Assembly (NCBI GenBank): GCA_937922785.1
Contig: CALAJQ010000008.1
Span: 1-64,000 of the forward strand
Source of the DNA: an uncultured Acidimicrobiales bacterium
GTDB taxonomy: Bacteria; Actinomycetota; Acidimicrobiia; Acidimicrobiales; SZUA-35
Direction of reading: 5' to 3'
DNA length: 64,000 bases
The notes beneath the pieces were generated by a model that was not told the DNA's origin, searched no databases, and worked only from the letters and a program-made list of their open reading frames with translations. Positions within the stretch are counted from its first letter, which is position 1. Each line of letters opens with the position of its first letter. Shown one piece after another: positions 1-64,000 of the stretch. A program made the position numbers and the translations under genes.

Positions 1-91
1 TCATAGGACGTCACCTGGGTGTGACCATTGCCCAATTCGAATATTGGTGGAGAATTCTGTGAGAGGAGTTAGAATCGTCAATCCACTTCAA

Positions 92-196
<105 letters not shown>

Positions 197-239
197 TCGG
201 GCCTTTGTCGTTTTGGGCTTTGGGTGGCCGGGAACGGCC

Positions 240-259
240 GTGTCAAACATGTGTCAAAC
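240..259 (+). repeat. Paired 9-bp motif inside attL (putative integrase arm sites)
   Basis: GTGTCAAAC occurs at 240-248 and 251-259, an 11-bp period. The same pair with the same spacing and orientation lies inside the other end at 7821-7840. Paired short direct repeats flanking an att core are what arm-type sites of lambda-like integrases look like. The function is inferred. Confidence 0.6.
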
Positions 260-402
260 GGACGTCGCTATGTCGGTCACATTCAGTTCCATCCGTGTGC
301 ACCCAGAGCGTACGTGGCAGTGGCCAACTGGGTTTAGCTGTAATGTTGGCAGCTCAGCCAATTGGAAGTCCTCAGGAAACAAGCTTACGGAGCGAGAACG
401 TC

Positions 403-1155
403 ATGCCAGCTACATTCTTAGGGGATCTTCTCGGGCGAAGAAACAAGCTAGAAAGGACGAACCCCGGAAAACCGAACTTCTCTGACGGTAGTAGCAAGAC
501 GAGTGTCAGTGTTGCTCTCCACATGTTGGAGAGTCTCGGAATTGAGCGCGAGGCCAAACTCGCTAAGGATGAGAGCACTGGTCGGCTCTTTGAACGCCTG
601 GTACGGGACGACATCAAATCCTCTCTCAATCAGTCCAGGCCAAACGTCGACTGGCAGGTTCGAGATGATGCCAGCGGACTTGCTCAGTTCGCCCAGTATT
701 CACATCTCGGCGTACTCGAAAGCCTGGTGGCTGATGATGAAACCAACACGCTGGCTATGGCGCTCGGTCAAGACTATGAAGTAAAACCGGACGTTACGGT
801 TGCGCTGCCCGGCGACGGTCCGAATCCATTCCTGCACGCGACCGTGTCGTGCAAGTTCACCATACGTTCGGACCGCGCTCAGAATGTAAGAACCGAATCG
901 GCAGTGCTAACCCGCCATCGAAAGGGCCGTATGCCCCACGTGATGGCAGTAACTGCCGAGCCACTGCCGACTCGGATTGCGAGCCTGGCTCAGGGAACTG
1001 GAGACCTTGATGCTGTTTATCATGTCGCGCTCGACAGCCTTTATGAAGCTGTCGCTGCAGAGTCCAGCAAGAAACAGATTGAATCGCTCGATCTTCTGAT
1101 CGGATCGGGGCGTCTATTGGACTACGACTCCATGTTGGCAACAATAGCGTTGTAG
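403..1155 (+). CDS. NgoMIV-family type II restriction endonuclease
   Basis: A 250-residue protein resembling NgoMIV, which cuts GCCGGC. The family signature is seen: a PD motif (D130), then S149-C-K151 followed 14 residues later by E165, with the stretch SCKFTIRSDRAQN and a conserved region around VTAEPLPTRIASLAQGTGD. The S-x-K-x(13)-E spacing equals that of NgoMIV. I chose ATG 403 because GGAG lies about 10 nt upstream and the residues encoded before it do not look like the family. The same frame is open from TTG 205. It faces a C5 methyltransferase gene end to end, 37 bp apart, forming an R-M pair. The recognition sequence is inferred from the family only. Confidence 0.87.
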   Translation: MPATFLGDLLGRRNKLERTNPGKPNFSDGSSKTSVSVALHMLESLGIEREAKLAKDESTGRLFERLVRDDIKSSLNQSRPNVDWQVRDDASGLAQFAQYSHLGVLESLVADDETNTLAMALGQDYEVKPDVTVALPGDGPNPFLHATVSCKFTIRSDRAQNVRTESAVLTRHRKGRMPHVMAVTAEPLPTRIASLAQGTGDLDAVYHVALDSLYEAVAAESSKKQIESLDLLIGSGRLLDYDSMLATIAL

Positions 1156-1192
1156 ATTCGTCGCTTGCTCGACTCGGACCCGTATGCACGGG

Positions 1193-2269
1193 CTAGTCGA
1201 GTAAACCCCCAACAAACCTTGCAATTGCCAAACCGAGCACTGGGGGCACGGCGTTGCCGATTTGCCGTGCGATTTCGATCTTGGTGCCTTCGAACACGAA
1301 GTCATCGGGGAACGTCTGGATTCGGGCCGCTTCACGATGGGTAATGGGGCGATCCAACACTGGGTGTAAATAGCGGCCCTTCTCGGGCTTGTAGAACTCC
1401 GTACGAATCGTGGGGGATGGGCGGTCCCACCACATTCGCCCCATTACGTCTGTCGTACCTGTTGGTTTGTTCAGCCAACAGTCTGGCGTGATGTCCGGCC
1501 TATTTCGTTGCAGGTCAAACCGGTTCCCGCCCGGAGGTACTGCCCGATATCGGGCCAGGGATTTCGCTGTTGGATTGCGGCGGATATGTAGGTCTTGCCT
1601 GCCATCTGTCCCAATAACGGGCTGGTCGGTGGTTGGTACTTTGGGGAGATCAGCTATCGCGTCAGCGACGGTTAGTCGTTGTTCTTCGAAGAGGCTGTCT
1701 TTGCCGTGCGTTCTTGGTGGCGGCCACGGCACGTCTCGGTCGAGGACAGCTACAAAGATTCCGCGTCTTCGATTCTGTGGAACGCCGTAGTCTGCGGCGT
1801 TGAGAACGCCGTAGTTGAATCCGAATTGCGACAGGAATGGGTCGGTCTCCATCCGATGCAGGAGTTCGTTGAACTGGCCTGATTTTTGGAATTCGGGCAC
1901 ATTCTCGATGACGAATGCTCTGGGCTTAACGTGAAGCACGGCGGCGAAGTAGTGCTCCCAAAGACCATTTAGATCGGCACGAGAATTATCGTCCCGGTCG
2001 CGACCAAGGGGTGAGAAACCCTGGCAGGGTGGCCCGCCGATGATGACGTGCGCCGCTGGGTATTGATTGACGTTGAAGAACTCGATGTCTCCGTCAAATA
2101 CGTGAGTGTCGAAGTTCCTCTTAAAGGTTCGGGCTGCTGCGTGATCGTGCTCGACGGCAAACGTTGGCTCAAAGCTGGCCTCGCCAGCTTTGGGATCGGT
2201 CATTGAGAACCCGAGCGTGAGGCCACCGGCCCCGGCGAAAAGGTCGATTGTTTTGTAGTGCTGAGTCAT
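1193..2269 (-). CDS. DNA (cytosine-5) methyltransferase of the R-M pair
   Basis: A 358-residue C5-methyltransferase with the motifs in normal order: AdoMet-binding DLFAGAGGLTLGF (residues 9-21), catalytic GGPPCQGFSPLG with Cys82, ENV at 122-124, an Asn-Arg-rich motif VPQNRRR near 165, a target-recognition region, and QIGNAVPP near the C-terminus. It should protect host DNA against the adjacent NgoMIV-like nuclease, presumably methylating a cytosine in the same site. It is transcribed toward the nuclease gene. Between its start and the integrase stop (2270-2354) no gene is visible. Confidence 0.93.
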   Translation of the reverse strand: MTQHYKTIDLFAGAGGLTLGFSMTDPKAGEASFEPTFAVEHDHAAARTFKRNFDTHVFDGDIEFFNVNQYPAAHVIIGGPPCQGFSPLGRDRDDNSRADLNGLWEHYFAAVLHVKPRAFVIENVPEFQKSGQFNELLHRMETDPFLSQFGFNYGVLNAADYGVPQNRRRGIFVAVLDRDVPWPPPRTHGKDSLFEEQRLTVADAIADLPKVPTTDQPVIGTDGRQDLHIRRNPTAKSLARYRAVPPGGNRFDLQRNRPDITPDCWLNKPTGTTDVMGRMWWDRPSPTIRTEFYKPEKGRYLHPVLDRPITHREAARIQTFPDDFVFEGTKIEIARQIGNAVPPVLGLAIARFVGGLLD

Positions 2270-2354
2270 GTGCGGGCTCCGTTTACAGAGACTAGTCGGA
2301 TGGGTCTGGCATCAGCCCAATTCTTGCGAGTGCCTACGACAACATGGCCATGGT

Positions 2355-3548
2355 TCATCTGCTTGGCCTCTCTGATGAGGCACCCGAGACCAGGTCAGCC
2401 ACCAAGTTTGCAGCAGCTGATTGCATTCCTGGAATCACATGGGCGTACTGCTTGAGGGTGAAAGCTGGGCTTTCGTGGCCGAGCCTTTCGCTGATCACTT
2501 TTGGAGAAACGCCTGCACCTAGCGCAATAGTGGCATGGGTATGCCTCAGGTCATGCAGCCGAATCCTGGGTAAGGCAGTCCGTGCAATCAGGCGATCGAA
2601 TGCCTGGCTGAAGGTCTGAGGGTGGAGCATCGAGCCGTTCTCCTTGCAGAACACCAGATCCTGGTCCTGGTAACTGGCGCCCCAGAGTTCTTTCTCCAGC
2701 AATTGTTGGTCTCTGTGTTTGCGTAGGTGCTCTGCTGTTGCGGGGTCTATATCGACTACCCGGGCCCGGTGGTTCTTTGGCGTCGACACAAGCAACTCGT
2801 AGGCCACGGAGACGAGCGCTTGCCTGACATGAACCCGAGACGAACAAAAGTCAATGTCTTGCCACCGGAGCCCGAGTACTTCTCCTCGTCTCATTCCTGT
2901 CATGGCACTGAGGTTCCAAGCGGCTTCAAGCCGGTGACCCGCAATAGTTCGAAGGAACGTCCGAAGTTGTGCTGGCTCCCAGAACTGAATCTCTGGTGGT
3001 CCCCATGCCCGGGGGTTCGGTGGCTTGGCTCTTTCGGCTGGATTGGTAGATGTGAGCCCCACGTCAATGGCGTCGGCGAGTGCCTTGTGAATGATTGTGT
3101 GGATGTATCTGACCGTCTTTGGACCGAGTCCACCGGGGCCGTTTCGCTTGCCGCTCTCTAGGAGTTCGGCGTAGAGCGAGTTGAGGTGTGCTGGTCCGAT
3201 GTCTCGAATCAGTCGTGAACCGAGGCGGGGGAGCGCATGGTGTTGGATGTTCCGCCGGTAGGACTCGAACGTGCTTGGCTTCACCTGCGTCTGTACGGTC
3301 GGCAGCCATTTCTCGTTGACCCAATCGGCGAAGGTGACTTTGGTTGGTTCGTTGTAGGTGCCGTTGTGAAGCTCGCCGACGATCTTGTTGCGGGCGACTT
3401 CGGCTTCCTTGCGGGTGCGGTAGCCGCCATGCCATTTCTGGAGTCGTTTGCCGTTTGGGTCTCGGCCTGTGTCGACGACGACGTACCAGTTGATTGTCTG
3501 CTTGCCGGCTTTGGTTGTGTAGCTGCGCTTTCTGATGTGTCCTCTCAT
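2355..3548 (-). CDS. Tyrosine-type site-specific integrase of the island
   Basis: A 397-residue phage-type integrase. Residues 1-70 form an arm-binding domain (WYVVVDTGRDPNGKRLQKW), about 72-165 the SAM-like core-binding domain, and 190-385 the catalytic domain. The tetrad and nucleophile are present: R220 (TGMRRGE), H332 and R335 (HDLRHTHA), H358 (LGHES), Y368. GGGAG stands 7 nt before the ATG. It lies 14 bp after the excisionase-like gene, with which it is probably co-transcribed. It is the enzyme expected to have joined the tRNA-fMet attachment sites. Confidence 0.95.
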   Translation of the reverse strand: MRGHIRKRSYTTKAGKQTINWYVVVDTGRDPNGKRLQKWHGGYRTRKEAEVARNKIVGELHNGTYNEPTKVTFADWVNEKWLPTVQTQVKPSTFESYRRNIQHHALPRLGSRLIRDIGPAHLNSLYAELLESGKRNGPGGLGPKTVRYIHTIIHKALADAIDVGLTSTNPAERAKPPNPRAWGPPEIQFWEPAQLRTFLRTIAGHRLEAAWNLSAMTGMRRGEVLGLRWQDIDFCSSRVHVRQALVSVAYELLVSTPKNHRARVVDIDPATAEHLRKHRDQQLLEKELWGASYQDQDLVFCKENGSMLHPQTFSQAFDRLIARTALPRIRLHDLRHTHATIALGAGVSPKVISERLGHESPAFTLKQYAHVIPGMQSAAANLVADLVSGASSERPSR

Positions 3549-3562
3549 TGTTCGACTCCCTA

Positions 3563-3784
3563 TCAGTTGGTCGGCGTCGGAACGCCGAGCCAGTCCAGAA
3601 GGGCGGGGACAGGGACGATTACTCTGCGGCCTAGGCGGCGAGATGGGATGTCTCCTCGCCGGGCTGCTTCGTAGCAGGCTGTGCGGCCGAGGCCGAGCAA
3701 GGTTGCGACCTCGTCGACCGAAAGCGTGAGACGCGCCTCAAGATCGTCGAGGGCAAGGGGGTGCGAGCGAATACGCTCATTCAT
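3563..3784 (-). CDS. Excisionase-like MerR-type helix-turn-helix protein
   Basis: A 73-residue protein with the excisionase-family HTH_17 pattern: 'LSVDEVATLLGLGRTACYEA' followed by 'RRGDIPSRRLGRRVIVP'. The start at 3784 is preferred over the upstream in-frame 3814, because GAGG lies 7 nt upstream of it. It is directly upstream of and co-directional with the integrase, the usual place for a recombination directionality factor. It could also act as a repressor of the integrase operon. Confidence 0.8.
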   Translation of the reverse strand: MNERIRSHPLALDDLEARLTLSVDEVATLLGLGRTACYEAARRGDIPSRRLGRRVIVPVPALLDWLGVPTPTN

Positions 3785-3925
3785 GTCAGAACCTCTTTCG
3801 CAGGTTTTGGCCACGGCCTCGGGGTGTTAGAGCACCGCCGGGGCCAACTAAAGAGCCTTGTTGTCTATGTATCTCGACAGTACCATGAGTGCTCGGCAGA
3901 GTCAACGTATGTAGACTAAGTATCT

Positions 3926-4129
3926 ATGGGAAGAATGGTTGACCTCGACGATTTGCTTGATGTTGGCGACGTGGCCGACCTGCTCGGGCTGACACACAAA
4001 AACAGTGTGACCACTTACATGCGGCGGTATTCAGACTTTCCATCTCCCGTCGTCGAGTTTGCCGGCGGGAAGTGTCGTGCTTGGCTCCGGCAAGACGTCA
4101 AAAAGTGGAGCGAGAATCGCGAAGTCTGA
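3926..4129 (+). CDS. Small AlpA/MerR-like DNA-binding protein
   Basis: A 67-residue protein with an N-terminal helix-turn-helix pattern ('LLDVGDVADLLGLTHKNSVT' then TYMRRYSDFPSPV and WLRQDVKKW). It is divergent from the excisionase-integrase operon across about 140 bp, so it may control that operon or excision. Downstream, 4130-4339 holds no gene that I can support. Confidence 0.65.
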   Translation: MGRMVDLDDLLDVGDVADLLGLTHKNSVTTYMRRYSDFPSPVVEFAGGKCRAWLRQDVKKWSENREV

Positions 4130-4339
4130 CTTCTCTAGGTCGTGTCACTCGGCCAGGTTGGGCATGCGCGAGAGAGTGAGAAGACTCCCATGGCATAGAC
4201 AATCTTCTACCTTAGACCTTCTTGAACTGGTCTACTGGAGTTCGTCGATTGGTTGTGCAGCGCGTTGCTAGCGCGCAAGCCCATAGGCGATAGCCCAGAG
4301 AGCGAGAATGCGGGCGTGGGTGACTTGCTGGGCAGTGGG

Positions 4340-4939
4340 CTACCACTCAAGAGAATTAGCTTCCTCGAAAGTTGCACAGCGTTGCTCTATGCGATGGGTG
4401 AGGGCAAGCTCACCCCTACTATGTCGGTCGGTCCAATAGTGGCCCTCGAGCTTGTTGGTTCCGCTGTTTATGTGAAGGCTGACCGCTCCTAGGTGCCCTG
4501 CGCTGCGTTGGTCGAATTTGATCTGCGGTTCGTTCCCATATAAATACCGGAGCAAGGAGCCCGAACCGTTAGTCACAATCTCGGCCACAGACGAGTCTGA
4601 TCGAGACTCATTCGTCAGGAAAGTGGCCCGGATTGACGACGCTGTTTGGTGGATAACAAGATAGCAATCTGTCGGCTGCGGAATTGTATTGGTTTCGGGG
4701 TCGACCCAGTGGGAGCTGAAAGTCCCTCGCCACGTGCCCTCAAGATCTGGTCGACGGTTGAAACGCGCCGGCACTGCAGCCCAGAGCCAGCGTTCGTAAA
4801 CCGCTTCTAAACCCACTGCAGCCAGTGTGGCAAGTGATGCCAAGCGGACCCACTCCGTAGAAGCCCTTTCTCCGCTTAGCCAAAGTAATATGGAGAACGC
4901 AGCGACGGCAGCGAAAGAAACAATTCGGGATCGAGTCAT
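4340..4939 (-). CDS. cap15: Cap15-type CBASS effector (two TM helices plus beta-barrel)
   Basis: A 199-residue protein with two predicted membrane helices (about 5-22 and 30-48) followed by a beta-rich domain that opens with RRPDLEGTWRGTF and continues with IHQTASSIRATFLT and LEGHYWTDRHSRGEL. This is the layout of Cap15, the membrane-disrupting CBASS effector whose beta-barrel binds a cyclic nucleotide. It lies 13 bp downstream of a CD-NTase gene, with no strong ribosome site of its own, so translation is probably coupled. Expected role: on phage infection the nucleotide signal makes it oligomerise and damage the inner membrane. Identification is by motif reading, not search. Confidence 0.8.
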   Translation of the reverse strand: MTRSRIVSFAAVAAFSILLWLSGERASTEWVRLASLATLAAVGLEAVYERWLWAAVPARFNRRPDLEGTWRGTFSSHWVDPETNTIPQPTDCYLVIHQTASSIRATFLTNESRSDSSVAEIVTNGSGSLLRYLYGNEPQIKFDQRSAGHLGAVSLHINSGTNKLEGHYWTDRHSRGELALTHRIEQRCATFEEANSLEW

Positions 4940-4952
4940 GATTCGGTGGCAA

Positions 4953-5948
4953 TCACGAAGTTAGCTCCCGCAGTGTCCGTGACGTAAACGCAATTGCTTC
5001 GGGCAGTGACCATGGTTGGGCCGGGCCAAACAGGTACTTTAGCTCGTTCACTTCCAGCCACTCGCCTTGGCCGGCGGTAGCTGAGAGCGCTTTTTGCAGC
5101 CAGAGCACGGTGGTGAGGGCGTTTGCATAATTCCCGGTCGAGCTGAACTCAGAGTCTGGGACGTTGTAAACAAGGCACTCGATGAGCCAAGACGATGTTT
5201 CGGGTGCTCCAGCGATAGCCATTTGATTCTCCAATGCCTTGAGTCCTCTGACCACCCTTTTGTAGCGACGAGAAGTTCTCGTGTTCTTTGCCACCCCGTT
5301 GTCGTTGGTTTGTACTGGCCAGTTCACAATGACTGGTCCCCGATCGGGGCTGATTTCGATGCCGTCGTGGTGTGTCCGCTCGGAGTCGTACCGTCGATAG
5401 GTTGTGCACGGCACGACATCTGCTGGCAGGGTCGTCGATTTTTCCGAGATCTCAATGCATTTGTTTTGACGCGTCACGTTGTCGCTCCCAAAGGCACTGT
5501 TTAAGGCGTCCAGGCAGTCGTCCTTGAACGTCCCGAGCGCAGTCGAATATTCAGGCGGCGCAGCCACGATGCCGAGCTGCGCATTGGTCATGCCCTTAGC
5601 CGAGAATTCCCTAGCAGTGATAAAGCTCAGATCTGTTGGCGTAGCGCCGAGGAGTTCGACAGCGAGATCAACATCAGACCCGCGTCGTACGTTCGTGCCA
5701 GAGTGATAGGAGCCTTTGACAAATACCCGGAAGTTCCGTCGCTCAACTGCTGGCCAGGCTTCGAGAGCTTGTCGGACCTGCTTCTCGGTACGCTCACGCT
5801 CGTCGAGTTCAGTTTGGCTGGGCGGCGCTGCCCAGGTGTCGAAGAATCGGACCCAGTTGTCCATCTCAGTGGCGCCGATCGCGTGATCGCCTAGGGTCTC
5901 GACCCGGAGCGACCGTATCGCTATCACGAATTCGGCCATCGAGGCCAT
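4953..5948 (-). CDS. CBASS CD-NTase (cGAS/DncV-like nucleotidyltransferase)
   Basis: A 331-residue protein with the CD-NTase core: G79-S80 in VKGSYHSGTNV, the metal-binding pair D92/D94 (RGSDVDLAVEL) and a third acidic residue D177 (LPADVVPC). The C-terminal half is helical, as in the family. The ATG at 5948 is chosen because GGAGGTGGTGAGG stands 9 nt upstream. An in-frame start at 6074 would add 42 low-complexity residues. It is expected to make a cyclic di- or trinucleotide that activates the Cap15-like protein downstream. The clade and product cannot be read by eye. With only effector and cyclase it is a short (type I) CBASS. Confidence 0.88.
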   Translation of the reverse strand: MASMAEFVIAIRSLRVETLGDHAIGATEMDNWVRFFDTWAAPPSQTELDERERTEKQVRQALEAWPAVERRNFRVFVKGSYHSGTNVRRGSDVDLAVELLGATPTDLSFITAREFSAKGMTNAQLGIVAAPPEYSTALGTFKDDCLDALNSAFGSDNVTRQNKCIEISEKSTTLPADVVPCTTYRRYDSERTHHDGIEISPDRGPVIVNWPVQTNDNGVAKNTRTSRRYKRVVRGLKALENQMAIAGAPETSSWLIECLVYNVPDSEFSSTGNYANALTTVLWLQKALSATAGQGEWLEVNELKYLFGPAQPWSLPEAIAFTSRTLRELTS

Positions 5949-6199
5949 GGATTCTGACCTCACCACCTCCCGCGTTAGAAACGATCTGCTTTGCTCTCTG
6001 TTCGGCCTCGCTCTGGGTCTTTGAGTGCGAACTCGCTCGCTTTGAGCCTGGTGCTTTGACGTCCCAGCCTCCACTTGGGTTCGGTACTACGTGCCTGCTT
6101 GTGAGTGTCACTTTGCCATGTCCTGTTCTGCTACTGAGAGATCTTCGGATGAAGAACTCTTTCCACAGAATACTATTTCCTGAGAAGAGTTGCAACCTG

Positions 6200-6212
6200 T
6201 ATACTCTCATGA
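6200..6212 (+). promoter_or_regulatory. -10 box for a leaderless capH-like transcript
   Basis: TATACT at 6200-6205 places a start site at about 6209-6212, on the first ATG of the XRE gene. There is no ribosome-binding site between, so the mRNA is probably leaderless. The 5949-6208 interval is shared with the divergent CBASS operon and should hold its promoter and any operator. Confidence 0.5.
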
Positions 6213-6685
6213 TGGAAGAATCCGGTACAGATGCGACGTTGGGAGCACGACTCCGAGCAAGGCGCCGCAATCTCGGCAAGACATTGACAGACATAGCCGC
6301 TGACGCTGACGTCTCGATGACATATCTGTCAAACCTCGAACGCGGGAGGGGAAACCCGACACTTGATGTCCTGACTCGGATTGCTGAAGCGTTGTCGGTC
6401 GACGTCGGATCTCTCGTGGGCGCAGCGCATGAAGTGGCTCACGACGGATCGATCGACGTAATCATGACAAACGCTCCAGAGAGCTTGCTTGCTTTCAGTG
6501 GCACGGATGACTTCAAGTCATCGATTGCTCGCCTTGCGCAGCGGCGGGGGGAGGACCCCGTTGAGTTGCGATCGAGGGTGCTTCGCGGAATGACCGCATC
6601 GCCAAGGCGTTCAGTCGGTGAACCAACATCGGAAGACTGGAAACGTCTGCTGGACGCCTACCAACTGATTCTTGATGACTCGTGA
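6209..6685 (+). CDS. XRE-family repressor, CapH-like
   Basis: A 158-residue protein with a lambda-Cro-type HTH near the N-terminus (LGARLRARRRNLGKTLTDIA, then VSMTYLSNLERGRGNPTLDV) and a longer, uncharacterised C-terminal part. It is divergent from the CBASS operon and overlaps by 11 nt the downstream ImmA/IrrE-type peptidase gene. That gene pair beside CBASS matches the published CapH (repressor)/CapP (protease) control module, in which the protease cleaves the repressor when DNA is damaged. Its role here is inferred from order and domain content. ATG 6209 and ATG 6212 are equally possible starts. Confidence 0.8.
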   Translation: MMEESGTDATLGARLRARRRNLGKTLTDIAADADVSMTYLSNLERGRGNPTLDVLTRIAEALSVDVGSLVGAAHEVAHDGSIDVIMTNAPESLLAFSGTDDFKSSIARLAQRRGEDPVELRSRVLRGMTASPRRSVGEPTSEDWKRLLDAYQLILDDS

Positions 6686-7721
6686 AGGGGGCCTCGACTG
6701 GTTAGTAGACGTTCTCCTGGGTTACGTCGACCCAATTTCTGCCGAATTGGTCTCGGAACCGGTCGCCACAATCGAGGACTGGTTTCAACCTCTCAAAACT
6801 AAGTCGCTGCTCGACTCGGCATGGTCTTCAGACAAGTGCTCGTGCGACGGCTATTACGACACACACATCGATCCCGAGCGCCCGTGGATAATCTTCGATG
6901 GTGCCGTCACACCCCGACGCCGTGCTCACACGCTCCTTCACGAGCTAGGACACCACCTGTGCCAGACGGAATGCAGTGAGGTTTTGGAGGGTCTCGACGA
7001 CTTGGCCGGAGACGATGGCGACCCCCAAGAGTGGGAGGAGCGTGTGTGTCACAGGTTCGCTTCGAGACTTCTCGTGCCGGACTCGCTACTTGACACGGTG
7101 GTGGGAACGAATCCGATCAATCCCTCCATGGTGAGGGATCTAGTAGAACAGGGCGCAGCCAGTTGGGAGTCGAGTGCGGTTCGTCTGGCGGAGAAGTTGA
7201 CCAGCCAGGCCTGGATCGTGTTGCTACGTTCCCCGGGTGTTGTTGGGTTCTGCGCACACTCAGGCCTGTCCGGATCTGCTGGATGGTATCGAGGAAGCAA
7301 ACTGGACCCGAGCGGGGCGCTTGCAAAGTCCTTCGCAATGGACCAGACCGCCCAGAAGGACGTATATCGGTTCGATCAGAGCTATGCGATTGCTTGCTTT
7401 GCAGACACTCTGCGAATCAGCGATCGGTTAGTTGTCGCAGTGCTCTCAGTGCTTCCTAGTGTTAAGCGTCTCGATACCATGTTTGGGCTCGAAGAACCGG
7501 ACCCATTGTGGAAAACTCGAGAAACGATCTGTGAGAGATGTGGCGAAGAATTCCGCAAGGGATGGTGTGAAACATGCACTCGTCGCAAGTGTCTTGAGTG
7601 TGGCGGGTGCGGCTGCTCGGTTGCAGCCTCAGAGCGGCTTTGCGAGGGGTGCTGGATTCAACGACCCGCAGAGCTCTTTAGCGACCAAGGGCTCTGTCGC
7701 GAAGTTTGCGATCCCATCTAG
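6675..7721 (+). CDS. ImmA/IrrE-family zinc metallopeptidase, CapP-like, with Cys-rich tail
   Basis: A 348-residue protein. The HExxH zinc motif is HELGHH at residues 89-94 (RRRAHTLLHELGHHLC), and the following EWEERVCHRFASRLLVP segment supplies the usual third ligand region. From about residue 285 the tail carries some fourteen cysteines in CxxC and CxC pairs (ICERCGEEF, WCETCTRRKCLECGGCGCSV, LCEGCW), which suggests a zinc ribbon. It overlaps the XRE gene and probably cleaves that repressor. Known CapP proteins respond to single-stranded DNA; the ribbon might serve as the sensor here. ATG 6675 is chosen; a TTG lies one codon earlier. Confidence 0.82.
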   Translation: MTREGGLDWLVDVLLGYVDPISAELVSEPVATIEDWFQPLKTKSLLDSAWSSDKCSCDGYYDTHIDPERPWIIFDGAVTPRRRAHTLLHELGHHLCQTECSEVLEGLDDLAGDDGDPQEWEERVCHRFASRLLVPDSLLDTVVGTNPINPSMVRDLVEQGAASWESSAVRLAEKLTSQAWIVLLRSPGVVGFCAHSGLSGSAGWYRGSKLDPSGALAKSFAMDQTAQKDVYRFDQSYAIACFADTLRISDRLVVAVLSVLPSVKRLDTMFGLEEPDPLWKTRETICERCGEEFRKGWCETCTRRKCLECGGCGCSVAASERLCEGCWIQRPAELFSDQGLCREVCDPI

Positions 7722-7820
7722 TGATCTCTAGGTTGGGCAACGATCAAATCCCAGAGCCAAGTACACCCGGCCGTCAAAGTAAGCCTCTGGTGATTTGACT
7801 CGTCTGACAAGGATCGACTC

Positions 7821-7840
7821 GTGTCAAACCTGTGTCAAAC
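7821..7840 (+). repeat. Paired 9-bp motif inside attR (putative integrase arm sites)
   Basis: GTGTCAAAC at 7821-7829 and 7832-7840 repeats the pair found inside the left end with the same 11-bp period and the same orientation. The rest of 7722-7955 holds no gene that I can support. Confidence 0.6.
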
Positions 7841-7955
7841 GAACCAAGCCGCACCCGCCGAACGAAGGGTCTGCCGCCCGGACCTGCGGTCCAGTTGGCC
7901 GCATGAACACTGGGTTCACGCACCAGCCAGCACCCACTCGAACTCAATCGTCTAA

Positions 7956-8030
7956 CTCATAACCCGAAGGTCGCAGGTTCAAATCCTGCCCCCGCCACTT
8001 ATCCCAGAGGCCCGGAACCAATACGGTTCA
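7956..8030 (+). repeat. attR: displaced 3' half of tRNA-fMet
   Basis: It begins with the anticodon loop CTCATAA and includes the intact T-arm (GCAGG/CCTGC), the acceptor 3' strand and the tRNA terminator. The bases before 7956 do not match the tRNA 5' half, so this is not a functional tRNA. It preserves the host's original 3' sequence and marks the right edge of the island. The rest of the gene-free interval to 8163 holds only the terminator. Confidence 0.9.
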
Positions 8031-8045
8031 GGGCCTTTTGCGTTT
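8009..8045 (+). terminator. Original tRNA-fMet terminator, displaced to attR
   Basis: Stem 8009-8019 with 8025-8035 (one internal mismatch), loop AATAC, then CCTTTTGCGTTTTT. It is homologous to the terminator at 177-214. Confidence 0.75.
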
Positions 8046-8164
8046 TTGTTGTAGAAGTCCGGTTCATAGTTGACATGTTGGCTCCTCCAGCCACCGGGTT
8101 GTGGATAAATCTTGCTCCCACCCGTGATGCAGATCAGGGTCGGCCTTTGTCGTTGCTGGAAGCA

Positions 8165-9097
8165 TCACGCAGCGAGGAACGCCTGCGTCCGAGAAACGCA
8201 GGTCTCGAGGTCGTCGATCCAGGGAGCGTGTTCAGCACCCGGCACGATAACCAGCTCGGCGTTGGGCAGTCGGGGGGCGAACTCCCGAGCTATGGCCGCC
8301 CCGCCGTTTGGGTCGTCCTCGCCCCACAGGAACAGTACGGGCATGGTTAGCTTCGAGAGCAGGTCATCGGTGAGCAGAAGATCCGTGTTGAAGCCCTTTA
8401 TCGGCGTGATGACCTTGGGAGATGACCGGATGTCGTTGGCAAGCGTGTCGGTCTGACGTAGCAGGGCGTGGGCCCAGTCGAGCATGTCGTCGTCAAACGC
8501 ACCCGAATCGATCGCACGACCGAGTCCGAACTGCCGGAGCGCGCCCTTGACCATCCCACGGGTCATCGGCACGCGAGTCATAAGTGCCTGCATGCCGGGG
8601 ACCCCGGCCATGCGGGCCGAGAACGGAACCGACTCGGTCGGCGCGCCCATCAGCCAGCTGTACTCGATGAGCTTCTCCACCCGCTCGGGCGCTGCTGCCG
8701 CCCCGCGGAAGGCGAACAGGCCTCCGTAGGACGTGGCGCAAACCATTGCGCGTTCAAGCTCGAGAGCGTCAAGGAGATCCGAGAGCAGACGATCGGCGTA
8801 GGCCTCGACGCTGGCCAGATCGAGGAGTGGCCCACCGACGATCGGATTCGAGAGCCCACAGCCAGGACGGTCGACGAGGATGCACCGCACACCCTCAAGG
8901 CTCGCCGCTAACTGACACCAGCTTGTACCTGCGATCGAGCCCCCGTGGATGAACACGACTGGTGCTCCCTCTCCAATCTCCTGCACCCGGACCTCGCCAC
9001 CCGAAGCCAGCCTCACCCGGCGATTCACAGGCGTCACACCGAGCTTCGCCCAAAGTCGCAGCTCGGCCTCCCGGTACCGGTCAAGATCCTTCGCCAT
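8165..9097 (-). CDS. Alpha/beta hydrolase
   Basis: A 310-residue protein of the alpha/beta-hydrolase fold: oxyanion-loop motif FIHGGSIAGTSW (49-60), nucleophile elbow ATSYGG with Ser123 and a candidate catalytic His at about 290 (GAEHAPWIDD). The Ala before Thr-Ser departs from the usual GxSxG. The substrate cannot be told. It is the first chromosomal gene outside the island and stands alone. The 9098-9309 interval after it holds nothing recognisable. Confidence 0.85.
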   Translation of the reverse strand: MAKDLDRYREAELRLWAKLGVTPVNRRVRLASGGEVRVQEIGEGAPVVFIHGGSIAGTSWCQLAASLEGVRCILVDRPGCGLSNPIVGGPLLDLASVEAYADRLLSDLLDALELERAMVCATSYGGLFAFRGAAAAPERVEKLIEYSWLMGAPTESVPFSARMAGVPGMQALMTRVPMTRGMVKGALRQFGLGRAIDSGAFDDDMLDWAHALLRQTDTLANDIRSSPKVITPIKGFNTDLLLTDDLLSKLTMPVLFLWGEDDPNGGAAIAREFAPRLPNAELVIVPGAEHAPWIDDLETCVSRTQAFLAA

Positions 9098-9309
9098 AGC
9101 AACACCCTAGAGCCAGGAGGGATCCGCAGCCCAGACAACACCACCCGAACTCGATCATCTGACTCGTTGCGTGGCGTCGGAGAATCAGCGGACCGCCGCT
9201 TTGTCGGATCATCGTGCCGAATCGCGTACGTCGACTAGCAGACTAAGTTTCAGAACTTGCCGGCGTTCAAGAGCGCTTTTGCGCTTCTGTTCTTGGTCCC
9301 TGTCACAGC

Positions 9310-10791
9310 TTAGAAGAATTCGGCTTCTGCGACCCTGCAGCTCAGATCGAGGAGAAGTCGATCATCGGGGTCCTCGATGTCGACCGACAGGAGCTCGGAG
9401 ATGCGTGCTATTCGATAGTTGACGGTGTTGCGGTGGAGATGGAGGATCGCCGCTGTTTTAGTTATGTTTCGACCAGAGTCTAAGTAGGCCCGAAGTGTCG
9501 ATATCGCGTCCCGCGCCTGCCGGGGAGTCTGCTGTAGCAGAGGTCGCATGATTTCATCAATCACCGGGCGCACGCCGTCAATCTCGGCCCACCTGACTAG
9601 CGCTCTTCCCAGCCCAAGTCGATCAAACTCTTCAATCTTGTTGGCCCGACTTCGCGACCGAGCGGCCCGCACGGCTGTGGTTGCTTCTGTTACCGAGGTG
9701 CGGAATCCGGCAACGCCGAGGTGAGCAGAGCCCATGCCGACGTGAAGGTTTAGTCCAGGAAAGGCTTCCTGTGCTTCGACGATGGCTTTCTGCAAAGCAA
9801 CGCGTGTGTCGGCCGCAATGGCGTCTGAATGAGCTCGCTCAGATGTGGAAATCAAAAGGATCGAATGCATCGTTCCGGCTTGGGTCCATTGTCCCAACCG
9901 ATTTCGCATCGTCGCTAGGAGGATCTCTGCTACACGAACTTGGCAACGCACGACAGTGCGCATGGTCGATGGAGCAGGCAGCGGCTCGTGGCAGTCGACT
10001 CGAATTGCTATGTGTGATCCGTCGATCGGAAAATCGGACTGGCGTAGTCGCGCAACAGCGTCTGCTCCCGTTGCTGAGTCGCTAAGCAGAATCTCGTTGA
10101 ACAGTTCTGAACGAGTGACTTCGGGGAGTTCGCGGGCCTCGTAGTCAGACTCATACAGTTCTTCTATGTGTCGAGCTATTTGAGCTGCCGCACTTGTGGT
10201 AACCGCGGGTGGCGTTCGATCTCCTAGCTCAAGGTGGTATCGAACTGAGCCAGCTACTCGGATAGGAAGCCCGCGCTCGGACTCACGGACTGGGGCTATC
10301 CGGAGCGGCGCCGCCAAATGGCTTCCGCAACCTTCGAGCATCCCGGGGATGCCTTCAAGGTCCTTCGTACGTGCAAGTTCCTTTGCGACTAGTTCAAGCG
10401 CACCGAGGCCGGGTTGGCCACCGTCATCGATGAGATTCCGAAGATGTAGCGCAACAGAAGTCGTGTCGTGGTGGTCCAAAAGATGGCCGATCGCGATGTC
10501 GCGCGATTGTGCGATCTGTTGGGCGGTCATCGATGCACCGTTCCACGTTTGGGCGTAGCTAAGCAGTGCGACAGCCCCAGAGCCAACTGTCCGCAACGCC
10601 AAATCGAATCGGTAGCTGCTGGTGTCGAGAGGGAAGATCGGTTCGATCACGACCAGTGAGCCGGAGGGAACCTCTTTTAGATCTTTCATTGACCGAGCAG
10701 CCACCACTTGGGTGACCCTGCGAGTGGTTTCAAGTGGCTGCTGCGTTAGCTCGGTTAGACCTTCAAACTGCTTTAGCGTGATACTTGGCAC
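9310..10791 (-). CDS. PucR/CdaR-type transcriptional regulator
   Basis: A 493-residue regulator ending in the PucR HTH_30 domain, with the signature LHRNTVNYRIARI and a preceding helix containing YLDSGRNITKTAAI (about 430-470). A GGDEF-like domain probably lies in the middle. The N-terminal part should sense a ligand. The start is GTG 10791. It is divergent from the DUF917/hydantoinase/ABC operon, across an intergenic stretch with an inverted repeat, so it probably controls uptake and breakdown of that system's substrate. PucR relatives often regulate purine or ring-opened nitrogen compounds. Confidence 0.88.
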   Translation of the reverse strand: MPSITLKQFEGLTELTQQPLETTRRVTQVVAARSMKDLKEVPSGSLVVIEPIFPLDTSSYRFDLALRTVGSGAVALLSYAQTWNGASMTAQQIAQSRDIAIGHLLDHHDTTSVALHLRNLIDDGGQPGLGALELVAKELARTKDLEGIPGMLEGCGSHLAAPLRIAPVRESERGLPIRVAGSVRYHLELGDRTPPAVTTSAAAQIARHIEELYESDYEARELPEVTRSELFNEILLSDSATGADAVARLRQSDFPIDGSHIAIRVDCHEPLPAPSTMRTVVRCQVRVAEILLATMRNRLGQWTQAGTMHSILLISTSERAHSDAIAADTRVALQKAIVEAQEAFPGLNLHVGMGSAHLGVAGFRTSVTEATTAVRAARSRSRANKIEEFDRLGLGRALVRWAEIDGVRPVIDEIMRPLLQQTPRQARDAISTLRAYLDSGRNITKTAAILHLHRNTVNYRIARISELLSVDIEDPDDRLLLDLSCRVAEAEFF

Positions 10792-10798
10792 TCAAATA

Positions 10799-10815
10799 TT
10801 GTGCACTACGCACAA
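10799..10815. promoter_or_regulatory. Inverted repeat between pucR-like and DUF917 genes
   Basis: TTGTGC-ACTAC-GCACAA, a 6-bp inverted repeat, sits in the 89-bp divergent intergenic region and is a candidate operator for the adjacent PucR-type regulator. Confidence 0.45.
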
Positions 10816-10880
10816 GATTTGGCGCAATTTGGTCAAATCAGCCGAAGCAGCGCGGCCAGCGGTGCATCAAAGTCAGCATC

Positions 10881-11951
10881 GTGAAGTTGATTGGAGACAA
10901 CGAGCTGGAATGGCTCTCGATGGGAGCCTCGGTGTTTGGTGGCGGCGGTGGAGGCGACCCGCACATGGGTTCGCTCATGGCCGGACATGCGCTAGACACC
11001 GGCGGCGAGGTGCCTTTGGTGAGCCTCGACAGCCTGGATGACGAGGACCTGATATTGCCCGTGGCCATGGTCGGCGCACCAACCGTAATGGCGGAAAAGT
11101 TCCTCTCGGGAGATGAAGGGGATCGGCTCAAGACTGCGATGGAGAAGGCACTCGACCGGAAGATCAGCGCGGTGTGCTGCGCTGAGCTGGGTGGCGTCAA
11201 TGGCGTCATACCGGTGATGTGGGCCACTCGAATCGGGCTCCCCATCGTCGACTGTGATCTGATGGGCCGGGCCTTTCCCGAGCTCCAGATGACCACCGCA
11301 GCCATCGCCGGTGTCTCGATCAACCCCGTTGTGATCACTGATGAACGGGGCAATGTTGTTCAGTTCCGGACGGTTTCGCCGAAATGGGCCGAGAAAATGG
11401 TTCGCACAGTTGTTGCCTCGATGGGTGCTGCGGCGTCTTTGTGCCTCTATCCGATGACAGTTGCACAAGCGAAAACTGCCACCGTCGTTGGATCGGTCAG
11501 CAGAGCCATGGAAGTGGGTCGCCTGCTCCTTGAAGCTTCTGATGACCCGATCGCTGCGCTCTGTGACTCGGTCGATGGCTACCCGCTGATTGAAGGCAAG
11601 CTGGTTGATGTCGAACGTCAAACAACCGAAGGTTTCTCTCGAGGATCGGCAACCATCGAGGGTACGGGTGCAGACAGCGGGCGCCTGCTTCGACTCGAGT
11701 TTCAAAACGAGAATCTCCTTGCGATGGAAGACGGAAGAGTTCTGGCGTCTGTGCCAGACATCATCACCGCAGTAGATGTACACACCGCTCGTCCGATCGT
11801 TACCGAACGGTTGCGTTATGGACAGCGTGTTTCGGTGCTTGCGCTGCCGTGTGATCCGATATGGCGCTCGGACAAAGCCTTAGAAGTAGTTGGCCCCAAG
11901 GTCTTCTCCTATGACATCGACTACGTACCCGTGGAGGAACTACATGGCTGA
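10881..11951 (+). CDS. DUF917-family protein
   Basis: A 356-residue protein starting near GTG 10881. The N-terminal 'WLSMGASVFGGGGGGDPHMG' is the hallmark of DUF917 proteins, which begin just before such a Gly-rich segment. The frame is open upstream to 10785 but the extra residues do not fit. The protein overlaps the hydantoinase/oxoprolinase gene by 8 nt. DUF917 proteins are regularly paired with HyuA-type enzymes. A helper or second catalytic role on a cyclic amide is likely, but the reaction is unknown. Confidence 0.85.
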   Translation: MKLIGDNELEWLSMGASVFGGGGGGDPHMGSLMAGHALDTGGEVPLVSLDSLDDEDLILPVAMVGAPTVMAEKFLSGDEGDRLKTAMEKALDRKISAVCCAELGGVNGVIPVMWATRIGLPIVDCDLMGRAFPELQMTTAAIAGVSINPVVITDERGNVVQFRTVSPKWAEKMVRTVVASMGAAASLCLYPMTVAQAKTATVVGSVSRAMEVGRLLLEASDDPIAALCDSVDGYPLIEGKLVDVERQTTEGFSRGSATIEGTGADSGRLLRLEFQNENLLAMEDGRVLASVPDIITAVDVHTARPIVTERLRYGQRVSVLALPCDPIWRSDKALEVVGPKVFSYDIDYVPVEELHG

Positions 11952-13518
11952 GGGTCTTTTTCGAATCGGTATCGACGTCGGAGGAACAAACACTGACGCA
12001 GTGCTCATGGGCAGTGACCTCGAGATCTTGGCCAAGCACAAGGCAACTACGAGCTCTGATGTAGTTGAATCGATCTCAGAAGCAATGGCAGCTGTGATTG
12101 CGCAAAGCGAAGTTTCCGCTGAGTGTGTGACCCAAGTAATGCTCGGCACCACCCATGCAACAAACGCTGTGCTTCAGCGCCGTGATCTGGGCAAAGTTGC
12201 AACAATTCGTATAGGTGGCCCGGCCACCAAATCCGTTCCGCCCTTGGTCACGTGGCCGACCGACCTACGAGACGTGGTATCGGCAGGTGAGATCATCGTC
12301 GACGGAGGGTTCGAATTCGATGGCACTGAACAGGTGGCTTTTGATGCTCAGGCGACGGAGAAGTTCTTGGACTCCTTGGCTGATGCACCTGACGCTTTCG
12401 CCGTGGCAAGTGTCTTCGCTCCGGTGTCGGACGCTCACGAGCTACAGGCTGCAGAGCTGATACGTGCCCGCTTCCCTGATACCCCGATTTCGTTGAGCGG
12501 CTCAATTGGTTCGATCGGTTTGATTGAGCGGGAGAACGCTTGTGTTCTTAACGCGGCTTTGATCGAGGTAGCCCACAAAATAGTGTCCGGGTTGGGTTCG
12601 GCGCTTATTCAAAACGGCGTTGATGCGATTCAGTACTTTGCTCAAAACGACGGCACCTTGATGGCCATGGAGCGGGTGCTCAAGTTCCCGGTTCTAACCA
12701 TTGGTTCGGGACCCGCTAATTCAATGAGGGGCGCCGCTCACCTATCGGGTCTGGCCGAGGCGATTGTGGTGGACGTTGGCGGGACGTCAACCGATATCGG
12801 TGTGCTTACATCGGGGTTCCCGCGAGAGTCAGCCATTCCGGTAGAGATCGGTGGAGTTCGAACGAACTTCCGTATGCCTGATCTTCTTGCCGTTGCTTTG
12901 GGTGGCGGAACAGTCATTGGCGGTTCGACCGATGGCACGGACCTCAAGATTGGTCCCGAGAGCGTCGGTCACAAGCTTTCAACAGAAGCACTTTGCTTCG
13001 GTGGAACGGTTTCGACACTCAGCGATGCGGCCAACAAGAAGGGACGGGCATCGTTTGGTACTGCTGAGCCGGACGCCCTGTCGGACGACGTTGCTGGTCT
13101 GGTGCTGGATCGTATTGATGCTCTGTTTGAAGACGGAATTGACCGGATGAAACTAAGCCGGTCCGATCAACCGGTAATTGCCGTTGGAGGTGGCAGCGTT
13201 CTAATGCCCGAGTCGCTAGCCGGCGTAAGCCAAATTATTCGGCCAGCCCATCACGACGTGGCAAACGCAGTTGGTGCAGCCATTGCCTCAATTAGCGCAG
13301 AGATAGATCAGATTTTCCCGCTGGATGGAACGACTCGCGAAGAAACTCTTGAGGCAGCTAAGGCTGACGCAATCGGCGCAGCTGTTGCGCTCGGAGCTGT
13401 GCCTGCTGACACCGAAGTGATTTCTCTTGAAGAACTAACTATGGCCTACATGACGGACAACATCATCCGTCTCCGAATTAAGGCCGCCGGCCCGCTGGGT
13501 CAATTTGTTGCCGACTGA
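11944..13518 (+). CDS. Hydantoinase/oxoprolinase-family protein (HyuA-like)
   Basis: A 524-residue ATP-dependent amidohydrolase-type protein of the actin-like ATPase fold. The N-terminus RIGIDVGGTNTDAVLMG is the phosphate-binding loop, LGTTHATNAVLQR follows near residue 65, and VVDVGGTSTDIGVL near 275 is the second. GGAGG stands 5 nt before ATG 11944. Relatives hydrolyse hydantoins, 5-oxoproline or carboxylate ketones at the cost of ATP. Together with DUF917 and a ribose-type importer, it suggests use of an imported cyclic amide or ureide. The exact substrate is unknown. Confidence 0.87.
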   Translation: MAEGLFRIGIDVGGTNTDAVLMGSDLEILAKHKATTSSDVVESISEAMAAVIAQSEVSAECVTQVMLGTTHATNAVLQRRDLGKVATIRIGGPATKSVPPLVTWPTDLRDVVSAGEIIVDGGFEFDGTEQVAFDAQATEKFLDSLADAPDAFAVASVFAPVSDAHELQAAELIRARFPDTPISLSGSIGSIGLIERENACVLNAALIEVAHKIVSGLGSALIQNGVDAIQYFAQNDGTLMAMERVLKFPVLTIGSGPANSMRGAAHLSGLAEAIVVDVGGTSTDIGVLTSGFPRESAIPVEIGGVRTNFRMPDLLAVALGGGTVIGGSTDGTDLKIGPESVGHKLSTEALCFGGTVSTLSDAANKKGRASFGTAEPDALSDDVAGLVLDRIDALFEDGIDRMKLSRSDQPVIAVGGGSVLMPESLAGVSQIIRPAHHDVANAVGAAIASISAEIDQIFPLDGTTREETLEAAKADAIGAAVALGAVPADTEVISLEELTMAYMTDNIIRLRIKAAGPLGQFVAD

Positions 13519-13589
13519 CCAAGTCTGAAATGTCAGAAACTTCCGGAGGCCATTGGCGACCGGAATCAACCCATGGATAGGGGATCCCC

Positions 13590-14681
13590 ATGAAATCATC
13601 ACCATCGTCAAAGTCTTGGCTGCTAGGAGCAGTCCTGACGTTAATCGCGTTGTTAGCCGCTGCCTGCAGCGATTCAGCTGACACAGTCGAAACCACACCT
13701 CCCACCGAGTCAGCCGAAACGACCGCAGCTGAGCCTGCGGACGAGCCCGCCGACGAACCCGCAGAGGAGTCGAGCGGCGAGCCTGTCCAGATTGCCTACT
13801 TGTCTGCTAGTTCAGCCAACACCTGGCTGCAAAGTTCACTCGCAGCCATGAAGCCAATCGCCGCGGCGAACAACATCGAATTAGTTGAGTTCGACGCGCA
13901 GTTTGACGCAGCAGCTCAGCAGCAACAGTTCCAAGACGTGATTACGTCTGGTCAGTACAGTGGCGTCCTTCTGGTTTCACTCGCTGGTGCCGGTTCGCAG
14001 CCTGACATCGAAGAAGCATTGGATGCTGGCCTCAAGGTCGTCACCCTCAATCAGGTGATCGGCGAAGACCTCACCACTACTAACTCGCCGGTCGATGGAG
14101 TATCTGCACTTGTGTTCGAACCGCCGCTGACTCGTGGCGAGCGAATCGGCGAGATAACTCTTGCCGCTTGTGAGGGCATCGATCCTTGCAATGTGGTCTA
14201 TTTCTATGGCATCCGCGGGATCCCACTCGACGAGGCCGTAAGGGAAGGTTGGGACGCTACTGTCGCCGGTTCAAGTGTTGTTGTGGTCGCCGAGGGAGAA
14301 GGCCAGTACGCAGGACCAGACGTCGGGCTTTCAGCGATGCAAGACATCCTCGTTTCAGTCAGCGACATCGATGTTGTGGTCGGGGCCGACCAGTCAATGC
14401 AGGGTGCCGAACTTGCACTCGACGAGGCTGGGCTTTTGGCTGACACCAAAATCGTCGGATTCGGTGGCAGCTCCTACGCTGTCGAGGCTGTTATCGCCGG
14501 CCGCTGGTGGGGTGGCCTGTTCGGAGCTCCTGCGACTGAGGGTGAATTGGCGATGCAAGCGATGGTCGACGCGCTCGCTGGAAATGACATCGGAGGAATC
14601 GACCCCTCCGATTCGGTTCCAAACCGTGGACTAATGCTTCCTGACAACATCGGTGACTTCACCGCCCAGTGGGACGGCTAA
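13590..14681 (+). CDS. Sugar-type ABC transporter substrate-binding lipoprotein
   Basis: A 363-residue lipoprotein. The signal peptide ends in LLAAAC (Cys26), followed by an acidic Thr/Glu/Pro linker to about residue 65. The rest is a periplasmic-binding fold of the RbsB/Peripla_BP_4 class (YLSASSANTWLQSSLAAMK, then VLLVSLAGAG). It precedes the two-domain ATPase and a permease. The ligand is not clear: the neighbours (DUF917, HyuA, PucR) argue for a nitrogen heterocycle or nucleoside-like compound rather than ribose. Confidence 0.88.
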   Translation: MKSSPSSKSWLLGAVLTLIALLAAACSDSADTVETTPPTESAETTAAEPADEPADEPAEESSGEPVQIAYLSASSANTWLQSSLAAMKPIAAANNIELVEFDAQFDAAAQQQQFQDVITSGQYSGVLLVSLAGAGSQPDIEEALDAGLKVVTLNQVIGEDLTTTNSPVDGVSALVFEPPLTRGERIGEITLAACEGIDPCNVVYFYGIRGIPLDEAVREGWDATVAGSSVVVVAEGEGQYAGPDVGLSAMQDILVSVSDIDVVVGADQSMQGAELALDEAGLLADTKIVGFGGSSYAVEAVIAGRWWGGLFGAPATEGELAMQAMVDALAGNDIGGIDPSDSVPNRGLMLPDNIGDFTAQWDG

Positions 14682-16200
14682 ATCGGTGGAGCTAGGCCCG
14701 ACCGACTTGCCGAAAATCGAGTGCAAGGGTGTCACCAAGCGATTTGGTGGCACCGTTGCCCTTGACGATGTTGACGTTGCAATACAGCGCGGCCACGTGC
14801 ACGCCATCGTTGGGGAAAACGGCGCCGGAAAGTCGACCCTCGGGAAAGCAATTGCTGGTGTGCACACCCCCGACGAGGGCACGATCAGCATCGACGGGGT
14901 AGTGGTCGATATTCGATCACCACACATTGCTCTGAGGCACTCGATCACAATGGTCGCCCAAGAGTTGTCGTTGTTGGATGGACGGTCGGTGGTGGACAAT
15001 GTCTTTTTGGGTATCGAATCTGGCCGGGGTCTAGTCTTGAACCCGAAAAGCGACATTGAGCGTTTCCACGCGCTTGCCGATGAACATGGCTTTGAACTAG
15101 ACCCAACTGCCAAGGTGGGCAACCTTTCGGTGGCCCAAAAGCAAAAGGTCGAGATTCTTCGAGCATTGGCTCGCGAAGCTCAGGTGATAATAATGGACGA
15201 GCCTACGGCACGTCTGTCTTCGGTTGAGGCCGCATCACTGGCTAACACGGTGAGACGTCTTGCTGCCACTGGCGTCACCGTCGTCTTTGTCTCGCACTTT
15301 CTCGACGAGGTGCTCGACGTTGCAGACGACATAACAGTGATGCGAAACGGCGGAATCGTCCGAACTGGAAAAGCGGCTGCAGAAACGAAGCTGTCGTTGA
15401 TCGAATCAATGGTGGGACGCAGCCTTGACTCAGCGTTCCCCCGACGCCGCTCGGTTTCGGATGGAACTCCAACATTGCTGAGCGTCAAGGGGCTTACCCG
15501 AAATGATGTCTTTGAAGATGTCTCATTCGACGTGCGCCAGGGTGAGATTGTTGCCTTGACGGGTCTGGTGGGGGCGGGCCGGACTGAAGTGGTCCGCTCA
15601 ATTTTCGGTGCCGACTCGCTGAATGCAGGAACGATGCTGCTGGATGGCGAGAGTTATTCTCCAAAGTCGCCGCGAAGCGCCATTTCGACTGGTGTGGGGA
15701 TGATCCCAGAGTCCCGCCGCGACCAGGCTCTGTTTATTCAGCGCAGCGTTATCGAGAACATTAGCGTTGCTCACCTGGACGATATGACTACCGGTGGAGT
15801 CGTGCGTCTCGGCGAAGAGAGAGACAGAGCAACTTCAGCGGCTGATCGGGTGAATCTCACAGGCGCCACCGTTGATTCACTGATGAATGAGTTGTCAGGC
15901 GGGAACCAACAGAAGTCGATCTTCGCAAGATGGATGCTTTCGAGGCCTCGGCTGCTCATTGCTGATGAGCCAACGCGCGGGGTCGACGTTGGAGCCAAGC
16001 GAGGCATTTACGATCTGCTAGCGAATCTCGCCGACGAAGGAATCGGTGTCCTGATGGTTTCATCGGAGATCGAGGAGGTGCTCGGGTTGGCCCATCGCGT
16101 GTTGGTGATGCGGTGTGGTCGCTTGGTGGGCGAACTCTTAGCCAGTGAGGCCGACAGTGCCAGTGTGATGAACCTGGCATTCGGATTGGAGGCAGCGTGA
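14653..16200 (+). CDS. RbsA/MglA-type ABC transporter ATPase (two ABC domains)
   Basis: A 515-residue tandem ATPase. Domain 1 (about 22-250) has Walker A GENGAGKST and Walker B VIIMDEPTARL. Domain 2 (about 265-510) has the family's degenerate loop GLVGAGRTEV, signature LSGGNQQK and LLIADEPTRGVD. GTG 14653 overlaps the binding-protein gene by 29 nt; GTG 14686, just after that gene's stop, is an equally good start. The product energises the importer formed with the following permease. Confidence 0.92.
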   Translation: MTSPPSGTAKSVELGPTDLPKIECKGVTKRFGGTVALDDVDVAIQRGHVHAIVGENGAGKSTLGKAIAGVHTPDEGTISIDGVVVDIRSPHIALRHSITMVAQELSLLDGRSVVDNVFLGIESGRGLVLNPKSDIERFHALADEHGFELDPTAKVGNLSVAQKQKVEILRALAREAQVIIMDEPTARLSSVEAASLANTVRRLAATGVTVVFVSHFLDEVLDVADDITVMRNGGIVRTGKAAAETKLSLIESMVGRSLDSAFPRRRSVSDGTPTLLSVKGLTRNDVFEDVSFDVRQGEIVALTGLVGAGRTEVVRSIFGADSLNAGTMLLDGESYSPKSPRSAISTGVGMIPESRRDQALFIQRSVIENISVAHLDDMTTGGVVRLGEERDRATSAADRVNLTGATVDSLMNELSGGNQQKSIFARWMLSRPRLLIADEPTRGVDVGAKRGIYDLLANLADEGIGVLMVSSEIEEVLGLAHRVLVMRCGRLVGELLASEADSASVMNLAFGLEAA

Positions 16201-17180
16201 ACGATACGCCACAGGCTAGTGAAACTCGTGGTGGTCTGTGGGCAGTGATTAGAGCGGTGAACTTTGCTGATTTGGGGATCGTCTGGGTCACCGTGCTGCT
16301 CTTCATCCTCCTTACACAGACTTCGGACGCGTTCTTGTCCAGCGCGAACCTCAGGAACGTTCTTGATCAACAGAGCCTGATCCTTATCGCTGGGTCTGCG
16401 CTCACCCTGACATTGATCGGGGGCAACTTCGATATCTCGGTATCGGCCACTTATATCAACGCCAGCATCATTACCGCCCTGGTGCACAACGCCACCAGCT
16501 CAGTGACGCTCGCAATTGGTGCAGGAATTGCGATCGGCGCGTCTTTTGGAATGGTCAACGGATTCATCGTTGCCTGGGTTCGGATTAATTCGTTCATTGC
16601 GACACTCGCGTCGTCGTTCATATTCTTCGGCGTTGGATTTCTACTCAGCGAGCGGAGCATCGTCAGGGTGGTTGATCGAGACTTCACTCGGATTGCGCGT
16701 GGCCGCGATTTCGGGCTGACCAATGCGACTTGGATTGCTGCGATTGTCGTGATCTTGTTCTGGTTCATACTGGAACGCACTCGCTACGGTCGGCAGCTGT
16801 TTGCCACCGGCGGAAACCCTGAAGCAGCTCGACTAGCAGGTATCCGCGTTGAGTGGGTCACTGCATCGACGTTCGTGATTGCCGGTGCCGCCTCAGGACT
16901 GGCAGGCGCACTTCTGGCTTCGCGAACCATTACGGCACAGCCAAGCGACGATTTCTCATTTGTGTTCGCTGTCCTTACCGCGGTCATTATTGGCGGCACA
17001 TCTATCGCTGGCGGCGAAGGGGCCGTGTGGCGGACGCTCCTTGGGGCGTTCTTTATCGCATTGCTGACGAACGGATTCAACCTTCATCAGATAGATCCCA
17101 TCATCCAACGCTTGATCCAGGGTGGAGTCATTCTCGCGGCTGTTGCAGCTGACAACTGGACGCGAAGTCGGCGGTCATGA
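16197..17180 (+). CDS. RbsC-type ABC transporter permease
   Basis: A 327-residue integral membrane protein with about eight to ten hydrophobic helices and the BPD_transp_2 pattern (FDISVSATYINASIITALV, then NPEAARLAGI and VLTAVIIGGTSIAGGEG). Its GTG start overlaps the ATPase stop (GTGA). It is the last gene of the PucR-divergent operon. Confidence 0.92.
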   Translation: MNDTPQASETRGGLWAVIRAVNFADLGIVWVTVLLFILLTQTSDAFLSSANLRNVLDQQSLILIAGSALTLTLIGGNFDISVSATYINASIITALVHNATSSVTLAIGAGIAIGASFGMVNGFIVAWVRINSFIATLASSFIFFGVGFLLSERSIVRVVDRDFTRIARGRDFGLTNATWIAAIVVILFWFILERTRYGRQLFATGGNPEAARLAGIRVEWVTASTFVIAGAASGLAGALLASRTITAQPSDDFSFVFAVLTAVIIGGTSIAGGEGAVWRTLLGAFFIALLTNGFNLHQIDPIIQRLIQGGVILAAVAADNWTRSRRS

Positions 17181-17248
17181 ACGAGTTTCCGGACTTACGG
17201 GTTTCGGGATCGCCGACCCAATCGGTGAATCTCGGAGGGCTTTAGTGA

Positions 17249-18181
17249 GTGTCGGACCGCTGGTATGTTCGAGCTGTGGTTTCACAGCAAGCGGTGTGGC
17301 GAGCGGCATTGGCATACTCGGGCGATCAGACGCTAGCTACTGCTGCCACTTCAACGATGGCGTTCTCATCCGAAGCGTCTATTGACCCTTATGTGAGCGT
17401 GGAGCAAGCGTTCATGGCTGTGTTTGACAGAGTCGACGAACTGATCGAGGCATCTTCTGAGTTTGCAGTTTTTCTGATTGATTTCGCTCTGGTCCACCCA
17501 CAGCCAGGCAAACTCCGAGATCTGATCGCCGGCTTAGAAGAGTTGACCGCACCCCAGCGTCGGCTAGCGATCGTCCACTGGTTTGGACGGCCCCTAACGC
17601 TCGAACTGTCGGAATCACCGGGTGGTCTGTCAGTCAGCGATCTCACCTCCACGTTGGAGAGCGCGAGGACGAGGCTGGGTGGGGGAGACGACGAGACGAT
17701 AATTGCTAAGTTCGAGACGCTCCATATGGCTGAGTCACCTGCGTCACCGCAGGAGTTGATTGATAGCTCGCTCTGGCGACGGCGTATTGGTGTCGGTCTG
17801 AGCGCGGTCGGAGTTTCAGTGGCCATCTGGATAGTCAGCATGGCAGGCGCCGGTACTCGGCCAACAGCGAGTCCTCCAGCCACTACGGCGGGCAATAGCC
17901 CGGCAACGGCTACCACTGGGCTGCTTGCGGAGCGCCGAGCTGACCTTGAACTGAAGACGCGAGATGACGACCGCGAGACAAGAATCGCAGTGAGCCAGGC
18001 AGGCGAAGTAGTACGGCGACACCCCGACACGGATTTGGAGATGTGGCGTAGTGAGCCCTTGGGCAATATCGAAGTCTTCTCAGTCGATCCAAACTCGGTG
18101 ACGGTGGTGCGCAAGCTCGAGACCGGAAAGCAAGTAAAGCTCTATCTCAGCCTTTCTGACGGAACTCTTCTGCCGCCATAG
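17249..18181 (+). CDS. Unrecognised protein with one central membrane helix
   Basis: I do not recognise this 310-residue protein. Residues 1-175 are mainly helical and soluble, 178-198 form a clear membrane helix preceded by WRRR, 203-225 are a Pro/Thr/Ala-rich linker, and the rest is polar. The charge pattern suggests an N-terminus in the cytoplasm and a C-terminal domain outside. The layout is like that of anti-sigma or zinc-finger-type membrane regulators, but no such motif is seen. GGAGGG lies about 9 nt before the GTG start. It is followed at once by a terminator. Confidence 0.6.
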   Translation: MSDRWYVRAVVSQQAVWRAALAYSGDQTLATAATSTMAFSSEASIDPYVSVEQAFMAVFDRVDELIEASSEFAVFLIDFALVHPQPGKLRDLIAGLEELTAPQRRLAIVHWFGRPLTLELSESPGGLSVSDLTSTLESARTRLGGGDDETIIAKFETLHMAESPASPQELIDSSLWRRRIGVGLSAVGVSVAIWIVSMAGAGTRPTASPPATTAGNSPATATTGLLAERRADLELKTRDDDRETRIAVSQAGEVVRRHPDTDLEMWRSEPLGNIEVFSVDPNSVTVVRKLETGKQVKLYLSLSDGTLLPP

Positions 18182-18190
18182 CGGCAGTTT
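18170..18190 (+). terminator. Hairpin terminator after the 17249-18181 gene
   Basis: CTGCCGC-CATA-GCGGCAG-TTT: a 7-bp perfect stem that overlaps the stop codon and is followed by a short T run. Confidence 0.6.
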
Positions 18191-18247
18191 CTCGCCACAG
18201 AAAATGCCGTCAAACCATTTTTCTTTGGCCAGTTTTGCGTGTGTCGT

Positions 18248-18303
18248 TTGACACTTGAGAATTGGTGGCAGTAGATTCTCCCTAGATATCCGAAACGTTT
18301 CGG
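18248..18303 (+). promoter_or_regulatory. Promoter and LacI-type operator before the importer genes
   Basis: TTGACA (18248-18253), an 18-bp spacer, TAGATT (18272-18277), then the 14-bp perfect palindrome CCGAAACGTTTCGG (18290-18303). An operator just downstream of the expected start site fits simple repression. The same palindrome occurs at 24404-24417, and a LacI-family gene lies between them. Confidence 0.8.
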
Positions 18304-18348
18304 GTAGGAAGCTTGAAACATCAAGATTCTCTAAAAAGGGAGAGAAAG

Positions 18349-19779
18349 TTGAACACACAACACTATTCGGATCGGTGGCGTGCTGGCCGCTTGTTGCGCA
18401 TTGTGGCGTTGCTCCTTGCGGGCGCGCTAGTTGCTGCATCATGCGGTAGCGATGACCCCGAAGATTCCTCACAATCATCAGAGACAACTGAAGCGCCAGC
18501 TACAACAGAAGCTCCCGATGATTCACCAGACGAAACCGAAGCCCCCGCAACCACTGAGGCTGCGATGGCGGACGGCTCTGACGCATTGTTTGTCAGCCTT
18601 CAGTTCGCACCAGTAGAAGAAGCGGAGAAGTTCCGCGCAATTCTTGACGGTGGCAGCATCGAGGTAACAATCGGTGAAGAGGGCCCAACCTTGGATCAGA
18701 TTTTGGCTGGCAGCGGTTCGATCGATGTCCTCGGAGCTTTGCATGGCGCATTCCCTCCCTTGGCTAGCGAAAACGCAATGACCAACATGAGCGATGTGCT
18801 GGAAGACCTCAGCGCCGACCGTGCGATTGCACCAGCGTTTGTTGAGTCGGGTCTACTTGGAACTGACGACTATCTCAACTACATACCTTGGGCTCAGGCG
18901 ACCTACATCATGGCCGCTAATACTGATGCTCTCGAATATCTTCCAGAGGGTGCGGACGTAAACGCAATCACTTGGGATGAACTTGCCGTCTGGTGTACAA
19001 ACATGCTGGTAGGCGAAGGCACCGAGAAGTGCGGCCTTCCAAAGGCCGGACTGTTCCACCGCTTCCTTGAGGGCTACATGTGGCCATCGTTCACCGGCGG
19101 AATGGTTAGCAACTTCCGCAGCGCCGAAGCTGTCGAAATGATGACTTGGGCTCGTGACACTCTCTGGCCAACAATGAACCCAGAGTCAATCAACTATGAG
19201 TTCATGCAGGAGCCACTGCTTTCGGGCGATGTCTGGGTGGCATTTGATCACACTGCTCGCCTAATCGACGCCTTTAACGAAGATCCCGACCAGTACATTG
19301 CTTTCCCAGCACCTGCTGGTCCGGCCGGTCGTGGTTTCATGCCGGTCATCGTGGGTCTTGGTATTCCCGCTGACGCACCGAACCCTGATGCCGGGGCTGC
19401 GGTCATCGAGTTCCTAACTCGACCCGACACCCAAGGCCAGATTCTTGCCGAGCTGGGCTTCTTTCCGGTAGTTGATGGCGTGGATCTAAGCAACCTGCCA
19501 GTTGGAGTTCAGATTGAAGCCGACGCAGTAGCTGCTCAGGCCAACTCAGCTGATGCTTTGCCTGCTCTTCTCCCAATTGGTTTGGGCGATCGTGGCGGCG
19601 AGATCAACCAGATCTTCCGCAACGCATTCGATCGAATCGTTATTGACGGTGAAGACATCGCAACTGTGCTTGATGAAGAGGGCGACAACCTGCAGGCCCT
19701 GTTCAATGAGACTGGCGCTCCTTGCTGGGCACCAGATCCCATAGGTGACGGCCCGTGCCAGATCCTTCCCGCCCCATAA
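18349..19779 (+). CDS. Family-1 extracellular solute-binding lipoprotein
   Basis: A 476-residue lipoprotein: N-terminal signal, Cys32 (LVAASC), acidic Thr/Pro linker to about residue 80, then a family-1 solute-binding domain (VAFDHTARLIDAFNEDPDQY; PAPAGPAGRGFMPVIVG). TTG 18349 is chosen as start because GGGAG lies 6 nt upstream; a TTG 36 nt earlier is in frame. It is first in a LacI-controlled operon of two MalF/MalG-like permeases and an ATPase. Given the hydrolases downstream, the likely ligand is a mannosyl- or glucosyl-glycerate type compatible solute (inference). Confidence 0.88.
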   Translation: MNTQHYSDRWRAGRLLRIVALLLAGALVAASCGSDDPEDSSQSSETTEAPATTEAPDDSPDETEAPATTEAAMADGSDALFVSLQFAPVEEAEKFRAILDGGSIEVTIGEEGPTLDQILAGSGSIDVLGALHGAFPPLASENAMTNMSDVLEDLSADRAIAPAFVESGLLGTDDYLNYIPWAQATYIMAANTDALEYLPEGADVNAITWDELAVWCTNMLVGEGTEKCGLPKAGLFHRFLEGYMWPSFTGGMVSNFRSAEAVEMMTWARDTLWPTMNPESINYEFMQEPLLSGDVWVAFDHTARLIDAFNEDPDQYIAFPAPAGPAGRGFMPVIVGLGIPADAPNPDAGAAVIEFLTRPDTQGQILAELGFFPVVDGVDLSNLPVGVQIEADAVAAQANSADALPALLPIGLGDRGGEINQIFRNAFDRIVIDGEDIATVLDEEGDNLQALFNETGAPCWAPDPIGDGPCQILPAP

Positions 19780-19806
19780 GCCCAAAAACCCAATAAGGAC
19801 ATTTCT

Positions 19807-19851
19807 CTCCCCCGCCCAGGCCTGCCAAGGTGGGTCTGGGTTCCGGGGGAG
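19807..19851 (+). promoter_or_regulatory. Intercistronic hairpin that covers the permease ribosome site
   Basis: CTCCCCCG (19807-19814) pairs with CGGGGGAG (19844-19851), and inside it CCCAG (19815-19819) pairs with CTGGG (19836-19840). The 3' arm overlaps the GGAGGAG ribosome site for ATG 19863. Such a structure could both protect the binding-protein mRNA and reduce permease translation. Confidence 0.6.
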
Positions 19852-19862
19852 GAGATTCTCTA

Positions 19863-21281
19863 ATGACTGCACCGTCAAAGCCACAAACTGATGTCGAGAG
19901 TGCACCAACCGCGGTTGCGCCCCCTCCGTCATGGCGGCGCAAGGCCACTCCGTATCTGCTGATTGCGCCCGCACTGATTTACTTGGCAGCATTCTTCGCC
20001 TACCCAATGGTGCAGGGTTTGATCTTGGCGGTTTATGACGACGAAGCGCTTCTACCCCTGATTGCAGAGCCAGATATCACCTCCGCTCAGACGGGCAAGA
20101 TCCCACAAGGTACGGCGATCACCATCCTGGCCCGTCAAGGAAACCTACTAACTGAGGAGTTATCGTCGGATCTGCTTATTGAGGTCTGGTTTCAAGTTGA
20201 AGTCGCTCAGGCTGACGGTTCGGCAGTTACTGGTTGGACTCCGGAGTCTCGGGTGCGAATTCGGGAAGAATCAGCCGAGGGTGATCCTCTCGCTGGCACA
20301 ATTCGCACCAAGCTGAGTTCTACCGCTGATCCACTCACGGACATCTACTCCGAACCGAACGAGCGCTCCGATGTCTTGGCCCAGGTCGAACCGAGGTCGG
20401 CCGCGCGCATCGTCCAAACTGCGGAGTTGGAGGTTTGGTTCCAGGTCAGAGCCGAAGATGGAACCGAAGGTTGGACGCCGTCTCGTTTCGTTCAGGTCTT
20501 TGGTGATGAAGAAACTGGCCGAGTCGACCGTGGCACGGCCGGTGAGTTCACAACACGCTTCATCGAGAAGATGCGCGAAGACCGTTTCTTCGGTTCGGCA
20601 TGGCGGACCACTCTGTTGCTGATGGCGTTGATCCTGCCACTTCAGTTCATTCTTGCGATCATCATGGCATTGGTGATCCACGCCCGGTTGAAATTCAGCT
20701 CCCTGTTCCTCTACGTGTTCTCAGTACCAATGGGCATGAGCGACCTGGCAGTTGGAATTCTGTTCTTCTCTATCTTCACTGGCAACGGTTTGTTGAACTC
20801 GGTGCTTGATGGTCTGGGGATAATCGATTCACCGCAAGCCTTCTTGACTGCTGAAAGCCGCAATTGGATCATCTTCGCAATTGTCCTCGCCGAGATCTGG
20901 CGGGCGACTTCGATAGTCATGGTCATCGTGGTTTCGGGCCTTCAGGCAATTCCCGATGAAACCCTGGAGGCGGCTGAATTGTTCGGCGCGACCTATTGGC
21001 AGAAGGTTCGCCACATCATGCTTCCACTTTTGAAGCCCAGCCTTCAGGTTGCGCTAATTCTCCGGACAATCCTGGCGTTCCAAGTTTTCGCAGTTGTGAT
21101 CGCACTCGGCGGTGGTGACGTCGTGACCGTCTTGGCAAACGAGACCTTCCGACAATACTTCGCACTGCGCAACACCAACGTCGCTTCGGCCTACGCCGTA
21201 TTTATTCTGCTTCTCTCGATCGGTAGTGCGGTCTTCTACCTCCGCGCGGTGCGTACTCAAGCTGAAATGGCGGCTAGCTAA
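19863..21281 (+). CDS. MalF-type permease with two inserted SH3-like domains
   Basis: A 472-residue permease. After the first membrane helix (about 30-57) comes an outside loop of about 190 residues that contains two SH3b-like repeats: about 75-133 and 160-213, each ending in WFQV...GWTPSRF/ESRV. Membrane helices resume at about 248, and the cytoplasmic EAA loop is TLEAAELFGATYWQKVRHIM with LP after it. Ordinary MalF-type proteins are near 300 residues without this insert. GGAGGAG precedes ATG 19863. It forms the importer with its neighbours. The SH3 repeats may bind the wall or the substrate-binding protein (inference). Confidence 0.9.
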   Translation: MTAPSKPQTDVESAPTAVAPPPSWRRKATPYLLIAPALIYLAAFFAYPMVQGLILAVYDDEALLPLIAEPDITSAQTGKIPQGTAITILARQGNLLTEELSSDLLIEVWFQVEVAQADGSAVTGWTPESRVRIREESAEGDPLAGTIRTKLSSTADPLTDIYSEPNERSDVLAQVEPRSAARIVQTAELEVWFQVRAEDGTEGWTPSRFVQVFGDEETGRVDRGTAGEFTTRFIEKMREDRFFGSAWRTTLLLMALILPLQFILAIIMALVIHARLKFSSLFLYVFSVPMGMSDLAVGILFFSIFTGNGLLNSVLDGLGIIDSPQAFLTAESRNWIIFAIVLAEIWRATSIVMVIVVSGLQAIPDETLEAAELFGATYWQKVRHIMLPLLKPSLQVALILRTILAFQVFAVVIALGGGDVVTVLANETFRQYFALRNTNVASAYAVFILLLSIGSAVFYLRAVRTQAEMAAS

Positions 21282-22165
21282 TGGCAATACAGAACCCGCC
21301 ACCGCCAGCCTGGGACTCGCCCGAAGTTAGCGCCCAGCACGAGAAGATGAGGGCCAAAGGTGCCCGAGGTCGAATAGGAACCTACGTGCTAGCCATTGGC
21401 ATAGCTCTCTGGATTATTCTGCCGATTTTCTTTCTATTCTCGATGGCCTTCACCACCCAGGAGACGGTGCGTTCTTATCCAAAGAACATCCTTCCGCTGG
21501 TGCCATTCTCAACAGACACGATGCAGTTCTTCCTTCAGTCCGATGGTGTTGCCGAAGGTCTGGTCAACAGCATCATCGTGGCTGTCATTACCTTGGTTCT
21601 GTCGACCGTCATAGCGGCGCCCGCTGGCTACGCACTGTCTCGTTTCTTCTTCAGAGGGCGAGACTTGTTCCGCCTATCAATCTTGGCCGTGCGGGCATTT
21701 CCAATCGTAGTGCTATCAATTCCGTTGGCGGTCCTGTTCCTGAGGGCCGGTCTGTTCGACAGCATCTTCAGCTTGGCGCTGATGCACACGGCGCTGGCCC
21801 TACCCACAACCATCTTGGTTGTGGCGTCAGTATTTGCCAGCGTCCCTTACGAACTTGAGGAAGCCGGCCAAGTGTTCGGAGCTTCACCCCTCCGGGCGTT
21901 CCGATACATCGTGCTGCCGCTGGTTGCTCCGGGCATCGCAGCTAGCTCGGTCTTCACGTTTGTCCTTAGCTGGAACGAAGTTTTTGCGGCCAGCGTGCTA
22001 ACACTTGAGAACAGAACTCTGCCAGCATTGGTTCTCACGCAGCTCTCACAATCATCAGACGCCTACCAATTTGCCGGTGGCTTCTTCCTGATGGTGCCGT
22101 CGCTAATCTTCATGTTCTTTATTAGGAAGTACCTATTCAACATGTGGGGTCAGGTGTCCAAATGA
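21281..22165 (+). CDS. MalG-type ABC transporter permease
   Basis: A 294-residue permease with six predicted helices and the EAA motif (YELEEAGQVFGASPLRAFRY). Its start shares a base with the stop of the SH3-bearing permease, and its stop overlaps the ATPase start (ATGA). With the neighbouring permease it makes the channel of the LacI-controlled importer. Confidence 0.92.
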   Translation: MAIQNPPPPAWDSPEVSAQHEKMRAKGARGRIGTYVLAIGIALWIILPIFFLFSMAFTTQETVRSYPKNILPLVPFSTDTMQFFLQSDGVAEGLVNSIIVAVITLVLSTVIAAPAGYALSRFFFRGRDLFRLSILAVRAFPIVVLSIPLAVLFLRAGLFDSIFSLALMHTALALPTTILVVASVFASVPYELEEAGQVFGASPLRAFRYIVLPLVAPGIAASSVFTFVLSWNEVFAASVLTLENRTLPALVLTQLSQSSDAYQFAGGFFLMVPSLIFMFFIRKYLFNMWGQVSK

Positions 22166-23250
22166 GTGAGATCCGAATTGAGCACGTCTCAAAGTCGTTT
22201 AACGGTCAATACGCGGTCCAGGACGCAAACCTCACGATCGCCGACGGTGAGTTCTTAGTCCTACTCGGACCCAGTGGTTGCGGAAAGACAACTTTGCTGC
22301 GCACCGTTGCGGGCCTCGGCATGGCCGATTCGGGCCGCATTTCTATCGATGGGCGAGACGTCACTTACCTGAAACCTGGCGAGCGCAAGATCAGCATGGT
22401 GTTTCAGAGTTATGCAATATTTCCGCACATGACCGTGCGAGACAACATTGGCTTCGGCCTAAAGATGAACAACGTGCCGGCATCAGAAATTCAAGCAAAC
22501 GTCGCCGAGGCCGCTGAGCTGCTGCACATCGAAAACCTGCTAGACCGACGGCCCAGTGACATGAGCGGTGGTCAGCGTCAGCGGGTGGCCGTAGCGAGGG
22601 CACTAGCCATGAAGGCTGAGGTTCTGCTTATGGACGAACCCTTAAGCAACCTTGACGCACTACTTCGTCTCGAAATGCGCGCAGAGCTTAAGCGCCTGCT
22701 CGCCGATGTGAATGCAACCACGATCTATGTAACACATGATCAAATCGAAGCTCTCAGCATGGGGGATCGGATCGCCGTGATGAAGGATGGCGAGATCCAG
22801 CAAGTTGATGGTCCTTCAACTGTTTATGATCATCCTTCGAACCAATTCGTGGGCAGCTTTATTGGCAACCCGCCTATGAATTTCCTCACAGGAACGGTGT
22901 CTGCGGCAAACGGAAGCGTTTCAGTTGCGGTTGGACCGGATCAGATAACGCCGGCCGCTGCTCTGGCCCCAGCGCTAAAGGCCTTTGACCAAAAGCCGGT
23001 AACGATTGGGATCCGGGCCGAGTCTATGGAGGCCCTCAGCAGCCCAGTCCCAGGGGCGATCAAAGTCAGCGTCGTCGTGGTCGAACCTCTCGGGCCACAG
23101 AACCTCTTGACGGTGGGCCTTGGTGACCAGCGACTTAAAGTCTCGACCCACCCGAGCTTCCCTGTAGCTGCCGGAGACGATCTCTGGCTTCAGTTCCCTA
23201 GCGACCAGATCAGATGGATAGACCCTAAGACCGAGCAGGTTCTCAGCTAA
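22162..23250 (+). CDS. MalK/UgpC-type ABC transporter ATPase
   Basis: A 362-residue ATPase: Walker A GPSGCGKTT, signature MSGGQRQRVAVARA, Walker B VLLMDEPLSNLDA, switch His in YVTHDQIEAL, and a C-terminal TOBE region from about residue 240. ATG 22162 overlaps the permease stop by 4 nt. Energises the 18349-22165 importer. Confidence 0.94.
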   Translation: MSEIRIEHVSKSFNGQYAVQDANLTIADGEFLVLLGPSGCGKTTLLRTVAGLGMADSGRISIDGRDVTYLKPGERKISMVFQSYAIFPHMTVRDNIGFGLKMNNVPASEIQANVAEAAELLHIENLLDRRPSDMSGGQRQRVAVARALAMKAEVLLMDEPLSNLDALLRLEMRAELKRLLADVNATTIYVTHDQIEALSMGDRIAVMKDGEIQQVDGPSTVYDHPSNQFVGSFIGNPPMNFLTGTVSAANGSVSVAVGPDQITPAAALAPALKAFDQKPVTIGIRAESMEALSSPVPGAIKVSVVVVEPLGPQNLLTVGLGDQRLKVSTHPSFPVAAGDDLWLQFPSDQIRWIDPKTEQVLS

Positions 23251-23322
23251 AACCCGACCTGGCCATAAATCAGCGCTCTTATCTAGAATGGAAGCACTGA
23301 CTACCAGCCAGCGGGAATCTAA

Positions 23323-24357
23323 TTGTCAACGTCAAAGAGGCCGACACTAAAAGACGTCGCCAGAGAAGCCGGCTTGTCGGTCACTCAGGCTTCCAGAGCG
23401 CTAAACGGTCACTCCGACGTTGCCGACGCCACCAAGGAACGGGCAGCGAAGGCTGCAAGCAAGATTGGCTATGTGCCGAACCTGTCGGCGCGACGCCTCA
23501 AATCGCCAAATGTTGGAACCGGGACAATCGGGTTGATTCTCGCCGGCGAGACGCTCCGATTCTCCGATCCGTTCTTCGGTGAACTCCTGTCCGGAATAGT
23601 TCAGGAGGCTGGGCAAAACAAACTCGAGCTTCAGATGTCAACGTCATCTCAAGATGAAGACCCCACTCACGCTTACGAATCGGCAATATTGCACAAAAGG
23701 GTGGATGGGTTCGTTGTTGTCAGAACGACGCTGGACGATCCACGAATTCGGTTCCTCAGAGAGAAACAATATCCCTTCGTTGCTTTTGGTCGATTGGATA
23801 AGGCTTCAGACTTTCCCGCGGTTGATGAGAGCGACGACGCCATGTTGCCCGCAGTCGATCATCTGGTTTCGCTCGGCCACCGTCAGATCGCCTGCATCTC
23901 TGAGCCCGCCCGTTTTAGCAAGGCGACTTTCCGGCTCAGATCGTTTTTTCGGGCTACCAAGGCGCATGGGCTCACAGTCTCCAAAGATGATGTGATCGAG
24001 GCGGGCTTCCACGAAGACTCCGGTTACGAATGCGCAAAGGCCTTGTTAACTCGTGCCAATCCGCCAACCGCCATTGTCTCGTTGAACGACCTGTTGGCGC
24101 TCGGTGCGCTGCGTGCCGCGCTTGATCTAGGGCTAGAAGTTCCTCGCGATCTCAGCCTGACCGGTTTTGACGACATCGAAGCCGCACGCCTGATCTCACC
24201 AGGACTTACGACGCTGCGGCAGGACGCTCATGAAATCGGATCTCAACTCATTCAGCATTTGATCCCAAGTATCAAGGCCGGGGCTCCAAGGTCTGACCAG
24301 GTCCTCATTAAGCCTGAACTGGTAATACGCGAATCAACAGGCCCCGTTCCAACCTGA
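23323..24357 (+). CDS. LacI-family repressor of the catabolic locus
   Basis: A 344-residue LacI protein. HTH and hinge helix occupy residues 8-60 (TLKDVAREAGLSVTQASRAL and PNLSARRLKS); the rest is the ligand-binding core with the family's C-terminal GFDDIEAARLISPGLTTLRQ. The start is TTG 23323 with GGGA upstream. It lies between two copies of CCGAAACGTTTCGG (18290 and 24404), a classic LacI-type operator, each placed next to a promoter. It therefore probably represses both the importer and the hydrolase genes. Confidence 0.92.
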   Translation: MSTSKRPTLKDVAREAGLSVTQASRALNGHSDVADATKERAAKAASKIGYVPNLSARRLKSPNVGTGTIGLILAGETLRFSDPFFGELLSGIVQEAGQNKLELQMSTSSQDEDPTHAYESAILHKRVDGFVVVRTTLDDPRIRFLREKQYPFVAFGRLDKASDFPAVDESDDAMLPAVDHLVSLGHRQIACISEPARFSKATFRLRSFFRATKAHGLTVSKDDVIEAGFHEDSGYECAKALLTRANPPTAIVSLNDLLALGALRAALDLGLEVPRDLSLTGFDDIEAARLISPGLTTLRQDAHEIGSQLIQHLIPSIKAGAPRSDQVLIKPELVIRESTGPVPT

Positions 24358-24370
24358 ACGCCGTTCACAG

Positions 24371-24417
24371 TTGACGCTCGCCGGGCAAGGATTCTATTGT
24401 CAGCCGAAACGTTTCGG
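24371..24417 (+). promoter_or_regulatory. Promoter and LacI-type operator before the hydrolase genes
   Basis: TTGACG (24371-24376), an 18-bp spacer, TATTGT (24395-24400), then the palindrome CCGAAACGTTTCGG at 24404-24417, covering the start site. The operator is identical to the one at 18290-18303. Confidence 0.8.
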
Positions 24418-24487
24418 GTATCCTAATCCTGGAATATCTCCGACCTAACTTTTCCAGCTGAGAGTCCTCGAATGCACGGTACAGATC

Positions 24488-27211
24488 ATGAGTAGTCCAA
24501 CCCCTGACGGTGTGCCTAGCGCAGTGCACATTATTAACCACACTCACTGGGACCGAGAGTGGTTCCTGACCCATGAGTACACGACAGAGTGGATTGCTCC
24601 CCTTATTGACACCTTGGGTGAGCTTGTTCAGGTAAACGGCGACTACGAATATCTTTTCGACGGCCAGACACTGGTCATAGAAGACCTCCTCAAACTCGAG
24701 CCTGAGTACCGCGGCAAGGTAGAGGAGCTCATCAAAAAGGGAAGCCTCACGATCGGGCCGGTATATAGCCAGCCAGACTGGCGGCTGATTAGCGGCGAGC
24801 TTCATGTTCGCAACCTGGCTTGTGGCCTGGCCGACGTTTCAGAGCTGGGCGGTCAGAACGACGTTGCCTGGCTCGTTGACACCTTCGGCCATATCTCTCA
24901 AACTCCCCAGTTGCTGGCGATGGCTGGCATCGACGCCGTATACGTCTGGCGGGGGGTTCCTGAGATGGAGCCTTTCTTCGATTGGTACGGAGCAAACGGC
25001 CAAAGGATTCGCGCCATTAACCTATTCGGCGGATATCGAAACCTCTATGGAATCACCAAGACTCCAGAGATCGCTGCAGACCGGTTGATAACTGAAACCG
25101 ACAAACTGGCGCCACGCTATGGGGATCTCCCGATCCCATTGTTCGACGGTTATGACCTCGACAGCGAACCTGAAGACCCAGTCCGCTTCTATGCCGAGAA
25201 TTTTGATCTAGCTGGGGAGGTTGACATCCATGCGTCGTCGCCTCGTAAGTACGTTGACGCGATTGCAGCTACGGCTCATGGTGCACCACGCCTCGATGGC
25301 GAGCTGATCTCTGGCCGGTTCGGGTCGACGTTCCCAGGGACGCTGTCTACCCGGGGCTACCTGAAGCTCTTGCATCACGATGCGGAAATCGCGATTCATC
25401 GGAAGGCAGAGCCGCTCGCGGCGCTTGCGGGCGCTCGTGGCCGACCTTACGACGTCGCTAAGTATGAGCAGTGGAGTCGGGAGATGCTGCAAAACGGTGT
25501 TCACGACTGCATCTGTGGCGTAAGCGTTGACCAGGTGCACGAGCGAATGGAGCGCTCATATGCCGATTTGATTAACCGAGCAGCGGCAGACATCGAACAA
25601 TCGCTTAGTCACGTACTGGCTGGTTTCGGCACCGGAACCTACGCAATCTCAACGAACGCAGTTGTCGACGCCGGAACGCTGAGACACGGGGATCTGGTCC
25701 ATGAACTGAACACTTCTGGTGTAGGCGTGTCTTTGGTTCGATCACACGAGCTAGTTGAGGCATCTGAGGCCAGCGCCGTTGACTTTGAATGGTCCAATGA
25801 TCACTACCGGGCCAGGGTCGGTCACGAGGGCGTAACGCTTGACGATGGTGGACGTTTGGGTCGTTTAGTTATTCGCAAAGATATTGGAGACACTTACTCG
25901 AGTGAACCAGGAGAGATCTTGGGAGTGTGCGAGCCAACTTCGGCCCCTGTCATCGAGAGCACATCAAGCGTCGACGCTGTAATCAGAATGCACACAGAAT
26001 TGCGTCTTGAAGATCTTTGGGTCACCGCTGTCGTCAGGGCGCGTTTCGACAACGGACCGACCATTGAATTCGACATCGAGCTGGATTCCGAAGGCACCGA
26101 GTTCCGGGCTGACTTCCATTTCGAGACGGGCATCAACAGCGAGACTGTCTACGCGGGCATGCCGTTTGACGTAGTCGCTCGAAGCCATGTTGACAGCGAT
26201 CTGCTACCGATTGAGATCGATGACGACTTGGAGTCGATCCTGATGGGTCAGCGTGAAGCCTTTGAAGTTGAAGAGTTCCCGTTCCACGGCTTCGTAGCAA
26301 TGAGCGACGGCACGCACAGTCGAGCAGTTCTGGCGCGAGGCATCCGTTCTTACTCTTCTCGACCCGACGGCACGGTTTCAGTTGCCCTACGGCGCTCTCA
26401 GGAATGGCTAGCTCGGTCAGGTCTGGCTCATCGCGTGGGTGACGCTGGCCCAGCAATGTATGTGCCCGGGGCTCGCAGTGAGCGAGCCGTTACCCACCAG
26501 CTTGGATTCTCCGTCGCTAGTGGAGACCTATACGAATCAGGCATTTTGGCTGCTAATGATCGGTTCTCGAATCCGCCGCTGATCGCCTCGGTTGCTGGAT
26601 CTGGCGCCGTTAGCGAGTGGAGGGTTTTCCAAGAAGAGCTTTCGCTTAGCTCTCTGACTGGGGGCCCAGGTCAGAATGGGGTCGTCCGAGTCGTTAACCT
26701 CTCGAACTCCTCACAGGGCTTGGCCGCGCCGTATCAGCAGCTCTCGATTCGCGGTGACGAGCAGGGGGCAGTGGATAACGCCGAGCCAAAGGACGTGTTG
26801 ACGCTCAAGCTTGAAATCACTCCACCTGAGGACACATCGCCTGTGTCGGTGACCCTCCATAACCCGCCGAAGGTTCGCGTTGGCCCAAGTCGGTCGAAGC
26901 CTGCTCCAAGAGTTATGGCCGAGATAGCCGACAGAATTGCCAAGCTTGGTAGTGAGCTGGCGGTGGTTAACGAGAAGCTGCCAGCAGCCGAAGGCAATGA
27001 CAAGTACCTGCTCCGGCACCAGACCTACGTTCTCGAACGAGAGCAAGCCGAGATGGCACTGTCTCTGGAGTTCAACAAACGCCTTGCCGCATCAACTCAG
27101 GTAGTGAGCATTCCGGATGAGACCGATGACACGATCGCCGCTCTTGGAGTTCACCTCAACGACCTGCGGGTCAAGCGCCGAATCTATGACTATGTCGTTC
27201 AGGCAATGTAG
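24488..27211 (+). CDS. Glycoside hydrolase family 38 alpha-mannosidase
   Basis: A 907-residue GH38 enzyme. Zinc ligands are in NHTHWDREW (His18/His20, Asp22), and the nucleophile is Asp131 in WLVDTFGHISQ. The helical and beta-sandwich domains follow to the C-terminus. There is no signal peptide, so it is cytoplasmic. E. coli MngB of this family hydrolyses a mannosylglycerate derivative. The neighbours (GH63, glycerate kinase) make a mannosyl-glycerate or mannosylglucosyl-glycerate substrate plausible here. An oligosaccharide role remains possible. Confidence 0.9.
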   Translation: MSSPTPDGVPSAVHIINHTHWDREWFLTHEYTTEWIAPLIDTLGELVQVNGDYEYLFDGQTLVIEDLLKLEPEYRGKVEELIKKGSLTIGPVYSQPDWRLISGELHVRNLACGLADVSELGGQNDVAWLVDTFGHISQTPQLLAMAGIDAVYVWRGVPEMEPFFDWYGANGQRIRAINLFGGYRNLYGITKTPEIAADRLITETDKLAPRYGDLPIPLFDGYDLDSEPEDPVRFYAENFDLAGEVDIHASSPRKYVDAIAATAHGAPRLDGELISGRFGSTFPGTLSTRGYLKLLHHDAEIAIHRKAEPLAALAGARGRPYDVAKYEQWSREMLQNGVHDCICGVSVDQVHERMERSYADLINRAAADIEQSLSHVLAGFGTGTYAISTNAVVDAGTLRHGDLVHELNTSGVGVSLVRSHELVEASEASAVDFEWSNDHYRARVGHEGVTLDDGGRLGRLVIRKDIGDTYSSEPGEILGVCEPTSAPVIESTSSVDAVIRMHTELRLEDLWVTAVVRARFDNGPTIEFDIELDSEGTEFRADFHFETGINSETVYAGMPFDVVARSHVDSDLLPIEIDDDLESILMGQREAFEVEEFPFHGFVAMSDGTHSRAVLARGIRSYSSRPDGTVSVALRRSQEWLARSGLAHRVGDAGPAMYVPGARSERAVTHQLGFSVASGDLYESGILAANDRFSNPPLIASVAGSGAVSEWRVFQEELSLSSLTGGPGQNGVVRVVNLSNSSQGLAAPYQQLSIRGDEQGAVDNAEPKDVLTLKLEITPPEDTSPVSVTLHNPPKVRVGPSRSKPAPRVMAEIADRIAKLGSELAVVNEKLPAAEGNDKYLLRHQTYVLEREQAEMALSLEFNKRLAASTQVVSIPDETDDTIAALGVHLNDLRVKRRIYDYVVQAM

Positions 27212-27219
27212 GACTGTTA

Positions 27220-28518
27220 ATGAATCTCTCTGAGAGAGCATCAGTCGTGCTGGAGTCGCTGTGGTTAGGGTCGGCCACCAAGCCGGCAGCGCATCTTTAC
27301 CCGCACCAGTGGAGCTGGGACTCAGCCTTCATTGCGATCGGAAACAGACACCACCGCTGGGATCGTGCTGCCGTTGAGTTGCGGACGCTATTTGATGCGC
27401 AATGGCATAACGGAATGGTGCCTCACATCGTCTTTAGCGACGAAGGCGGGGAGTACTTTCCCAACGCCGGGTTTTGGGATGTAGCAGGCAGTTGCAGTCC
27501 GGCGCCGCCTCGTGCGAGTTCGGGCATCTGTCAGCCGCCAGTGCATGCCACTGCAGCGTTAAAGGTCTATGAAGCGCAGCCAGGCGAAGCTGGTCTTGGA
27601 CTGCTCCGAGATCTGTTCCCCAAACTCTGTGCCTGGCACGACTATCTTCACAACCACCGCGCTGTCGGCTCAGACCTTGCTGAGGTTTGGCACCCGTGGG
27701 AAACCGGCATGGACAACAGCCCCGCTTGGGATCAGCTTCTTAACGAGCTCGTGTTTGAGCCGAGCGAAGTGCCACCTTACAAACGCGTTGACAACACTTT
27801 GATCAACAGTGATGACCGGCCCAGCGATGCCGAGTATGACCGCTACGCCTACCTGGTTGAGAACCTGCGCCTCGTCGGCTACCAGCCCGATGACCCAGAG
27901 CAACTGCCATTCCGAGTTCGCGACGTGCTATTCAACAGTGCACTAGCAAGAGCTGAATTTGATCTTGCCACAATCGCTGGGCTGATCGGTGAAGACGGTT
28001 CGAACCGAGCGAGCAAAGGCGATCGCATTTCCCGTGCGATCGAAGAGTCACTTTGGGACCAGACGGCCGGAATATACAAGAGCCAGAACGCTCAGAACGG
28101 TCAACTGATTGAGAGCCGCATCTCAGGAGGGTTGATGCCGTTACTAGTACCAATGGCTAGCGACCGCCTGGCGACCCTGGTTGGCACTCTCGATCGATCG
28201 TTTGCTGTTCCTTCCGGCGATGACGGCTTCGTGGTTCTGACTGTTCCTGAAGACGACCCAGGTTTTGATGCTGTTCGATATTGGCGTGGCCCCTCCTGGA
28301 TTCAGATCAACTGGCTAGTTGCCGAGGGACTTGAAACAAACGGTCAGCTCGACTTGGCAAGCCAGCTTCGGCGGGGCATTCACAACCTGGTCGCAGTCGC
28401 AGGCTTCCACGAATACTTCAACCCTCGAACTATGTGTGGTCACGGTACTGATGGCTTCGGCTGGACAGCTGCGCTGCTTATTGACGTTGCGAATCGCACA
28501 TCGCCCGGGCAGCAATGA
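27220..28518 (+). CDS. GH63-type glucosyl/mannosyl-glycerate hydrolase
   Basis: A 432-residue (alpha/alpha)6-barrel glycosidase. Family marks: YPHQWSWDSAF (28-38), FDAQWHNGMVPHI, WHPWETGMDNSPAWDQ (the Asp there is the likely catalytic acid), VRYWRGPSWIQINWL. The length and motifs resemble bacterial mannosylglycerate/glucosylglycerate hydrolases of GH63 rather than trehalases. No signal peptide. The stop overlaps the glycerate kinase ATG, so released glycerate would be phosphorylated at once. Confidence 0.82.
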   Translation: MNLSERASVVLESLWLGSATKPAAHLYPHQWSWDSAFIAIGNRHHRWDRAAVELRTLFDAQWHNGMVPHIVFSDEGGEYFPNAGFWDVAGSCSPAPPRASSGICQPPVHATAALKVYEAQPGEAGLGLLRDLFPKLCAWHDYLHNHRAVGSDLAEVWHPWETGMDNSPAWDQLLNELVFEPSEVPPYKRVDNTLINSDDRPSDAEYDRYAYLVENLRLVGYQPDDPEQLPFRVRDVLFNSALARAEFDLATIAGLIGEDGSNRASKGDRISRAIEESLWDQTAGIYKSQNAQNGQLIESRISGGLMPLLVPMASDRLATLVGTLDRSFAVPSGDDGFVVLTVPEDDPGFDAVRYWRGPSWIQINWLVAEGLETNGQLDLASQLRRGIHNLVAVAGFHEYFNPRTMCGHGTDGFGWTAALLIDVANRTSPGQQ

Positions 28519-29618
28519 AGATAGTCATAGCCCCCGACAAGTTTGCCGGAACGCTGACCGCTGAAGAGGCAAGCCGGGCGATTGCCACGGGTTGGGGTCG
28601 AGGTCGGCCCGAGGACTCCCTAGTTAGGCTGCCCCTGGCCGATGGCGGAGAGGGGACTATCGAAGTTCTGGCTGACTCCATCGACGGCGCAGAGATGATT
28701 GATCTTCATGTCTCCGATCAATTCGGAAACACGCCTGACTCACCTCGACGCGCCATCCGATTGCAGAACGAAACGGTAGTTATCGAAGTCGCCTCGTGTT
28801 GCGGAATCAGCCAGGTAGCGGCCGAAGACAGAGATCCGTGGCGAGCCTCGAGCCGACCACTTGGTGAAGCGATCGAAGAATGCGGCGGCACCAACCAATT
28901 GATCATCGGCCTTGGTGGAAGCGCAACAGTGGATGGCGGGGCAGGACTACTTCAGGCGCTCGGCCATCAGCTGCTTGATCGTGCAGGCACGCCAATCTCG
29001 GCAGGTCTCTCTGGGCTTGGGCAGCTGCACGAAGTCATTCCGCGAGTAGGCGTCCTTGCGAACTCGATAGTGATCGCCGCAGATGTGACAACTCAACTCA
29101 CTGGCCCCAAAGGCGCAGCCAACATTTTTGGACCACAGAAAGGGCTCAAAGCTGGCGAACTTGACCAGGCGGATGAAATTATTGCCCGGTTCGCCGACAT
29201 CGCCCAAGCTTCACTGGGAGTCTCTGGGCTGGAGCGGGCGCCAAGCAGCGGTGCGGCAGGCGGCATTGGTTTCGCGCTGATGTGTTTCGAAGGCGCGATT
29301 GCGCAAGCCGGTGCTGATGTGGTGGCCGGTCTGATCGGGCTTGAGCAAGAGATTGCATCTGCCGACGTGGTTATCACGGGGGAGGGAAAGCTCGACGAGA
29401 GCACGACCCACGGCAAGGGCCCATGGCACATTGCCGAATTGGCCAGAACACACGGTGTCCCGGTCGCAGTAATTGCAGGGCAAATCACGTCGGACGCATC
29501 GGCCAATTTCGATTACGCCTCCGACCTCGGTCCTAGAGGCATGGTCGACGCGCAGGCTCTTCTTGAGGATCGGGCCGAGCAACTAGCCAGAAAGATTGGA
29601 GAGGATCGACCATGTTGA
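28515..29618 (+). CDS. Glycerate kinase (GckA/GarK family)
   Basis: A 367-residue glycerate kinase beginning MKIVIAPDKFAGTLTAEEAS and carrying LPLADGGEGTIEVL, LGGSATVDGGAGLLQALG and the C-terminal ADVVITGEGKLDEST. It phosphorylates D-glycerate, in this family usually to 2-phosphoglycerate, which enters lower glycolysis. It overlaps both neighbours, showing a tight operon. Its presence is the main clue that the upstream glycosidases release glycerate. Confidence 0.93.
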   Translation: MKIVIAPDKFAGTLTAEEASRAIATGWGRGRPEDSLVRLPLADGGEGTIEVLADSIDGAEMIDLHVSDQFGNTPDSPRRAIRLQNETVVIEVASCCGISQVAAEDRDPWRASSRPLGEAIEECGGTNQLIIGLGGSATVDGGAGLLQALGHQLLDRAGTPISAGLSGLGQLHEVIPRVGVLANSIVIAADVTTQLTGPKGAANIFGPQKGLKAGELDQADEIIARFADIAQASLGVSGLERAPSSGAAGGIGFALMCFEGAIAQAGADVVAGLIGLEQEIASADVVITGEGKLDESTTHGKGPWHIAELARTHGVPVAVIAGQITSDASANFDYASDLGPRGMVDAQALLEDRAEQLARKIGEDRPC

Positions 29619-30391
29619 CTTCTGAACAGATCGGCCTCTATCACGAACAGGGATTTCTTCTTGTACCGGGGCTGCTTGAGGCCCACGAGGCCGCTCAGCT
29701 ACGAACAGAAGCCCACGAAATCATGAAGCGACTTGCGCTCAATCATGACGTTGAGGCCACATGGTCAAGTGCCTCGGCGGCCGACGTTGACGGCCCGACC
29801 GCTTTGCAACATTGTCATGACGCTCAATATCACTCGGCTGCGTTTTCGCGTCTTCTGACTGATCCCCGTCTTCTCGGTGCCGCTTCTGACCTCATGGGCA
29901 CCAGCGATATTCAGCTGCACCACAACAAACTATTTGTGAAACCGCCAGGCAACGGGTCGCCTTTTCCGCTTCATCAGGATTGGCCGTTCTTTCCCCACGC
30001 TAACGATTCAACGACTGCGGTTATTGTCCACCTCGACGAGGCGTCGGAATTAAAGGGATGCGTTCGTGCGGTAAGCGGTAGCCATCACGATGGACGCCTT
30101 GAACACTCGGGCACATCTGACTTTTTCCTTTCCGATGACTCCGCTCGGGAGGCGGAGGCCACAACTGTTTCAGCTAAGGCCGGAGATGCACTGTTCTTTT
30201 CGTGCCTAACAATTCATGGAAGCGGCCCCAACTTGAGCGATGAGGCGCGTACAACCTGGCTGCTTCAGATGAGGGCTGCCGATGACTACCCAACGGTCGA
30301 TCGTCACCGCTCACCGGGCCAAGGGATGATGCTACTGGGCACTAACACTGGCAGAACTCCGCCACCGTCTTCACTGCCCACTACGGCCTAG
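29612..30391 (+). CDS. Phytanoyl-CoA dioxygenase-family (PhyH) protein
   Basis: A 259-residue Fe(II)/2-oxoglutarate oxygenase-type protein. The metal triad is H121-x-D123 (LHQDWPFF) and H202 (IHGSG), with a downstream Arg for 2-oxoglutarate. It overlaps the glycerate kinase stop by 7 nt, so it is the last gene of the operon. Substrate unknown. In this context it might hydroxylate a modified solute or a breakdown product. Confidence 0.85.
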   Translation: MLTSEQIGLYHEQGFLLVPGLLEAHEAAQLRTEAHEIMKRLALNHDVEATWSSASAADVDGPTALQHCHDAQYHSAAFSRLLTDPRLLGAASDLMGTSDIQLHHNKLFVKPPGNGSPFPLHQDWPFFPHANDSTTAVIVHLDEASELKGCVRAVSGSHHDGRLEHSGTSDFFLSDDSAREAEATTVSAKAGDALFFSCLTIHGSGPNLSDEARTTWLLQMRAADDYPTVDRHRSPGQGMMLLGTNTGRTPPPSSLPTTA

Positions 30392-30403
30392 CGATAAGCG
30401 CGC

Positions 30404-31297
30404 TCAGTGGGCGTTGAGCCAGTTGATGAGCTCGTGTGGGCTTCGGGCGAAATAGTTGTAGCCCTCCAGCCTTTCGGTCTCGTCTTCTATCCAGAGGAGC
30501 TGTTTGTCGTCGGTGGAGAGTCGTTCGTAAATATCCTCGATTGATTCGGGCGTTGTTCGCCAGTCTTCGTGCACCTGCACGACGAGGGTCGGCACGGCGA
30601 CAGCCTCGGCTGGCGATCCGCCATCCTGGACCGTGTATCCCGTTCGTTTCTCCAGCGCCTGGCTGAACACCTCGACGTTGTCGTCGTGGCTGATGCCTAT
30701 CTGTTTCGATACACCGGTGACGAAGCCGTCGGGGGTCAGCGGTTGGATGTTGACGAAGGCCACGATGTCGGCGAAGTCGTCAGGACTCTTCTCCATGGCC
30801 CGCATGGTCGCCACGGTCCCGTAACACTGGCTGTACAGGTAGTGCCTGTCGTTCGGGTAATGCTCCTTGACGTATCGGACCGCTCCAAGCACGTCTTGGT
30901 ATTCGGTGTTCGTAAGGCCGAGCTTGCCGTTCTGATAAACATCGGATTCGCCATGATTTCGAAGGTCGTAGGTGAACACGCTGTAGCCGGCGTCCACGAG
31001 ATGTCGGTAGAGCGGCATGAAGTCAACCGTCACGTTGCCCCAATCTTTGTGCGGCGCAGCTCCAGCGCGGTTGCCGAGCATGAAGTGGTTAAAGATCACG
31101 ATTTTGTCGCTGCCCTCGCTTGGGATGAACCAGGCTTTCAGGCCGACGCCATCGGTTGCAGTTAGGGAGATGTCTTCGTAGCGCAGGTCAACTTCGTCGG
31201 GTGTCCTAGTGACGGGGTTGCGATCGACTTTCTGAAAGAACTTTGCCATCTGTCCGAGAATGAAACGTCGCCTCAGCGTTTTCAGAGTTTGCAGCAT
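30404..31297 (-). CDS. Alpha/beta hydrolase with a cysteine nucleophile
   Basis: A 297-residue alpha/beta-hydrolase fold protein. The nucleophile elbow reads YSQCYGTVA, that is Cys in place of Ser, as in dienelactone hydrolases. FNHFMLGN forms the oxyanion region, and YDLRNHGESD is a standard hydrolase strand-turn. The catalytic acid (Asp/Glu near VHEDW) and final His (RSPHELINWL) fit. It is divergent from a TetR gene with an inverted repeat between, so it is probably controlled by it. Confidence 0.82.
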   Translation of the reverse strand: MLQTLKTLRRRFILGQMAKFFQKVDRNPVTRTPDEVDLRYEDISLTATDGVGLKAWFIPSEGSDKIVIFNHFMLGNRAGAAPHKDWGNVTVDFMPLYRHLVDAGYSVFTYDLRNHGESDVYQNGKLGLTNTEYQDVLGAVRYVKEHYPNDRHYLYSQCYGTVATMRAMEKSPDDFADIVAFVNIQPLTPDGFVTGVSKQIGISHDDNVEVFSQALEKRTGYTVQDGGSPAEAVAVPTLVVQVHEDWRTTPESIEDIYERLSTDDKQLLWIEDETERLEGYNYFARSPHELINWLNAH

Positions 31298-31311
31298 GCC
31301 CTACCTCCAAT

Positions 31312-31347
31312 AGTTGAATCTGAGTTCAAATTCAACTCTAGTAGAAT
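31312..31347. promoter_or_regulatory. TetR operator and leaderless promoter
   Basis: AGTTGAAT (31312-31319), 10 nt, ATTCAACT (31330-31337): an 8-bp inverted repeat between divergent hydrolase and TetR genes. TAGAAT at 31342-31347 ends 6 nt before the TetR GTG, indicating a leaderless mRNA that starts at or near the codon. Confidence 0.65.
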
Positions 31348-31353
31348 GATGAG

Positions 31354-32010
31354 GTGGCAGCAACCGCCGGTCCCGACGGCTCAAAATGGCAACGACGTGT
31401 TCACCAGTCGCGCAGTCACCGGACTCAAGACGTCATACTTCAAGCGGCAGAAGACCTGTTCGCTCGGGACGGGGTCGCGGCGACCTCGGTCAACGACGTC
31501 GCGGCGCGGGCGGAGCGAGCTGTCGGGTCGGTTTATCATCACTTCACCGACAAAGAAACTCTGGTGAAGGCAGTTGTCGACCGCATCACAATCGAAGTCG
31601 AAGCAGGAATCGCTGCTGGGCTTGATCCCGCCCGCTGGATTGATCAGGACATTCTCGACATCGCCCGCGGCTACCTGACCGACGCCATCGCCCTCGATCG
31701 CACGCGGCCCGGCTACAAACGGATCATCAACGAGGTCGCGCTAATCGATCCTGACGCCAGACAGCGACATGTCGCTCTTCGTCAGCAAGTCAACACCGGC
31801 CTGACCGCACTCATACTTCAGAGACGAGAATCGATCGGACACCCAAACCCAGACCTAGCCGTCGGATTCATCGTCGACCAACTGTCTTCGATGCTCCTGA
31901 CCCGACTCGACCCCGAGTTCAATCCAACCGAGCTGAGTAGGCTCGACGATGACATCTTCATTGAAGAAGCAGTTACGTCGGTTCGTAGTCATCTCGATGT
32001 TCGCGACTAG
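31354..32010 (+). CDS. TetR-family regulator
   Basis: A 218-residue TetR protein; the HTH is near 22-66 (ILQAAEDLFARDGVAATSVN, VGSVYHHFTDKETLVKAVVD). The GTG start is 7 nt after a TAGAAT -10 box and has no ribosome site. It probably represses itself and the divergent Cys-nucleophile hydrolase. Confidence 0.9.
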   Translation: MAATAGPDGSKWQRRVHQSRSHRTQDVILQAAEDLFARDGVAATSVNDVAARAERAVGSVYHHFTDKETLVKAVVDRITIEVEAGIAAGLDPARWIDQDILDIARGYLTDAIALDRTRPGYKRIINEVALIDPDARQRHVALRQQVNTGLTALILQRRESIGHPNPDLAVGFIVDQLSSMLLTRLDPEFNPTELSRLDDDIFIEEAVTSVRSHLDVRD

Positions 32011-32097
32011 TTCAGCTTGGGGACAGGCCTGGCTCACCTCGATTTGGCTCAACTGCTCCGCCCCGCAAGGCTCGCAAAGATACGGCTGAAGTCCCAC

Positions 32098-32135
32098 CCA
32101 GCGAGACTTCGACCGTCCAGCGAGACTTCGACCGT
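32098..32135. repeat. Tandem 19-bp duplication in a convergent gap
   Basis: CCAGCGAGACTTCGACCGT occurs twice head to tail (32098-32116, 32117-32135) between the TetR stop (32010) and the P450 stop (32162). No other feature is seen in this 151-bp gap. Confidence 0.85.
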
Positions 32136-32161
32136 CCACGTCTTTCGGTAAGCAGATGCTG

Positions 32162-33442
32162 TTACCAGGCGACTTGAAGAGTTTCGGGACCCCGGAACGT
32201 GATGTTTGGAAAATAGCTAAGTGGTGCGTCATCGGCGCGACGCAGAGTTGGCAGGCGTTCGGTTAGAACCTCGAGCACCACCTGGGTTTCAAAGCGCGCG
32301 AGGCGAGCCCCGAGGCAGAAGTGCACACCCTTTCCGAACGAGATGTGCCGGCTTGCATTTGTGCGATGGATGTTGAATTCGTGAGGGTTTTCGAACAGGT
32401 CCGGTTCGCGGTTGGCGGCAGCGAAGTTCATGAAGATCGGCATACCGGCGGGAACTTCAATGCCGTCGACGGTTGTGGTCTTAGTTGTTATTCGCCGCCA
32501 CGAAATCTGGCTCGAGTTGTAGCGCAGCACTTCTTCAACGGCGTTCGGAATTAGCGACGGGTCGGCACAAATTGCGTCCCACGCCGAGCGGTGCTCGAAC
32601 AGAGTTACCAAGCTGTTGCAGATCAGCGATGTGACGGCTTCATGGCCCGCAAACGAAAGACCGTAAATGATCGACTCGACCTCTTGGTAAGTCATGTCGT
32701 CGGGGTTTTCGTCATGCGCGGTAAGCAACTCCGAAGCGAAATCGTCGGTGCGGTTGTCTCGCTTGGAGGCCGTGAACTCACGGCAATACCGCCAGTAGGC
32801 CAGCATTTGTTCCGCGATTCGCTTCTGCTCGGCCTCGGTTGGCTTACCCCACGAAAACGCCTTGCGCTCTAGGCACCAGTCCTTCAAAAGCTCGTCGTCG
32901 GCTTCGGGGAAACCAATGAAACGAAACACCGTCTCACCGGGCAGCGGAAACGCGAACGCCTCCACGAATTCCAACGGCGATCCGTCGATCTCCATCTGGT
33001 CGATGAGTGAGTGGCTCCGAGAGCGCATGTACGGCTCGAGGATCTTCATCCGGCGGTTCGAAAAGCCGTTACGGGTGTGCTTGCGGATAACGCCATGATC
33101 TGGTTCAGGCCGGTTGGACATCACCGCAACCGGGTTGAAGTCTTCCGCACTGAGAACCTCGCGAGCCCCCTCACTCAACGGGAATACGGGGTCTTGAACG
33201 TTGACTGATGCAAACGTTTCGTGATCCAAGAAGATGCGTTCGATTTCGTCCATCGTGTTCACCACGAGATAGCCGAGCGAATCGGAAAAGAAGGTGGGCG
33301 ACTCGTTACGAAGCTCGGTAGCGATGCGATAAGGCTCGGCGAGGTAATCGTCATTGAGCGGGCTCCACGTGTGCTGCACAGGGCAACCGCTGGGAGCCAC
33401 CGAGCTAGCCGAACGTTCCTGGTGGTAGGAATCGCCTGCCAT
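32162..33442 (-). CDS. Cytochrome P450
   Basis: A 426-residue bacterial P450: I-helix oxygen-binding FAGHEAVTS, ExxR in VEEVLRY, and heme loop FGKGVHFCLG with Cys376. The ATG at 33442 overlaps the dioxygenase stop (TAATG), so it is the last gene of the 36154-32162 operon. An upstream in-frame extension exists but lies on the dioxygenase gene and is not credible. It probably hydroxylates or O-demethylates an aromatic feeding the ring-cleavage enzyme. The reductase partner is not in the window. Confidence 0.93.
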   Translation of the reverse strand: MAGDSYHQERSASSVAPSGCPVQHTWSPLNDDYLAEPYRIATELRNESPTFFSDSLGYLVVNTMDEIERIFLDHETFASVNVQDPVFPLSEGAREVLSAEDFNPVAVMSNRPEPDHGVIRKHTRNGFSNRRMKILEPYMRSRSHSLIDQMEIDGSPLEFVEAFAFPLPGETVFRFIGFPEADDELLKDWCLERKAFSWGKPTEAEQKRIAEQMLAYWRYCREFTASKRDNRTDDFASELLTAHDENPDDMTYQEVESIIYGLSFAGHEAVTSLICNSLVTLFEHRSAWDAICADPSLIPNAVEEVLRYNSSQISWRRITTKTTTVDGIEVPAGMPIFMNFAAANREPDLFENPHEFNIHRTNASRHISFGKGVHFCLGARLARFETQVVLEVLTERLPTLRRADDAPLSYFPNITFRGPETLQVAW

Positions 33443-34266
33443 TAGAGGCTCAGCTCGTAACTGGCAACGGTGCAGCTCACCGCGAAGATCGGTATTGGTT
33501 CGCAGAAGTGCACGGTTCCCTTTGCCCCACCGGCTGCAGCAGCCACGGTGATGAAGGTGCGGATTTCGAACCCGCCCTGACCGGCATCGGCATAGACCTG
33601 CTCGTCGGTGTAATCGAGCAGCGCGGCTTTGTCGTTCCGGCACCAGCGGTCCAGAAAGTCTTGATCCCAAGCTTCGTTGATTTTGCCCGAATCGGGTGTG
33701 GCCGGCCAGTGCGAAATGCCGCCGGTGCCAACGATGGCGACCTTTTCCGGCACCGAATCGACAGCTCGACGAAGCGCCTCACCGAAAGCCCAAGCTCGGG
33801 TGATCGGGGTAAGTGGAGGGCCTTGGCAGTTGATGTTGACGGGTATGATCGTGGTGTCGAACTTCGGGGTTAAGAAGTGCAGCGGTACCGCAATCCCGTG
33901 ATCGAACTTCCACTCTTCGGCGTAGCTAACGTCGACGGTTTGCATCACTTCGGTGATGATGCGACGCGATAAGTCGGCGTCTCCGGGTGCACTGAACTTG
34001 TCGATTCCAAGCCAGGCCGGGTCTTCAATTGGGCCGGGGTAGGAGTCGGCCATGCCGATTGCGAAACTGGGCATGTTGTTCATGAAGAAGTTGGCGAAGT
34101 GTTCGGCCGCTATGACGATGATTGCCTCTGCGCCCGACGCCTCGATGTCGGCCGCCATCTGATCGAACGCCGCGTAAAAGCGATCTTTCACATCTGGGTC
34201 GGCCTGATCGGCTCGGCCGGTAATTCCGGGAGCGTGACTGCACACTCCTGCATAAACCAATGTCAC
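33442..34266 (-). CDS. Class III extradiol ring-cleavage dioxygenase, LigB-like subunit
   Basis: A 274-residue LigB-family protein with the iron-binding His pair His11 (VCSHAPGI) and His56 (AAEHFANF), a central GTGGISHWP and a C-terminal acidic residue for the third ligand. It cleaves a catechol-type ring next to the hydroxyls. Its gene overlaps that of the LigA-like alpha subunit by 4 nt. The substrate is most like protocatechuate, gallate or homoprotocatechuate, given the other genes. Confidence 0.88.
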   Translation of the reverse strand: MTLVYAGVCSHAPGITGRADQADPDVKDRFYAAFDQMAADIEASGAEAIIVIAAEHFANFFMNNMPSFAIGMADSYPGPIEDPAWLGIDKFSAPGDADLSRRIITEVMQTVDVSYAEEWKFDHGIAVPLHFLTPKFDTTIIPVNINCQGPPLTPITRAWAFGEALRRAVDSVPEKVAIVGTGGISHWPATPDSGKINEAWDQDFLDRWCRNDKAALLDYTDEQVYADAGQGGFEIRTFITVAAAAGGAKGTVHFCEPIPIFAVSCTVASYELSL

Positions 34267-34610
34267 GGTGTCTCCTGTCCGAGGGCTTTGGCGTGGGCGT
34301 CGGTTCCTTCGTACCCGGTCATGGCGTACACGCCTTCGCGTACCGGGCCGTGCTCGGCTATGCCGTCACGCATTCGTTGTAGATAGTCTTGCCATTCGAT
34401 TTGATGAAGTGCTGCAAAGTGCATGAGGATCTGGCCGTTCACGCCCAGGTGAAACAGCTTGCCGATATCAGGTTCGACGAGGGCTGCCTGTTCTTCTTCG
34501 GTTAGCTCGAACGGTTCGATTGCGGCCTGGCGATCTGTTGCGTAACGAGCTTGCATCTCGGCATCTCGGTTGAGTTCAAAGAGAAACTTCTGCACGTAAT
34601 AGAGGCTCAT
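34263..34610 (-). CDS. LigA-like alpha subunit of extradiol dioxygenase
   Basis: A 115-residue LigA-type helical protein (YVQKFLFELNRDAEMQARY; DIGKLFHLGVNGQILMHF). In LigAB enzymes this subunit covers the active site. It overlaps both the LigB-like gene and the aldehyde dehydrogenase stop, which indicates translational coupling. Confidence 0.85.
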   Translation of the reverse strand: MSLYYVQKFLFELNRDAEMQARYATDRQAAIEPFELTEEEQAALVEPDIGKLFHLGVNGQILMHFAALHQIEWQDYLQRMRDGIAEHGPVREGVYAMTGYEGTDAHAKALGQETP

Positions 34611-36154
34611 CAGTTGTACAGCTTAGGAATCGAATGAGTGTCGAGAGCGACCGAGATGTTCTTGGTTTCCATGTAGAAGTCGAAGCTCCAGTCGCCACCG
34701 TCTCGACCAATCCCGCTTGCCTTGGTACCACCGAACGGCGTAGGCAGGTGGCGGACGTTCTGGCTATTGATCCAGACCATTCCGGCATCAATAGCGTGAG
34801 CAACCCGGTGGCCCCGGCCAACATCGCCGGTCCACACATAGCCGGCTAGGCCGTACTCAATGTCGTTTGCGATCTTGATGGCGTCGGCTTCGTCGGTGAA
34901 AGGGATCGCCGTGAGCACTGGCCCGAAGATCTCTTCTTGGGCGATGCGCATGTCGTTGCGAGCGTTGGTGAACAGCATCGGAGCAACCCACTGCCCATCA
35001 GCCGGGGCGTCTGCCCAACCGGTGCCTTCAATGACTGTTGCTCCGTCGGCTTCGGCGATATCTCGGTAGCTGCACACCTTTTCGTGATGGCGGGGATGGA
35101 TAAGCGGGCCGATCACACTGGCCGGGTCAAGTGGGTGGCCGACCGGCACCCGTTTCATTTTCTCAGCCACTTTTTCTACAAAGGCGTCATAGATCGATTC
35201 TTGGACGAGCACCCGGCTTGAGCTTGTGCAGCGTTCGCCGTTGAGGCTGTAGATCATGAAGATGACGGCATCGGCGGCCCGGTCCAGATCGGCGTCGTCG
35301 AACACGATCACCGGGTTCTTGCCGCCCAGTTCGAAATGGACCCGCTTTAGGGTCGGAGCTCCCTGGGCCTGAATCATCGAACCAGTCGAAGACTCGCCAA
35401 CAAAGGCAATGGCCTTTATAGCTGGGTGCTCGGTGAGGCTTTTGCCAGCGGATTCGCCGAACCCGTGCACAACGTTCAGCGCACCAATTGGCAAACCCGC
35501 GTCAACTGCGGTTTCAGCCAACAGGTGGGCGGTGTAGGGACTCCATTCGGCTGGTTTGTGAACCACCGTGCAACCAGCGGCCAGTGCTGGTGCGATCTTC
35601 CAGGTGCTCAACATGAACGGGGTGTTCCATGGAGTGATTACGCCTACGGGGCCAAGTGCGGAGCGGGTGGTGTAGTTCACGTGGTCGGCCGCCGGAAGCG
35701 ACAGTCCATCGGCTGCACTTGGCGCCTGGTCGGCGAAGAATCGGAAGTTTGCTGCGCCGCGAAGGGCCGCCGCACTCATGAAGCGCATGGTCTGGCCGGT
35801 GTCGATGCACTCGGTCACCGCAATCTGGTGCGCTCGTGCTTCGAGAAGATCGGCAACGTCGTGCAAGATTGCTTTGCGGGTGGTTCCTGGCGTTGAATTC
35901 CAAGCACCAAAGGCTTCTTCTGCGGCTTCGGCGGCCGCTGCGATGTCGGCGGCGTCACCGGAGCAGATCTCGCCGAGTTCGGCGCCATCTATTGGAGAGT
36001 AGTTCGTGAAGGTCTTGCCGCTGACACTAGGCCGCGGCTCGCCAGCAATTAGGTGGGGGAGAGGCTCATCCGTGAAACGGGCCATGTGAGTGTCACCGGC
36101 CGTCAAGTTCTCTTCGTAGGTGTGACTTGATCCAGCCATTTCACTCGCTCTCAT
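34610..36154 (-). CDS. Aldehyde dehydrogenase (HpaE/BADH-like)
   Basis: A 514-residue NAD(P)-aldehyde dehydrogenase. Glu in FELGGKNPVIVF and the catalytic Cys in NGERCTSSSRV are in place, and PWNTPFMLSTWKIAPALAAG lines the cofactor site. Likely oxidises the semialdehyde made by ring cleavage, as HpaE does. ATGs at 36154, 36139 and 36085 are possible starts, none with a clear ribosome site; core homology begins near the last. First gene of the minus-strand operon. Confidence 0.9.
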   Translation of the reverse strand: MRASEMAGSSHTYEENLTAGDTHMARFTDEPLPHLIAGEPRPSVSGKTFTNYSPIDGAELGEICSGDAADIAAAAEAAEEAFGAWNSTPGTTRKAILHDVADLLEARAHQIAVTECIDTGQTMRFMSAAALRGAANFRFFADQAPSAADGLSLPAADHVNYTTRSALGPVGVITPWNTPFMLSTWKIAPALAAGCTVVHKPAEWSPYTAHLLAETAVDAGLPIGALNVVHGFGESAGKSLTEHPAIKAIAFVGESSTGSMIQAQGAPTLKRVHFELGGKNPVIVFDDADLDRAADAVIFMIYSLNGERCTSSSRVLVQESIYDAFVEKVAEKMKRVPVGHPLDPASVIGPLIHPRHHEKVCSYRDIAEADGATVIEGTGWADAPADGQWVAPMLFTNARNDMRIAQEEIFGPVLTAIPFTDEADAIKIANDIEYGLAGYVWTGDVGRGHRVAHAIDAGMVWINSQNVRHLPTPFGGTKASGIGRDGGDWSFDFYMETKNISVALDTHSIPKLYN

Positions 36155-36163
36155 CTGGTTTAC

Positions 36164-36196
36164 TTAACATGTGTAGCATATATTTAACATGTGTAG
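36164..36196. promoter_or_regulatory. Two direct copies of a 13-bp site between divergent aromatic genes
   Basis: TTAACATGTGTAG occurs at 36164-36176 and 36184-36196, 20 bp apart (two helix turns), in the 57-bp gap between the aldehyde dehydrogenase and FAH genes. TATATT (36179-36184) lies between and could be the -10. Probable binding sites of the HpaR-like MarR protein encoded at 37080. Confidence 0.6.
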
Positions 36197-36211
36197 TATT
36201 GTTGGAGTCAA

Positions 36212-37069
36212 ATGAAACTGCTCTCCTACTCCACAACCGACGGCCCCTCCTTTGGCCTACTCGACGCGGCCGGTACCGGCGTCATCAACCTGGCTAGGCG
36301 AATCGACGGCGTCGACACCCTCGACGACCTGATTGTCAGCGGACGTTTGGGCGAAGCGGCGGCGTTTGCCGATGCATCCGCGGACACTGCACTTGCTGAC
36401 ATCAGCTACGAACGGCTGCTTCATTGGCCATCCAAGATCTTTTGCATCGGTGTGAACTACGGCGGGCGTTCCGCTGAATACGAAGACAAGGCCGACGCCT
36501 CATACCCGTCGGTATTTGTGCGCTTCCCCGATTCGTTCACCGGCCACGAACGGTCACTTGTGCGCCCACCGGAAAGCCCCCAGCTCGACTACGAGGGCGA
36601 GATCGTGGTTGTGATTGGCAAAGAGGGCAGACGAATTCCGGTGGCCAATGCTCGAGACCACATCGCTGGGCTGTCCCTTGGTAACGAAGGCACGATCCGC
36701 GATTGGGTACGCCACGCAAAGTTCAACGTGACCCAGGGTAAGAACTGGGAATCGACCGGGGCCATTGGCCCTCACCTGGTGACAATCGATGAGATCGGCG
36801 ACTTTGGTGACCTTCACCTCACTACGACTGTCAACGGTGAGCTCCGCCAGGACGATCACCCCCGCACCATGAAGTATTCGATTGAGTATCAGATCCACTA
36901 TCTGAGCACCTTCACCACACTTCGACCCGGCGACATAATCTTCACCGGGACCCCCACCGGTGCCGGAGCACGTTTCGATCCGCCCATCTGGCTAGAACCA
37001 GGCGATGTCATAGAAGTGAACGTCCCCGAACTGGGCACGCTACGCAACACTGTGGTTGACGAGCCGTGA
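36212..37069 (+). CDS. Fumarylacetoacetate hydrolase-family protein (HpaG-like)
   Basis: A 285-residue FAH-family enzyme. Metal-site motifs LDYEGEIVVVIGK and GLSLGNEGTIRDW, and the C-terminal TFTTLRPGDIIFTGTPTG are present. The family hydrolyses, isomerises or decarboxylates products of aromatic meta-cleavage (for example the 5-carboxymethyl-hydroxymuconate route). GGAG stands just before ATG 36212. Confidence 0.88.
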   Translation: MKLLSYSTTDGPSFGLLDAAGTGVINLARRIDGVDTLDDLIVSGRLGEAAAFADASADTALADISYERLLHWPSKIFCIGVNYGGRSAEYEDKADASYPSVFVRFPDSFTGHERSLVRPPESPQLDYEGEIVVVIGKEGRRIPVANARDHIAGLSLGNEGTIRDWVRHAKFNVTQGKNWESTGAIGPHLVTIDEIGDFGDLHLTTTVNGELRQDDHPRTMKYSIEYQIHYLSTFTTLRPGDIIFTGTPTGAGARFDPPIWLEPGDVIEVNVPELGTLRNTVVDEP

Positions 37070-37079
37070 AAGACGAGCA

Positions 37080-37541
37080 GTGAAAACAGCAACGGCGAAT
37101 CCGGCAATAATCAGATCGTTCGACGAGTCGCTACCGATGGCTTTGCTGCGTGCGCGTGAAACCGCAATGGCGCATTTTCGCCCGCTTCTGGCCGAACATG
37201 ACCTAACCGAACAGCAGTGGCGTGTGCTTCGCGCTTTGAACGCAGCGTCCGAACCTATCGACGTGGGTGCGCTAGTTGACACCACCTCGCTGCTGGCTCC
37301 GAGCCTGACGAGGATCCTGGCCAAACTTGGCGAAGACGAGCTGATCTATCGGACCACTCACGCCGATGATTTGCGTCGCTCGGTCATCTCACTGTCACCG
37401 GCGGGTGTACGCCTGGTGGCCAAGGTCGCCCCGGAATCTGAAGCGACCTACGCCATGATCGAACAGTCCTTTGGCAAGCGGCGCTTACGCTCACTTATTG
37501 CCGAACTGCAAGATCTGGCCGCAACGCTGGACCCGGAGTAG
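37080..37541 (+). CDS. MarR-family regulator, HpaR-like
   Basis: A 153-residue MarR protein whose core MALLRARETAMAHFRPLL and LTEQQWRVLRAL closely resembles HpaR, the repressor of homoprotocatechuate catabolism. GTG 37080 is preferred; TTG 37056 is in frame but overlaps the FAH gene. Its place next to FAH and opposite the ring-cleavage operon suggests that it represses both. Confidence 0.88.
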   Translation: MKTATANPAIIRSFDESLPMALLRARETAMAHFRPLLAEHDLTEQQWRVLRALNAASEPIDVGALVDTTSLLAPSLTRILAKLGEDELIYRTTHADDLRRSVISLSPAGVRLVAKVAPESEATYAMIEQSFGKRRLRSLIAELQDLAATLDPE

Positions 37542-37644
37542 CCACCGCGACTATTTCCCTAAACCTGCCAGAGTTCGCTAAGTAGTAGACATGTTCGCTC
37601 CGGTGGGGTCTGTAATGACGCAGTCGAGTTTGCAGTTCTTCCCC

Positions 37645-38274
37645 CTAGCGGTCGGTGGCAAGCCGTATGCCGAACCCGATGAGAAGCGCGCCGATCACTC
37701 GGTCAAGCGTGCGCGCGTGCTGTTGATAGGCCTCTCGAAAGCGGCGCCTCGAAAGCGCAGACGTGACGATGGAGTACCAACCAATCTCTAAGACGAAACC
37801 TGCCGCCAAGATCACGCCTCGAGTCGTGAAGGACGTGCTGGGCGGAATCGCCACTCCATAGAGGCCAATGAAGAAGGCAATCGCTTTCGGGTTGGAGAGG
37901 TTCACAACGAGACCAAGTCGGAATCCGCTGCGAAAGTCGCGGTCGCGGTGTTTGGTTTCGAACTCTTGATGGTTGCCCGATGCTCGTTTGGACCGCCATA
38001 GATTTACACCCAGGTAAACCAGGTAGCCGCCGCCGGCCAGCTGAACAAACCTGGCCAGCCAGCCAACCTGGGTAATGAGCACCGACAGCCCCGACATGGC
38101 CGCAATGGCGTAGACGCTTGCAGCAACGGCCAATCCAACGATCGCCCCAGCAGAGGTTGAACGGGTTTCAGCAAGTGCGAGTCTGGTAACCAACGCGAAA
38201 TTTGGGCCGGGACTAACGACCACGACGACGTACACCAGCAGCACCGCTCCAAGTACCGACACATCGAGATTCAT
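37645..38274 (-). CDS. LysE/RhtB-family exporter
   Basis: A 209-residue membrane protein with about six helices and the family signature VVSPGPNFALVTRLAL plus NLSNPKAIAFFIGLYG. It would export an amino acid or related metabolite. Convergent with the MarR gene; the 103-bp gap holds no clear terminator. Confidence 0.9.
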   Translation of the reverse strand: MNLDVSVLGAVLLVYVVVVVSPGPNFALVTRLALAETRSTSAGAIVGLAVAASVYAIAAMSGLSVLITQVGWLARFVQLAGGGYLVYLGVNLWRSKRASGNHQEFETKHRDRDFRSGFRLGLVVNLSNPKAIAFFIGLYGVAIPPSTSFTTRGVILAAGFVLEIGWYSIVTSALSRRRFREAYQQHARTLDRVIGALLIGFGIRLATDR

Positions 38275-38341
38275 TGCGAGAGCATAGTTCGCCGAAGCAG
38301 ATCGACATGAGCCATGACGGCTACGCCGCGCAGTGCTTAGT

Positions 38342-39415
38342 TCAGATCGAGATGACCTCGGTAGTGATTGGCGGCAGCTCGGATTCGGGAAGGAGATATC
38401 GCGCCAGCAGGATCATTTCTGTTCGGCCTTTGGTGTCCAGCCAGTTACCGCTGCTGGGATCGTCGGGACCAACCAGCATGATTACTGTGCCACCGGTTTC
38501 GGCTAGAGCCTGTGAGTCGTTGATACAAACTGATTGACCGTCGCGAAACTCCGGCGACTCAAGCCACCAGTTGTTGAGGTGCACGCTCCAGTACCGACAC
38601 GCCGGAGGGGTCAATTCCAAACGGAGAGCTTGGCTTGGTTCAAGCTTCACATAACAAAGCTGGTAGTGGTTGTGCGGAGTCCCTGCCATCTCAGAGACCA
38701 AGGCCGCCGCTGCCTCGTTCATGACATTCGGTCTGGCTTGTAGGGTTTCTGAAAGAGCGATTGTGGCATCGTTGCTGAAACTCAAACCGAAGGTCGTTAG
38801 GGCCAGAGCAAATGCCATTGAGTCCGCAGAGAGTTCTGGGCGGTGGCTGGCCTCGGGTTGCAGCCGGTCAATTTCGAAGGTGGCTTTGACCCCGCTTTCT
38901 CTGTCGTGGCAGTACTCGCGGATCACAACAAATGCCGCATCAGTACCGAGGCCAAGCCAATTTCGTTTCTGCTCTGGGCCGCCAACGGTGAGCGTGAAGG
39001 TGCCGTCTTCGGCTATCTCCAACTCGCCATCGTGCAAATTAGCGATGACCCTGTCCTCAACTGCGGCTCGATAGGAAGTAAAGGAGATGTAAGGCGATGC
39101 GCCCCGAGTGCCCGTGATCTCATACACCGAGTCGGGGTCGACGCTTACTTGGCGGTAGATCGTGTCTGGGCAGTCGGCGAAGATCTTCCGGGTAGGAGAT
39201 TCGGGCAGGAAGAACTCGGGCTTCGCGGTCTTTGGGAACTCGATGAACTGCTCTTCGCGATAGGCCAGCTGCCGCAACAGAAAGCGCAGAGCGTCCGCAC
39301 GGTCAGCTTCAGTCGGCGCCGATGCCAACAAGTCATGGCCCATGGTCTTCAGCGCATCAGCGAACTGCTCCCACGCTTGACTTAGTTGATCGTTGCTTGG
39401 TTGCGGTGCACTCAC
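38342..39415 (-). CDS. DUF1214-domain protein
   Basis: A 357-residue protein without signal peptide. The C-terminal part (residues about 265-350: ALRLELTPPACRYWSVHLNN, SQALAETGGTVIMLVGPDD) resembles DUF1214, often seen with DUF1254. The N-terminal half is helical. The function is unknown. The 39416-39681 region after its start holds no gene that I can support. Confidence 0.7.
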   Translation of the reverse strand: MSAPQPSNDQLSQAWEQFADALKTMGHDLLASAPTEADRADALRFLLRQLAYREEQFIEFPKTAKPEFFLPESPTRKIFADCPDTIYRQVSVDPDSVYEITGTRGASPYISFTSYRAAVEDRVIANLHDGELEIAEDGTFTLTVGGPEQKRNWLGLGTDAAFVVIREYCHDRESGVKATFEIDRLQPEASHRPELSADSMAFALALTTFGLSFSNDATIALSETLQARPNVMNEAAAALVSEMAGTPHNHYQLCYVKLEPSQALRLELTPPACRYWSVHLNNWWLESPEFRDGQSVCINDSQALAETGGTVIMLVGPDDPSSGNWLDTKGRTEMILLARYLLPESELPPITTEVISI

Positions 39416-39681
39416 CCGATCAACCTAGCGGCCAGCATCCTGACGCCTAGACCCTTCGGGCAACGGATCGAGTGACGACACAGTCACGGAGAACCTCCGG
39501 CCTCGGAGATGACGTATGGTTTAAAGGTTCTGGTTGCGGCGGCGAGTCAGACGCTGTAAGCAAATTTCATGGCTGCTGAAGAGCTCAAGCCCTGGCCAAT
39601 ACCCGCTCCCTTCGGACAGAACAGTCTTGATCTGCGATCAAATACTGCTGGCGCTGTTGGGTCCCTCAGGCTAGGAGAGCT

Positions 39682-39969
39682 GTGTGTAGCGTGCCGTTCG
39701 ATCTAGCGGCGCTTTATTCCGCGGTGGATGCTAGGCGCCGCGCCGAGTCGCTCAGCTGGACGGCGCTGTCGCGCCAGATTGGGGTCGCAACGTCCACAAT
39801 CCGCAGGTTCGCTACCGCCGCAGATGCTGAGGCGAAAGGCTTGCCGAGATCGCGGCTGGCGAACATAGGTCGATGGCTTCGCTCACAAGAGTCTCCGCTG
39901 TGTAGGTGCTCGGTGCTACTAGGCCAGTGCGCGGTGGCGGGCTTGGTCGAGCCGCCGGTATTGGCTTAG
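39682..39969 (+). CDS. Short XRE-like HTH protein, possibly decayed
   Basis: 95 residues with a plausible helix-turn-helix in the N-terminal half (LSWTALSRQIGVATSTIRRF). AGGAG stands 4 nt before GTG 39682. After about residue 60 the sequence becomes Cys/Leu-rich and unlike known small HTH proteins, and the gene runs 51 nt into the 3' end of a gene on the other strand. The 3' part may therefore be the result of a frameshift or truncation. Confidence 0.4.
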   Translation: MCSVPFDLAALYSAVDARRRAESLSWTALSRQIGVATSTIRRFATAADAEAKGLPRSRLANIGRWLRSQESPLCRCSVLLGQCAVAGLVEPPVLA

Positions 39970-40629
39970 CTGTTCAGGCAAACTTTCGTAGGTAACCAGA
40001 TGATTCTGCTGCCATTGGGTGATCAGACGGTCGAACCACATGTTCGGCGGGATCAGGTCATGAGAGTCCCTCAAGCCGTTGTTGTGGCTGAGGTGAATCT
40101 CACCAACGTCGAAGCCGTCCAGGATTCGGTGGCACACGCTTTCGGTCTCGTCAAGATTTCCCTGGGTCCAGATGAGTGCGTGAGAAAGGTCAAGCAGCAG
40201 TCGATGGTCGGGGAGTGTGTCAAGGCTTGAACACCACCGGTTTCTGCCGGGCATTATTTCAACTTGGACGGGCAAGCTGAAGTGCTGCTCCATCGAGGCC
40301 AAAGCACGCTCGAGTTCCAATAGGGTGCAGCGCTTCTTAGCTGGTGCGTGCACGCCGATAGCCACCACATTCTGGGTTTCGGCGAACGATTGGTACCGAG
40401 TCCAAGTCCGTGGCTGAAGGGGGTCTAACCTCAGTCGACCGGTCTCGTTGCGCAGACAATTGTCGTGCAGAACCAATGGCCAGCCCCGGTAGTCGTCTGC
40501 CACAAAGCAGTCAACGCCAATTGCCAACTCGATGAACTCGACCGGCAAGGTGGGCGCAAGCTCGGCGGCGATGGTCAGGCAATCCGCGAGGGGCCGCTTG
40601 CCGATGGCGCTTAGGCTCAGCCCGATCAC
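39919..40629 (-). CDS. TIM-barrel metalloenzyme-like protein (MNIO/DUF692- or xylose isomerase-like)
   Basis: A 236-residue protein whose strand-end residues fit a metal site in a TIM barrel: LVLHDN (about 53), IGVHAPAKK (about 92), VQVEIMPG, LLLDLSHALIW, VGEIHLSHNNGLRDSHDL, TYESLP. The pattern of His/Glu/Asp resembles the MNIO (DUF692) and AP-endonuclease/xylose-isomerase families. I cannot assign it further. Its ATG overlaps the stop of the gene at 40626 by 4 nt, so the two act together. Confidence 0.55.
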   Translation of the reverse strand: MIGLSLSAIGKRPLADCLTIAAELAPTLPVEFIELAIGVDCFVADDYRGWPLVLHDNCLRNETGRLRLDPLQPRTWTRYQSFAETQNVVAIGVHAPAKKRCTLLELERALASMEQHFSLPVQVEIMPGRNRWCSSLDTLPDHRLLLDLSHALIWTQGNLDETESVCHRILDGFDVGEIHLSHNNGLRDSHDLIPPNMWFDRLITQWQQNHLVTYESLPEQLSQYRRLDQARHRALA

Positions 40630-41339
40630 TTGCCGAAAAGCCGGCCAAGAAAACCTTTGCGTTCAGGCCTTCCCGGGCCGGGTTTATCTTGAGGAGGTTG
40701 AGAGGGTGGCGGTGGACCGACGTAGGTCAGGTCACAAAGAAGGAAGGAAAAGAGGTCGGCCGCCAGTTCTGGCTTGCCGGCGGCTCGTAGATCATCAGCA
40801 ACCATGTCGGCGGCGAAAGGGGCCGCGGCTTGGGGCCCGTCCTGAAAGAAGTCGAGCCAAAGGTCTCCCTCCATTGAGCGGTTCGCTATAGCCACGCAGC
40901 GTTTCATGACCTCAGGGTCCGACGGGTCCAGCGAAGTTGGCATCGCCACGCCGTTGTCCGAACACCATTGCCTCAGTCGAGGCATGTCTTGGTCATAGGA
41001 GGTCGAGTCGTCGGGGTTATAAGGCGAGACGTCGACCACACATCCGAAGTTGTCAAAACCCATACCAACAAAGGTCAACTGTGCACACAACTGGATGTGA
41101 TCGGAATGAGCTTTTGCGAGGGCTTGATCGATTGTGTCGTGAATCGACACAACAGTGTCTGGGTCGGCGTCGGAGTCGTTGTGTTCGGCCCAAGCTTCGG
41201 CGATCTCGACTTCTTCACCGGCCCGCCACCGCGTTAGTAGATCCTCCAAAGGTTTGTGGACTGTGATAGTCGTGTTCTCGTCGCTGTAGCCAAGCCCTCG
41301 TTGATAGACCGCAGCTGGTCGAGGTTGATTTGTGTCCAT
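40626..41339 (-). CDS. Unrecognised protein partnered with a TIM-barrel enzyme
   Basis: 237 residues, acidic, no signal peptide or membrane helix. A central region (CAQLTFVGMGFDNFGCVVDV) is followed by an acidic helical part; residues about 205-228 are Pro-rich and the last nine, GFLGRLFGK, form a basic amphipathic end. I do not recognise the family. ATGA overlap with the downstream TIM-barrel gene suggests it is a substrate, partner or recruiting subunit. Confidence 0.6.
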   Translation of the reverse strand: MDTNQPRPAAVYQRGLGYSDENTTITVHKPLEDLLTRWRAGEEVEIAEAWAEHNDSDADPDTVVSIHDTIDQALAKAHSDHIQLCAQLTFVGMGFDNFGCVVDVSPYNPDDSTSYDQDMPRLRQWCSDNGVAMPTSLDPSDPEVMKRCVAIANRSMEGDLWLDFFQDGPQAAAPFAADMVADDLRAAGKPELAADLFSFLLCDLTYVGPPPPSQPPQDKPGPGRPERKGFLGRLFGK

Positions 41340-41440
41340 CAGGCGATGTTAGTGGCACCGCGTGTTGCGAATGTGCGGTGTAGCAGGTGGTGCGCCGCTA
41401 AGTTCGGGATTCGAGCACTGGGAACTAGCATCGGTTGCCA

Positions 41441-42550
41441 ATGACCTCTGAGGACATATCACCCGAATGGCAGAAGCTCGGTCTATTCGATCCCAACGCC
41501 CCCGATGCTGGCGAACGCCGTGACCTTCTCAAGTTCTATGAAGAAGTTGGCCAAGAAGCTCACGAATATGAGGGGGTTACTCCCGATCAACTCGCTTACG
41601 CTGCGAACCAGCGATTTAATCGTCCTGGTGAACGTTGGACGCGCGAAGAGGCCCAACAAAGGAGCGAGTTGTCTCCTGATCTTTTTGAAAAGGTCTTGCT
41701 GGCAATGGGTTATCCAACCGATGATGACCGATTCTTCACCGACGCTGACATAGCGACTTTCAGGGTTTTCGAACAGGCCAAGACGCTTTTCTCCGAAAGT
41801 GAAATGCTCCACTTCACTGCGGTGATGAGTTCGACTATGGCCCGCATGGCCGACGCCGCTACTGCCCTTTTCCGGATTGACGTGACTTCAAAGCTGGAGG
41901 AGTCCGAGGGAACACTCTTGGATTACGCCAAGAAGAATTACGAAGCCTCGGTCCTGGTGCAAGGGATGCTTGAGCCCCTGTGGGCGATTTTCCTGCTGCA
42001 GCTCGAACTGTCGTCAGTTCGAAGCGATCAGGGTCGGTCAGCAACCGATGCCAAGGCGCACGCAAGCACGGTCCGCATGGGGGTGGGCTTTGTTGATCTG
42101 GTTGGGTTCACGCCGCTTGCTGTGGAAATGTCGGTAGATGAGTTAGGTAAGTTCATCATCAACTTTGAACAGAGTGCGACTGCGATCGTGGCGTCCCACC
42201 GCGGCCGGGTAGTAAAGCTGATCGGCGACGAGGTGATGTTTGTTGCGGTTGACGTCGATCACACGGTCGCCATCGCGGTTGACTTGATGAAGGCATTCGG
42301 CGCGGCCGGTGTTCAACCTCATGGGGGAGTGTCCTACGGCGACCTAATCGCCCGCGGTGGCGACTACTACGGGCGAGTCGTGAACCTGGCGGCACGGGCG
42401 GCCAGCCTTGCCCTTCCGGGCGAGTTGCTGGTTGACGAGAGCACGTCGTCGGCGGTCAGCAACTACGAGTTCGAGCCCGCGGGTCGTAGACAGCTAAAAG
42501 GCTTTCCTGAGCCGGTGCGAATGTCCTCGTTGACGATCGATTGGGGCTGA
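41441..42550 (+). CDS. Class III adenylate/guanylate cyclase-domain protein
   Basis: A 369-residue protein. Residues 1-195 form a helical N-terminal region with a possible HTH-like stretch. The cyclase domain follows: metal Asp in GFVDLVGFTPLA, Lys and second Asp in VVKLIGDEVMF, and Asn-Arg transition-state pair in YYGRVVNLAARAASLA. All key residues are present, so it should make cAMP from ATP (the Lys favours adenine). No membrane helix. ATG 41441 is preferred to TTG 41435. Confidence 0.88.
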   Translation: MTSEDISPEWQKLGLFDPNAPDAGERRDLLKFYEEVGQEAHEYEGVTPDQLAYAANQRFNRPGERWTREEAQQRSELSPDLFEKVLLAMGYPTDDDRFFTDADIATFRVFEQAKTLFSESEMLHFTAVMSSTMARMADAATALFRIDVTSKLEESEGTLLDYAKKNYEASVLVQGMLEPLWAIFLLQLELSSVRSDQGRSATDAKAHASTVRMGVGFVDLVGFTPLAVEMSVDELGKFIINFEQSATAIVASHRGRVVKLIGDEVMFVAVDVDHTVAIAVDLMKAFGAAGVQPHGGVSYGDLIARGGDYYGRVVNLAARAASLALPGELLVDESTSSAVSNYEFEPAGRRQLKGFPEPVRMSSLTIDWG

Positions 42551-42580
42551 AGCCCAGAGTCAGCAACGTCCTGTCAGTCG

Positions 42581-43795
42581 CTAGGAGACGATGTTGTGTT
42601 CGGGGCCGTAGGGAAAACCTGTGATGTTGTCGACACTGCCGTCGTCGTTGATGACTAGCACGTCGTGTTCTCGGTAGCCGCCAGCACCGGGTTGTCCTTC
42701 TGGGATCATGATCATTGGTTCCATCGAGACCACCATTCCGGGTTGTAGTTCGGTGTGGATGTCTTCGCGGAGCTCCACGCCAGCTTCGCGGCCGTAGTAG
42801 TGGCAGAGCACTCCGAAGCTGTGTCCGTATCCGAATGATCGAGTGTTGAGGAGGTCATAACCTCGGTAGATCTCGTTCAACTCGGCGGCTATGTCGGAAC
42901 ATTTTGCGCCCGGCTTGATGAGCTTGAGGCCGGCTTCATGGACTTCGACGTTGATGTTCCATAGGCGGAGGTGCTCGTCGGAAATCGAGTTGGCAAACAG
43001 CGTGCGTTCAAGCGCCACGTAGTAACCAAATAGCATCGGGAAACAGTTGATCGACAGGATGTCGCCGTCTTCGATCACGCGGTTTGTCACCGGGTTGTGT
43101 GCGCCGTCGGTGTTGATGCCCGACTGGAACCAAGTCCAAGTGTCCATCAGTTCGGAGTAGTCATAGCTCTTTGCTAGCTCACGGACCATGGCTTGGGTAG
43201 AGGCCAATGCGACTTCGTGCTCGGGGACTCCGATGCCGATCGCTTGACGGCACGCTTCGCCGCCGATGTCGGCAATGGCGGTCAACTTCTTGATGTGGGC
43301 GATCTCTTCAGCTGACTTGATGGTGCGGATCCACATTGTCGGGGTACCGATGTCCACCAGTTCGGCTTCGGGGAATGCGGCCTGAATCTTGTCACGCAGG
43401 TCGATGCTGACTTCGTCAAATTCGATGCCGATGCGCTTGCCCTTGGTGATCAGCGTCTGCAGAGCATAGAAGAAGTTGTCTTTGCGCCAGTCTGTGTAGG
43501 TGATGTTGTCGCCATGGGTGAGCCGATGGGGCTGGCCACCGTCGATGCCGGCACTCACGCTTGTAGCGCTGTCGGCGGTTACAACGAAGCCGTAGTTGCG
43601 GCCGAAGGCGCAGTACATGAAACCTGAGAAGTAACAGACGTTGTGGTAGCTGGTCATGACCGCAGCGTCGATGTCGTTCTCGGCCATGTGGCTGCGGAGC
43701 TTCTGTTGCCGAGATTCCATTTCTGCGGGGGAGAACGGTCCAAGAGTTTTCTCGCCGTTGTGCCAGGTAACCAAGCGATCCATGTCAGTGTTCAT
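42581..43795 (-). CDS. Creatinase (creatine amidinohydrolase), M24 fold
   Basis: A 404-residue pita-bread protein. Its length, the stretch WFQSGINTDGAHNPVTNR with His233 (creatinase catalytic His232), RSFGYGHSFGVLCHYYGREA and the ending FPYGPEHNIVS match creatinase rather than general Xaa-Pro peptidases. It would hydrolyse creatine to sarcosine and urea. Divergent from a LysR gene with a T-N11-A box. A related guanidino-compound hydrolase cannot be excluded. Confidence 0.85.
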   Translation of the reverse strand: MNTDMDRLVTWHNGEKTLGPFSPAEMESRQQKLRSHMAENDIDAAVMTSYHNVCYFSGFMYCAFGRNYGFVVTADSATSVSAGIDGGQPHRLTHGDNITYTDWRKDNFFYALQTLITKGKRIGIEFDEVSIDLRDKIQAAFPEAELVDIGTPTMWIRTIKSAEEIAHIKKLTAIADIGGEACRQAIGIGVPEHEVALASTQAMVRELAKSYDYSELMDTWTWFQSGINTDGAHNPVTNRVIEDGDILSINCFPMLFGYYVALERTLFANSISDEHLRLWNINVEVHEAGLKLIKPGAKCSDIAAELNEIYRGYDLLNTRSFGYGHSFGVLCHYYGREAGVELREDIHTELQPGMVVSMEPMIMIPEGQPGAGGYREHDVLVINDDGSVDNITGFPYGPEHNIVS

Positions 43796-43884
43796 TTTGT
43801 TCTCCTGTGAGTTTCTTTATGTCACGAGCATGTATGACGAGGAGATTTTGGCCTGACATGAGTCGATGACGCAACCGTGTTGGA

Positions 43885-43901
43885 CTTGTAGTTTGCACAA
43901 G
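43885..43901. promoter_or_regulatory. LysR-type box between creatinase and lysR
   Basis: CTTGT-AGTTTGC-ACAAG, an inverted repeat containing a T-N11-A core, about 20 bp before the LysR start and 90 bp from the creatinase start. Fits autoregulation plus activation of the divergent gene. Confidence 0.55.
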
Positions 43902-43920
43902 TATTAGTCATGATCAAGAA

Positions 43921-44820
43921 ATGCAACTCGACACTGAATCGCTTCGAGCGTTTGCTGCGGTGTTGGACCTTGGCGGGATGACTCGTGCGGCCGAGGTGCT
44001 GGGAATAACCCAGTCAGCGGTCAGTTGGAAGATCAAGCGACTCGAGGAAAAGGTCGGGCGTGATCTCCTAATTCGTGAGGGCCGCAAACTGAGGCCCTCA
44101 CGTGACGGTCGGGAGCTTCTGTCCTACGCTCGAACGATCATTGCGACCCACGACGAAGCTGTCCAGCGGCTGCAAGGTTCCGAAGCCACCGGCATTGTTC
44201 GATTCGGTACCACTGAAGAGGTAAGCCTTGACCAGATGTCGCTGGCCATTGCCAGATTCAGCAGGCTTCACCCAAGCGCCAAAGTCGAGCTACTTGTAGA
44301 GGTCTCTAGTCGGCTCGAAGAGATGATTGATGCGGGGCGGCTCGATGTTGGCGTCCTCCAGGCTTTGCCTGACGCCGTTAGGAAAAGTGATGTTGTGTTG
44401 TGGGAAGACTCCTTGGTTTGGGTCACTTCGCCAGACCGCCCATTCGAGGCAGACACGGTTCCACTCATCACATTTAGTGACGGTGGTTTCTACCGCGCGC
44501 TGGCTGAAGCGTCGCTTGACCGAGCAGCAATATCTCATTCAGTCGCATTCGCCGGGCCAAGCATTGCAAGTGTGGTTGGTGCGGTAGAAGCAGGACTAGG
44601 CGTAGCGATCCTGCCCGAGACGTGGGTGAGCGGCGAACTGATGATTTGGCATCGAGCCGGCAGCCTCGAACAGCTACCAAGGTCCCAAAAGATCGCAAGA
44701 TCGTCGCCTGGGGAGCCAAGCGAAGTCTCGGCGGAGTTCCTGAAAGTGATGGCGAACGAGCTGAGCTTTCACTCAGCCAAAGCGGAGTTTGCTTATCAAT
44801 CTAAAGCCACTTTAGACTAA
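43921..44820 (+). CDS. LysR-family regulator
   Basis: A 299-residue LysR protein: N-terminal winged HTH (LGGMTRAAEVLGITQSAVSW KIKRLEEKVG) and a substrate-binding domain. It is divergent from creatinase and immediately upstream of psuK, with 4 nt between. It likely controls creatinase; whether it also controls the pseudouridine genes is open. Confidence 0.92.
   Translation: MQLDTESLRAFAAVLDLGGMTRAAEVLGITQSAVSWKIKRLEEKVGRDLLIREGRKLRPSRDGRELLSYARTIIATHDEAVQRLQGSEATGIVRFGTTEEVSLDQMSLAIARFSRLHPSAKVELLVEVSSRLEEMIDAGRLDVGVLQALPDAVRKSDVVLWEDSLVWVTSPDRPFEADTVPLITFSDGGFYRALAEASLDRAAISHSVAFAGPSIASVVGAVEAGLGVAILPETWVSGELMIWHRAGSLEQLPRSQKIARSSPGEPSEVSAEFLKVMANELSFHSAKAEFAYQSKATLD
44800..44816. promoter_or_regulatory. 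Inverted repeat at the lysR/psuK junction
   Basis: TCTAAAG-CCA-CTTTAGA, a 7-bp perfect inverted repeat inside the last codons of lysR, 9 nt before the psuK GTG. Candidate operator for the HTH domain fused to the kinase. Confidence 0.5.
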
Positions 44821-44824
44821 TAAG

Positions 44825-45916
44825 GTGGTTACGGAACGGGAACAGCAGATCGTTGACTTGCTGCGCCGGGACCCGCTCATGGGAACTGAGGCGTTGGCTG
44901 CTGCTTTGGGAACAAGCCGGGCCTCGGTCAATGTGCACCTCTCCAACCTTGGTAAGAAGGGCGTGATCCTGGGCCGAGGGTACGTGCTTGCCGAACAGCC
45001 GGGCGCGGTGGTTATCGGCGGAGCCAACGTTGACCTCAAGGCCCGGAGCAAAGAGCGAGCCACGGCGCACACCAGTAACCCTGGGCATGGTTCGATAGCG
45101 CCAGGAGGCGTCGGTCGCAACATCGCCGAGAACATTGCCCGCCTTGGCGACAGGGTTCACTTAATCAGCGTTGTCGGGCGTGACCCGATGGGCGACAATC
45201 TCATCGACCACACAGCGGCGGCCGGGGTGCGGGTCGAGCACGTGGCCAGAACTGATCGAGCGACCGGCACATACACCGCTGTAATCGACGTCGACGGTGA
45301 GCTCATCGTTGCCATTGCAGACATGGAGTCAATGGTAGAGCTCGGACCCGAACAACTGAACAGCGCACGGGACGTGATTGCCGCGGCCGGTGTGCTTGTT
45401 CTTGACGGCAACCTCAGTCCCGATGCCTTCGACTACGCGCTAGATCTCTCGGTAGGTGTGCGCACGATCTTTGAACCGGTCAGTGTTCCTAAGGCGACTG
45501 GGCTAAAGGAGTTGGTCGACTCTCGCATCTACGCAGTCACTCCCAATCGAGACGAACTTGGGGCGCTAACCGACCTACCTACTCGCACTAACAGGCAGGT
45601 CATTGCAGCTGCGAAAGCTCTGCACGCTCGTGGTGTAGAACTGGTCTGGGTCCGACTAGGCAAACGTGGCTCACTACTCAGCACAGAGGATCGAACCGTC
45701 GATCTACCCGTAGTCCCCACCGTCGTTGATGAAGTAACCGGCGCAGGCGACTCAATGCTGGGAGCGTTCTGCCACGTACTGCTGCAAGGTGGCACACCCG
45801 AAGATGCAGCACGCTTTGGCCACGCTGCGGCTGCCCTAACTATCGCAAGTCCGCACACCGTGCGGCCAGATTTAACCTCGCGGCTTGTTCTAGCCGCGCT
45901 CGAACAGGATGCATGA
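44825..45916 (+). CDS. psuK: Pseudouridine kinase with N-terminal HTH (PfkB family)
   Basis: 363 residues. Residues 1-57 form a winged HTH (MGTEALAAALGTSRASVNVHL), and the rest is a PfkB sugar kinase with IAPGGVGRNIAENIARLG and the catalytic EVTGAGDSMLGAF. This fusion is known for pseudouridine kinases such as YeiI. It phosphorylates pseudouridine; the product is the substrate of the next gene. GTG start with no ribosome site; coupling to lysR is likely. Confidence 0.88.
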   Translation: MVTEREQQIVDLLRRDPLMGTEALAAALGTSRASVNVHLSNLGKKGVILGRGYVLAEQPGAVVIGGANVDLKARSKERATAHTSNPGHGSIAPGGVGRNIAENIARLGDRVHLISVVGRDPMGDNLIDHTAAAGVRVEHVARTDRATGTYTAVIDVDGELIVAIADMESMVELGPEQLNSARDVIAAAGVLVLDGNLSPDAFDYALDLSVGVRTIFEPVSVPKATGLKELVDSRIYAVTPNRDELGALTDLPTRTNRQVIAAAKALHARGVELVWVRLGKRGSLLSTEDRTVDLPVVPTVVDEVTGAGDSMLGAFCHVLLQGGTPEDAARFGHAAAALTIASPHTVRPDLTSRLVLAALEQDA

Positions 45917-46844
45917 CATGACTACTCCACACCCACACCCGGACCTCGTGATTACCGATGAGGTTGCTGAAGCGTTGAACGACGGCAGCCCTGTCGTTGC
46001 GCTTGAAAGCACCATCATTAGCCACGGAATGCCGTTCCCGCAGAACGTCGAAATGGCCACCGAAGTAGAGCGAATCATTCGCGACGGTGGTGCGGTTCCT
46101 GCGACCATTGCAGTTCTTGACGGTCGCCCTCGTGTCGGGCTTACCAGCGAAGACCTTCACCTCCTTGCGACCAGTCCCGACGTGTCAAAGATCAGCACAC
46201 GCGATGTGCCCTACGCCGTTAGTCAAGGTATTCATGGGGCAACCACAGTGGCCTCAACCATGCACTTTGCAGCACTGGCCGGCATCAGCGTGTTTGTGAC
46301 GGGCGGGCTTGGCGGTGTGCACAGGGGAGCGGAGCGAACCTATGACGTCAGCGCCGATCTAACCGAGCTGTCCAAGACCAATGTGGCCGTCATCTCCGCC
46401 GGAGTTAAGTCGATCCTCGATATCGGGTTGACCCTTGAGGCGCTTGAGACCCTTGGCGTGCCAGTGGTTGCCTACCGAACCGATGACTTCCCAGCGTTTT
46501 TCTCCCGCATCAGTGGTCATGGTGCCCCTATGAGACTTGACACTCCGGCAGACATCGCCGCGTTGATGGCGGCTAAGTGGCGACTTGGGCTTGACGGGGG
46601 AGTGGCTATTGTCAATCCGATTCCAGCCGAGGACGAGATCCCGGCTGAAGAGATTGGTGTGATAATTGAGCAAGCCCTGGCTGATATGGAAGCCAACGGC
46701 ATCCACGGCAAAGAAGCCACCCCGTTCCTGCTAGGCCGGATTGTCGAGATCACCCAAGGCGCAAGCCTCACCGCCAACATCGCGCTGGTCAACAACAACG
46801 CACGACTAGGCGCACAGGTTGCCAGCGAATACGCCGCGCTGTAG
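45909..46844 (+). CDS. psuG: Pseudouridine-5'-phosphate glycosidase
   Basis: 311 residues with the PsuG signatures VVALESTIISHGMPFPQN, STRDVPYAVSQGIHGATTVA, FVTGGLGGVHRGAE and the C-terminal NPIPAEDEIP and TANIALVNNNARLGAQVA. It splits the C-C glycosidic bond of pseudouridine 5'-phosphate into uracil and ribose 5-phosphate. The start at 45909 overlaps psuK; ATG 45918, with AGGAT upstream, is the alternative. Confidence 0.93.
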   Translation: MHDMTTPHPHPDLVITDEVAEALNDGSPVVALESTIISHGMPFPQNVEMATEVERIIRDGGAVPATIAVLDGRPRVGLTSEDLHLLATSPDVSKISTRDVPYAVSQGIHGATTVASTMHFAALAGISVFVTGGLGGVHRGAERTYDVSADLTELSKTNVAVISAGVKSILDIGLTLEALETLGVPVVAYRTDDFPAFFSRISGHGAPMRLDTPADIAALMAAKWRLGLDGGVAIVNPIPAEDEIPAEEIGVIIEQALADMEANGIHGKEATPFLLGRIVEITQGASLTANIALVNNNARLGAQVASEYAAL

Positions 46845-46963
46845 CCGGCACGATCGGGCATGGCGAAATGTCAGTCTGGAGCGGGAAATTGGCGTGCGCC
46901 GTGCAAGGCTAAGGTAACAATTCCAATGTCTGCGGAAAAGACCAAGACACACGGTGCCCAATC

Positions 46964-47782
46964 ATGAGTGAATGGAAGATCGAGGGTGACTTCGAAGCTG
47001 ACGGCGCAGTATGTGTGCGCCAAGCCTTTACTGCCGAGCATGTTGCTCTTGCCAGAGCTGCAATTGATGAGAACCTCGCTGATCTCTCCGCACGCGCCAA
47101 ACGGGCCAGCGGTGAAGACGACGGAGCGTTTATCGAGGACTTTTGCAATTGGAACCGGTTGCCCAAGATGGAACGATTCATTCGCGAATCACCAGGTGCC
47201 GACATCGCTGCTGCCCTAACTGGATCAGACACGATTCGCCTCTATCACGATCACCTCTTGGTAAAGGAGCCGGGCACGAGGCAGCGCACGCCATGGCACC
47301 AGGATCAGCCCTATTACAACGTCGAGGGGACGCAGAACGCAAGCATGTGGTTCCCCGTGGACCCGGTCCCGCGGTCGGCCACGCTTGAGTTCATCGCTGG
47401 CTCACATCGAGGCCCGTGGTATATGCCACGCACGTTTCTTGATGACCAGGCAAAGTGGTTTCCCGACGGCAGCCTCGCCGAGCTTCCCGACTTCGCTAAC
47501 GAGCCTGACCAGTGGCAGGTTCTGGGGTGGGAGCTGGAACCAGGCGACGCCGTGTTCTTCAATATGCTTACGGTTCACGGTTCGGGCGGAGTGTCGGGCC
47601 CCAATCGCCGCCGCGTCCTATCGGTGAGGTACCTCGGTGATGACATGGTGCATGCGCCGCGGCGTTGGACAACTTCGCCGCCGTTCGATGGCTTGGAGTC
47701 GGAGATCGCTGAGGGGGCACCAATGGATCATCCGCTGTTCCCGATGTTGAGGGCTAGAGGTGATCACCGACGGTCGATCTAG
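46964..47782 (+). CDS. Phytanoyl-CoA dioxygenase-family (PhyH) protein
   Basis: 272 residues with the Fe(II)/2-oxoglutarate site H112-x-D114 (PWHQDQPYYNV) and a distal His in VHGSGG, with an Arg after it (RRRVLSVRY). Distinct from the PhyH protein at 29612. Substrate unknown. Its stop lies in the first unit of a tandem duplication shared with the convergent gene. Confidence 0.85.
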   Translation: MSEWKIEGDFEADGAVCVRQAFTAEHVALARAAIDENLADLSARAKRASGEDDGAFIEDFCNWNRLPKMERFIRESPGADIAAALTGSDTIRLYHDHLLVKEPGTRQRTPWHQDQPYYNVEGTQNASMWFPVDPVPRSATLEFIAGSHRGPWYMPRTFLDDQAKWFPDGSLAELPDFANEPDQWQVLGWELEPGDAVFFNMLTVHGSGGVSGPNRRRVLSVRYLGDDMVHAPRRWTTSPPFDGLESEIAEGAPMDHPLFPMLRARGDHRRSI

Positions 47783-47815
47783 TGGTCATAACCAAGATCT
47801 AGTGGTCATAACCAA
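47776..47815. repeat. Tandem 20-bp duplication at convergent gene ends
   Basis: GATCTAGTGGTCATAACCAA is repeated head to tail at 47776-47795 and 47796-47815. Unit 1 contains the PhyH stop codon; unit 2 contains the stop and last codons of the opposite gene. Confidence 0.9.
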
Positions 47816-49214
47816 AGAGTCGGTTTTCGATTATCTGTTCTGCAACACCTTCAGGCAGGCACTTTTCCCAATCGCCCCGACCGTTGGGTAGTTGCTTAAG
47901 AACGTTCCGGGAAAAGATCTTGAACAGTTCGATGTCTGAACTCTCGATGCCAAACAAGAAATGGTTGGCCAGCAGGTACTGATACAGGTGTCGAAGGTTC
48001 TCGGGCACCTTGATCGTTGTGTAGTCACACAGTTCACCGGATTGATTGATTTCCGGATAGACGAACAAACGCGTGTTGTCGGGGAACAGTTTTCCAAATC
48101 CCTCGAGGATGCCGCCTTCGACGCCGCGGTAGCTGGCTTCATCAAAAATCTGTCGAACATTGATGATGCCGACGACGATTCCGATCTGAAGTTGGGTGAA
48201 CTGGCGGAAATAGGCACGCAACGAGTGATAGCGCGTGTAGTCGGAAATCATTACGTGGTAGCCGAGCGAATTGAGCAACTTGGTGCGCGCAATCAGATCT
48301 TGGTCAGACGCCATTAGATCGTTGCCTCTCATGTCGTTGAGAGATATCTCGGCAATAGCAACGCTGTTCTCGCTGGTCACTCCGGCAGTCTCAGTAAAGG
48401 ACTTCATGCCTTGTTCGATCATGTCAACGTTTAGGCGAGTGACGGGACGGAACGATCCACGAATCGTCAGAACGTTCTTCTTGTAGAGCAGGTCTGCCGG
48501 CGCTACCACCGATCCGTCGGGGCGAAACATGACGGCTCGAGTTTTCCAGCTCCGGATCAGGTGCAGATTTAGCGCACGATTGTCTACGTCTTCAAAGTGG
48601 GGTCCCGCAAACTCGATCGAATCGATCTCGATGCGGTCTTGCTCAATGTTGTCAGTTAAAGACTCAACAACCCGTCGTTCATTGTCGTGGTAGTAGAACG
48701 CTGCGTAAATCAGGTTTACCCCGAGTACGCCAAGTGCCTGTTGTTGCCGGTCAACGTCTTCATCGCGCAAACGAACGTGGAGGATGATGTTGGCTGGCTC
48801 GGACTGTGGGTACATCTGCAATCGAACGCCACACCAGGCGTGGCACTCGTTGTCCTTGCCGAAACTCTTCGCCGCCACTGTGGCCGCGTAGGCAAAAAAG
48901 CGTGATGCCTTTGGCCGGGATGTGGCCACCCGATCGAGTACCAAGTCGAACTCGTGCGCCAGCATTGCCTGGACCCGTGAGTAGCTCACGTAACGCTTGT
49001 CTTCTTGAACTCCGTAAATGTCGTCGGAGAACTGCATGTCATAGGCAGACATGGTTTTGGCGATTGTGCCTGCGGCCGCGCCCGCCTTAAAGAACTGGCG
49101 AGCAACCTCTTGGCCTGCGCCTATCTCAGCGATTGACCCGTACTTCTTCTCGTCCAGGTTTAGACGGAGCGCCTTATCCAGGGTGCTTCGGGTACTAACA
49201 TTTTTGTTTGGCAC
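47799..49214 (-). CDS. Conserved protein of unknown function (about 470 residues)
   Basis: 471 residues, no signal peptide or membrane helix. It belongs to a widespread family recognisable by YGSIAEIGAGQEVARQFFKAG, GTIAKTMSAYDMQFSDDIYG, RYVSYSRVQAMLAHE and GVNLIYAAFY. Database names for relatives vary and are not trustworthy, and I assign no function. It stands alone, its promoter lying in 49215-49342. Confidence 0.8.
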   Translation of the reverse strand: MPNKNVSTRSTLDKALRLNLDEKKYGSIAEIGAGQEVARQFFKAGAAAGTIAKTMSAYDMQFSDDIYGVQEDKRYVSYSRVQAMLAHEFDLVLDRVATSRPKASRFFAYAATVAAKSFGKDNECHAWCGVRLQMYPQSEPANIILHVRLRDEDVDRQQQALGVLGVNLIYAAFYYHDNERRVVESLTDNIEQDRIEIDSIEFAGPHFEDVDNRALNLHLIRSWKTRAVMFRPDGSVVAPADLLYKKNVLTIRGSFRPVTRLNVDMIEQGMKSFTETAGVTSENSVAIAEISLNDMRGNDLMASDQDLIARTKLLNSLGYHVMISDYTRYHSLRAYFRQFTQLQIGIVVGIINVRQIFDEASYRGVEGGILEGFGKLFPDNTRLFVYPEINQSGELCDYTTIKVPENLRHLYQYLLANHFLFGIESSDIELFKIFSRNVLKQLPNGRGDWEKCLPEGVAEQIIENRLFGYDH

Positions 49215-49342
49215 GCTTCATCAACCCCCTAGAACAACGGGCGCAAGTGTAGGCGAAGACGCTGCGTTGAACGCGACAGACAACTTCAGAAAAGCCCATT
49301 TCAAAAAGTTTGAATTTGATACGTACAGTTTGTGTTATGTAA

Positions 49343-49909
49343 CTATGCCTTTGGGTCCGAGTTGGTGTTCGGATCGAGGACGCTGCGATAGATGCCTGCC
49401 CAGGTGGTGACGAACCGATCTCGATCGACGCCATTGGCGCCGTCACCGATTAGGGCTTCGTTGACTCGAAAGTTGATGAGCGATCCGAGGATCACCGCTG
49501 CCGCCGCATCGGCATCTATGTCGGGATTGTTCTGAGCGATCCGTTCAGCAACGACCCGGTAGGAGGTGTTGATGGTTCGGTCGTTGATGCGCTTTCGTTG
49601 TTCAGGGAAGGCATCGAGGTCTCGCAAGTAGATTCGCAGCATGTCGGTGCGCATGTAGTCGAGCATCTCGTGAGCGACAGCCTCGATGTCCAGGCTGGGT
49701 GGCGCGATTTCATCGTCGGGGACGTTAACGGCTTGATCGACAACGGCTTCAAGCATCTCTTGTTTTGATTTGAAATGCCGGTAAGTGCCGCCTGCGCCGA
49801 CACTTAGTCCGGCAGCCTCTTCGATGTCGGCAATGGTTGTTGCCGCGTAACCCTTAGCTGCGAAACACTTGATGGCTGCGTGGAGGACTCGACGCCGGGA
49901 CTCTGACAT
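49343..49909 (-). CDS. TetR-family regulator
   Basis: 188 residues with an N-terminal HTH (MSESRRRVLHAAIKCFAAKG, AAGLSVGAGGTYRHF). The start at 49909 is chosen because the start codon lies within a 28-bp palindrome, as expected for autorepression; an in-frame start at 49978 would extend through the operator. Divergent from a P450 gene that it probably controls. Confidence 0.88.
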   Translation of the reverse strand: MSESRRRVLHAAIKCFAAKGYAATTIADIEEAAGLSVGAGGTYRHFKSKQEMLEAVVDQAVNVPDDEIAPPSLDIEAVAHEMLDYMRTDMLRIYLRDLDAFPEQRKRINDRTINTSYRVVAERIAQNNPDIDADAAAAVILGSLINFRVNEALIGDGANGVDRDRFVTTWAGIYRSVLDPNTNSDPKA

Positions 49910-49931
49910 AAGTAAGATCTTACTTATGTCA
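49904..49931. promoter_or_regulatory. 28-bp perfect palindrome: probable TetR operator
   Basis: Half-site TGACATAAGTAAGA is followed directly by its exact reverse complement. It covers the TetR start codon and lies 60 bp before the divergent P450 gene. Confidence 0.8.
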
Positions 49932-49990
49932 CGAAGCCATGCCACTCCGCCGGACGTATTCGATCTCGCTACAACCACGAACCGAGCTAG

Positions 49991-51289
49991 GTGATGCGGC
50001 GGGAAGAGGTTGCGCTTTCGGTTCTTCGGGGTCTGGTGAAACGGCCCCGACTCGCCAATTTCGTGTTTCGGTTCGACAAGTGGGGCAACATTCTTGGCCC
50101 GGACCGGTTCGTTGATCCGTACCCAATTTATGAACGAATGAGAGAAGCGGGCCCAATCTCTTTCAGTCCGTTCCTTCAGCAGTGGGCGGTGGTTGGTTAT
50201 GACGAGGCGAAGGAGATCTTGAGTTCTCCGAGTTTCGGAGTGGCTGATCAGCTCGATCTTCTTCTCGAGGCGCGCCCCTACACCGAACTGTCAGACCGCA
50301 CGAAACTCCTGTTGAGAGGTGCCCTGTTGTTCACCGACCCACCGCTTCACAGCCGGTTGCGATCAGCAGTGAACCGGGCATTCACCCCGCGGCAGATGGC
50401 CCGATTGGAACCCCAGATCACCGACATCGCACAAAGGTTGCTTGGTGACATCGCCAAGGATCCAGAACCAGACATCATGGCTGATTTCGCTGAGCTACTG
50501 CCGATCAACGTGATCGCTGAACTTATTGGAGTGCCCCAAGAGAGATGGGACTGGGTCAAAGAATCATCCACCAAACTTCGTGAACTCCTGGACCCGTTTG
50601 TTGTTGTCGACCCGGCCTCGATCGACGCCGTATGTGACGAAATATTCTCCTATTACAGCGGCCTGGCCGATGAACGCCTTGGTGACCCGAAGGACGATCT
50701 CCTCACCTCGCTTGTGCAGGCAGAAACAGCCGACGCCACCATCAGTCGCCATGAGTTGATAAGTATTGTCGCCATCGTGATGCTCGCCGGCCACGAGACC
50801 ACCACCGGCGCACTTGGCAACGCGGTCGTGGCGTTGGCCCGCAACCCGGCCCAGCGGCAACTCATAACTAACAAGCCAGAGCTCTGGCCAAACGCCGTCG
50901 AAGAACTGCTCCGATTCGACACCGCCATCCACACCGACCCACGCGCTGCGCTCAAGACAACAACGATTGCCGGCCAGACAATCAAGAAGGGGCAGAACCT
51001 CACGATCATGCTTGGTGCGGTCAATCGAGATCCGCGCCGTTTCACCGAACCAAACCAACTGCTTCTTGATCGCGACAACCCCAACGGCCTGTCGTTTGGT
51101 CACGGGATCCATCACTGTGTGGGCGCCGCTCTGGCTCGACTTGAACTACGCATTGGACTTCGCGCCATCCTCGAATCCTTCGGCGAGTACACGATCGACG
51201 AAACTCAAATCACATGGAAGACATCGCTAGCGTTCCGCAGTCCCTCCCGTCTTCCGGTCAAACGCGCAAGGCCAAACACAACAGCGTGA
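49991..51289 (+). CDS. Cytochrome P450
   Basis: 432 residues: oxygen-binding I-helix MLAGHETTTG, ExxR in VEELLRF, heme loop FGHGIHHCVG with Cys near 376. Typical soluble bacterial P450 of the CYP107/CYP105 kind. GTG 49991 and ATG 49994 are adjacent possible starts. Divergent from the TetR gene at 49343. No redox partner is nearby; the substrate is unknown. Confidence 0.93.
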   Translation: MMRREEVALSVLRGLVKRPRLANFVFRFDKWGNILGPDRFVDPYPIYERMREAGPISFSPFLQQWAVVGYDEAKEILSSPSFGVADQLDLLLEARPYTELSDRTKLLLRGALLFTDPPLHSRLRSAVNRAFTPRQMARLEPQITDIAQRLLGDIAKDPEPDIMADFAELLPINVIAELIGVPQERWDWVKESSTKLRELLDPFVVVDPASIDAVCDEIFSYYSGLADERLGDPKDDLLTSLVQAETADATISRHELISIVAIVMLAGHETTTGALGNAVVALARNPAQRQLITNKPELWPNAVEELLRFDTAIHTDPRAALKTTTIAGQTIKKGQNLTIMLGAVNRDPRRFTEPNQLLLDRDNPNGLSFGHGIHHCVGAALARLELRIGLRAILESFGEYTIDETQITWKTSLAFRSPSRLPVKRARPNTTA

Positions 51290-51347
51290 ACACCGATAAT
51301 GGGACCACCAACCACAACGCGGGCCTATCGGTCTTAAGATCTCTGAC

Positions 51348-51401
51348 ATGACAGAGATTCTTGGCAATGTGTTCGGGCCCGAGCTGGCTGGGTCGAAGTG
51401 A
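51348..51401 (+). CDS. Candidate 17-codon leaderless ORF before fbp
   Basis: ATG 51348 encodes [17 protein letters not shown] and stops at TGA 51399-51401, overlapping the fructose-bisphosphatase GTG (GTGA). TAAGAT at 51335-51340 ends 7 nt before the ATG, so the transcript would begin on the start codon. It may couple or regulate fbp translation. No homologue is known to me. Confidence 0.4.
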   Translation: MTEILGNVFGPELAGSK

Positions 51402-52426
51402 GCACGTTTGACCCAGACCCAGGAGGGCCCGACGTTGGTGGCCGGGCCGCCGAAGGCATCGTCACCATCGAACGATTCCTGACCGACAACCAACCCGAGA
51501 CAGCAACGGGAGAACTGTCACGGGTGCTGGATGATATTGCTATGGCCGGCAAAGTTATTGCCAGCCGTACGCGCCGCGGCGGGTTGACCGAATTGCTAGG
51601 CAAGGCTGGCGTGGTCAACGTCCAGGGCGAAGAACAAAAGCTCATGGATGTCTATGCCGATGACGTGATGACATCGATGCTTTCTGGCCACGGCAGGGTC
51701 AGCGTCATCGTCTCTGAAGAGCGTCCTGAGCCTGTGATCATCGACGACTCTGCGCCATATGTCGTCGTTCATGACCCGCTCGACGGTTCCTCCAACATCG
51801 ACTCCAACGTCAGCATCGGCACGATATTTGGTGTGTTCCGGCGCGAAGACACCACTAAGCCGCCGACCGAGGCCGACTGGCTCCGACCCGGGCGTGACCT
51901 TGTGGCCGCCGGCTACATCTTGTACGGAACCTCAACCATGATGGTTTACAGCACTGGCCAGGGAGTGCACGCATTCACGCTGGACCACGCGGTTGGTGAG
52001 TTTTTGCTCACTTGGTCTAACTGTCACTTCCCAGCTGAACCCGCTTATTACTCGCTCAACCTCGCGTCGATACCGCAGTGGGAAGCCGGAATGAGTCGGT
52101 TTGTTGACTGGCTCAATCGTCCCGACACCCCGAATCTGTCACAGCGTTACATCGGATCCGCCGTCGCCGACTTCCACCGCAATCTGCTACACGGCGGTGT
52201 GTTTGGATATCCGGGCGAAGTTGACCGCCCCCAAGGCAAGTTGCGCCTCATGTATGAGGGTGCGCCGCTGGCCTATCTGGCCGAGCAGGCCGGAGGACGC
52301 GGGTCAGATGGGTCTCGCGATCTTCTCGACATAAGTCCCAATGACATCCACCAGCGCACGCCTGTGTTTGTTGGTGACACTCGACTGGTAGACCAACTTG
52401 AGGCATGCCTCACCGAAGGAGCTTGA
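51398..52426 (+). CDS. fbp: Class I fructose-1,6-bisphosphatase
   Basis: 342 residues. The metal-binding [20 protein letters not shown], the N-terminal [19 protein letters not shown] and the C-terminal [20 protein letters not shown] are standard for class I FBPase. It hydrolyses fructose 1,6-bisphosphate in gluconeogenesis. GTG start overlaps a small ORF stop. It forms an operon with phosphoglucomutase, one base apart. Confidence 0.94.
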
Positions 52427-52427
52427 G

Positions 52428-54062
52428 ATGGTTCACGATCGCGCTGGCCAACTGGCAGCCACCGAAGATCTCATTGACGTAGCCCACCTCGTCTCGGCCT
52501 ACTACACAGAAAAGCCCGACGTAGAAGACGTCGGCCAGCGGGTTGCGTTTGGCACGTCGGGTCATCGAGGCACCAGCCTTAACCGCTCGTTCAACGAAGC
52601 CCACATAGCGGCAACTACCCAAGCCATCTGTGAGTACCGCAAAGCACAGTCGATCGAGGGCCCTCTGTTTCTTGGCCGCGATACACACGCCTTGTCCGAA
52701 CCGGCGTGGGCGACGGCGCTTGAAGTGCTGGCCGGAAACGCCGTACAAGTTCGGATCGATCTTGACGGGCGCTACACCCCAACTCCAGCTTTGTCGCACG
52801 CCATCCTGAACCACAATCAGTCATCACCAAAGGCTCAGGCCGACGGCATCGTGGTTACGCCGTCGCACAATCCACCCAAGGATGGCGGCTTCAAATACAA
52901 CCCGCCCCACGGTGGTCCGGCCGACACCGACTGCACCAGTTGGGTTGCCGCACGAGCCAATGACCTGTTGGCAACGGGGTCTAATGAGGTCAAACGAGTT
53001 TCGCTGGCCAAGGCGCTTGCCGCCGACACCACCACCACCTACGACTTCTGCAATTCCTATGTTGATGATCTCCCGTCGGTTCTCAACCTCGATGCCATTC
53101 GAGACTCTGGCGTGCGAATCGGGGCCGACCCGCTGGGCGGGGCCAGTGTTGACTACTGGGCCCGGATCGCCGAGCGGCATCGGATCGATCTAACTGTTAT
53201 CAATCCTGTGGTCGATCCGACCTGGCGGTTCATGACGCTGGATTGGGACGGGGCGATCCGGATGGATTGTTCGTCGCCTTATGCGATGGCTTCGCTGATT
53301 GAATCGCGCGACCGGTTCGACATCTCTACCGGCAATGACGCCGACGCCGACCGCCACGGCATCGTCACCCCCGACGGTGGGTTGATGAACCCCAACCACT
53401 TCCTTGCCGTCGCAATTGATTACCTTTTCACAAACCGTCCTCAGTGGCCGTCATCGGCTGCGGTGGGCAAGACATTGGTTTCTTCGTCGATGATCGACCG
53501 AGTTGTGGCCGACATCGGCAAGACATTGGTAGAGGTGCCAGTTGGCTTTAAGTGGTTCGTACCTGGCCTGCTTGACGCGTCGGTTGGCTTCGGGGGAGAG
53601 GAGTCCGCTGGGGCTTCGTTCCTGCGGCACGACGGCTCCGTATGGACCACCGATAAGGATGGTTTCATCCTGGCCCTGCTGGCCGCAGAGATTCAAGCGG
53701 TTACTGGTGCCAGTCCGAGCGAGCGCTACAAGTCGATGACTGAATCGCACGGCGCTCCGGTCTATGCCCGCATCGATGCGCCGGCAACCCGCGAACAGAA
53801 GGCTGTTCTGGCAGCGCTAACTCCCAGTCAGGTAACAGCGGACGAACTTGCCGGCGAGCCGGTCACCGCAGTCCTCACCGAGGCACCCGGCAACGGCGCC
53901 AAAATCGGCGGGCTGAAAGTAACAACCGAGTCGGCTTGGTTCGCCGCCCGCCCTTCAGGCACAGAGGATGTATACAAAATCTATGCCGAGAGTTTCCGAG
54001 GTGAGGACCACCTGGCCGAGGTACAGGATGCCGCCCGCAACCTCGTCAACTCCGTTCTTTAG
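52428..54062 (+). CDS. pgm: Phosphoglucomutase (alpha-D-glucose specific)
   Basis: 544 residues of the Pgm type: [20 protein letters not shown], catalytic Ser in [13 protein letters not shown], metal loop [12 protein letters not shown], sugar-binding GEESAG, phosphate-binding [10 protein letters not shown]. It interconverts glucose 1- and 6-phosphate. ATG 52428 with GGAG upstream lies 1 nt after the fbp stop. Together the two lead carbon from fructose bisphosphate to glucose 1-phosphate, for example for glucosyl compounds or glycogen. Confidence 0.95.
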
Positions 54063-54097
54063 CAGTACTTACCGGGCTTAGCAGTACCTACCGGCCG
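54060..54097. repeat. Tandem 19-bp near-duplication filling a convergent gap
   Basis: TAGCAGTACTTACCGGGCT (54060-54078) and TAGCAGTACCTACCGGCCG (54079-54097) fill the whole interval from the pgm stop codon to the stop of the opposite gene. Same type as at 32098 and 47776. Confidence 0.85.
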
Positions 54098-55324
54098 TCA
54101 GGAGTTAGAGACTTCCTCCAGCGCATGCCTCGCCGCCACGATCGTGGCGGATATGTCGTCGGGAGTCATGGCTGCGTTGAGGAACATGTTGTGGTTCGGG
54201 TGGAAGTAGATGCCCTGATCGAGCATGTGGTCCACGAAGTCGTGCGTGGTCCGAGTATCGGTGCTGCCGTCGTCTTTGTTGATCATGACGAGGGGCATCT
54301 GCACTGGGCCAGTTTGGGACAGCGCAATGCCGGCGTCGCTGGCTGCCTGATCGAGTCCGGTTCGGAGTTGTTCCCCGAGTGCAGTCATGTGTTCGAGATA
54401 ATTGGTGTTCGCGATGATGCGAAGTGTTTCGAGGCCAGCCGCCATAGGAGCAGCTGCGTGCCAGAACGATCCGGTGACGAAGATTTTGGCTGCTGCCTCA
54501 CGGGCTCGGTCGTTGCCCATTGTTGCCGAGAGGCTGTGCCCGTTTGCGAGTGATTTGCCCCAGCACGAGATGTCCGGCTCGACGCCGAGGTGGTGCCAGC
54601 TTGATTCCCGGGCAAGCCGGAAGCCGGCGCGAACATCGTCCAGCACAAGCAGAGCCTCTTGTTGATCGCACGCTTGCCGAACAGCGGTGGCGAACTCTGC
54701 AGTCGGTAACTCTTGGGCTACGCCGAGATCGTGCCGAAAGGGGCTGGCGAAGATGCCGGCTAGGTCGTCACCGGCTTGTTGGACCGCTGCATCCAAGCTC
54801 TCGATGTCGTTAAAGCGGAATGGGATGAAGTGTTCGCGTTCTGCTGGGAGTGTCCCGGCGGGTCCGGGCGTACTCCAGGTCGACGCTCCGTGGTAGGCGC
54901 CCTGGGCCATTAGTACCTTCGAACGGCCTCGGTGAGCCCGGGTTGCGAGAAGCGCCGTCGATGTGGCGTCGCTGCCGTTCTTGCAGAACATGACCCAGTC
55001 GGCGTGGGCGATCTGCTTGGTGTAGGCCTCGGCCAGTTCGACGCTGAGAGGCGACGGGCCAGTGGCGGTGTCGATCTTCGCTAGTTGCTCGACATAGGCC
55101 TGGTCAATGTCAGGGTGGGCGTAACCGAGAAGATTGGTGCCGAAGCCGCACATGAAGTCGATGTAACGATTGCCGTCAACGTCAGTGATGTAAGTGCCAT
55201 CAGCGCGGCTGATGAATTGAGGAGTCCGCGGTGATCTCCGTGACACCGACAGGTGTCCGTACACTCCAGCTGGCATCACAGCGTTGGCTCGATGGCGAAG
55301 TTCTTGATCTGCTGAACCACTCAT
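54098..55324 (-). CDS. Class III aminotransferase, glutamate-1-semialdehyde aminomutase-like
   Basis: 408 residues of PLP fold type I. The PLP Lys is in CWGKSLANGHSLSATMG, with GSDATSTALLATRAHRG and LLVLDDVRAGFR upstream. It resembles HemL-like aminotransferases but sits in an operon with an FMO and an SDR, so it probably aminates a carbonyl made by these rather than serving heme synthesis. ATG 55324 overlaps the SDR stop (ATGA). Confidence 0.85.
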   Translation of the reverse strand: MSGSADQELRHRANAVMPAGVYGHLSVSRRSPRTPQFISRADGTYITDVDGNRYIDFMCGFGTNLLGYAHPDIDQAYVEQLAKIDTATGPSPLSVELAEAYTKQIAHADWVMFCKNGSDATSTALLATRAHRGRSKVLMAQGAYHGASTWSTPGPAGTLPAEREHFIPFRFNDIESLDAAVQQAGDDLAGIFASPFRHDLGVAQELPTAEFATAVRQACDQQEALLVLDDVRAGFRLARESSWHHLGVEPDISCWGKSLANGHSLSATMGNDRAREAAAKIFVTGSFWHAAAPMAAGLETLRIIANTNYLEHMTALGEQLRTGLDQAASDAGIALSQTGPVQMPLVMINKDDGSTDTRTTHDFVDHMLDQGIYFHPNHNMFLNAAMTPDDISATIVAARHALEEVSNS

Positions 55325-56160
55325 GAGCGGACCCCCTGTTTCCAATCGGGTTCCGGTGAGGCCAGGTATTTGGTCCGTCCTCGTTCGCCGATCTTGTTAA
55401 GCATAGGGATGATCTTGGGCACCGACGATGGTTTCAGCGATGTGAGGCGACCGGTGATGCCGTCGGAGTACGGGAGGTAAAACTCGAGCTTGCCGGTGTC
55501 GAGCGCTCGTTCGTAGACATCACCAACTTCGTTGATCGACTTGACCTCGCCTACGAAGTTGAGTGCGCTTCCACCTGAAGCGGCTTCTTCACGCAGCATG
55601 GGTGTGTCAACAGCGTTGGGGTAAATGCCACTGACCTTGACTCCATGGGATGCGACCTCGGCGTGGAGCGCTGCAAGGAAGGCTCGCATTCCGAACTTGG
55701 CGGCTGAATAAGCGGAGGATCCGGGCATCGCAACGATGCCGCCCATCGACACGGTGGCAAGGATGTGCCCGGACTTCTTGGCGAGCATGTCGGGTATGGC
55801 TGTGCTAATCATGTGCATCGGTGCTCTCAGCATGATGTCGATATGGGCGTCGATGATTCCCGGAGTCAGTTCGGCGATGTCGAGAGGCCTGATGATGCCT
55901 GCGTTGCACACCATGACTGCTAGCTCCCCGGCCCATTCCTCGCGAATCCTTTTGCAGAGCAAGGCCACTGAGCCAGGGTCGGCCAGGTCGCAGGCGACAC
56001 CGATCGCATCAGAACCGGTGGCCTTGGCTGCGGCTTGGGATAGCGCTTCTGTACGGTCTACAGCGATGACAGTGTGGCCTCGTTTGTCGAGCCGGCGAGC
56101 GACCTCAGCCCCGATTCCCGAACCAGCGCCAGTTACCAAGGCAAGTGATCTGCCCATCAT
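55321..56160 (-). CDS. Short-chain dehydrogenase/reductase
   Basis: 279 residues: cofactor loop TGAGSGIG, CNAGI at about 85, catalytic Ser in TVSMGG and YSAAKFGMR with Tyr and Lys. It oxidises an alcohol or reduces a ketone with NAD(P). Overlaps both FMO and aminotransferase genes by 4 nt. Confidence 0.92.
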   Translation of the reverse strand: MMGRSLALVTGAGSGIGAEVARRLDKRGHTVIAVDRTEALSQAAAKATGSDAIGVACDLADPGSVALLCKRIREEWAGELAVMVCNAGIIRPLDIAELTPGIIDAHIDIMLRAPMHMISTAIPDMLAKKSGHILATVSMGGIVAMPGSSAYSAAKFGMRAFLAALHAEVASHGVKVSGIYPNAVDTPMLREEAASGGSALNFVGEVKSINEVGDVYERALDTGKLEFYLPYSDGITGRLTSLKPSSVPKIIPMLNKIGERGRTKYLASPEPDWKQGVRS

Positions 56161-57482
56161 GACGCACCGACGAGACTTTTACTTCCGCCCTCAATGCCGA
56201 GCTCTTGCTTGAGCCCAGCGAGAAGCTCGAGATAGGTCTCAACCTCGACGTAGTTGGCGTGGCGTTCGGACTTAACGTAGTTGCGACCGCCGGTGAGGTC
56301 TGGTTGATGGTTCTGCTTCTTAGCTGCGAAGCGCCGCTTGAAGCTGCTCGTGGAAGGCGAGGTGGCGTCGGCGATGATGAGCTCAGCCATTTTGTCAAAA
56401 TTGTCGTACGCGGCTGAGGCGAACTCGATGAACCCAAGCACGGCAAAGGTCGGAGCGCTTCGGGAGAACATACCCAAGTACAGGTCTGGTCGTCCGTCCC
56501 TTTCATTTAGGACGGCGTCGTCTATGAACGGGCAGGCGTGGTGATAACCGGTTGCCTGGAGAATAAGGTCGATCTGCTCACGTGAGCCGTCAACGAAGAC
56601 CACGTGGTCGCCGTCGAGGCGATCTACATCACCCTTAGCAACACAGTCGCCGTGCCCGAGGTAGTGGAGGATCTGGGTGTTCATGATCGGGTGCGACTCA
56701 AGCAACTTGTGATCCGGTTTCGGCAGACCGTACCGGGTCATGTCCCCGTTGATCATGCGTATGAGCCCGCTGAAAATTCGCTGCTGGATTGGGAACGGCA
56801 GCTTGGGGCCAGTTGAAGCGAAGACGTCGATCGGTTGTCCCATTATGTGCTTTGGCAGGAAGTGGTAACCCCGCCGCACGCTGAGGAAGGCCTGCTCGGC
56901 GGCAAAGGATGCGTCACAAGCTATGTCGACTCCGGAGTTGCCCGCGCCGACCACCAGCACTCGTTTACCCTTGAGCTCTTCGGTGTTGCGATAAGTGACG
57001 GTGTGGCGGATCTCGCCGTTGAATTCGCCGGGCCATTCGATCGTGTTCGGTTCCCAGGTGACTCCGTTGGCTGCAACCAAGTAGCGGCAGACCTGTTTGG
57101 TTCCGTCAGCGAATCGGAGCGTCCAGGTGCCGTCGTCGTTGTGATCCGCCTGGTCGACTGAGGTTTCGAACTGGATGTGACGCTCGAGATCGAACTCCTC
57201 GGCGAAAGACTTGATGTAGGTGAGTAGGTGCCGGTGGCTCGGATAGTCCGGAAAGTCATCAGGCATCGGGTAACCCGCGAATCCCGACAGGGTCTTGGAT
57301 GAGATGAAGTGGGCGGTCTCATACATCGGCGAGTTGGGGGCGTTGATGTCCCAGATCCCCCCGACGCCCTTATTGCGTTCGAAGACTTTGAAGGAGGCTT
57401 CAGTCTCCTGGAGCCTACGAGCCAGTGTGAGGCCGGCGGGACCTGCGCCGATCACGGCGACGTCGAGAATCTGTTCGGACAT
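56157..57482 (-). CDS. Flavin-containing monooxygenase
   Basis: 441 residues: FAD loop GAGPAG (12-17), FMO signature F154-N-G-x3-H160-x3-Y164 and NADPH loop GAGNSG (179-184). It oxygenates a soft nucleophile or ketone; Baeyer-Villiger activity is possible. First gene of the FMO-SDR-aminotransferase operon, divergent from a TetR gene. Confidence 0.92.
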   Translation of the reverse strand: MSEQILDVAVIGAGPAGLTLARRLQETEASFKVFERNKGVGGIWDINAPNSPMYETAHFISSKTLSGFAGYPMPDDFPDYPSHRHLLTYIKSFAEEFDLERHIQFETSVDQADHNDDGTWTLRFADGTKQVCRYLVAANGVTWEPNTIEWPGEFNGEIRHTVTYRNTEELKGKRVLVVGAGNSGVDIACDASFAAEQAFLSVRRGYHFLPKHIMGQPIDVFASTGPKLPFPIQQRIFSGLIRMINGDMTRYGLPKPDHKLLESHPIMNTQILHYLGHGDCVAKGDVDRLDGDHVVFVDGSREQIDLILQATGYHHACPFIDDAVLNERDGRPDLYLGMFSRSAPTFAVLGFIEFASAAYDNFDKMAELIIADATSPSTSSFKRRFAAKKQNHQPDLTGGRNYVKSERHANYVEVETYLELLAGLKQELGIEGGSKSLVGAS

Positions 57483-57503
57483 TTGGTTCCCCTGTTCTTG
57501 AAT

Positions 57504-57520
57504 CGTGAGTAACTCTCACG
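57504..57520. promoter_or_regulatory. Inverted repeat between FMO and TetR genes
   Basis: CGTGAG-TAACT-CTCACG lies 22 bp before the FMO start; TATAAT at 57541-57546 is a possible -10 for the TetR gene. Candidate operator of the TetR protein. Confidence 0.5.
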
Positions 57521-57588
57521 TATAAACGCACTATTCCTTATATAATTGGAAGTGTCAACCAACTTGCCGAAAAACATGAGATACCTTC

Positions 57589-58236
57589 ATGACTGTGACT
57601 GATCCGCTCCCCGCCAGTGATTCCCCGCACGTACGTCGACGACCAACTCAAGCCCGCAGTCAGAAGCGCTTCGACCAGGTGCTCGATGCCGCATCGGCGC
57701 TGGTCGCAGCCCGTGGGCTCGAACCTATCTCGATGACTGACATCGCTGAGGAAGCTGGCATGGCCCTCACCGCCTTGTACCGATACTTCCCCAACAAGCG
57801 GGCCATCGTTCGCGAGTTGGCGATCATGACGCTTGAAGCTGATGCGCGCATGAATGTCGACATGGCTGACGGGGCAACCGGCCCGCCGGCAGACCGGATT
57901 AAGGCTGGTGTTATCGCTTATTGCCGCCGCCTAAATGATCCGCTGCGCCTGCAGATAAGCGCCGCGATCCATGCCGATCCAGAACTCTCGGCTCTCGACT
58001 TGGATGACAGCCGGCGGAATGCCGCGGTCATTGCCGCTGCGGTCGACTACGACGGCCTTGGAATCGGCCGTCTAGAGCTGGAACGTCGGGCATTGCTGCT
58101 GGTGGAACTCTTCCACGGCGCTGCTCGCTTGGCGAGCAGGATCGACGAGACTGAAGCCGATGTGGCGCTGAAGACGTTCGCCGAGATGGCGAGCTGGATG
58201 ATGCTGCGAGCAGAACCGTTCAAGGAGATCCCATGA
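57589..58236 (+). CDS. TetR-family regulator of the FMO operon
   Basis: 215 residues: HTH at about 25-68 (VLDAASALVAARGLEPISMT, AEEAGMALTALYRYFPNKRA). Divergent from the FMO-SDR-aminotransferase operon, which it probably represses. Confidence 0.9.
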   Translation: MTVTDPLPASDSPHVRRRPTQARSQKRFDQVLDAASALVAARGLEPISMTDIAEEAGMALTALYRYFPNKRAIVRELAIMTLEADARMNVDMADGATGPPADRIKAGVIAYCRRLNDPLRLQISAAIHADPELSALDLDDSRRNAAVIAAAVDYDGLGIGRLELERRALLLVELFHGAARLASRIDETEADVALKTFAEMASWMMLRAEPFKEIP

Positions 58237-58298
58237 CGTTCAGCCATTCGGACCCGAACTCACATTTCGAACATACCAGGGGAGCGCCAACTACCTTG

Positions 58299-58332
58299 CA
58301 GACTAAATACTAAAGCTTTAGTATTTAGTCTG
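58299..58332. promoter_or_regulatory. 34-bp perfect palindrome touching the PadR start codon
   Basis: CAGACTAAATACTAAAG (58299-58315) is followed at once by its exact reverse complement (58316-58332). The last base is the first base of the PadR GTG. It may be the PadR operator; as RNA it would be a long hairpin against the start codon. Confidence 0.75.
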
Positions 58333-58835
58333 TGGCTCGACTTCTTGTCCTCTGGCTCCTCAGCGAACACCCGATGCACGGGTACCAAATCAAGAAAGCG
58401 CTGTCAGATGACGGCATCGCCTTTTGGTTTGGGCTTGAAGACGCGTCGATCTACTCGGTTCTGCGCACGCTCACGAAGAATGGATACGCACAAGAACTTC
58501 CGGCCGAACAATCGGGAAATCGGCCGCAGCGCACGAAATATCGCATCACCGCATCCGGTCGTCGTCACTACCGGCACCTGCTGGCAGAAGCTCTCGCACA
58601 CCCAACACCACCGGTAGCTGCGGTGGATGTGGCGCTCGCTGCGCGCGGCGACCTTGACCCAACCGCAATCAGCGAAGCGCTGGCGACAAGAACAAAGTCA
58701 CTGCACGGGCTGGAAGCTGAGATCGAAGCGGCGCGTGCGGCCGCCCCCGCCGCCGCCATCGTCGATCGGAACCTGGCACTTGTGCAGGCTGAACTCAGCT
58801 GGCTCAACGAACTCGACCACTCAACCATCACCTAA
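58332..58835 (+). CDS. PadR-family regulator
   Basis: 167 residues: PadR winged helix (RLLVLWLLSEHPMHGYQIKK, FWFGLEDASIYSVLRTL) and a C-terminal helical dimerisation part. A TAG codon lies two codons upstream of GTG 58332, so the gene cannot start earlier. No ribosome site fits in the palindrome, so the mRNA may be leaderless. The Nudix-like gene follows 9 nt later. Confidence 0.9.
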   Translation: MARLLVLWLLSEHPMHGYQIKKALSDDGIAFWFGLEDASIYSVLRTLTKNGYAQELPAEQSGNRPQRTKYRITASGRRHYRHLLAEALAHPTPPVAAVDVALAARGDLDPTAISEALATRTKSLHGLEAEIEAARAAAPAAAIVDRNLALVQAELSWLNELDHSTIT

Positions 58836-58844
58836 AGGAACCAG

Positions 58845-59258
58845 ATGACCGATACGCCCGCCATCCAACTCATTGCCAACCTCGTCATCCAGCGCGGCGA
58901 CGGTCGTGTGCTGCTGGTGCGATACAACCCAGCTGGCGAGAGCGACGAAACCGACGCCGACATTCGTTGGTGGCTTCCCGCCCACGAACTTGACCCGTAT
59001 CAACACCCCGACGACGCAGCGCAGATTGCCATCGACGAGATCGGTGGCTTGAACGTAGGGAGCATCAATCTGAATCGAGTTCAGTCGTTCCGGGGCCGCC
59101 GCGGTTGGCACATCTCGTTTGACTACTTGGTGTTAGCCGACGGAGAGCCGTCTGGGTCCCCAATACCGGCGGCCTGGTATGAGATCGACGACCTCCCAGC
59201 AACAATGCACGGAAATTGGGAACGCGAAACCATCGCTGCCGCCTTGACCGATAGCTGA
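58845..59258 (+). CDS. Nudix-fold protein with degenerate catalytic box
   Basis: 137 residues with a Nudix-like N-terminal strand (NLVIQRGDGRVLLVRYNP) and a helix at the position of the Nudix box. That helix reads DDAAQIAIDEIGG, without the canonical REUxEE. It is co-directional with padR. It may bind rather than hydrolyse a nucleotide compound, or act as ligand sensor. Confidence 0.65.
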   Translation: MTDTPAIQLIANLVIQRGDGRVLLVRYNPAGESDETDADIRWWLPAHELDPYQHPDDAAQIAIDEIGGLNVGSINLNRVQSFRGRRGWHISFDYLVLADGEPSGSPIPAAWYEIDDLPATMHGNWERETIAAALTDS

Positions 59259-59287
59259 AACCCTAGGTTCGAACTTTCGTGGAGGCC

Positions 59288-60013
59288 CTAGCCAAGCAGG
59301 TTGACAAGTTTGCCGATCGCAGCGACGGCGGGTGCTTCGGCGTCAATATCGACGGGGGAGACACCCTGGCGGTCGGCTTTGATCACCACTGGATCGGTGG
59401 GGACCGTGACCACTTTGAACTCGGCGAACGCCGAACGGACTCGCTCGTTGTCTTCGTCGTCGGCAACTTTGTTTGCAACAACTGTGATGTTGCCTTGGGC
59501 TCGTTCGGTGGCAACCTGCACCGCCCGCTTACCAACATCGATAGAGCGCGGGGTCGGTTCGACGATCACCAGCGTGTGCTCGACGGCTTGTTCGGGCAGC
59601 CTCGTGAGGGTGCCGATTCCTGCTTCGAGGTCGGCAACGATAACTGTGTCAGTGTGAGGTACGGAGCTGAGCAACTGCTCAGCGGACAGGCCACATCAGG
59701 GTCAATCCGGTTCGGGATTGTCGATTCGGTTTACAACAGTTAGCCGCACCCCATCAGGGGCGTCGGTCCCGTAGGTCTGGAGGATGTCATCCCAAGTGTG
59801 AGCGTGGGATTGTTCGCCTTCGTCGATCTGATCCCGCAAAGACAACAGCCGTTCGGTTTCCAAATCGCCTACGCCAAGAGAGAGCCCGAGGTTGGGGTTG
59901 GTGTCGCAATCCAAGCCGACCACGTTGTGGCCTGCACGGGCGAAACTTCGAGCCAGCACGCCGCTTACCGACGTCTTTCCCGACCCTCCTTTACCTACAA
60001 CTGCAACTCTCAT
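59288..60013 (-). CDS. CooC-like P-loop ATPase, candidate selenoprotein with two in-frame TGA codons
   Basis: 241 residues when two TGA codons are read as Sec. Residues 1-103 carry the MinD/CooC deviant Walker A VVGKGGSGKTS and DCDTNPNLGLSLG. Then comes D103-TGA-Pro-TGA-Cys-Gly, in the same frame, followed by LSAEQLL, VIVADLEAGIGTL and VANKVADDE to the C-terminus. CooC proteins have a metal-binding CxC at this place (Cys112 and Cys114 in Carboxydothermus CooC1). The CooC-like gene at 63672 has GCTCGG there. A 7-bp hairpin follows 12 nt after the second TGA. Role inferred: nickel insertion or similar metalloenzyme maturation. The alternative is a pseudogene with two nonsense codons. Confidence 0.75.
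59666..59683 (-). promoter_or_regulatory. Candidate bacterial SECIS hairpin in the CooC-like gene
   Basis: Minus strand GCTGAGC-AGTT-GCTCAGC: a perfect 7-bp stem, loop AGUU with G in the second place. It starts 12 nt after the second TGA (59696-59698); loop distances of 19 nt and 25 nt from the two TGAs lie within the range for bacterial SECIS. Confidence 0.65.
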
Positions 60014-60022
60014 GCGGTCCTG

Positions 60023-60796
60023 TCAGTCCGAACTTCTGATGTCAAGATCGTAGGTCGATTCGACTTGGGTAACAAGTTCCGCCACCGCGTCCACAAAGGG
60101 ACCAGCGCCCCCATTTAGCGGTGCCACAGCTTGTTTGTCAGCTGCGGTGACCGCAGGGTCATCGGGAACAGCACCGATCACCGGCCGTTCTAGTGCGTCG
60201 GAAATTCTCCGCACATCTTCGGGGCCTGACACCCGGTTGGCTACCACGACAACATGATCGGGAGACCAATCTGCCTTGGTGATATTTCGCAACCGCTTGG
60301 CCACTTGAATTGACTTTGGCGTGGGTTCAGCCACTATCGCCAGCACGTCGGCATATTTGGCCCAGCCGAACATGGCTTGACGCGTGCCGCCGGGTAGATC
60401 GCCAACGACGTTCCAGGCGTTGGGGTCCATCTCTTTCACTACCTGGCTCCACGCGTGCTGGCCCCGCTGCAACGTTGACCAGTGGCCCCAGCTGTTGCCA
60501 AATTGCAGATACCGAACCCCGTCAGGGCCGGCCTCGGCGTATTGATCTATAAAGCCGCCGGCATCCAAGCCGGGGCGTAGAACCCAGCGCGGACCGCCCT
60601 CGGGTCCTTCAACGACGACGTCATCTGGAGCGGGCCGGTCGTCAACGGGAATACCCAGTGAGTAGGCCATGCCTGGCAACGGATCGGAGTCAACTGCCAG
60701 AACCGGCCTGTCTGTTCGAGCCAACAACCGGGCAAAGGTTCCAGAGATCGAAGACTTGCCAGAGCCACCCTTGCCAGCAAAGGCGATTCTGATCAT
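60023..60796 (-). CDS. CooC/MinD-like ATPase without the CxC motif
   Basis: 257 residues: deviant Walker A FAGKGGSGKSS, DSDPLPGMAYSLG, then VVGDLPGGTRQAMFG and VVVANRVSGPEDV. At the CxC position it has FGNSWGHWST, so it lacks the metal site of its paralogues. It starts 46 bp after the DsrE-like gene and stops 9 bp before the TGA-containing CooC-like gene. It may form a heterodimer with that protein (inference). Confidence 0.85.
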   Translation of the reverse strand: MIRIAFAGKGGSGKSSISGTFARLLARTDRPVLAVDSDPLPGMAYSLGIPVDDRPAPDDVVVEGPEGGPRWVLRPGLDAGGFIDQYAEAGPDGVRYLQFGNSWGHWSTLQRGQHAWSQVVKEMDPNAWNVVGDLPGGTRQAMFGWAKYADVLAIVAEPTPKSIQVAKRLRNITKADWSPDHVVVVANRVSGPEDVRRISDALERPVIGAVPDDPAVTAADKQAVAPLNGGAGPFVDAVAELVTQVESTYDLDIRSSD

Positions 60797-60800
60797 CGGG

Positions 60801-60842
60801 CTGTTCTCATCGGGCCGTTCTCATCGAACTGTTCTCATCCGG
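60801..60842. repeat. Three 14-bp tandem repeats filling an intergenic gap
   Basis: CTGTTCTCATCGGG, CCGTTCTCATCGAA and CTGTTCTCATCCGG at 60801, 60815 and 60829 occupy nearly all of the gap between the DsrE-like stop and the CooC-like start. On the coding strand each contains a GATGAGA resembling the start GATGATCAGA. Confidence 0.8.
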
Positions 60843-61226
60843 CTAACCGACATAGATGAACTCGGACTTGCCTTCGGCGGTTTCGGTGAGAATCTCACCC
60901 AAGGTTCGGAAGAACCCACCAATCTTCTTTGCGTCATCTTCTGAGACCCCACGGGCCTCGCTAGAAAACGGTCAAAGAGAGACGGCAAATGGAGCGTCGA
61001 TCGACTCGCCGATCTTGGTTCGAATCAGATCGCCGGCATCGTCTGCGGGCAGTGTGTCTAAGTCGGTTACGTCTACTGCCGACCCGGCCAGGCGAACCTC
61101 TGCGTCGAGGCCACTGTTGGCCGCAACGTTCGCAAAGTGGTAGGCGCGAAAGAACGCTCCGGTGTCTTCACGAGGGTCAGCGCTGCAGAAGAAAACTAGT
61201 TTTCGCACGGGTCCATAATCGGTCAT
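60843..61226 (-). CDS. DsrE-like protein, candidate selenoprotein with one in-frame TGA
   Basis: 127 residues when TGA 60972-60974 is read as Sec85. Before it: LVFFCSADPREDTGAFFRAY, LDAEVRLAGSAV and SIDAPFAVSL. After it, in the same frame: PFSSEARGVSEDD, GGFFRTLGEILTE, KSEFIYVG and TAG. DsrE-fold proteins carry the reactive Cys at such a place, and DsrE-like selenoproteins have been described. A hairpin with 7-bp stem starts 12 nt after the TGA. It heads the operon with two CooC-like genes, divergent from hypF. Likely role: sulfur or selenium relay in metal-centre assembly (inference). Confidence 0.75.
60943..60959 (-). promoter_or_regulatory. Candidate bacterial SECIS hairpin in the DsrE-like gene
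   Basis: Minus strand GAGGCCC-GTG-GGGTCTC: a 7-bp stem (one G-U pair), loop GUG with G first. It starts 12 nt after TGA 60972-60974, giving the same 19-nt distance to the loop as in the CooC-like gene. Confidence 0.65.
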
Positions 61227-61297
61227 CGGCGTCCAGGGCGCAACCTGGGCTAGGTCGGAGTTAGCTTCGGCGAGACAAGGCAGGCAAACTGGTATCT

Positions 61298-63622
61298 GTG
61301 ACCAATATGACACGCCTGACGGTGCAGGTTTCGGGGACCGTCCAGGGTGTTGGGTTCCGGCCGTTTGTGTACGGGCTAGCTTCATCGCTGGGTCTTGGCG
61401 GCAGCGTCACGAACGCCGGAGCTCAGGTGATCTGTGTGGTCGAGGGTGATGCCGAGACGTGTAACCAGTTTGTTCGGCGTGTTCAATTCGACGCGCCTAG
61501 CTTGGCCGACGTGCATTCGGTTGAAGTCATAGTGTCGCCGCCCGAAGGTGACACCGAGTTTTCGATTGTGCCCAGCCGTCAAGCCGACCAGCAGCGATCG
61601 ATGGCAATCCCTCCAGATGTTGCCACCTGCGCCGAATGCCTCGCAGAGGCCGCCGACCCAAACAATCGGCGCTATGGGTATCCCTTTATCTGTTGCACAG
61701 TTTGTGGACCTCGTTACAGCGTTGTGTCTGATCTTCCTTATGACCGGGCCAACACCTCGATGGCCGGGTTTAAGTTGTGTGCCGAATGCCAGCAGGAATA
61801 TGAGGACCCTGCCGATCGACGCTTCCACGCCCAAGCCACCGCTTGTGCCGCGTGCGGACCGCAGCTAACCGGCCCAACCATTGACGGTGCTGTGGCTGCG
61901 CTTTTGGACGGAGCTGTCGTGGCAGTTAAAGGGTTGGGTGGATACCAACTCATGTGCCGAGCCGACAACTTCGAAGCGGTGCAAAAGCTTCGAGATCGCA
62001 AACACCGTGAGACCAAGCCGTTTGCCTTGTTGGTGGATTCGGTGGTTATGGCCGAGCGCGTAGTGGAGCTAGACCCAGTTGGGCGACAGGCCTTGGAAGC
62101 TCCCGAGGCCCCAATCGTTCTGGCTGCAGCCAAGCCCACAACTTCCGAACTGGCGGCATCCGGGCCCGAATCCGGGCTTGGACACCGCCAGAACCAGAGT
62201 GTTGGTCTTGAGGACCGCCAGAACCAGGGCGTTGGCCAGGTAGCGGACAACGTGGCACCGGGAACCAACCGTCTGGGCGTGATGCTTCCAGCTTCAAACC
62301 TTCACAGTTTGCTGGCAACCGGAGCGGGCGTGCCTCTTGTTTGCACCAGCGGGAACCGTTCGAACGAGCCGATAGTGATCGATGATCAGCTAGCGGCCAC
62401 AGCATTCGCCGACATCGCAGATCTCATCCTCACGCACAACCGTCCAATCGAACGGCGTGCCGACGACTCGGTTGGCCAAGTAGTTGCTGGGCAGTTTCAG
62501 CTGCTTCGCCGAGCACGGGGTTACGCGCCTCGGTCCGTCCCGCTGCAATCGTCAGGGCCGACGGTGCTGGGCGTCGGGGCAGAGCTAAAGAGCACAACGT
62601 GTCTGGCAGTAGACGACAGGGCATCGCTGTCGGTTCATCTCGGAGACCTTGAAAGCCCGTCGACGTTGGCCGCGTTTGAAGCCACCATCGCTGACCAGAT
62701 CTCCTTCGCTGCCGCCGATGTGGCCTTGGTGGTGCATGACCTTCACCCCGAGTATCTGTCATCGAAGTTCGCCACTAGTCAAGACATTGCCCGGGCCTTT
62801 GCGGTGCAGCACCACCACGCTCACCTGGTGTCGTGCCTGGTTGAGAACGGCCACGAAGGTCCGGCCATCGGGGTTGTGTTCGACGGGCTCGGTTGGGGTG
62901 ACGACGGCACGGCATGGGGTGGCGAATTTCTAATCGGCGATGCCAACGGTTATGAACGGGCCGGCTTCTTGAAACCAGTAGCGATGCCGGGTGGAGCAAA
63001 GGCCGTTCGCGAACCGTGGCGAATGGCTGTCTCGTATTGCATTGCCGCCTTTGGTGAGGTTCCGGAGCGATTGCGGGGGTTGTTCAGCGAACACGCAGTC
63101 GATGCCATGGTTCGGCTGTCTACTGATCCGTCTGCCCTTCAGACTTCATCAGTCGGCCGATTGTTCGACGCCGTCGCGGCCATCTGTGGTCTGGCCCAAA
63201 CCGTTACCTACGAAGGCGAAGCAGCTATAGCTCTGGAAGCCTTAGCGACGCCCTTAGCGACGGAAGAAACTCGAGCCCAGCCCGGGTACCCGTGGGAAGG
63301 AACTGACCCGGCGCCGCTGATTCGGGCTGTGCTGACCGATCTTGATTCGGGGGTTGACCCGGCCGCACTTGCGTACCGGTTCCATCAGTCCATTGCCGAC
63401 TTTGTTGGTCGGACTGCCGAAGAGCTCGCAGCCGAGAGCGGACTCGAAACGGTTGCGCTAAGCGGAGGGGTGTTCCAGAACCGGCTGCTGGTGGAGCTGG
63501 TGCTACCCAAACTCCAAGGCTCGGGGCTTAAGGTTCTTCGCCATCAACAGATCCCTCCGAACGATGGGGGCATCTCGCTGGGTCAGGTTGCGATCGGCCG
63601 GGCCGCACTTAAGCGCCTATGA
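61298..63622 (+). CDS. hypF: Carbamoyltransferase HypF, [NiFe]-hydrogenase maturation
   Basis: 774 residues. Acylphosphatase domain (VQGVGFRPFVYGLA, about 15-30), two zinc fingers (C111xxC114 and C133xxC136; CAEC and CAAC near 160-190), YrdC-like domain (VKGLGGYQLMCRAD, KPFALLVDS) and Kae1-like C-terminal domain (QHHHAHLVSCLVENGHEG, FDGLGWGDDGTAWGGEF). It makes the carbamoyl precursor of the CN ligands of [NiFe]-hydrogenases, so a hydrogenase should lie nearby outside the window. It contains an in-frame 30-bp tandem repeat. GTG 61298 or ATG 61307 is the start. Confidence 0.95.
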   Translation: MTNMTRLTVQVSGTVQGVGFRPFVYGLASSLGLGGSVTNAGAQVICVVEGDAETCNQFVRRVQFDAPSLADVHSVEVIVSPPEGDTEFSIVPSRQADQQRSMAIPPDVATCAECLAEAADPNNRRYGYPFICCTVCGPRYSVVSDLPYDRANTSMAGFKLCAECQQEYEDPADRRFHAQATACAACGPQLTGPTIDGAVAALLDGAVVAVKGLGGYQLMCRADNFEAVQKLRDRKHRETKPFALLVDSVVMAERVVELDPVGRQALEAPEAPIVLAAAKPTTSELAASGPESGLGHRQNQSVGLEDRQNQGVGQVADNVAPGTNRLGVMLPASNLHSLLATGAGVPLVCTSGNRSNEPIVIDDQLAATAFADIADLILTHNRPIERRADDSVGQVVAGQFQLLRRARGYAPRSVPLQSSGPTVLGVGAELKSTTCLAVDDRASLSVHLGDLESPSTLAAFEATIADQISFAAADVALVVHDLHPEYLSSKFATSQDIARAFAVQHHHAHLVSCLVENGHEGPAIGVVFDGLGWGDDGTAWGGEFLIGDANGYERAGFLKPVAMPGGAKAVREPWRMAVSYCIAAFGEVPERLRGLFSEHAVDAMVRLSTDPSALQTSSVGRLFDAVAAICGLAQTVTYEGEAAIALEALATPLATEETRAQPGYPWEGTDPAPLIRAVLTDLDSGVDPAALAYRFHQSIADFVGRTAEELAAESGLETVALSGGVFQNRLLVELVLPKLQGSGLKVLRHQQIPPNDGGISLGQVAIGRAALKRL
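62174..62233 (+). repeat. In-frame 30-bp tandem repeat within hypF
   Basis: ACCGCCAGAACCAG recurs 30 bp apart (62184 and 62214), encoding two ten-residue units with RQNQ-x-VG. It lies in a linker of the YrdC domain and is probably an insertion in a surface loop. Confidence 0.7.
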
Positions 63623-63671
63623 CACACCAGGGCACCACAGGTAGTCTTGGAACGGAACGACAGGGGAAGTA

Positions 63672-64000
63672 ATGAAGATCGGAATCGTTGGAAAAGGTGG
63701 GGTCGGTAAGACGACCACTTCGTCGTTACTAGCCCGCGCCTTGGTGGATCGCGGTCGACGCGTGTTAGCGGTAGACACTGACTCCAACCCAAACTTGGGC
63801 CTTTCGCTTGGCCTCAGTCCCGATGCCACCGAGTCCCTAGAACCAATTCCCCGATCAATGGTTGTTGGCAAACGAGGCGACATGACAGTTGCCGAATTGA
63901 TGAACGACTTCGCAGTTCTCACCCCAGAAGGTGTCACGCTGATGTCTGCCCTGCGTGTGAACGAGGCGGGCGCCGGCTGTACCTGCGGAGGCCACGCCAG
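63672..64000 (+). CDS. CooC-like nickel-insertion-type ATPase (partial, runs off the window)
   Basis: The first 109 residues are visible. Deviant Walker A IVGKGGVGKTTT, DTDSNPNLGLSLG and the CxC motif in GAGCTCGGHA. It is downstream of hypF, 49 bp apart, with GGGGAAG before ATG 63672. Close in sequence to the TGA-containing CooC-like protein, it shows that cysteines occupy the place of the TGAs. Role inferred: ATP-dependent metal delivery to a nickel enzyme such as CO dehydrogenase or hydrogenase. Confidence 0.9.
   Translation, partial: MKIGIVGKGGVGKTTTSSLLARALVDRGRRVLAVDTDSNPNLGLSLGLSPDATESLEPIPRSMVVGKRGDMTVAELMNDFAVLTPEGVTLMSALRVNEAGAGCTCGGHA

Follow-up and report, generated by a model that had tools for sequence, protein, structure and literature searches.

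A CooC-like ATPase gene with two very likely selenocysteine codons beside [NiFe]-hydrogenase maturation genes of an uncultured Acidimicrobiales bacterium

CooC1 of Carboxydothermus hydrogenoformans (PDB 3kje/3kji), linked to carbon monoxide dehydrogenase (CODH), is a MinD-type ATPase with a deviant Walker A motif and a CxC motif at the dimer interface, where Cys112 and Cys114 form a site that binds Zn in the crystal and for which Ni competes (PMC6006190). In Thermococcus kodakarensis, an Mrp/MinD-family ATPase acts as HypB and works with HypA, and no nickel site has been identified in it (PMC7055735); PDB entries 3vx3 and 5aun-5auq are those which we take to be this ATPase-type HypB. Selenocysteine (Sec, U) is not mentioned for it in the relevant parts of that paper. 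The HypB GTPase (TIGR00073) resembles the protein described here in the nucleotide-driven delivery of nickel to [NiFe]-hydrogenase that we propose, but belongs to a different family. Among selenoproteins, of which Table 1 of a 2026 inventory (PMC13188914), on its own tally, lists 119 families or subfamilies, the nearest idea is the CobW-related selenoprotein NF041053. It too is a selenoprotein by prediction and belongs to an NTPase family of metallochaperone type, but its motif is UxxC and its family CobW, while ours is CooC/MinD. A metallochaperone role is ascribed to the CobW family in general.

The window, i.e. the whole stretch of DNA analysed, comprises the first 64,000 nucleotides of a contig of this bacterium, in a genome of 4.9 Mb, 45 contigs and 95.7% completeness. 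Its features are listed in Table 1. The gene of interest, for which the earlier note gave no strand, is located on the minus strand. With TGA read as U, it translates into 241 residues with exactly two TGA codons, one Pro codon between them, and neither TAA nor TAG, which confirms the earlier claim that the two codons are the sole interruptions of the frame. The motif, initially given as Sec-x-Sec, is extended here to UxUC in order to include the adjacent Cys, and reads Sec-Pro-Sec-Cys (U-P-U-C) in this gene. The context is also corrected, to maturation of [NiFe]-hydrogenase. The paralogue starting at 63672 does read C-T-C-G-G, as had been stated.

Table 1. Positions of the CooC-like Sec gene, its neighbours and associated elements in the window
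Feature	Position	Strand	Remarks
CooC-like ATPase, very likely selenoprotein	59288..60013	minus	241 aa, motif U104-P-U106-C107
First Sec (very likely), TGA codon 104	59702..59704	minus	24 orthologues: TGA in 18, TGT/TGC in 6
Second Sec (very likely), TGA codon 106	59696..59698	minus	TGA in 24/24 TGA-bearing orthologues
SECIS-like hairpin of CooC-like gene	59666..59683	minus	7 bp, loop AGTT, 12 nt past second TGA
CooC-like paralogue	60023..60796	minus	no Cys at site, candidate heterodimer partner
DsrE-like protein	60843..61226	minus	one Sec (U85), likely
TGA codon 85 of DsrE-like gene	60972..60974	minus	TGA in 8/8 copies, this one included
SECIS-like hairpin of DsrE-like gene	60943..60959	minus	third pair CG/GC/UA
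HypF, hydrogenase maturation carbamoyltransferase	61298..63622	plus	
CooC-like ATPase	63672..64000	plus	C-T-C site, cut by window end, runs to contig position 64439

The protein falls into the Pfam class CbiA/MinD and has a MinD-type fold with the deviant Walker A motif GKGGxGKT. Among proteins of known structure, CooC1 (3kje) is nearest in sequence, with E 2.5e-12 when searched alone and 2.5e-44 as a profile; the profile search also matched, distantly, the PDB entry named Mrp homolog (E 3.6e-12). In the alignment, residues 104 and 106 coincide with Cys112 and Cys114 of CooC1, in accordance with the earlier assignment of the TGA codons to the CooC CxC site. The window protein thus has Sec-x-Sec-Cys where CooC1 has Cys-x-Cys. 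It also differs from CooC1, which is linked to CODH, in that its gene is paired with a Cys-less paralogue and resides in a hydrogenase cluster. In the AlphaFold2 model (pLDDT 89.2, pTM 0.88), Foldseek ranks MinD/FleN-type ATPases first and CooC1 ninth, the latter with a query TM-score of 0.77, the highest among the best 50 rows. No NCBIfam model matched this protein or six scanned relatives above the curated cut-off, and the HypB model TIGR00073 gave no match to the window protein. Sequence and predicted structure together make it likely that the gene product is a CooC-type MinD-family ATPase, while its Ni/Zn binding and ATPase activity are inferred.

Orthologues were collected at E <=1e-60. 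In a class sample of 395 genomes, 10 carry an orthologue (own genome included), nine of them with two TGA codons and one (G247) without any; a phylum sample of 396 genomes added 11 further genomes at the same E level. As at most 7 candidates were scored per genome, these counts are lower bounds. The closest named relatives are on five Acidimicrobiales MAG contigs, with 73-84% identity to the window gene. The 24 TGA-bearing orthologues comprise 18 with U-[PL]-U-C and six with C-[PL]-U-C. Over codons 1-236 none of them has a TAA or TAG codon, and TGA is restricted to columns 104 and 106. Three orthologues are all-Cys at the site, with C-P-C-C in G247 (locus L030; codons TGT CCT TGT TGC) and C-Y-C-C and C-Q-C-C in G740. 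Column 106 is likely to be the older Sec site, being TGA in every TGA-bearing orthologue and nearer to the hairpin. On a tree of 30 rows, 7 changes are needed among the UxU, CxU and CxC forms. This tree leaves nine forks open and includes one duplicated row, and its well-supported branches require no more than 2 changes for UxU. Repeated gains and losses are accordingly a suggestion from the tree, short of proof.

Comparison of the gene with its five close relatives gave dN/dS of 0.03-0.10 upstream of the TGA codons (four pairs computable, one saturated) and 0.07-0.16 downstream (five pairs). After the TGA codons, replacement changes per site amount to 0.12-0.22, roughly two- to threefold the 0.06-0.11 found before them, and still far under the synonymous rate, which is ~ 0.56-0.75 per site between the gene and these relatives. 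Synonymous sites are near saturation and the ratios are accordingly rough; within that limit, selection after the TGA codons remains purifying in all five relatives.

The hairpin (GCTGAGC-AGTT-GCTCAGC) has a 12-nt core, GAGCAGTTGCTC, that is invariant in the 24 TGA-bearing orthologues. Codons 112-115 (GAG CAG TTG CTC), which lie under stem and loop, are identical in all of them, and two of these four codons specify leucine, a residue with six codons. Given the extent of synonymous change between the gene and its nearest relatives, this identity supports Sec coding. Pairing is kept in 96.4% of cells over the 24 sequences (shuffle mean 88.6), and 15 cells are changed on both sides; neither value was reached in any of 500 shuffles. 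Two pairs co-vary, and slid versions of the hairpin pair at just 17-50%. The outermost pair is unpaired in 6/24. The number of pairs with double changes and the number of further pair types are not above shuffles, because five of the seven pairs never vary. Both all-Cys orthologues of G740 have lost the GAGCAGTTGCTC core or its CTC arm, reading GAG AAC CTC ATT and GAG CAG TTG TTG. The all-Cys orthologue of G247 retains the full hairpin, which fits a recent change from Sec to Cys, and which means that the hairpin by itself is no proof of Sec. At gathering score, Rfam detected nothing but a tRNA within the window, hence the hairpin belongs to no family listed there at that score.

The Sec machinery was searched in the source genome. 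The tRNA-Sec gene (selC) was found over its cut-off (66.7 bits), and SelA, SelB and SelD each exceed their own; the SelD gene has one in-frame TGA in the context U-G-C-K (read by eye). All ten relatives tested likewise have SelA over cut-off. Reading of TGA as another residue, e.g. Trp or Cys by a suppressor, was considered, and TGA readthrough is known in other organisms. Against it are the two columns, which hold only TGA or Cys codons, the hairpin, and the presence of selA, selB, selC and selD, and we regard this reading as very improbable. A pseudogene or sequencing artefact with two chance nonsense changes has nothing in its favour except the stops themselves. It was rejected and can practically be ruled out, since 24 orthologues share the TGA columns, selection is purifying, the hairpin is conserved and the Sec machinery is present. 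Comparative genomics, in the absence of protein data, thus indicates with high probability that both TGA codons encode Sec.

These results bear out most of what was predicted from the sequence alone. Chance nonsense at both positions had been judged very unlikely, and the 24/24 orthologues agree. The 7-bp hairpin 12 nt past the second TGA was confirmed, with co-variation in addition. All four sel genes, the alternation of TGA with TGT and TGC in the TGA columns of homologues, and close relatives free of other stops and with selection persisting after the TGA codons had been named as checks, and each was found. In the idea of a nickel-handling ATPase with a diselenide or diselenolate site, only the Sec coding is supported; selenium in the protein, metal binding and diselenide chemistry are inferred.

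The Cys-less CooC-like paralogue is found within 1 kb of the UxUC or CxUC gene in 24/24 TGA-bearing loci, always without Cys at the site. Past the window, the contig continues with the CooC-like gene (C-T-C), HypE, HypD (named by eye, without family search), a SIS-domain protein, HypC, another CooC-like gene (C-L-C) and a His-rich protein. Further along are the small and large subunits of [NiFe]-hydrogenase, two maturation proteases and a NifU-like protein. The large subunit (L021:11072-12961) has an uninterrupted frame with DPCMPC at its end and is therefore not that of a [NiFeSe] enzyme. The small protein with the His-rich C-terminus (L021:9226-9717, minus strand) recurs in many hydrogenase clusters and is a possible nickel carrier; it has no Pfam or NCBIfam match.

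Hydrogenase-cluster genes are near the pair in 20/24 TGA-bearing loci (10/14 in the first group and 10/10 in the phylum-sample group). One of the latter, G640, has across 14 kb only maturation protease, NifU-like, TPR and CooC-like genes, with no hyp or hydrogenase subunit gene. No hydrogenase genes were found within ~ 10 kb of the pair in G225, G328 and G138, while for L056 the short contig does not allow a judgement. Transport genes adjoin the pair in some genomes: an oligopeptide/nickel-type ABC ATPase and two permeases in G387 (Pfam), a family-5 binding protein in G322 and G225 (Pfam), and a similar-looking permease in G334 (by eye). In G499 (L118:1283-9918), matches to hydrogenase subunits are split over several pieces, possibly as a result of sequencing error or decay.

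In the class sample, a type-B hydrogenase, whose large subunit shares the match type found in the source genome, occurs in 10/10 orthologue-bearing genomes and in 9/385 others (Fisher p=4e-15). This value is not corrected for relatedness, and types A and B were assigned from match range and E-value, without a tree. HypB over cut-off was detected in a single genome in each of two sets of 11 (G225 in the first, the all-Cys G740 in the second), and in 1/19 examined genomes with the TGA form; the source genome has none. Matches to the HypB model below cut-off, which may represent other NTPases, are present in the other ten first-set genomes and in three of the second set. HypA exceeds its cut-off in 1/11 genomes tested (G225; first set only), so that the partner on which the ATPase-type HypB of T. 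kodakarensis relies is missing in 10/11.

The specificity of this pattern is limited. Within type-B genomes, HypB is found in 1/10 with the orthologue vs 5/9 without it, a weak contrast (p=0.057). Of the genomes with the other hydrogenase type, 12/13 are without HypB at E 1e-25 and the orthologue is missing from all 13; absence of HypB is thus not specific to the orthologue. Ten genomes (G007, G018, G038, G062, G090, G133, G156, G210, G241 and G306) have a full-length large subunit of the other type and no HypB at this threshold. Strict replacement of HypB by the UxUC orthologue is contradicted by four genomes (G058, G196, G233 and G288) with a type-B hydrogenase and neither HypB nor the orthologue, and is not claimed.

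CooC-like paralogues elsewhere carry U-T-C, U-L-C, U-T-G or U-G-G at the same column, and each of them can fold a hairpin after the TGA (single-sequence folds, without covariation). The superfamily may therefore have acquired Sec at this site in several subfamilies. One-Sec paralogues are located at L089:7116-7835, L090:8770-9489, L091:8985-9704, L063:7859-8578, L092:8008-8727, L032:1525-2244, L083:3325-4044 and L087:8705-9424, and in L120 near 3216 (minus strand). A U-M-C copy is present in G577 and a U-L-C paralogue in G058, and the UTG copy of L089 is placed among apparent leucine biosynthesis genes (by eye).

Alternatively, the selenoprotein could be the metallochaperone of a different metal or cluster (Zn, Fe-S or the nickel of a non-hydrogenase enzyme), with only an indirect link to hydrogenase. 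This would agree with the Zn in the CooC1 crystal (PMC6006190), with the three genomes in which the pair is not near hydrogenase genes, and with the one-Sec paralogues of L063, L087 and L089-L092, which have no hydrogenase gene in the searched stretch. Against it are the type-B hydrogenase of every orthologue genome in the class sample and the hydrogenase-cluster genes at all ten phylum-sample TGA loci (accessory genes only in G640). We consider this explanation unlikely.

The DsrE-like gene, two genes upstream of the CooC-like Sec gene, is likely a second Sec gene, according to comparative sequence evidence. A local search found 8 copies (own copy included), all with TGA at the same place and conserved sequence after it. 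Its 7-bp hairpin is paired in 56/56 cells, with six of the seven pairs never varying; its covariation score was reached by 3/500 shuffles, and double-change pairs and pair types are not above shuffles. The Pfam DsrE match is below cut-off (20.4 vs 22.7 bits). DsrE-like selenoproteins are a listed family (PF02635; PMC13188914) and resemble this protein, but have UxxC, while the motif here is U-P-[FY]-S.

This neighbour bears on another possible, though rather unlikely, explanation, in which the CooC-like selenoprotein is a redox switch or oxidoreductase with Sec-x-Sec-Cys forming a diselenide or selenenyl-sulfide, and ATP hydrolysis is tied to the redox state, perhaps with the DsrE-like protein as a partner. 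According to a 2026 review (PMC13188914), a redox function is likely for most selenoproteins that have not been characterised, and the DsrE-type Sec protein lies close by. From general chemistry, Se-Se or Se-S bonds are possible in principle between the neighbouring residues of UxU and of U-C. Opposed to this are the alignment of the site with the Zn/Ni site of CooC1, the MinD-type ATPase fold, the location of the genes mostly in hydrogenase clusters of genomes without HypA/HypB, and the presence of a DsrE-like gene near in only 8/24 loci (some neighbourhoods are short).

The reading we prefer, with moderate confidence, is that the protein is a Sec-containing CooC-type ATPase which handles nickel for [NiFe]-hydrogenase and stands in for HypA/HypB; the involvement of nickel, the heterodimer and what selenium contributes are all inferred. 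According to this model, the SelA/B/C/D machinery would read both UGA codons as Sec, guided by the hairpin, which alone may serve both, at 12 and 18 nt. The UxUC protein and its Cys-less paralogue would form an ATP-gated heterodimer, in which Ni(II) would be held by both selenolates of one chain together with its neighbouring thiolate, a binding mode for which there are no metal data. After HypCDEF build the Fe(CN)2CO part, ATP hydrolysis would power the transfer of nickel to the still nickel-free (apo) large subunit of the hydrogenase encoded nearby. Selenium may provide a softer ligand and a site that recovers from oxidation. If nickel is delivered by such a heterodimer, a set of CooC-like ATPases would take the place of HypA/HypB. 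The ATPase-type HypB of T. kodakarensis offers a precedent for the proposed role, though it is HypA-dependent there. The two CooC-like genes with ordinary CxC in the same cluster could be the nickel inserters instead. The hydrogenase link is also weakened by the fact that CooC is known for CODH, and CODH genes were outside the search.

The bolder version, that an asymmetric CooC-type heterodimer with selenium ligands replaces HypA/HypB in actinobacterial hydrogen oxidisers, goes beyond this and is at present somewhat less likely than not. It would represent a second route of nickel insertion, and a metallochaperone with selenocysteine as metal ligand, which we did not find described. CooC, MinD and ParA entries and a UxU motif are absent from the relevant parts of Table 1 in PMC13188914, and no Sec-bearing CooC was found in the openly licensed PubMed Central text searched, judging from result listings. 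Term searches for CooC in PMC9312934, PMC12013277 and PMC12134894 were negative, and the open-access results examined on CooC-hydrogenase and HypBAT provided background only. It can be inferred that gene callers which stop at TGA would truncate UxUC CooC-like genes.

If true, the finding adds a selenoprotein family, a MinD-type ATPase with Sec at its metal-delivery site and a Sec-x-Sec motif not listed in PMC13188914. Since UxUC, CxUC and CxCC forms exist naturally, selenium vs sulfur as a transient nickel ligand becomes a clearly testable question. It would also help to explain hydrogenase maturation in genomes without detected HypA and HypB.
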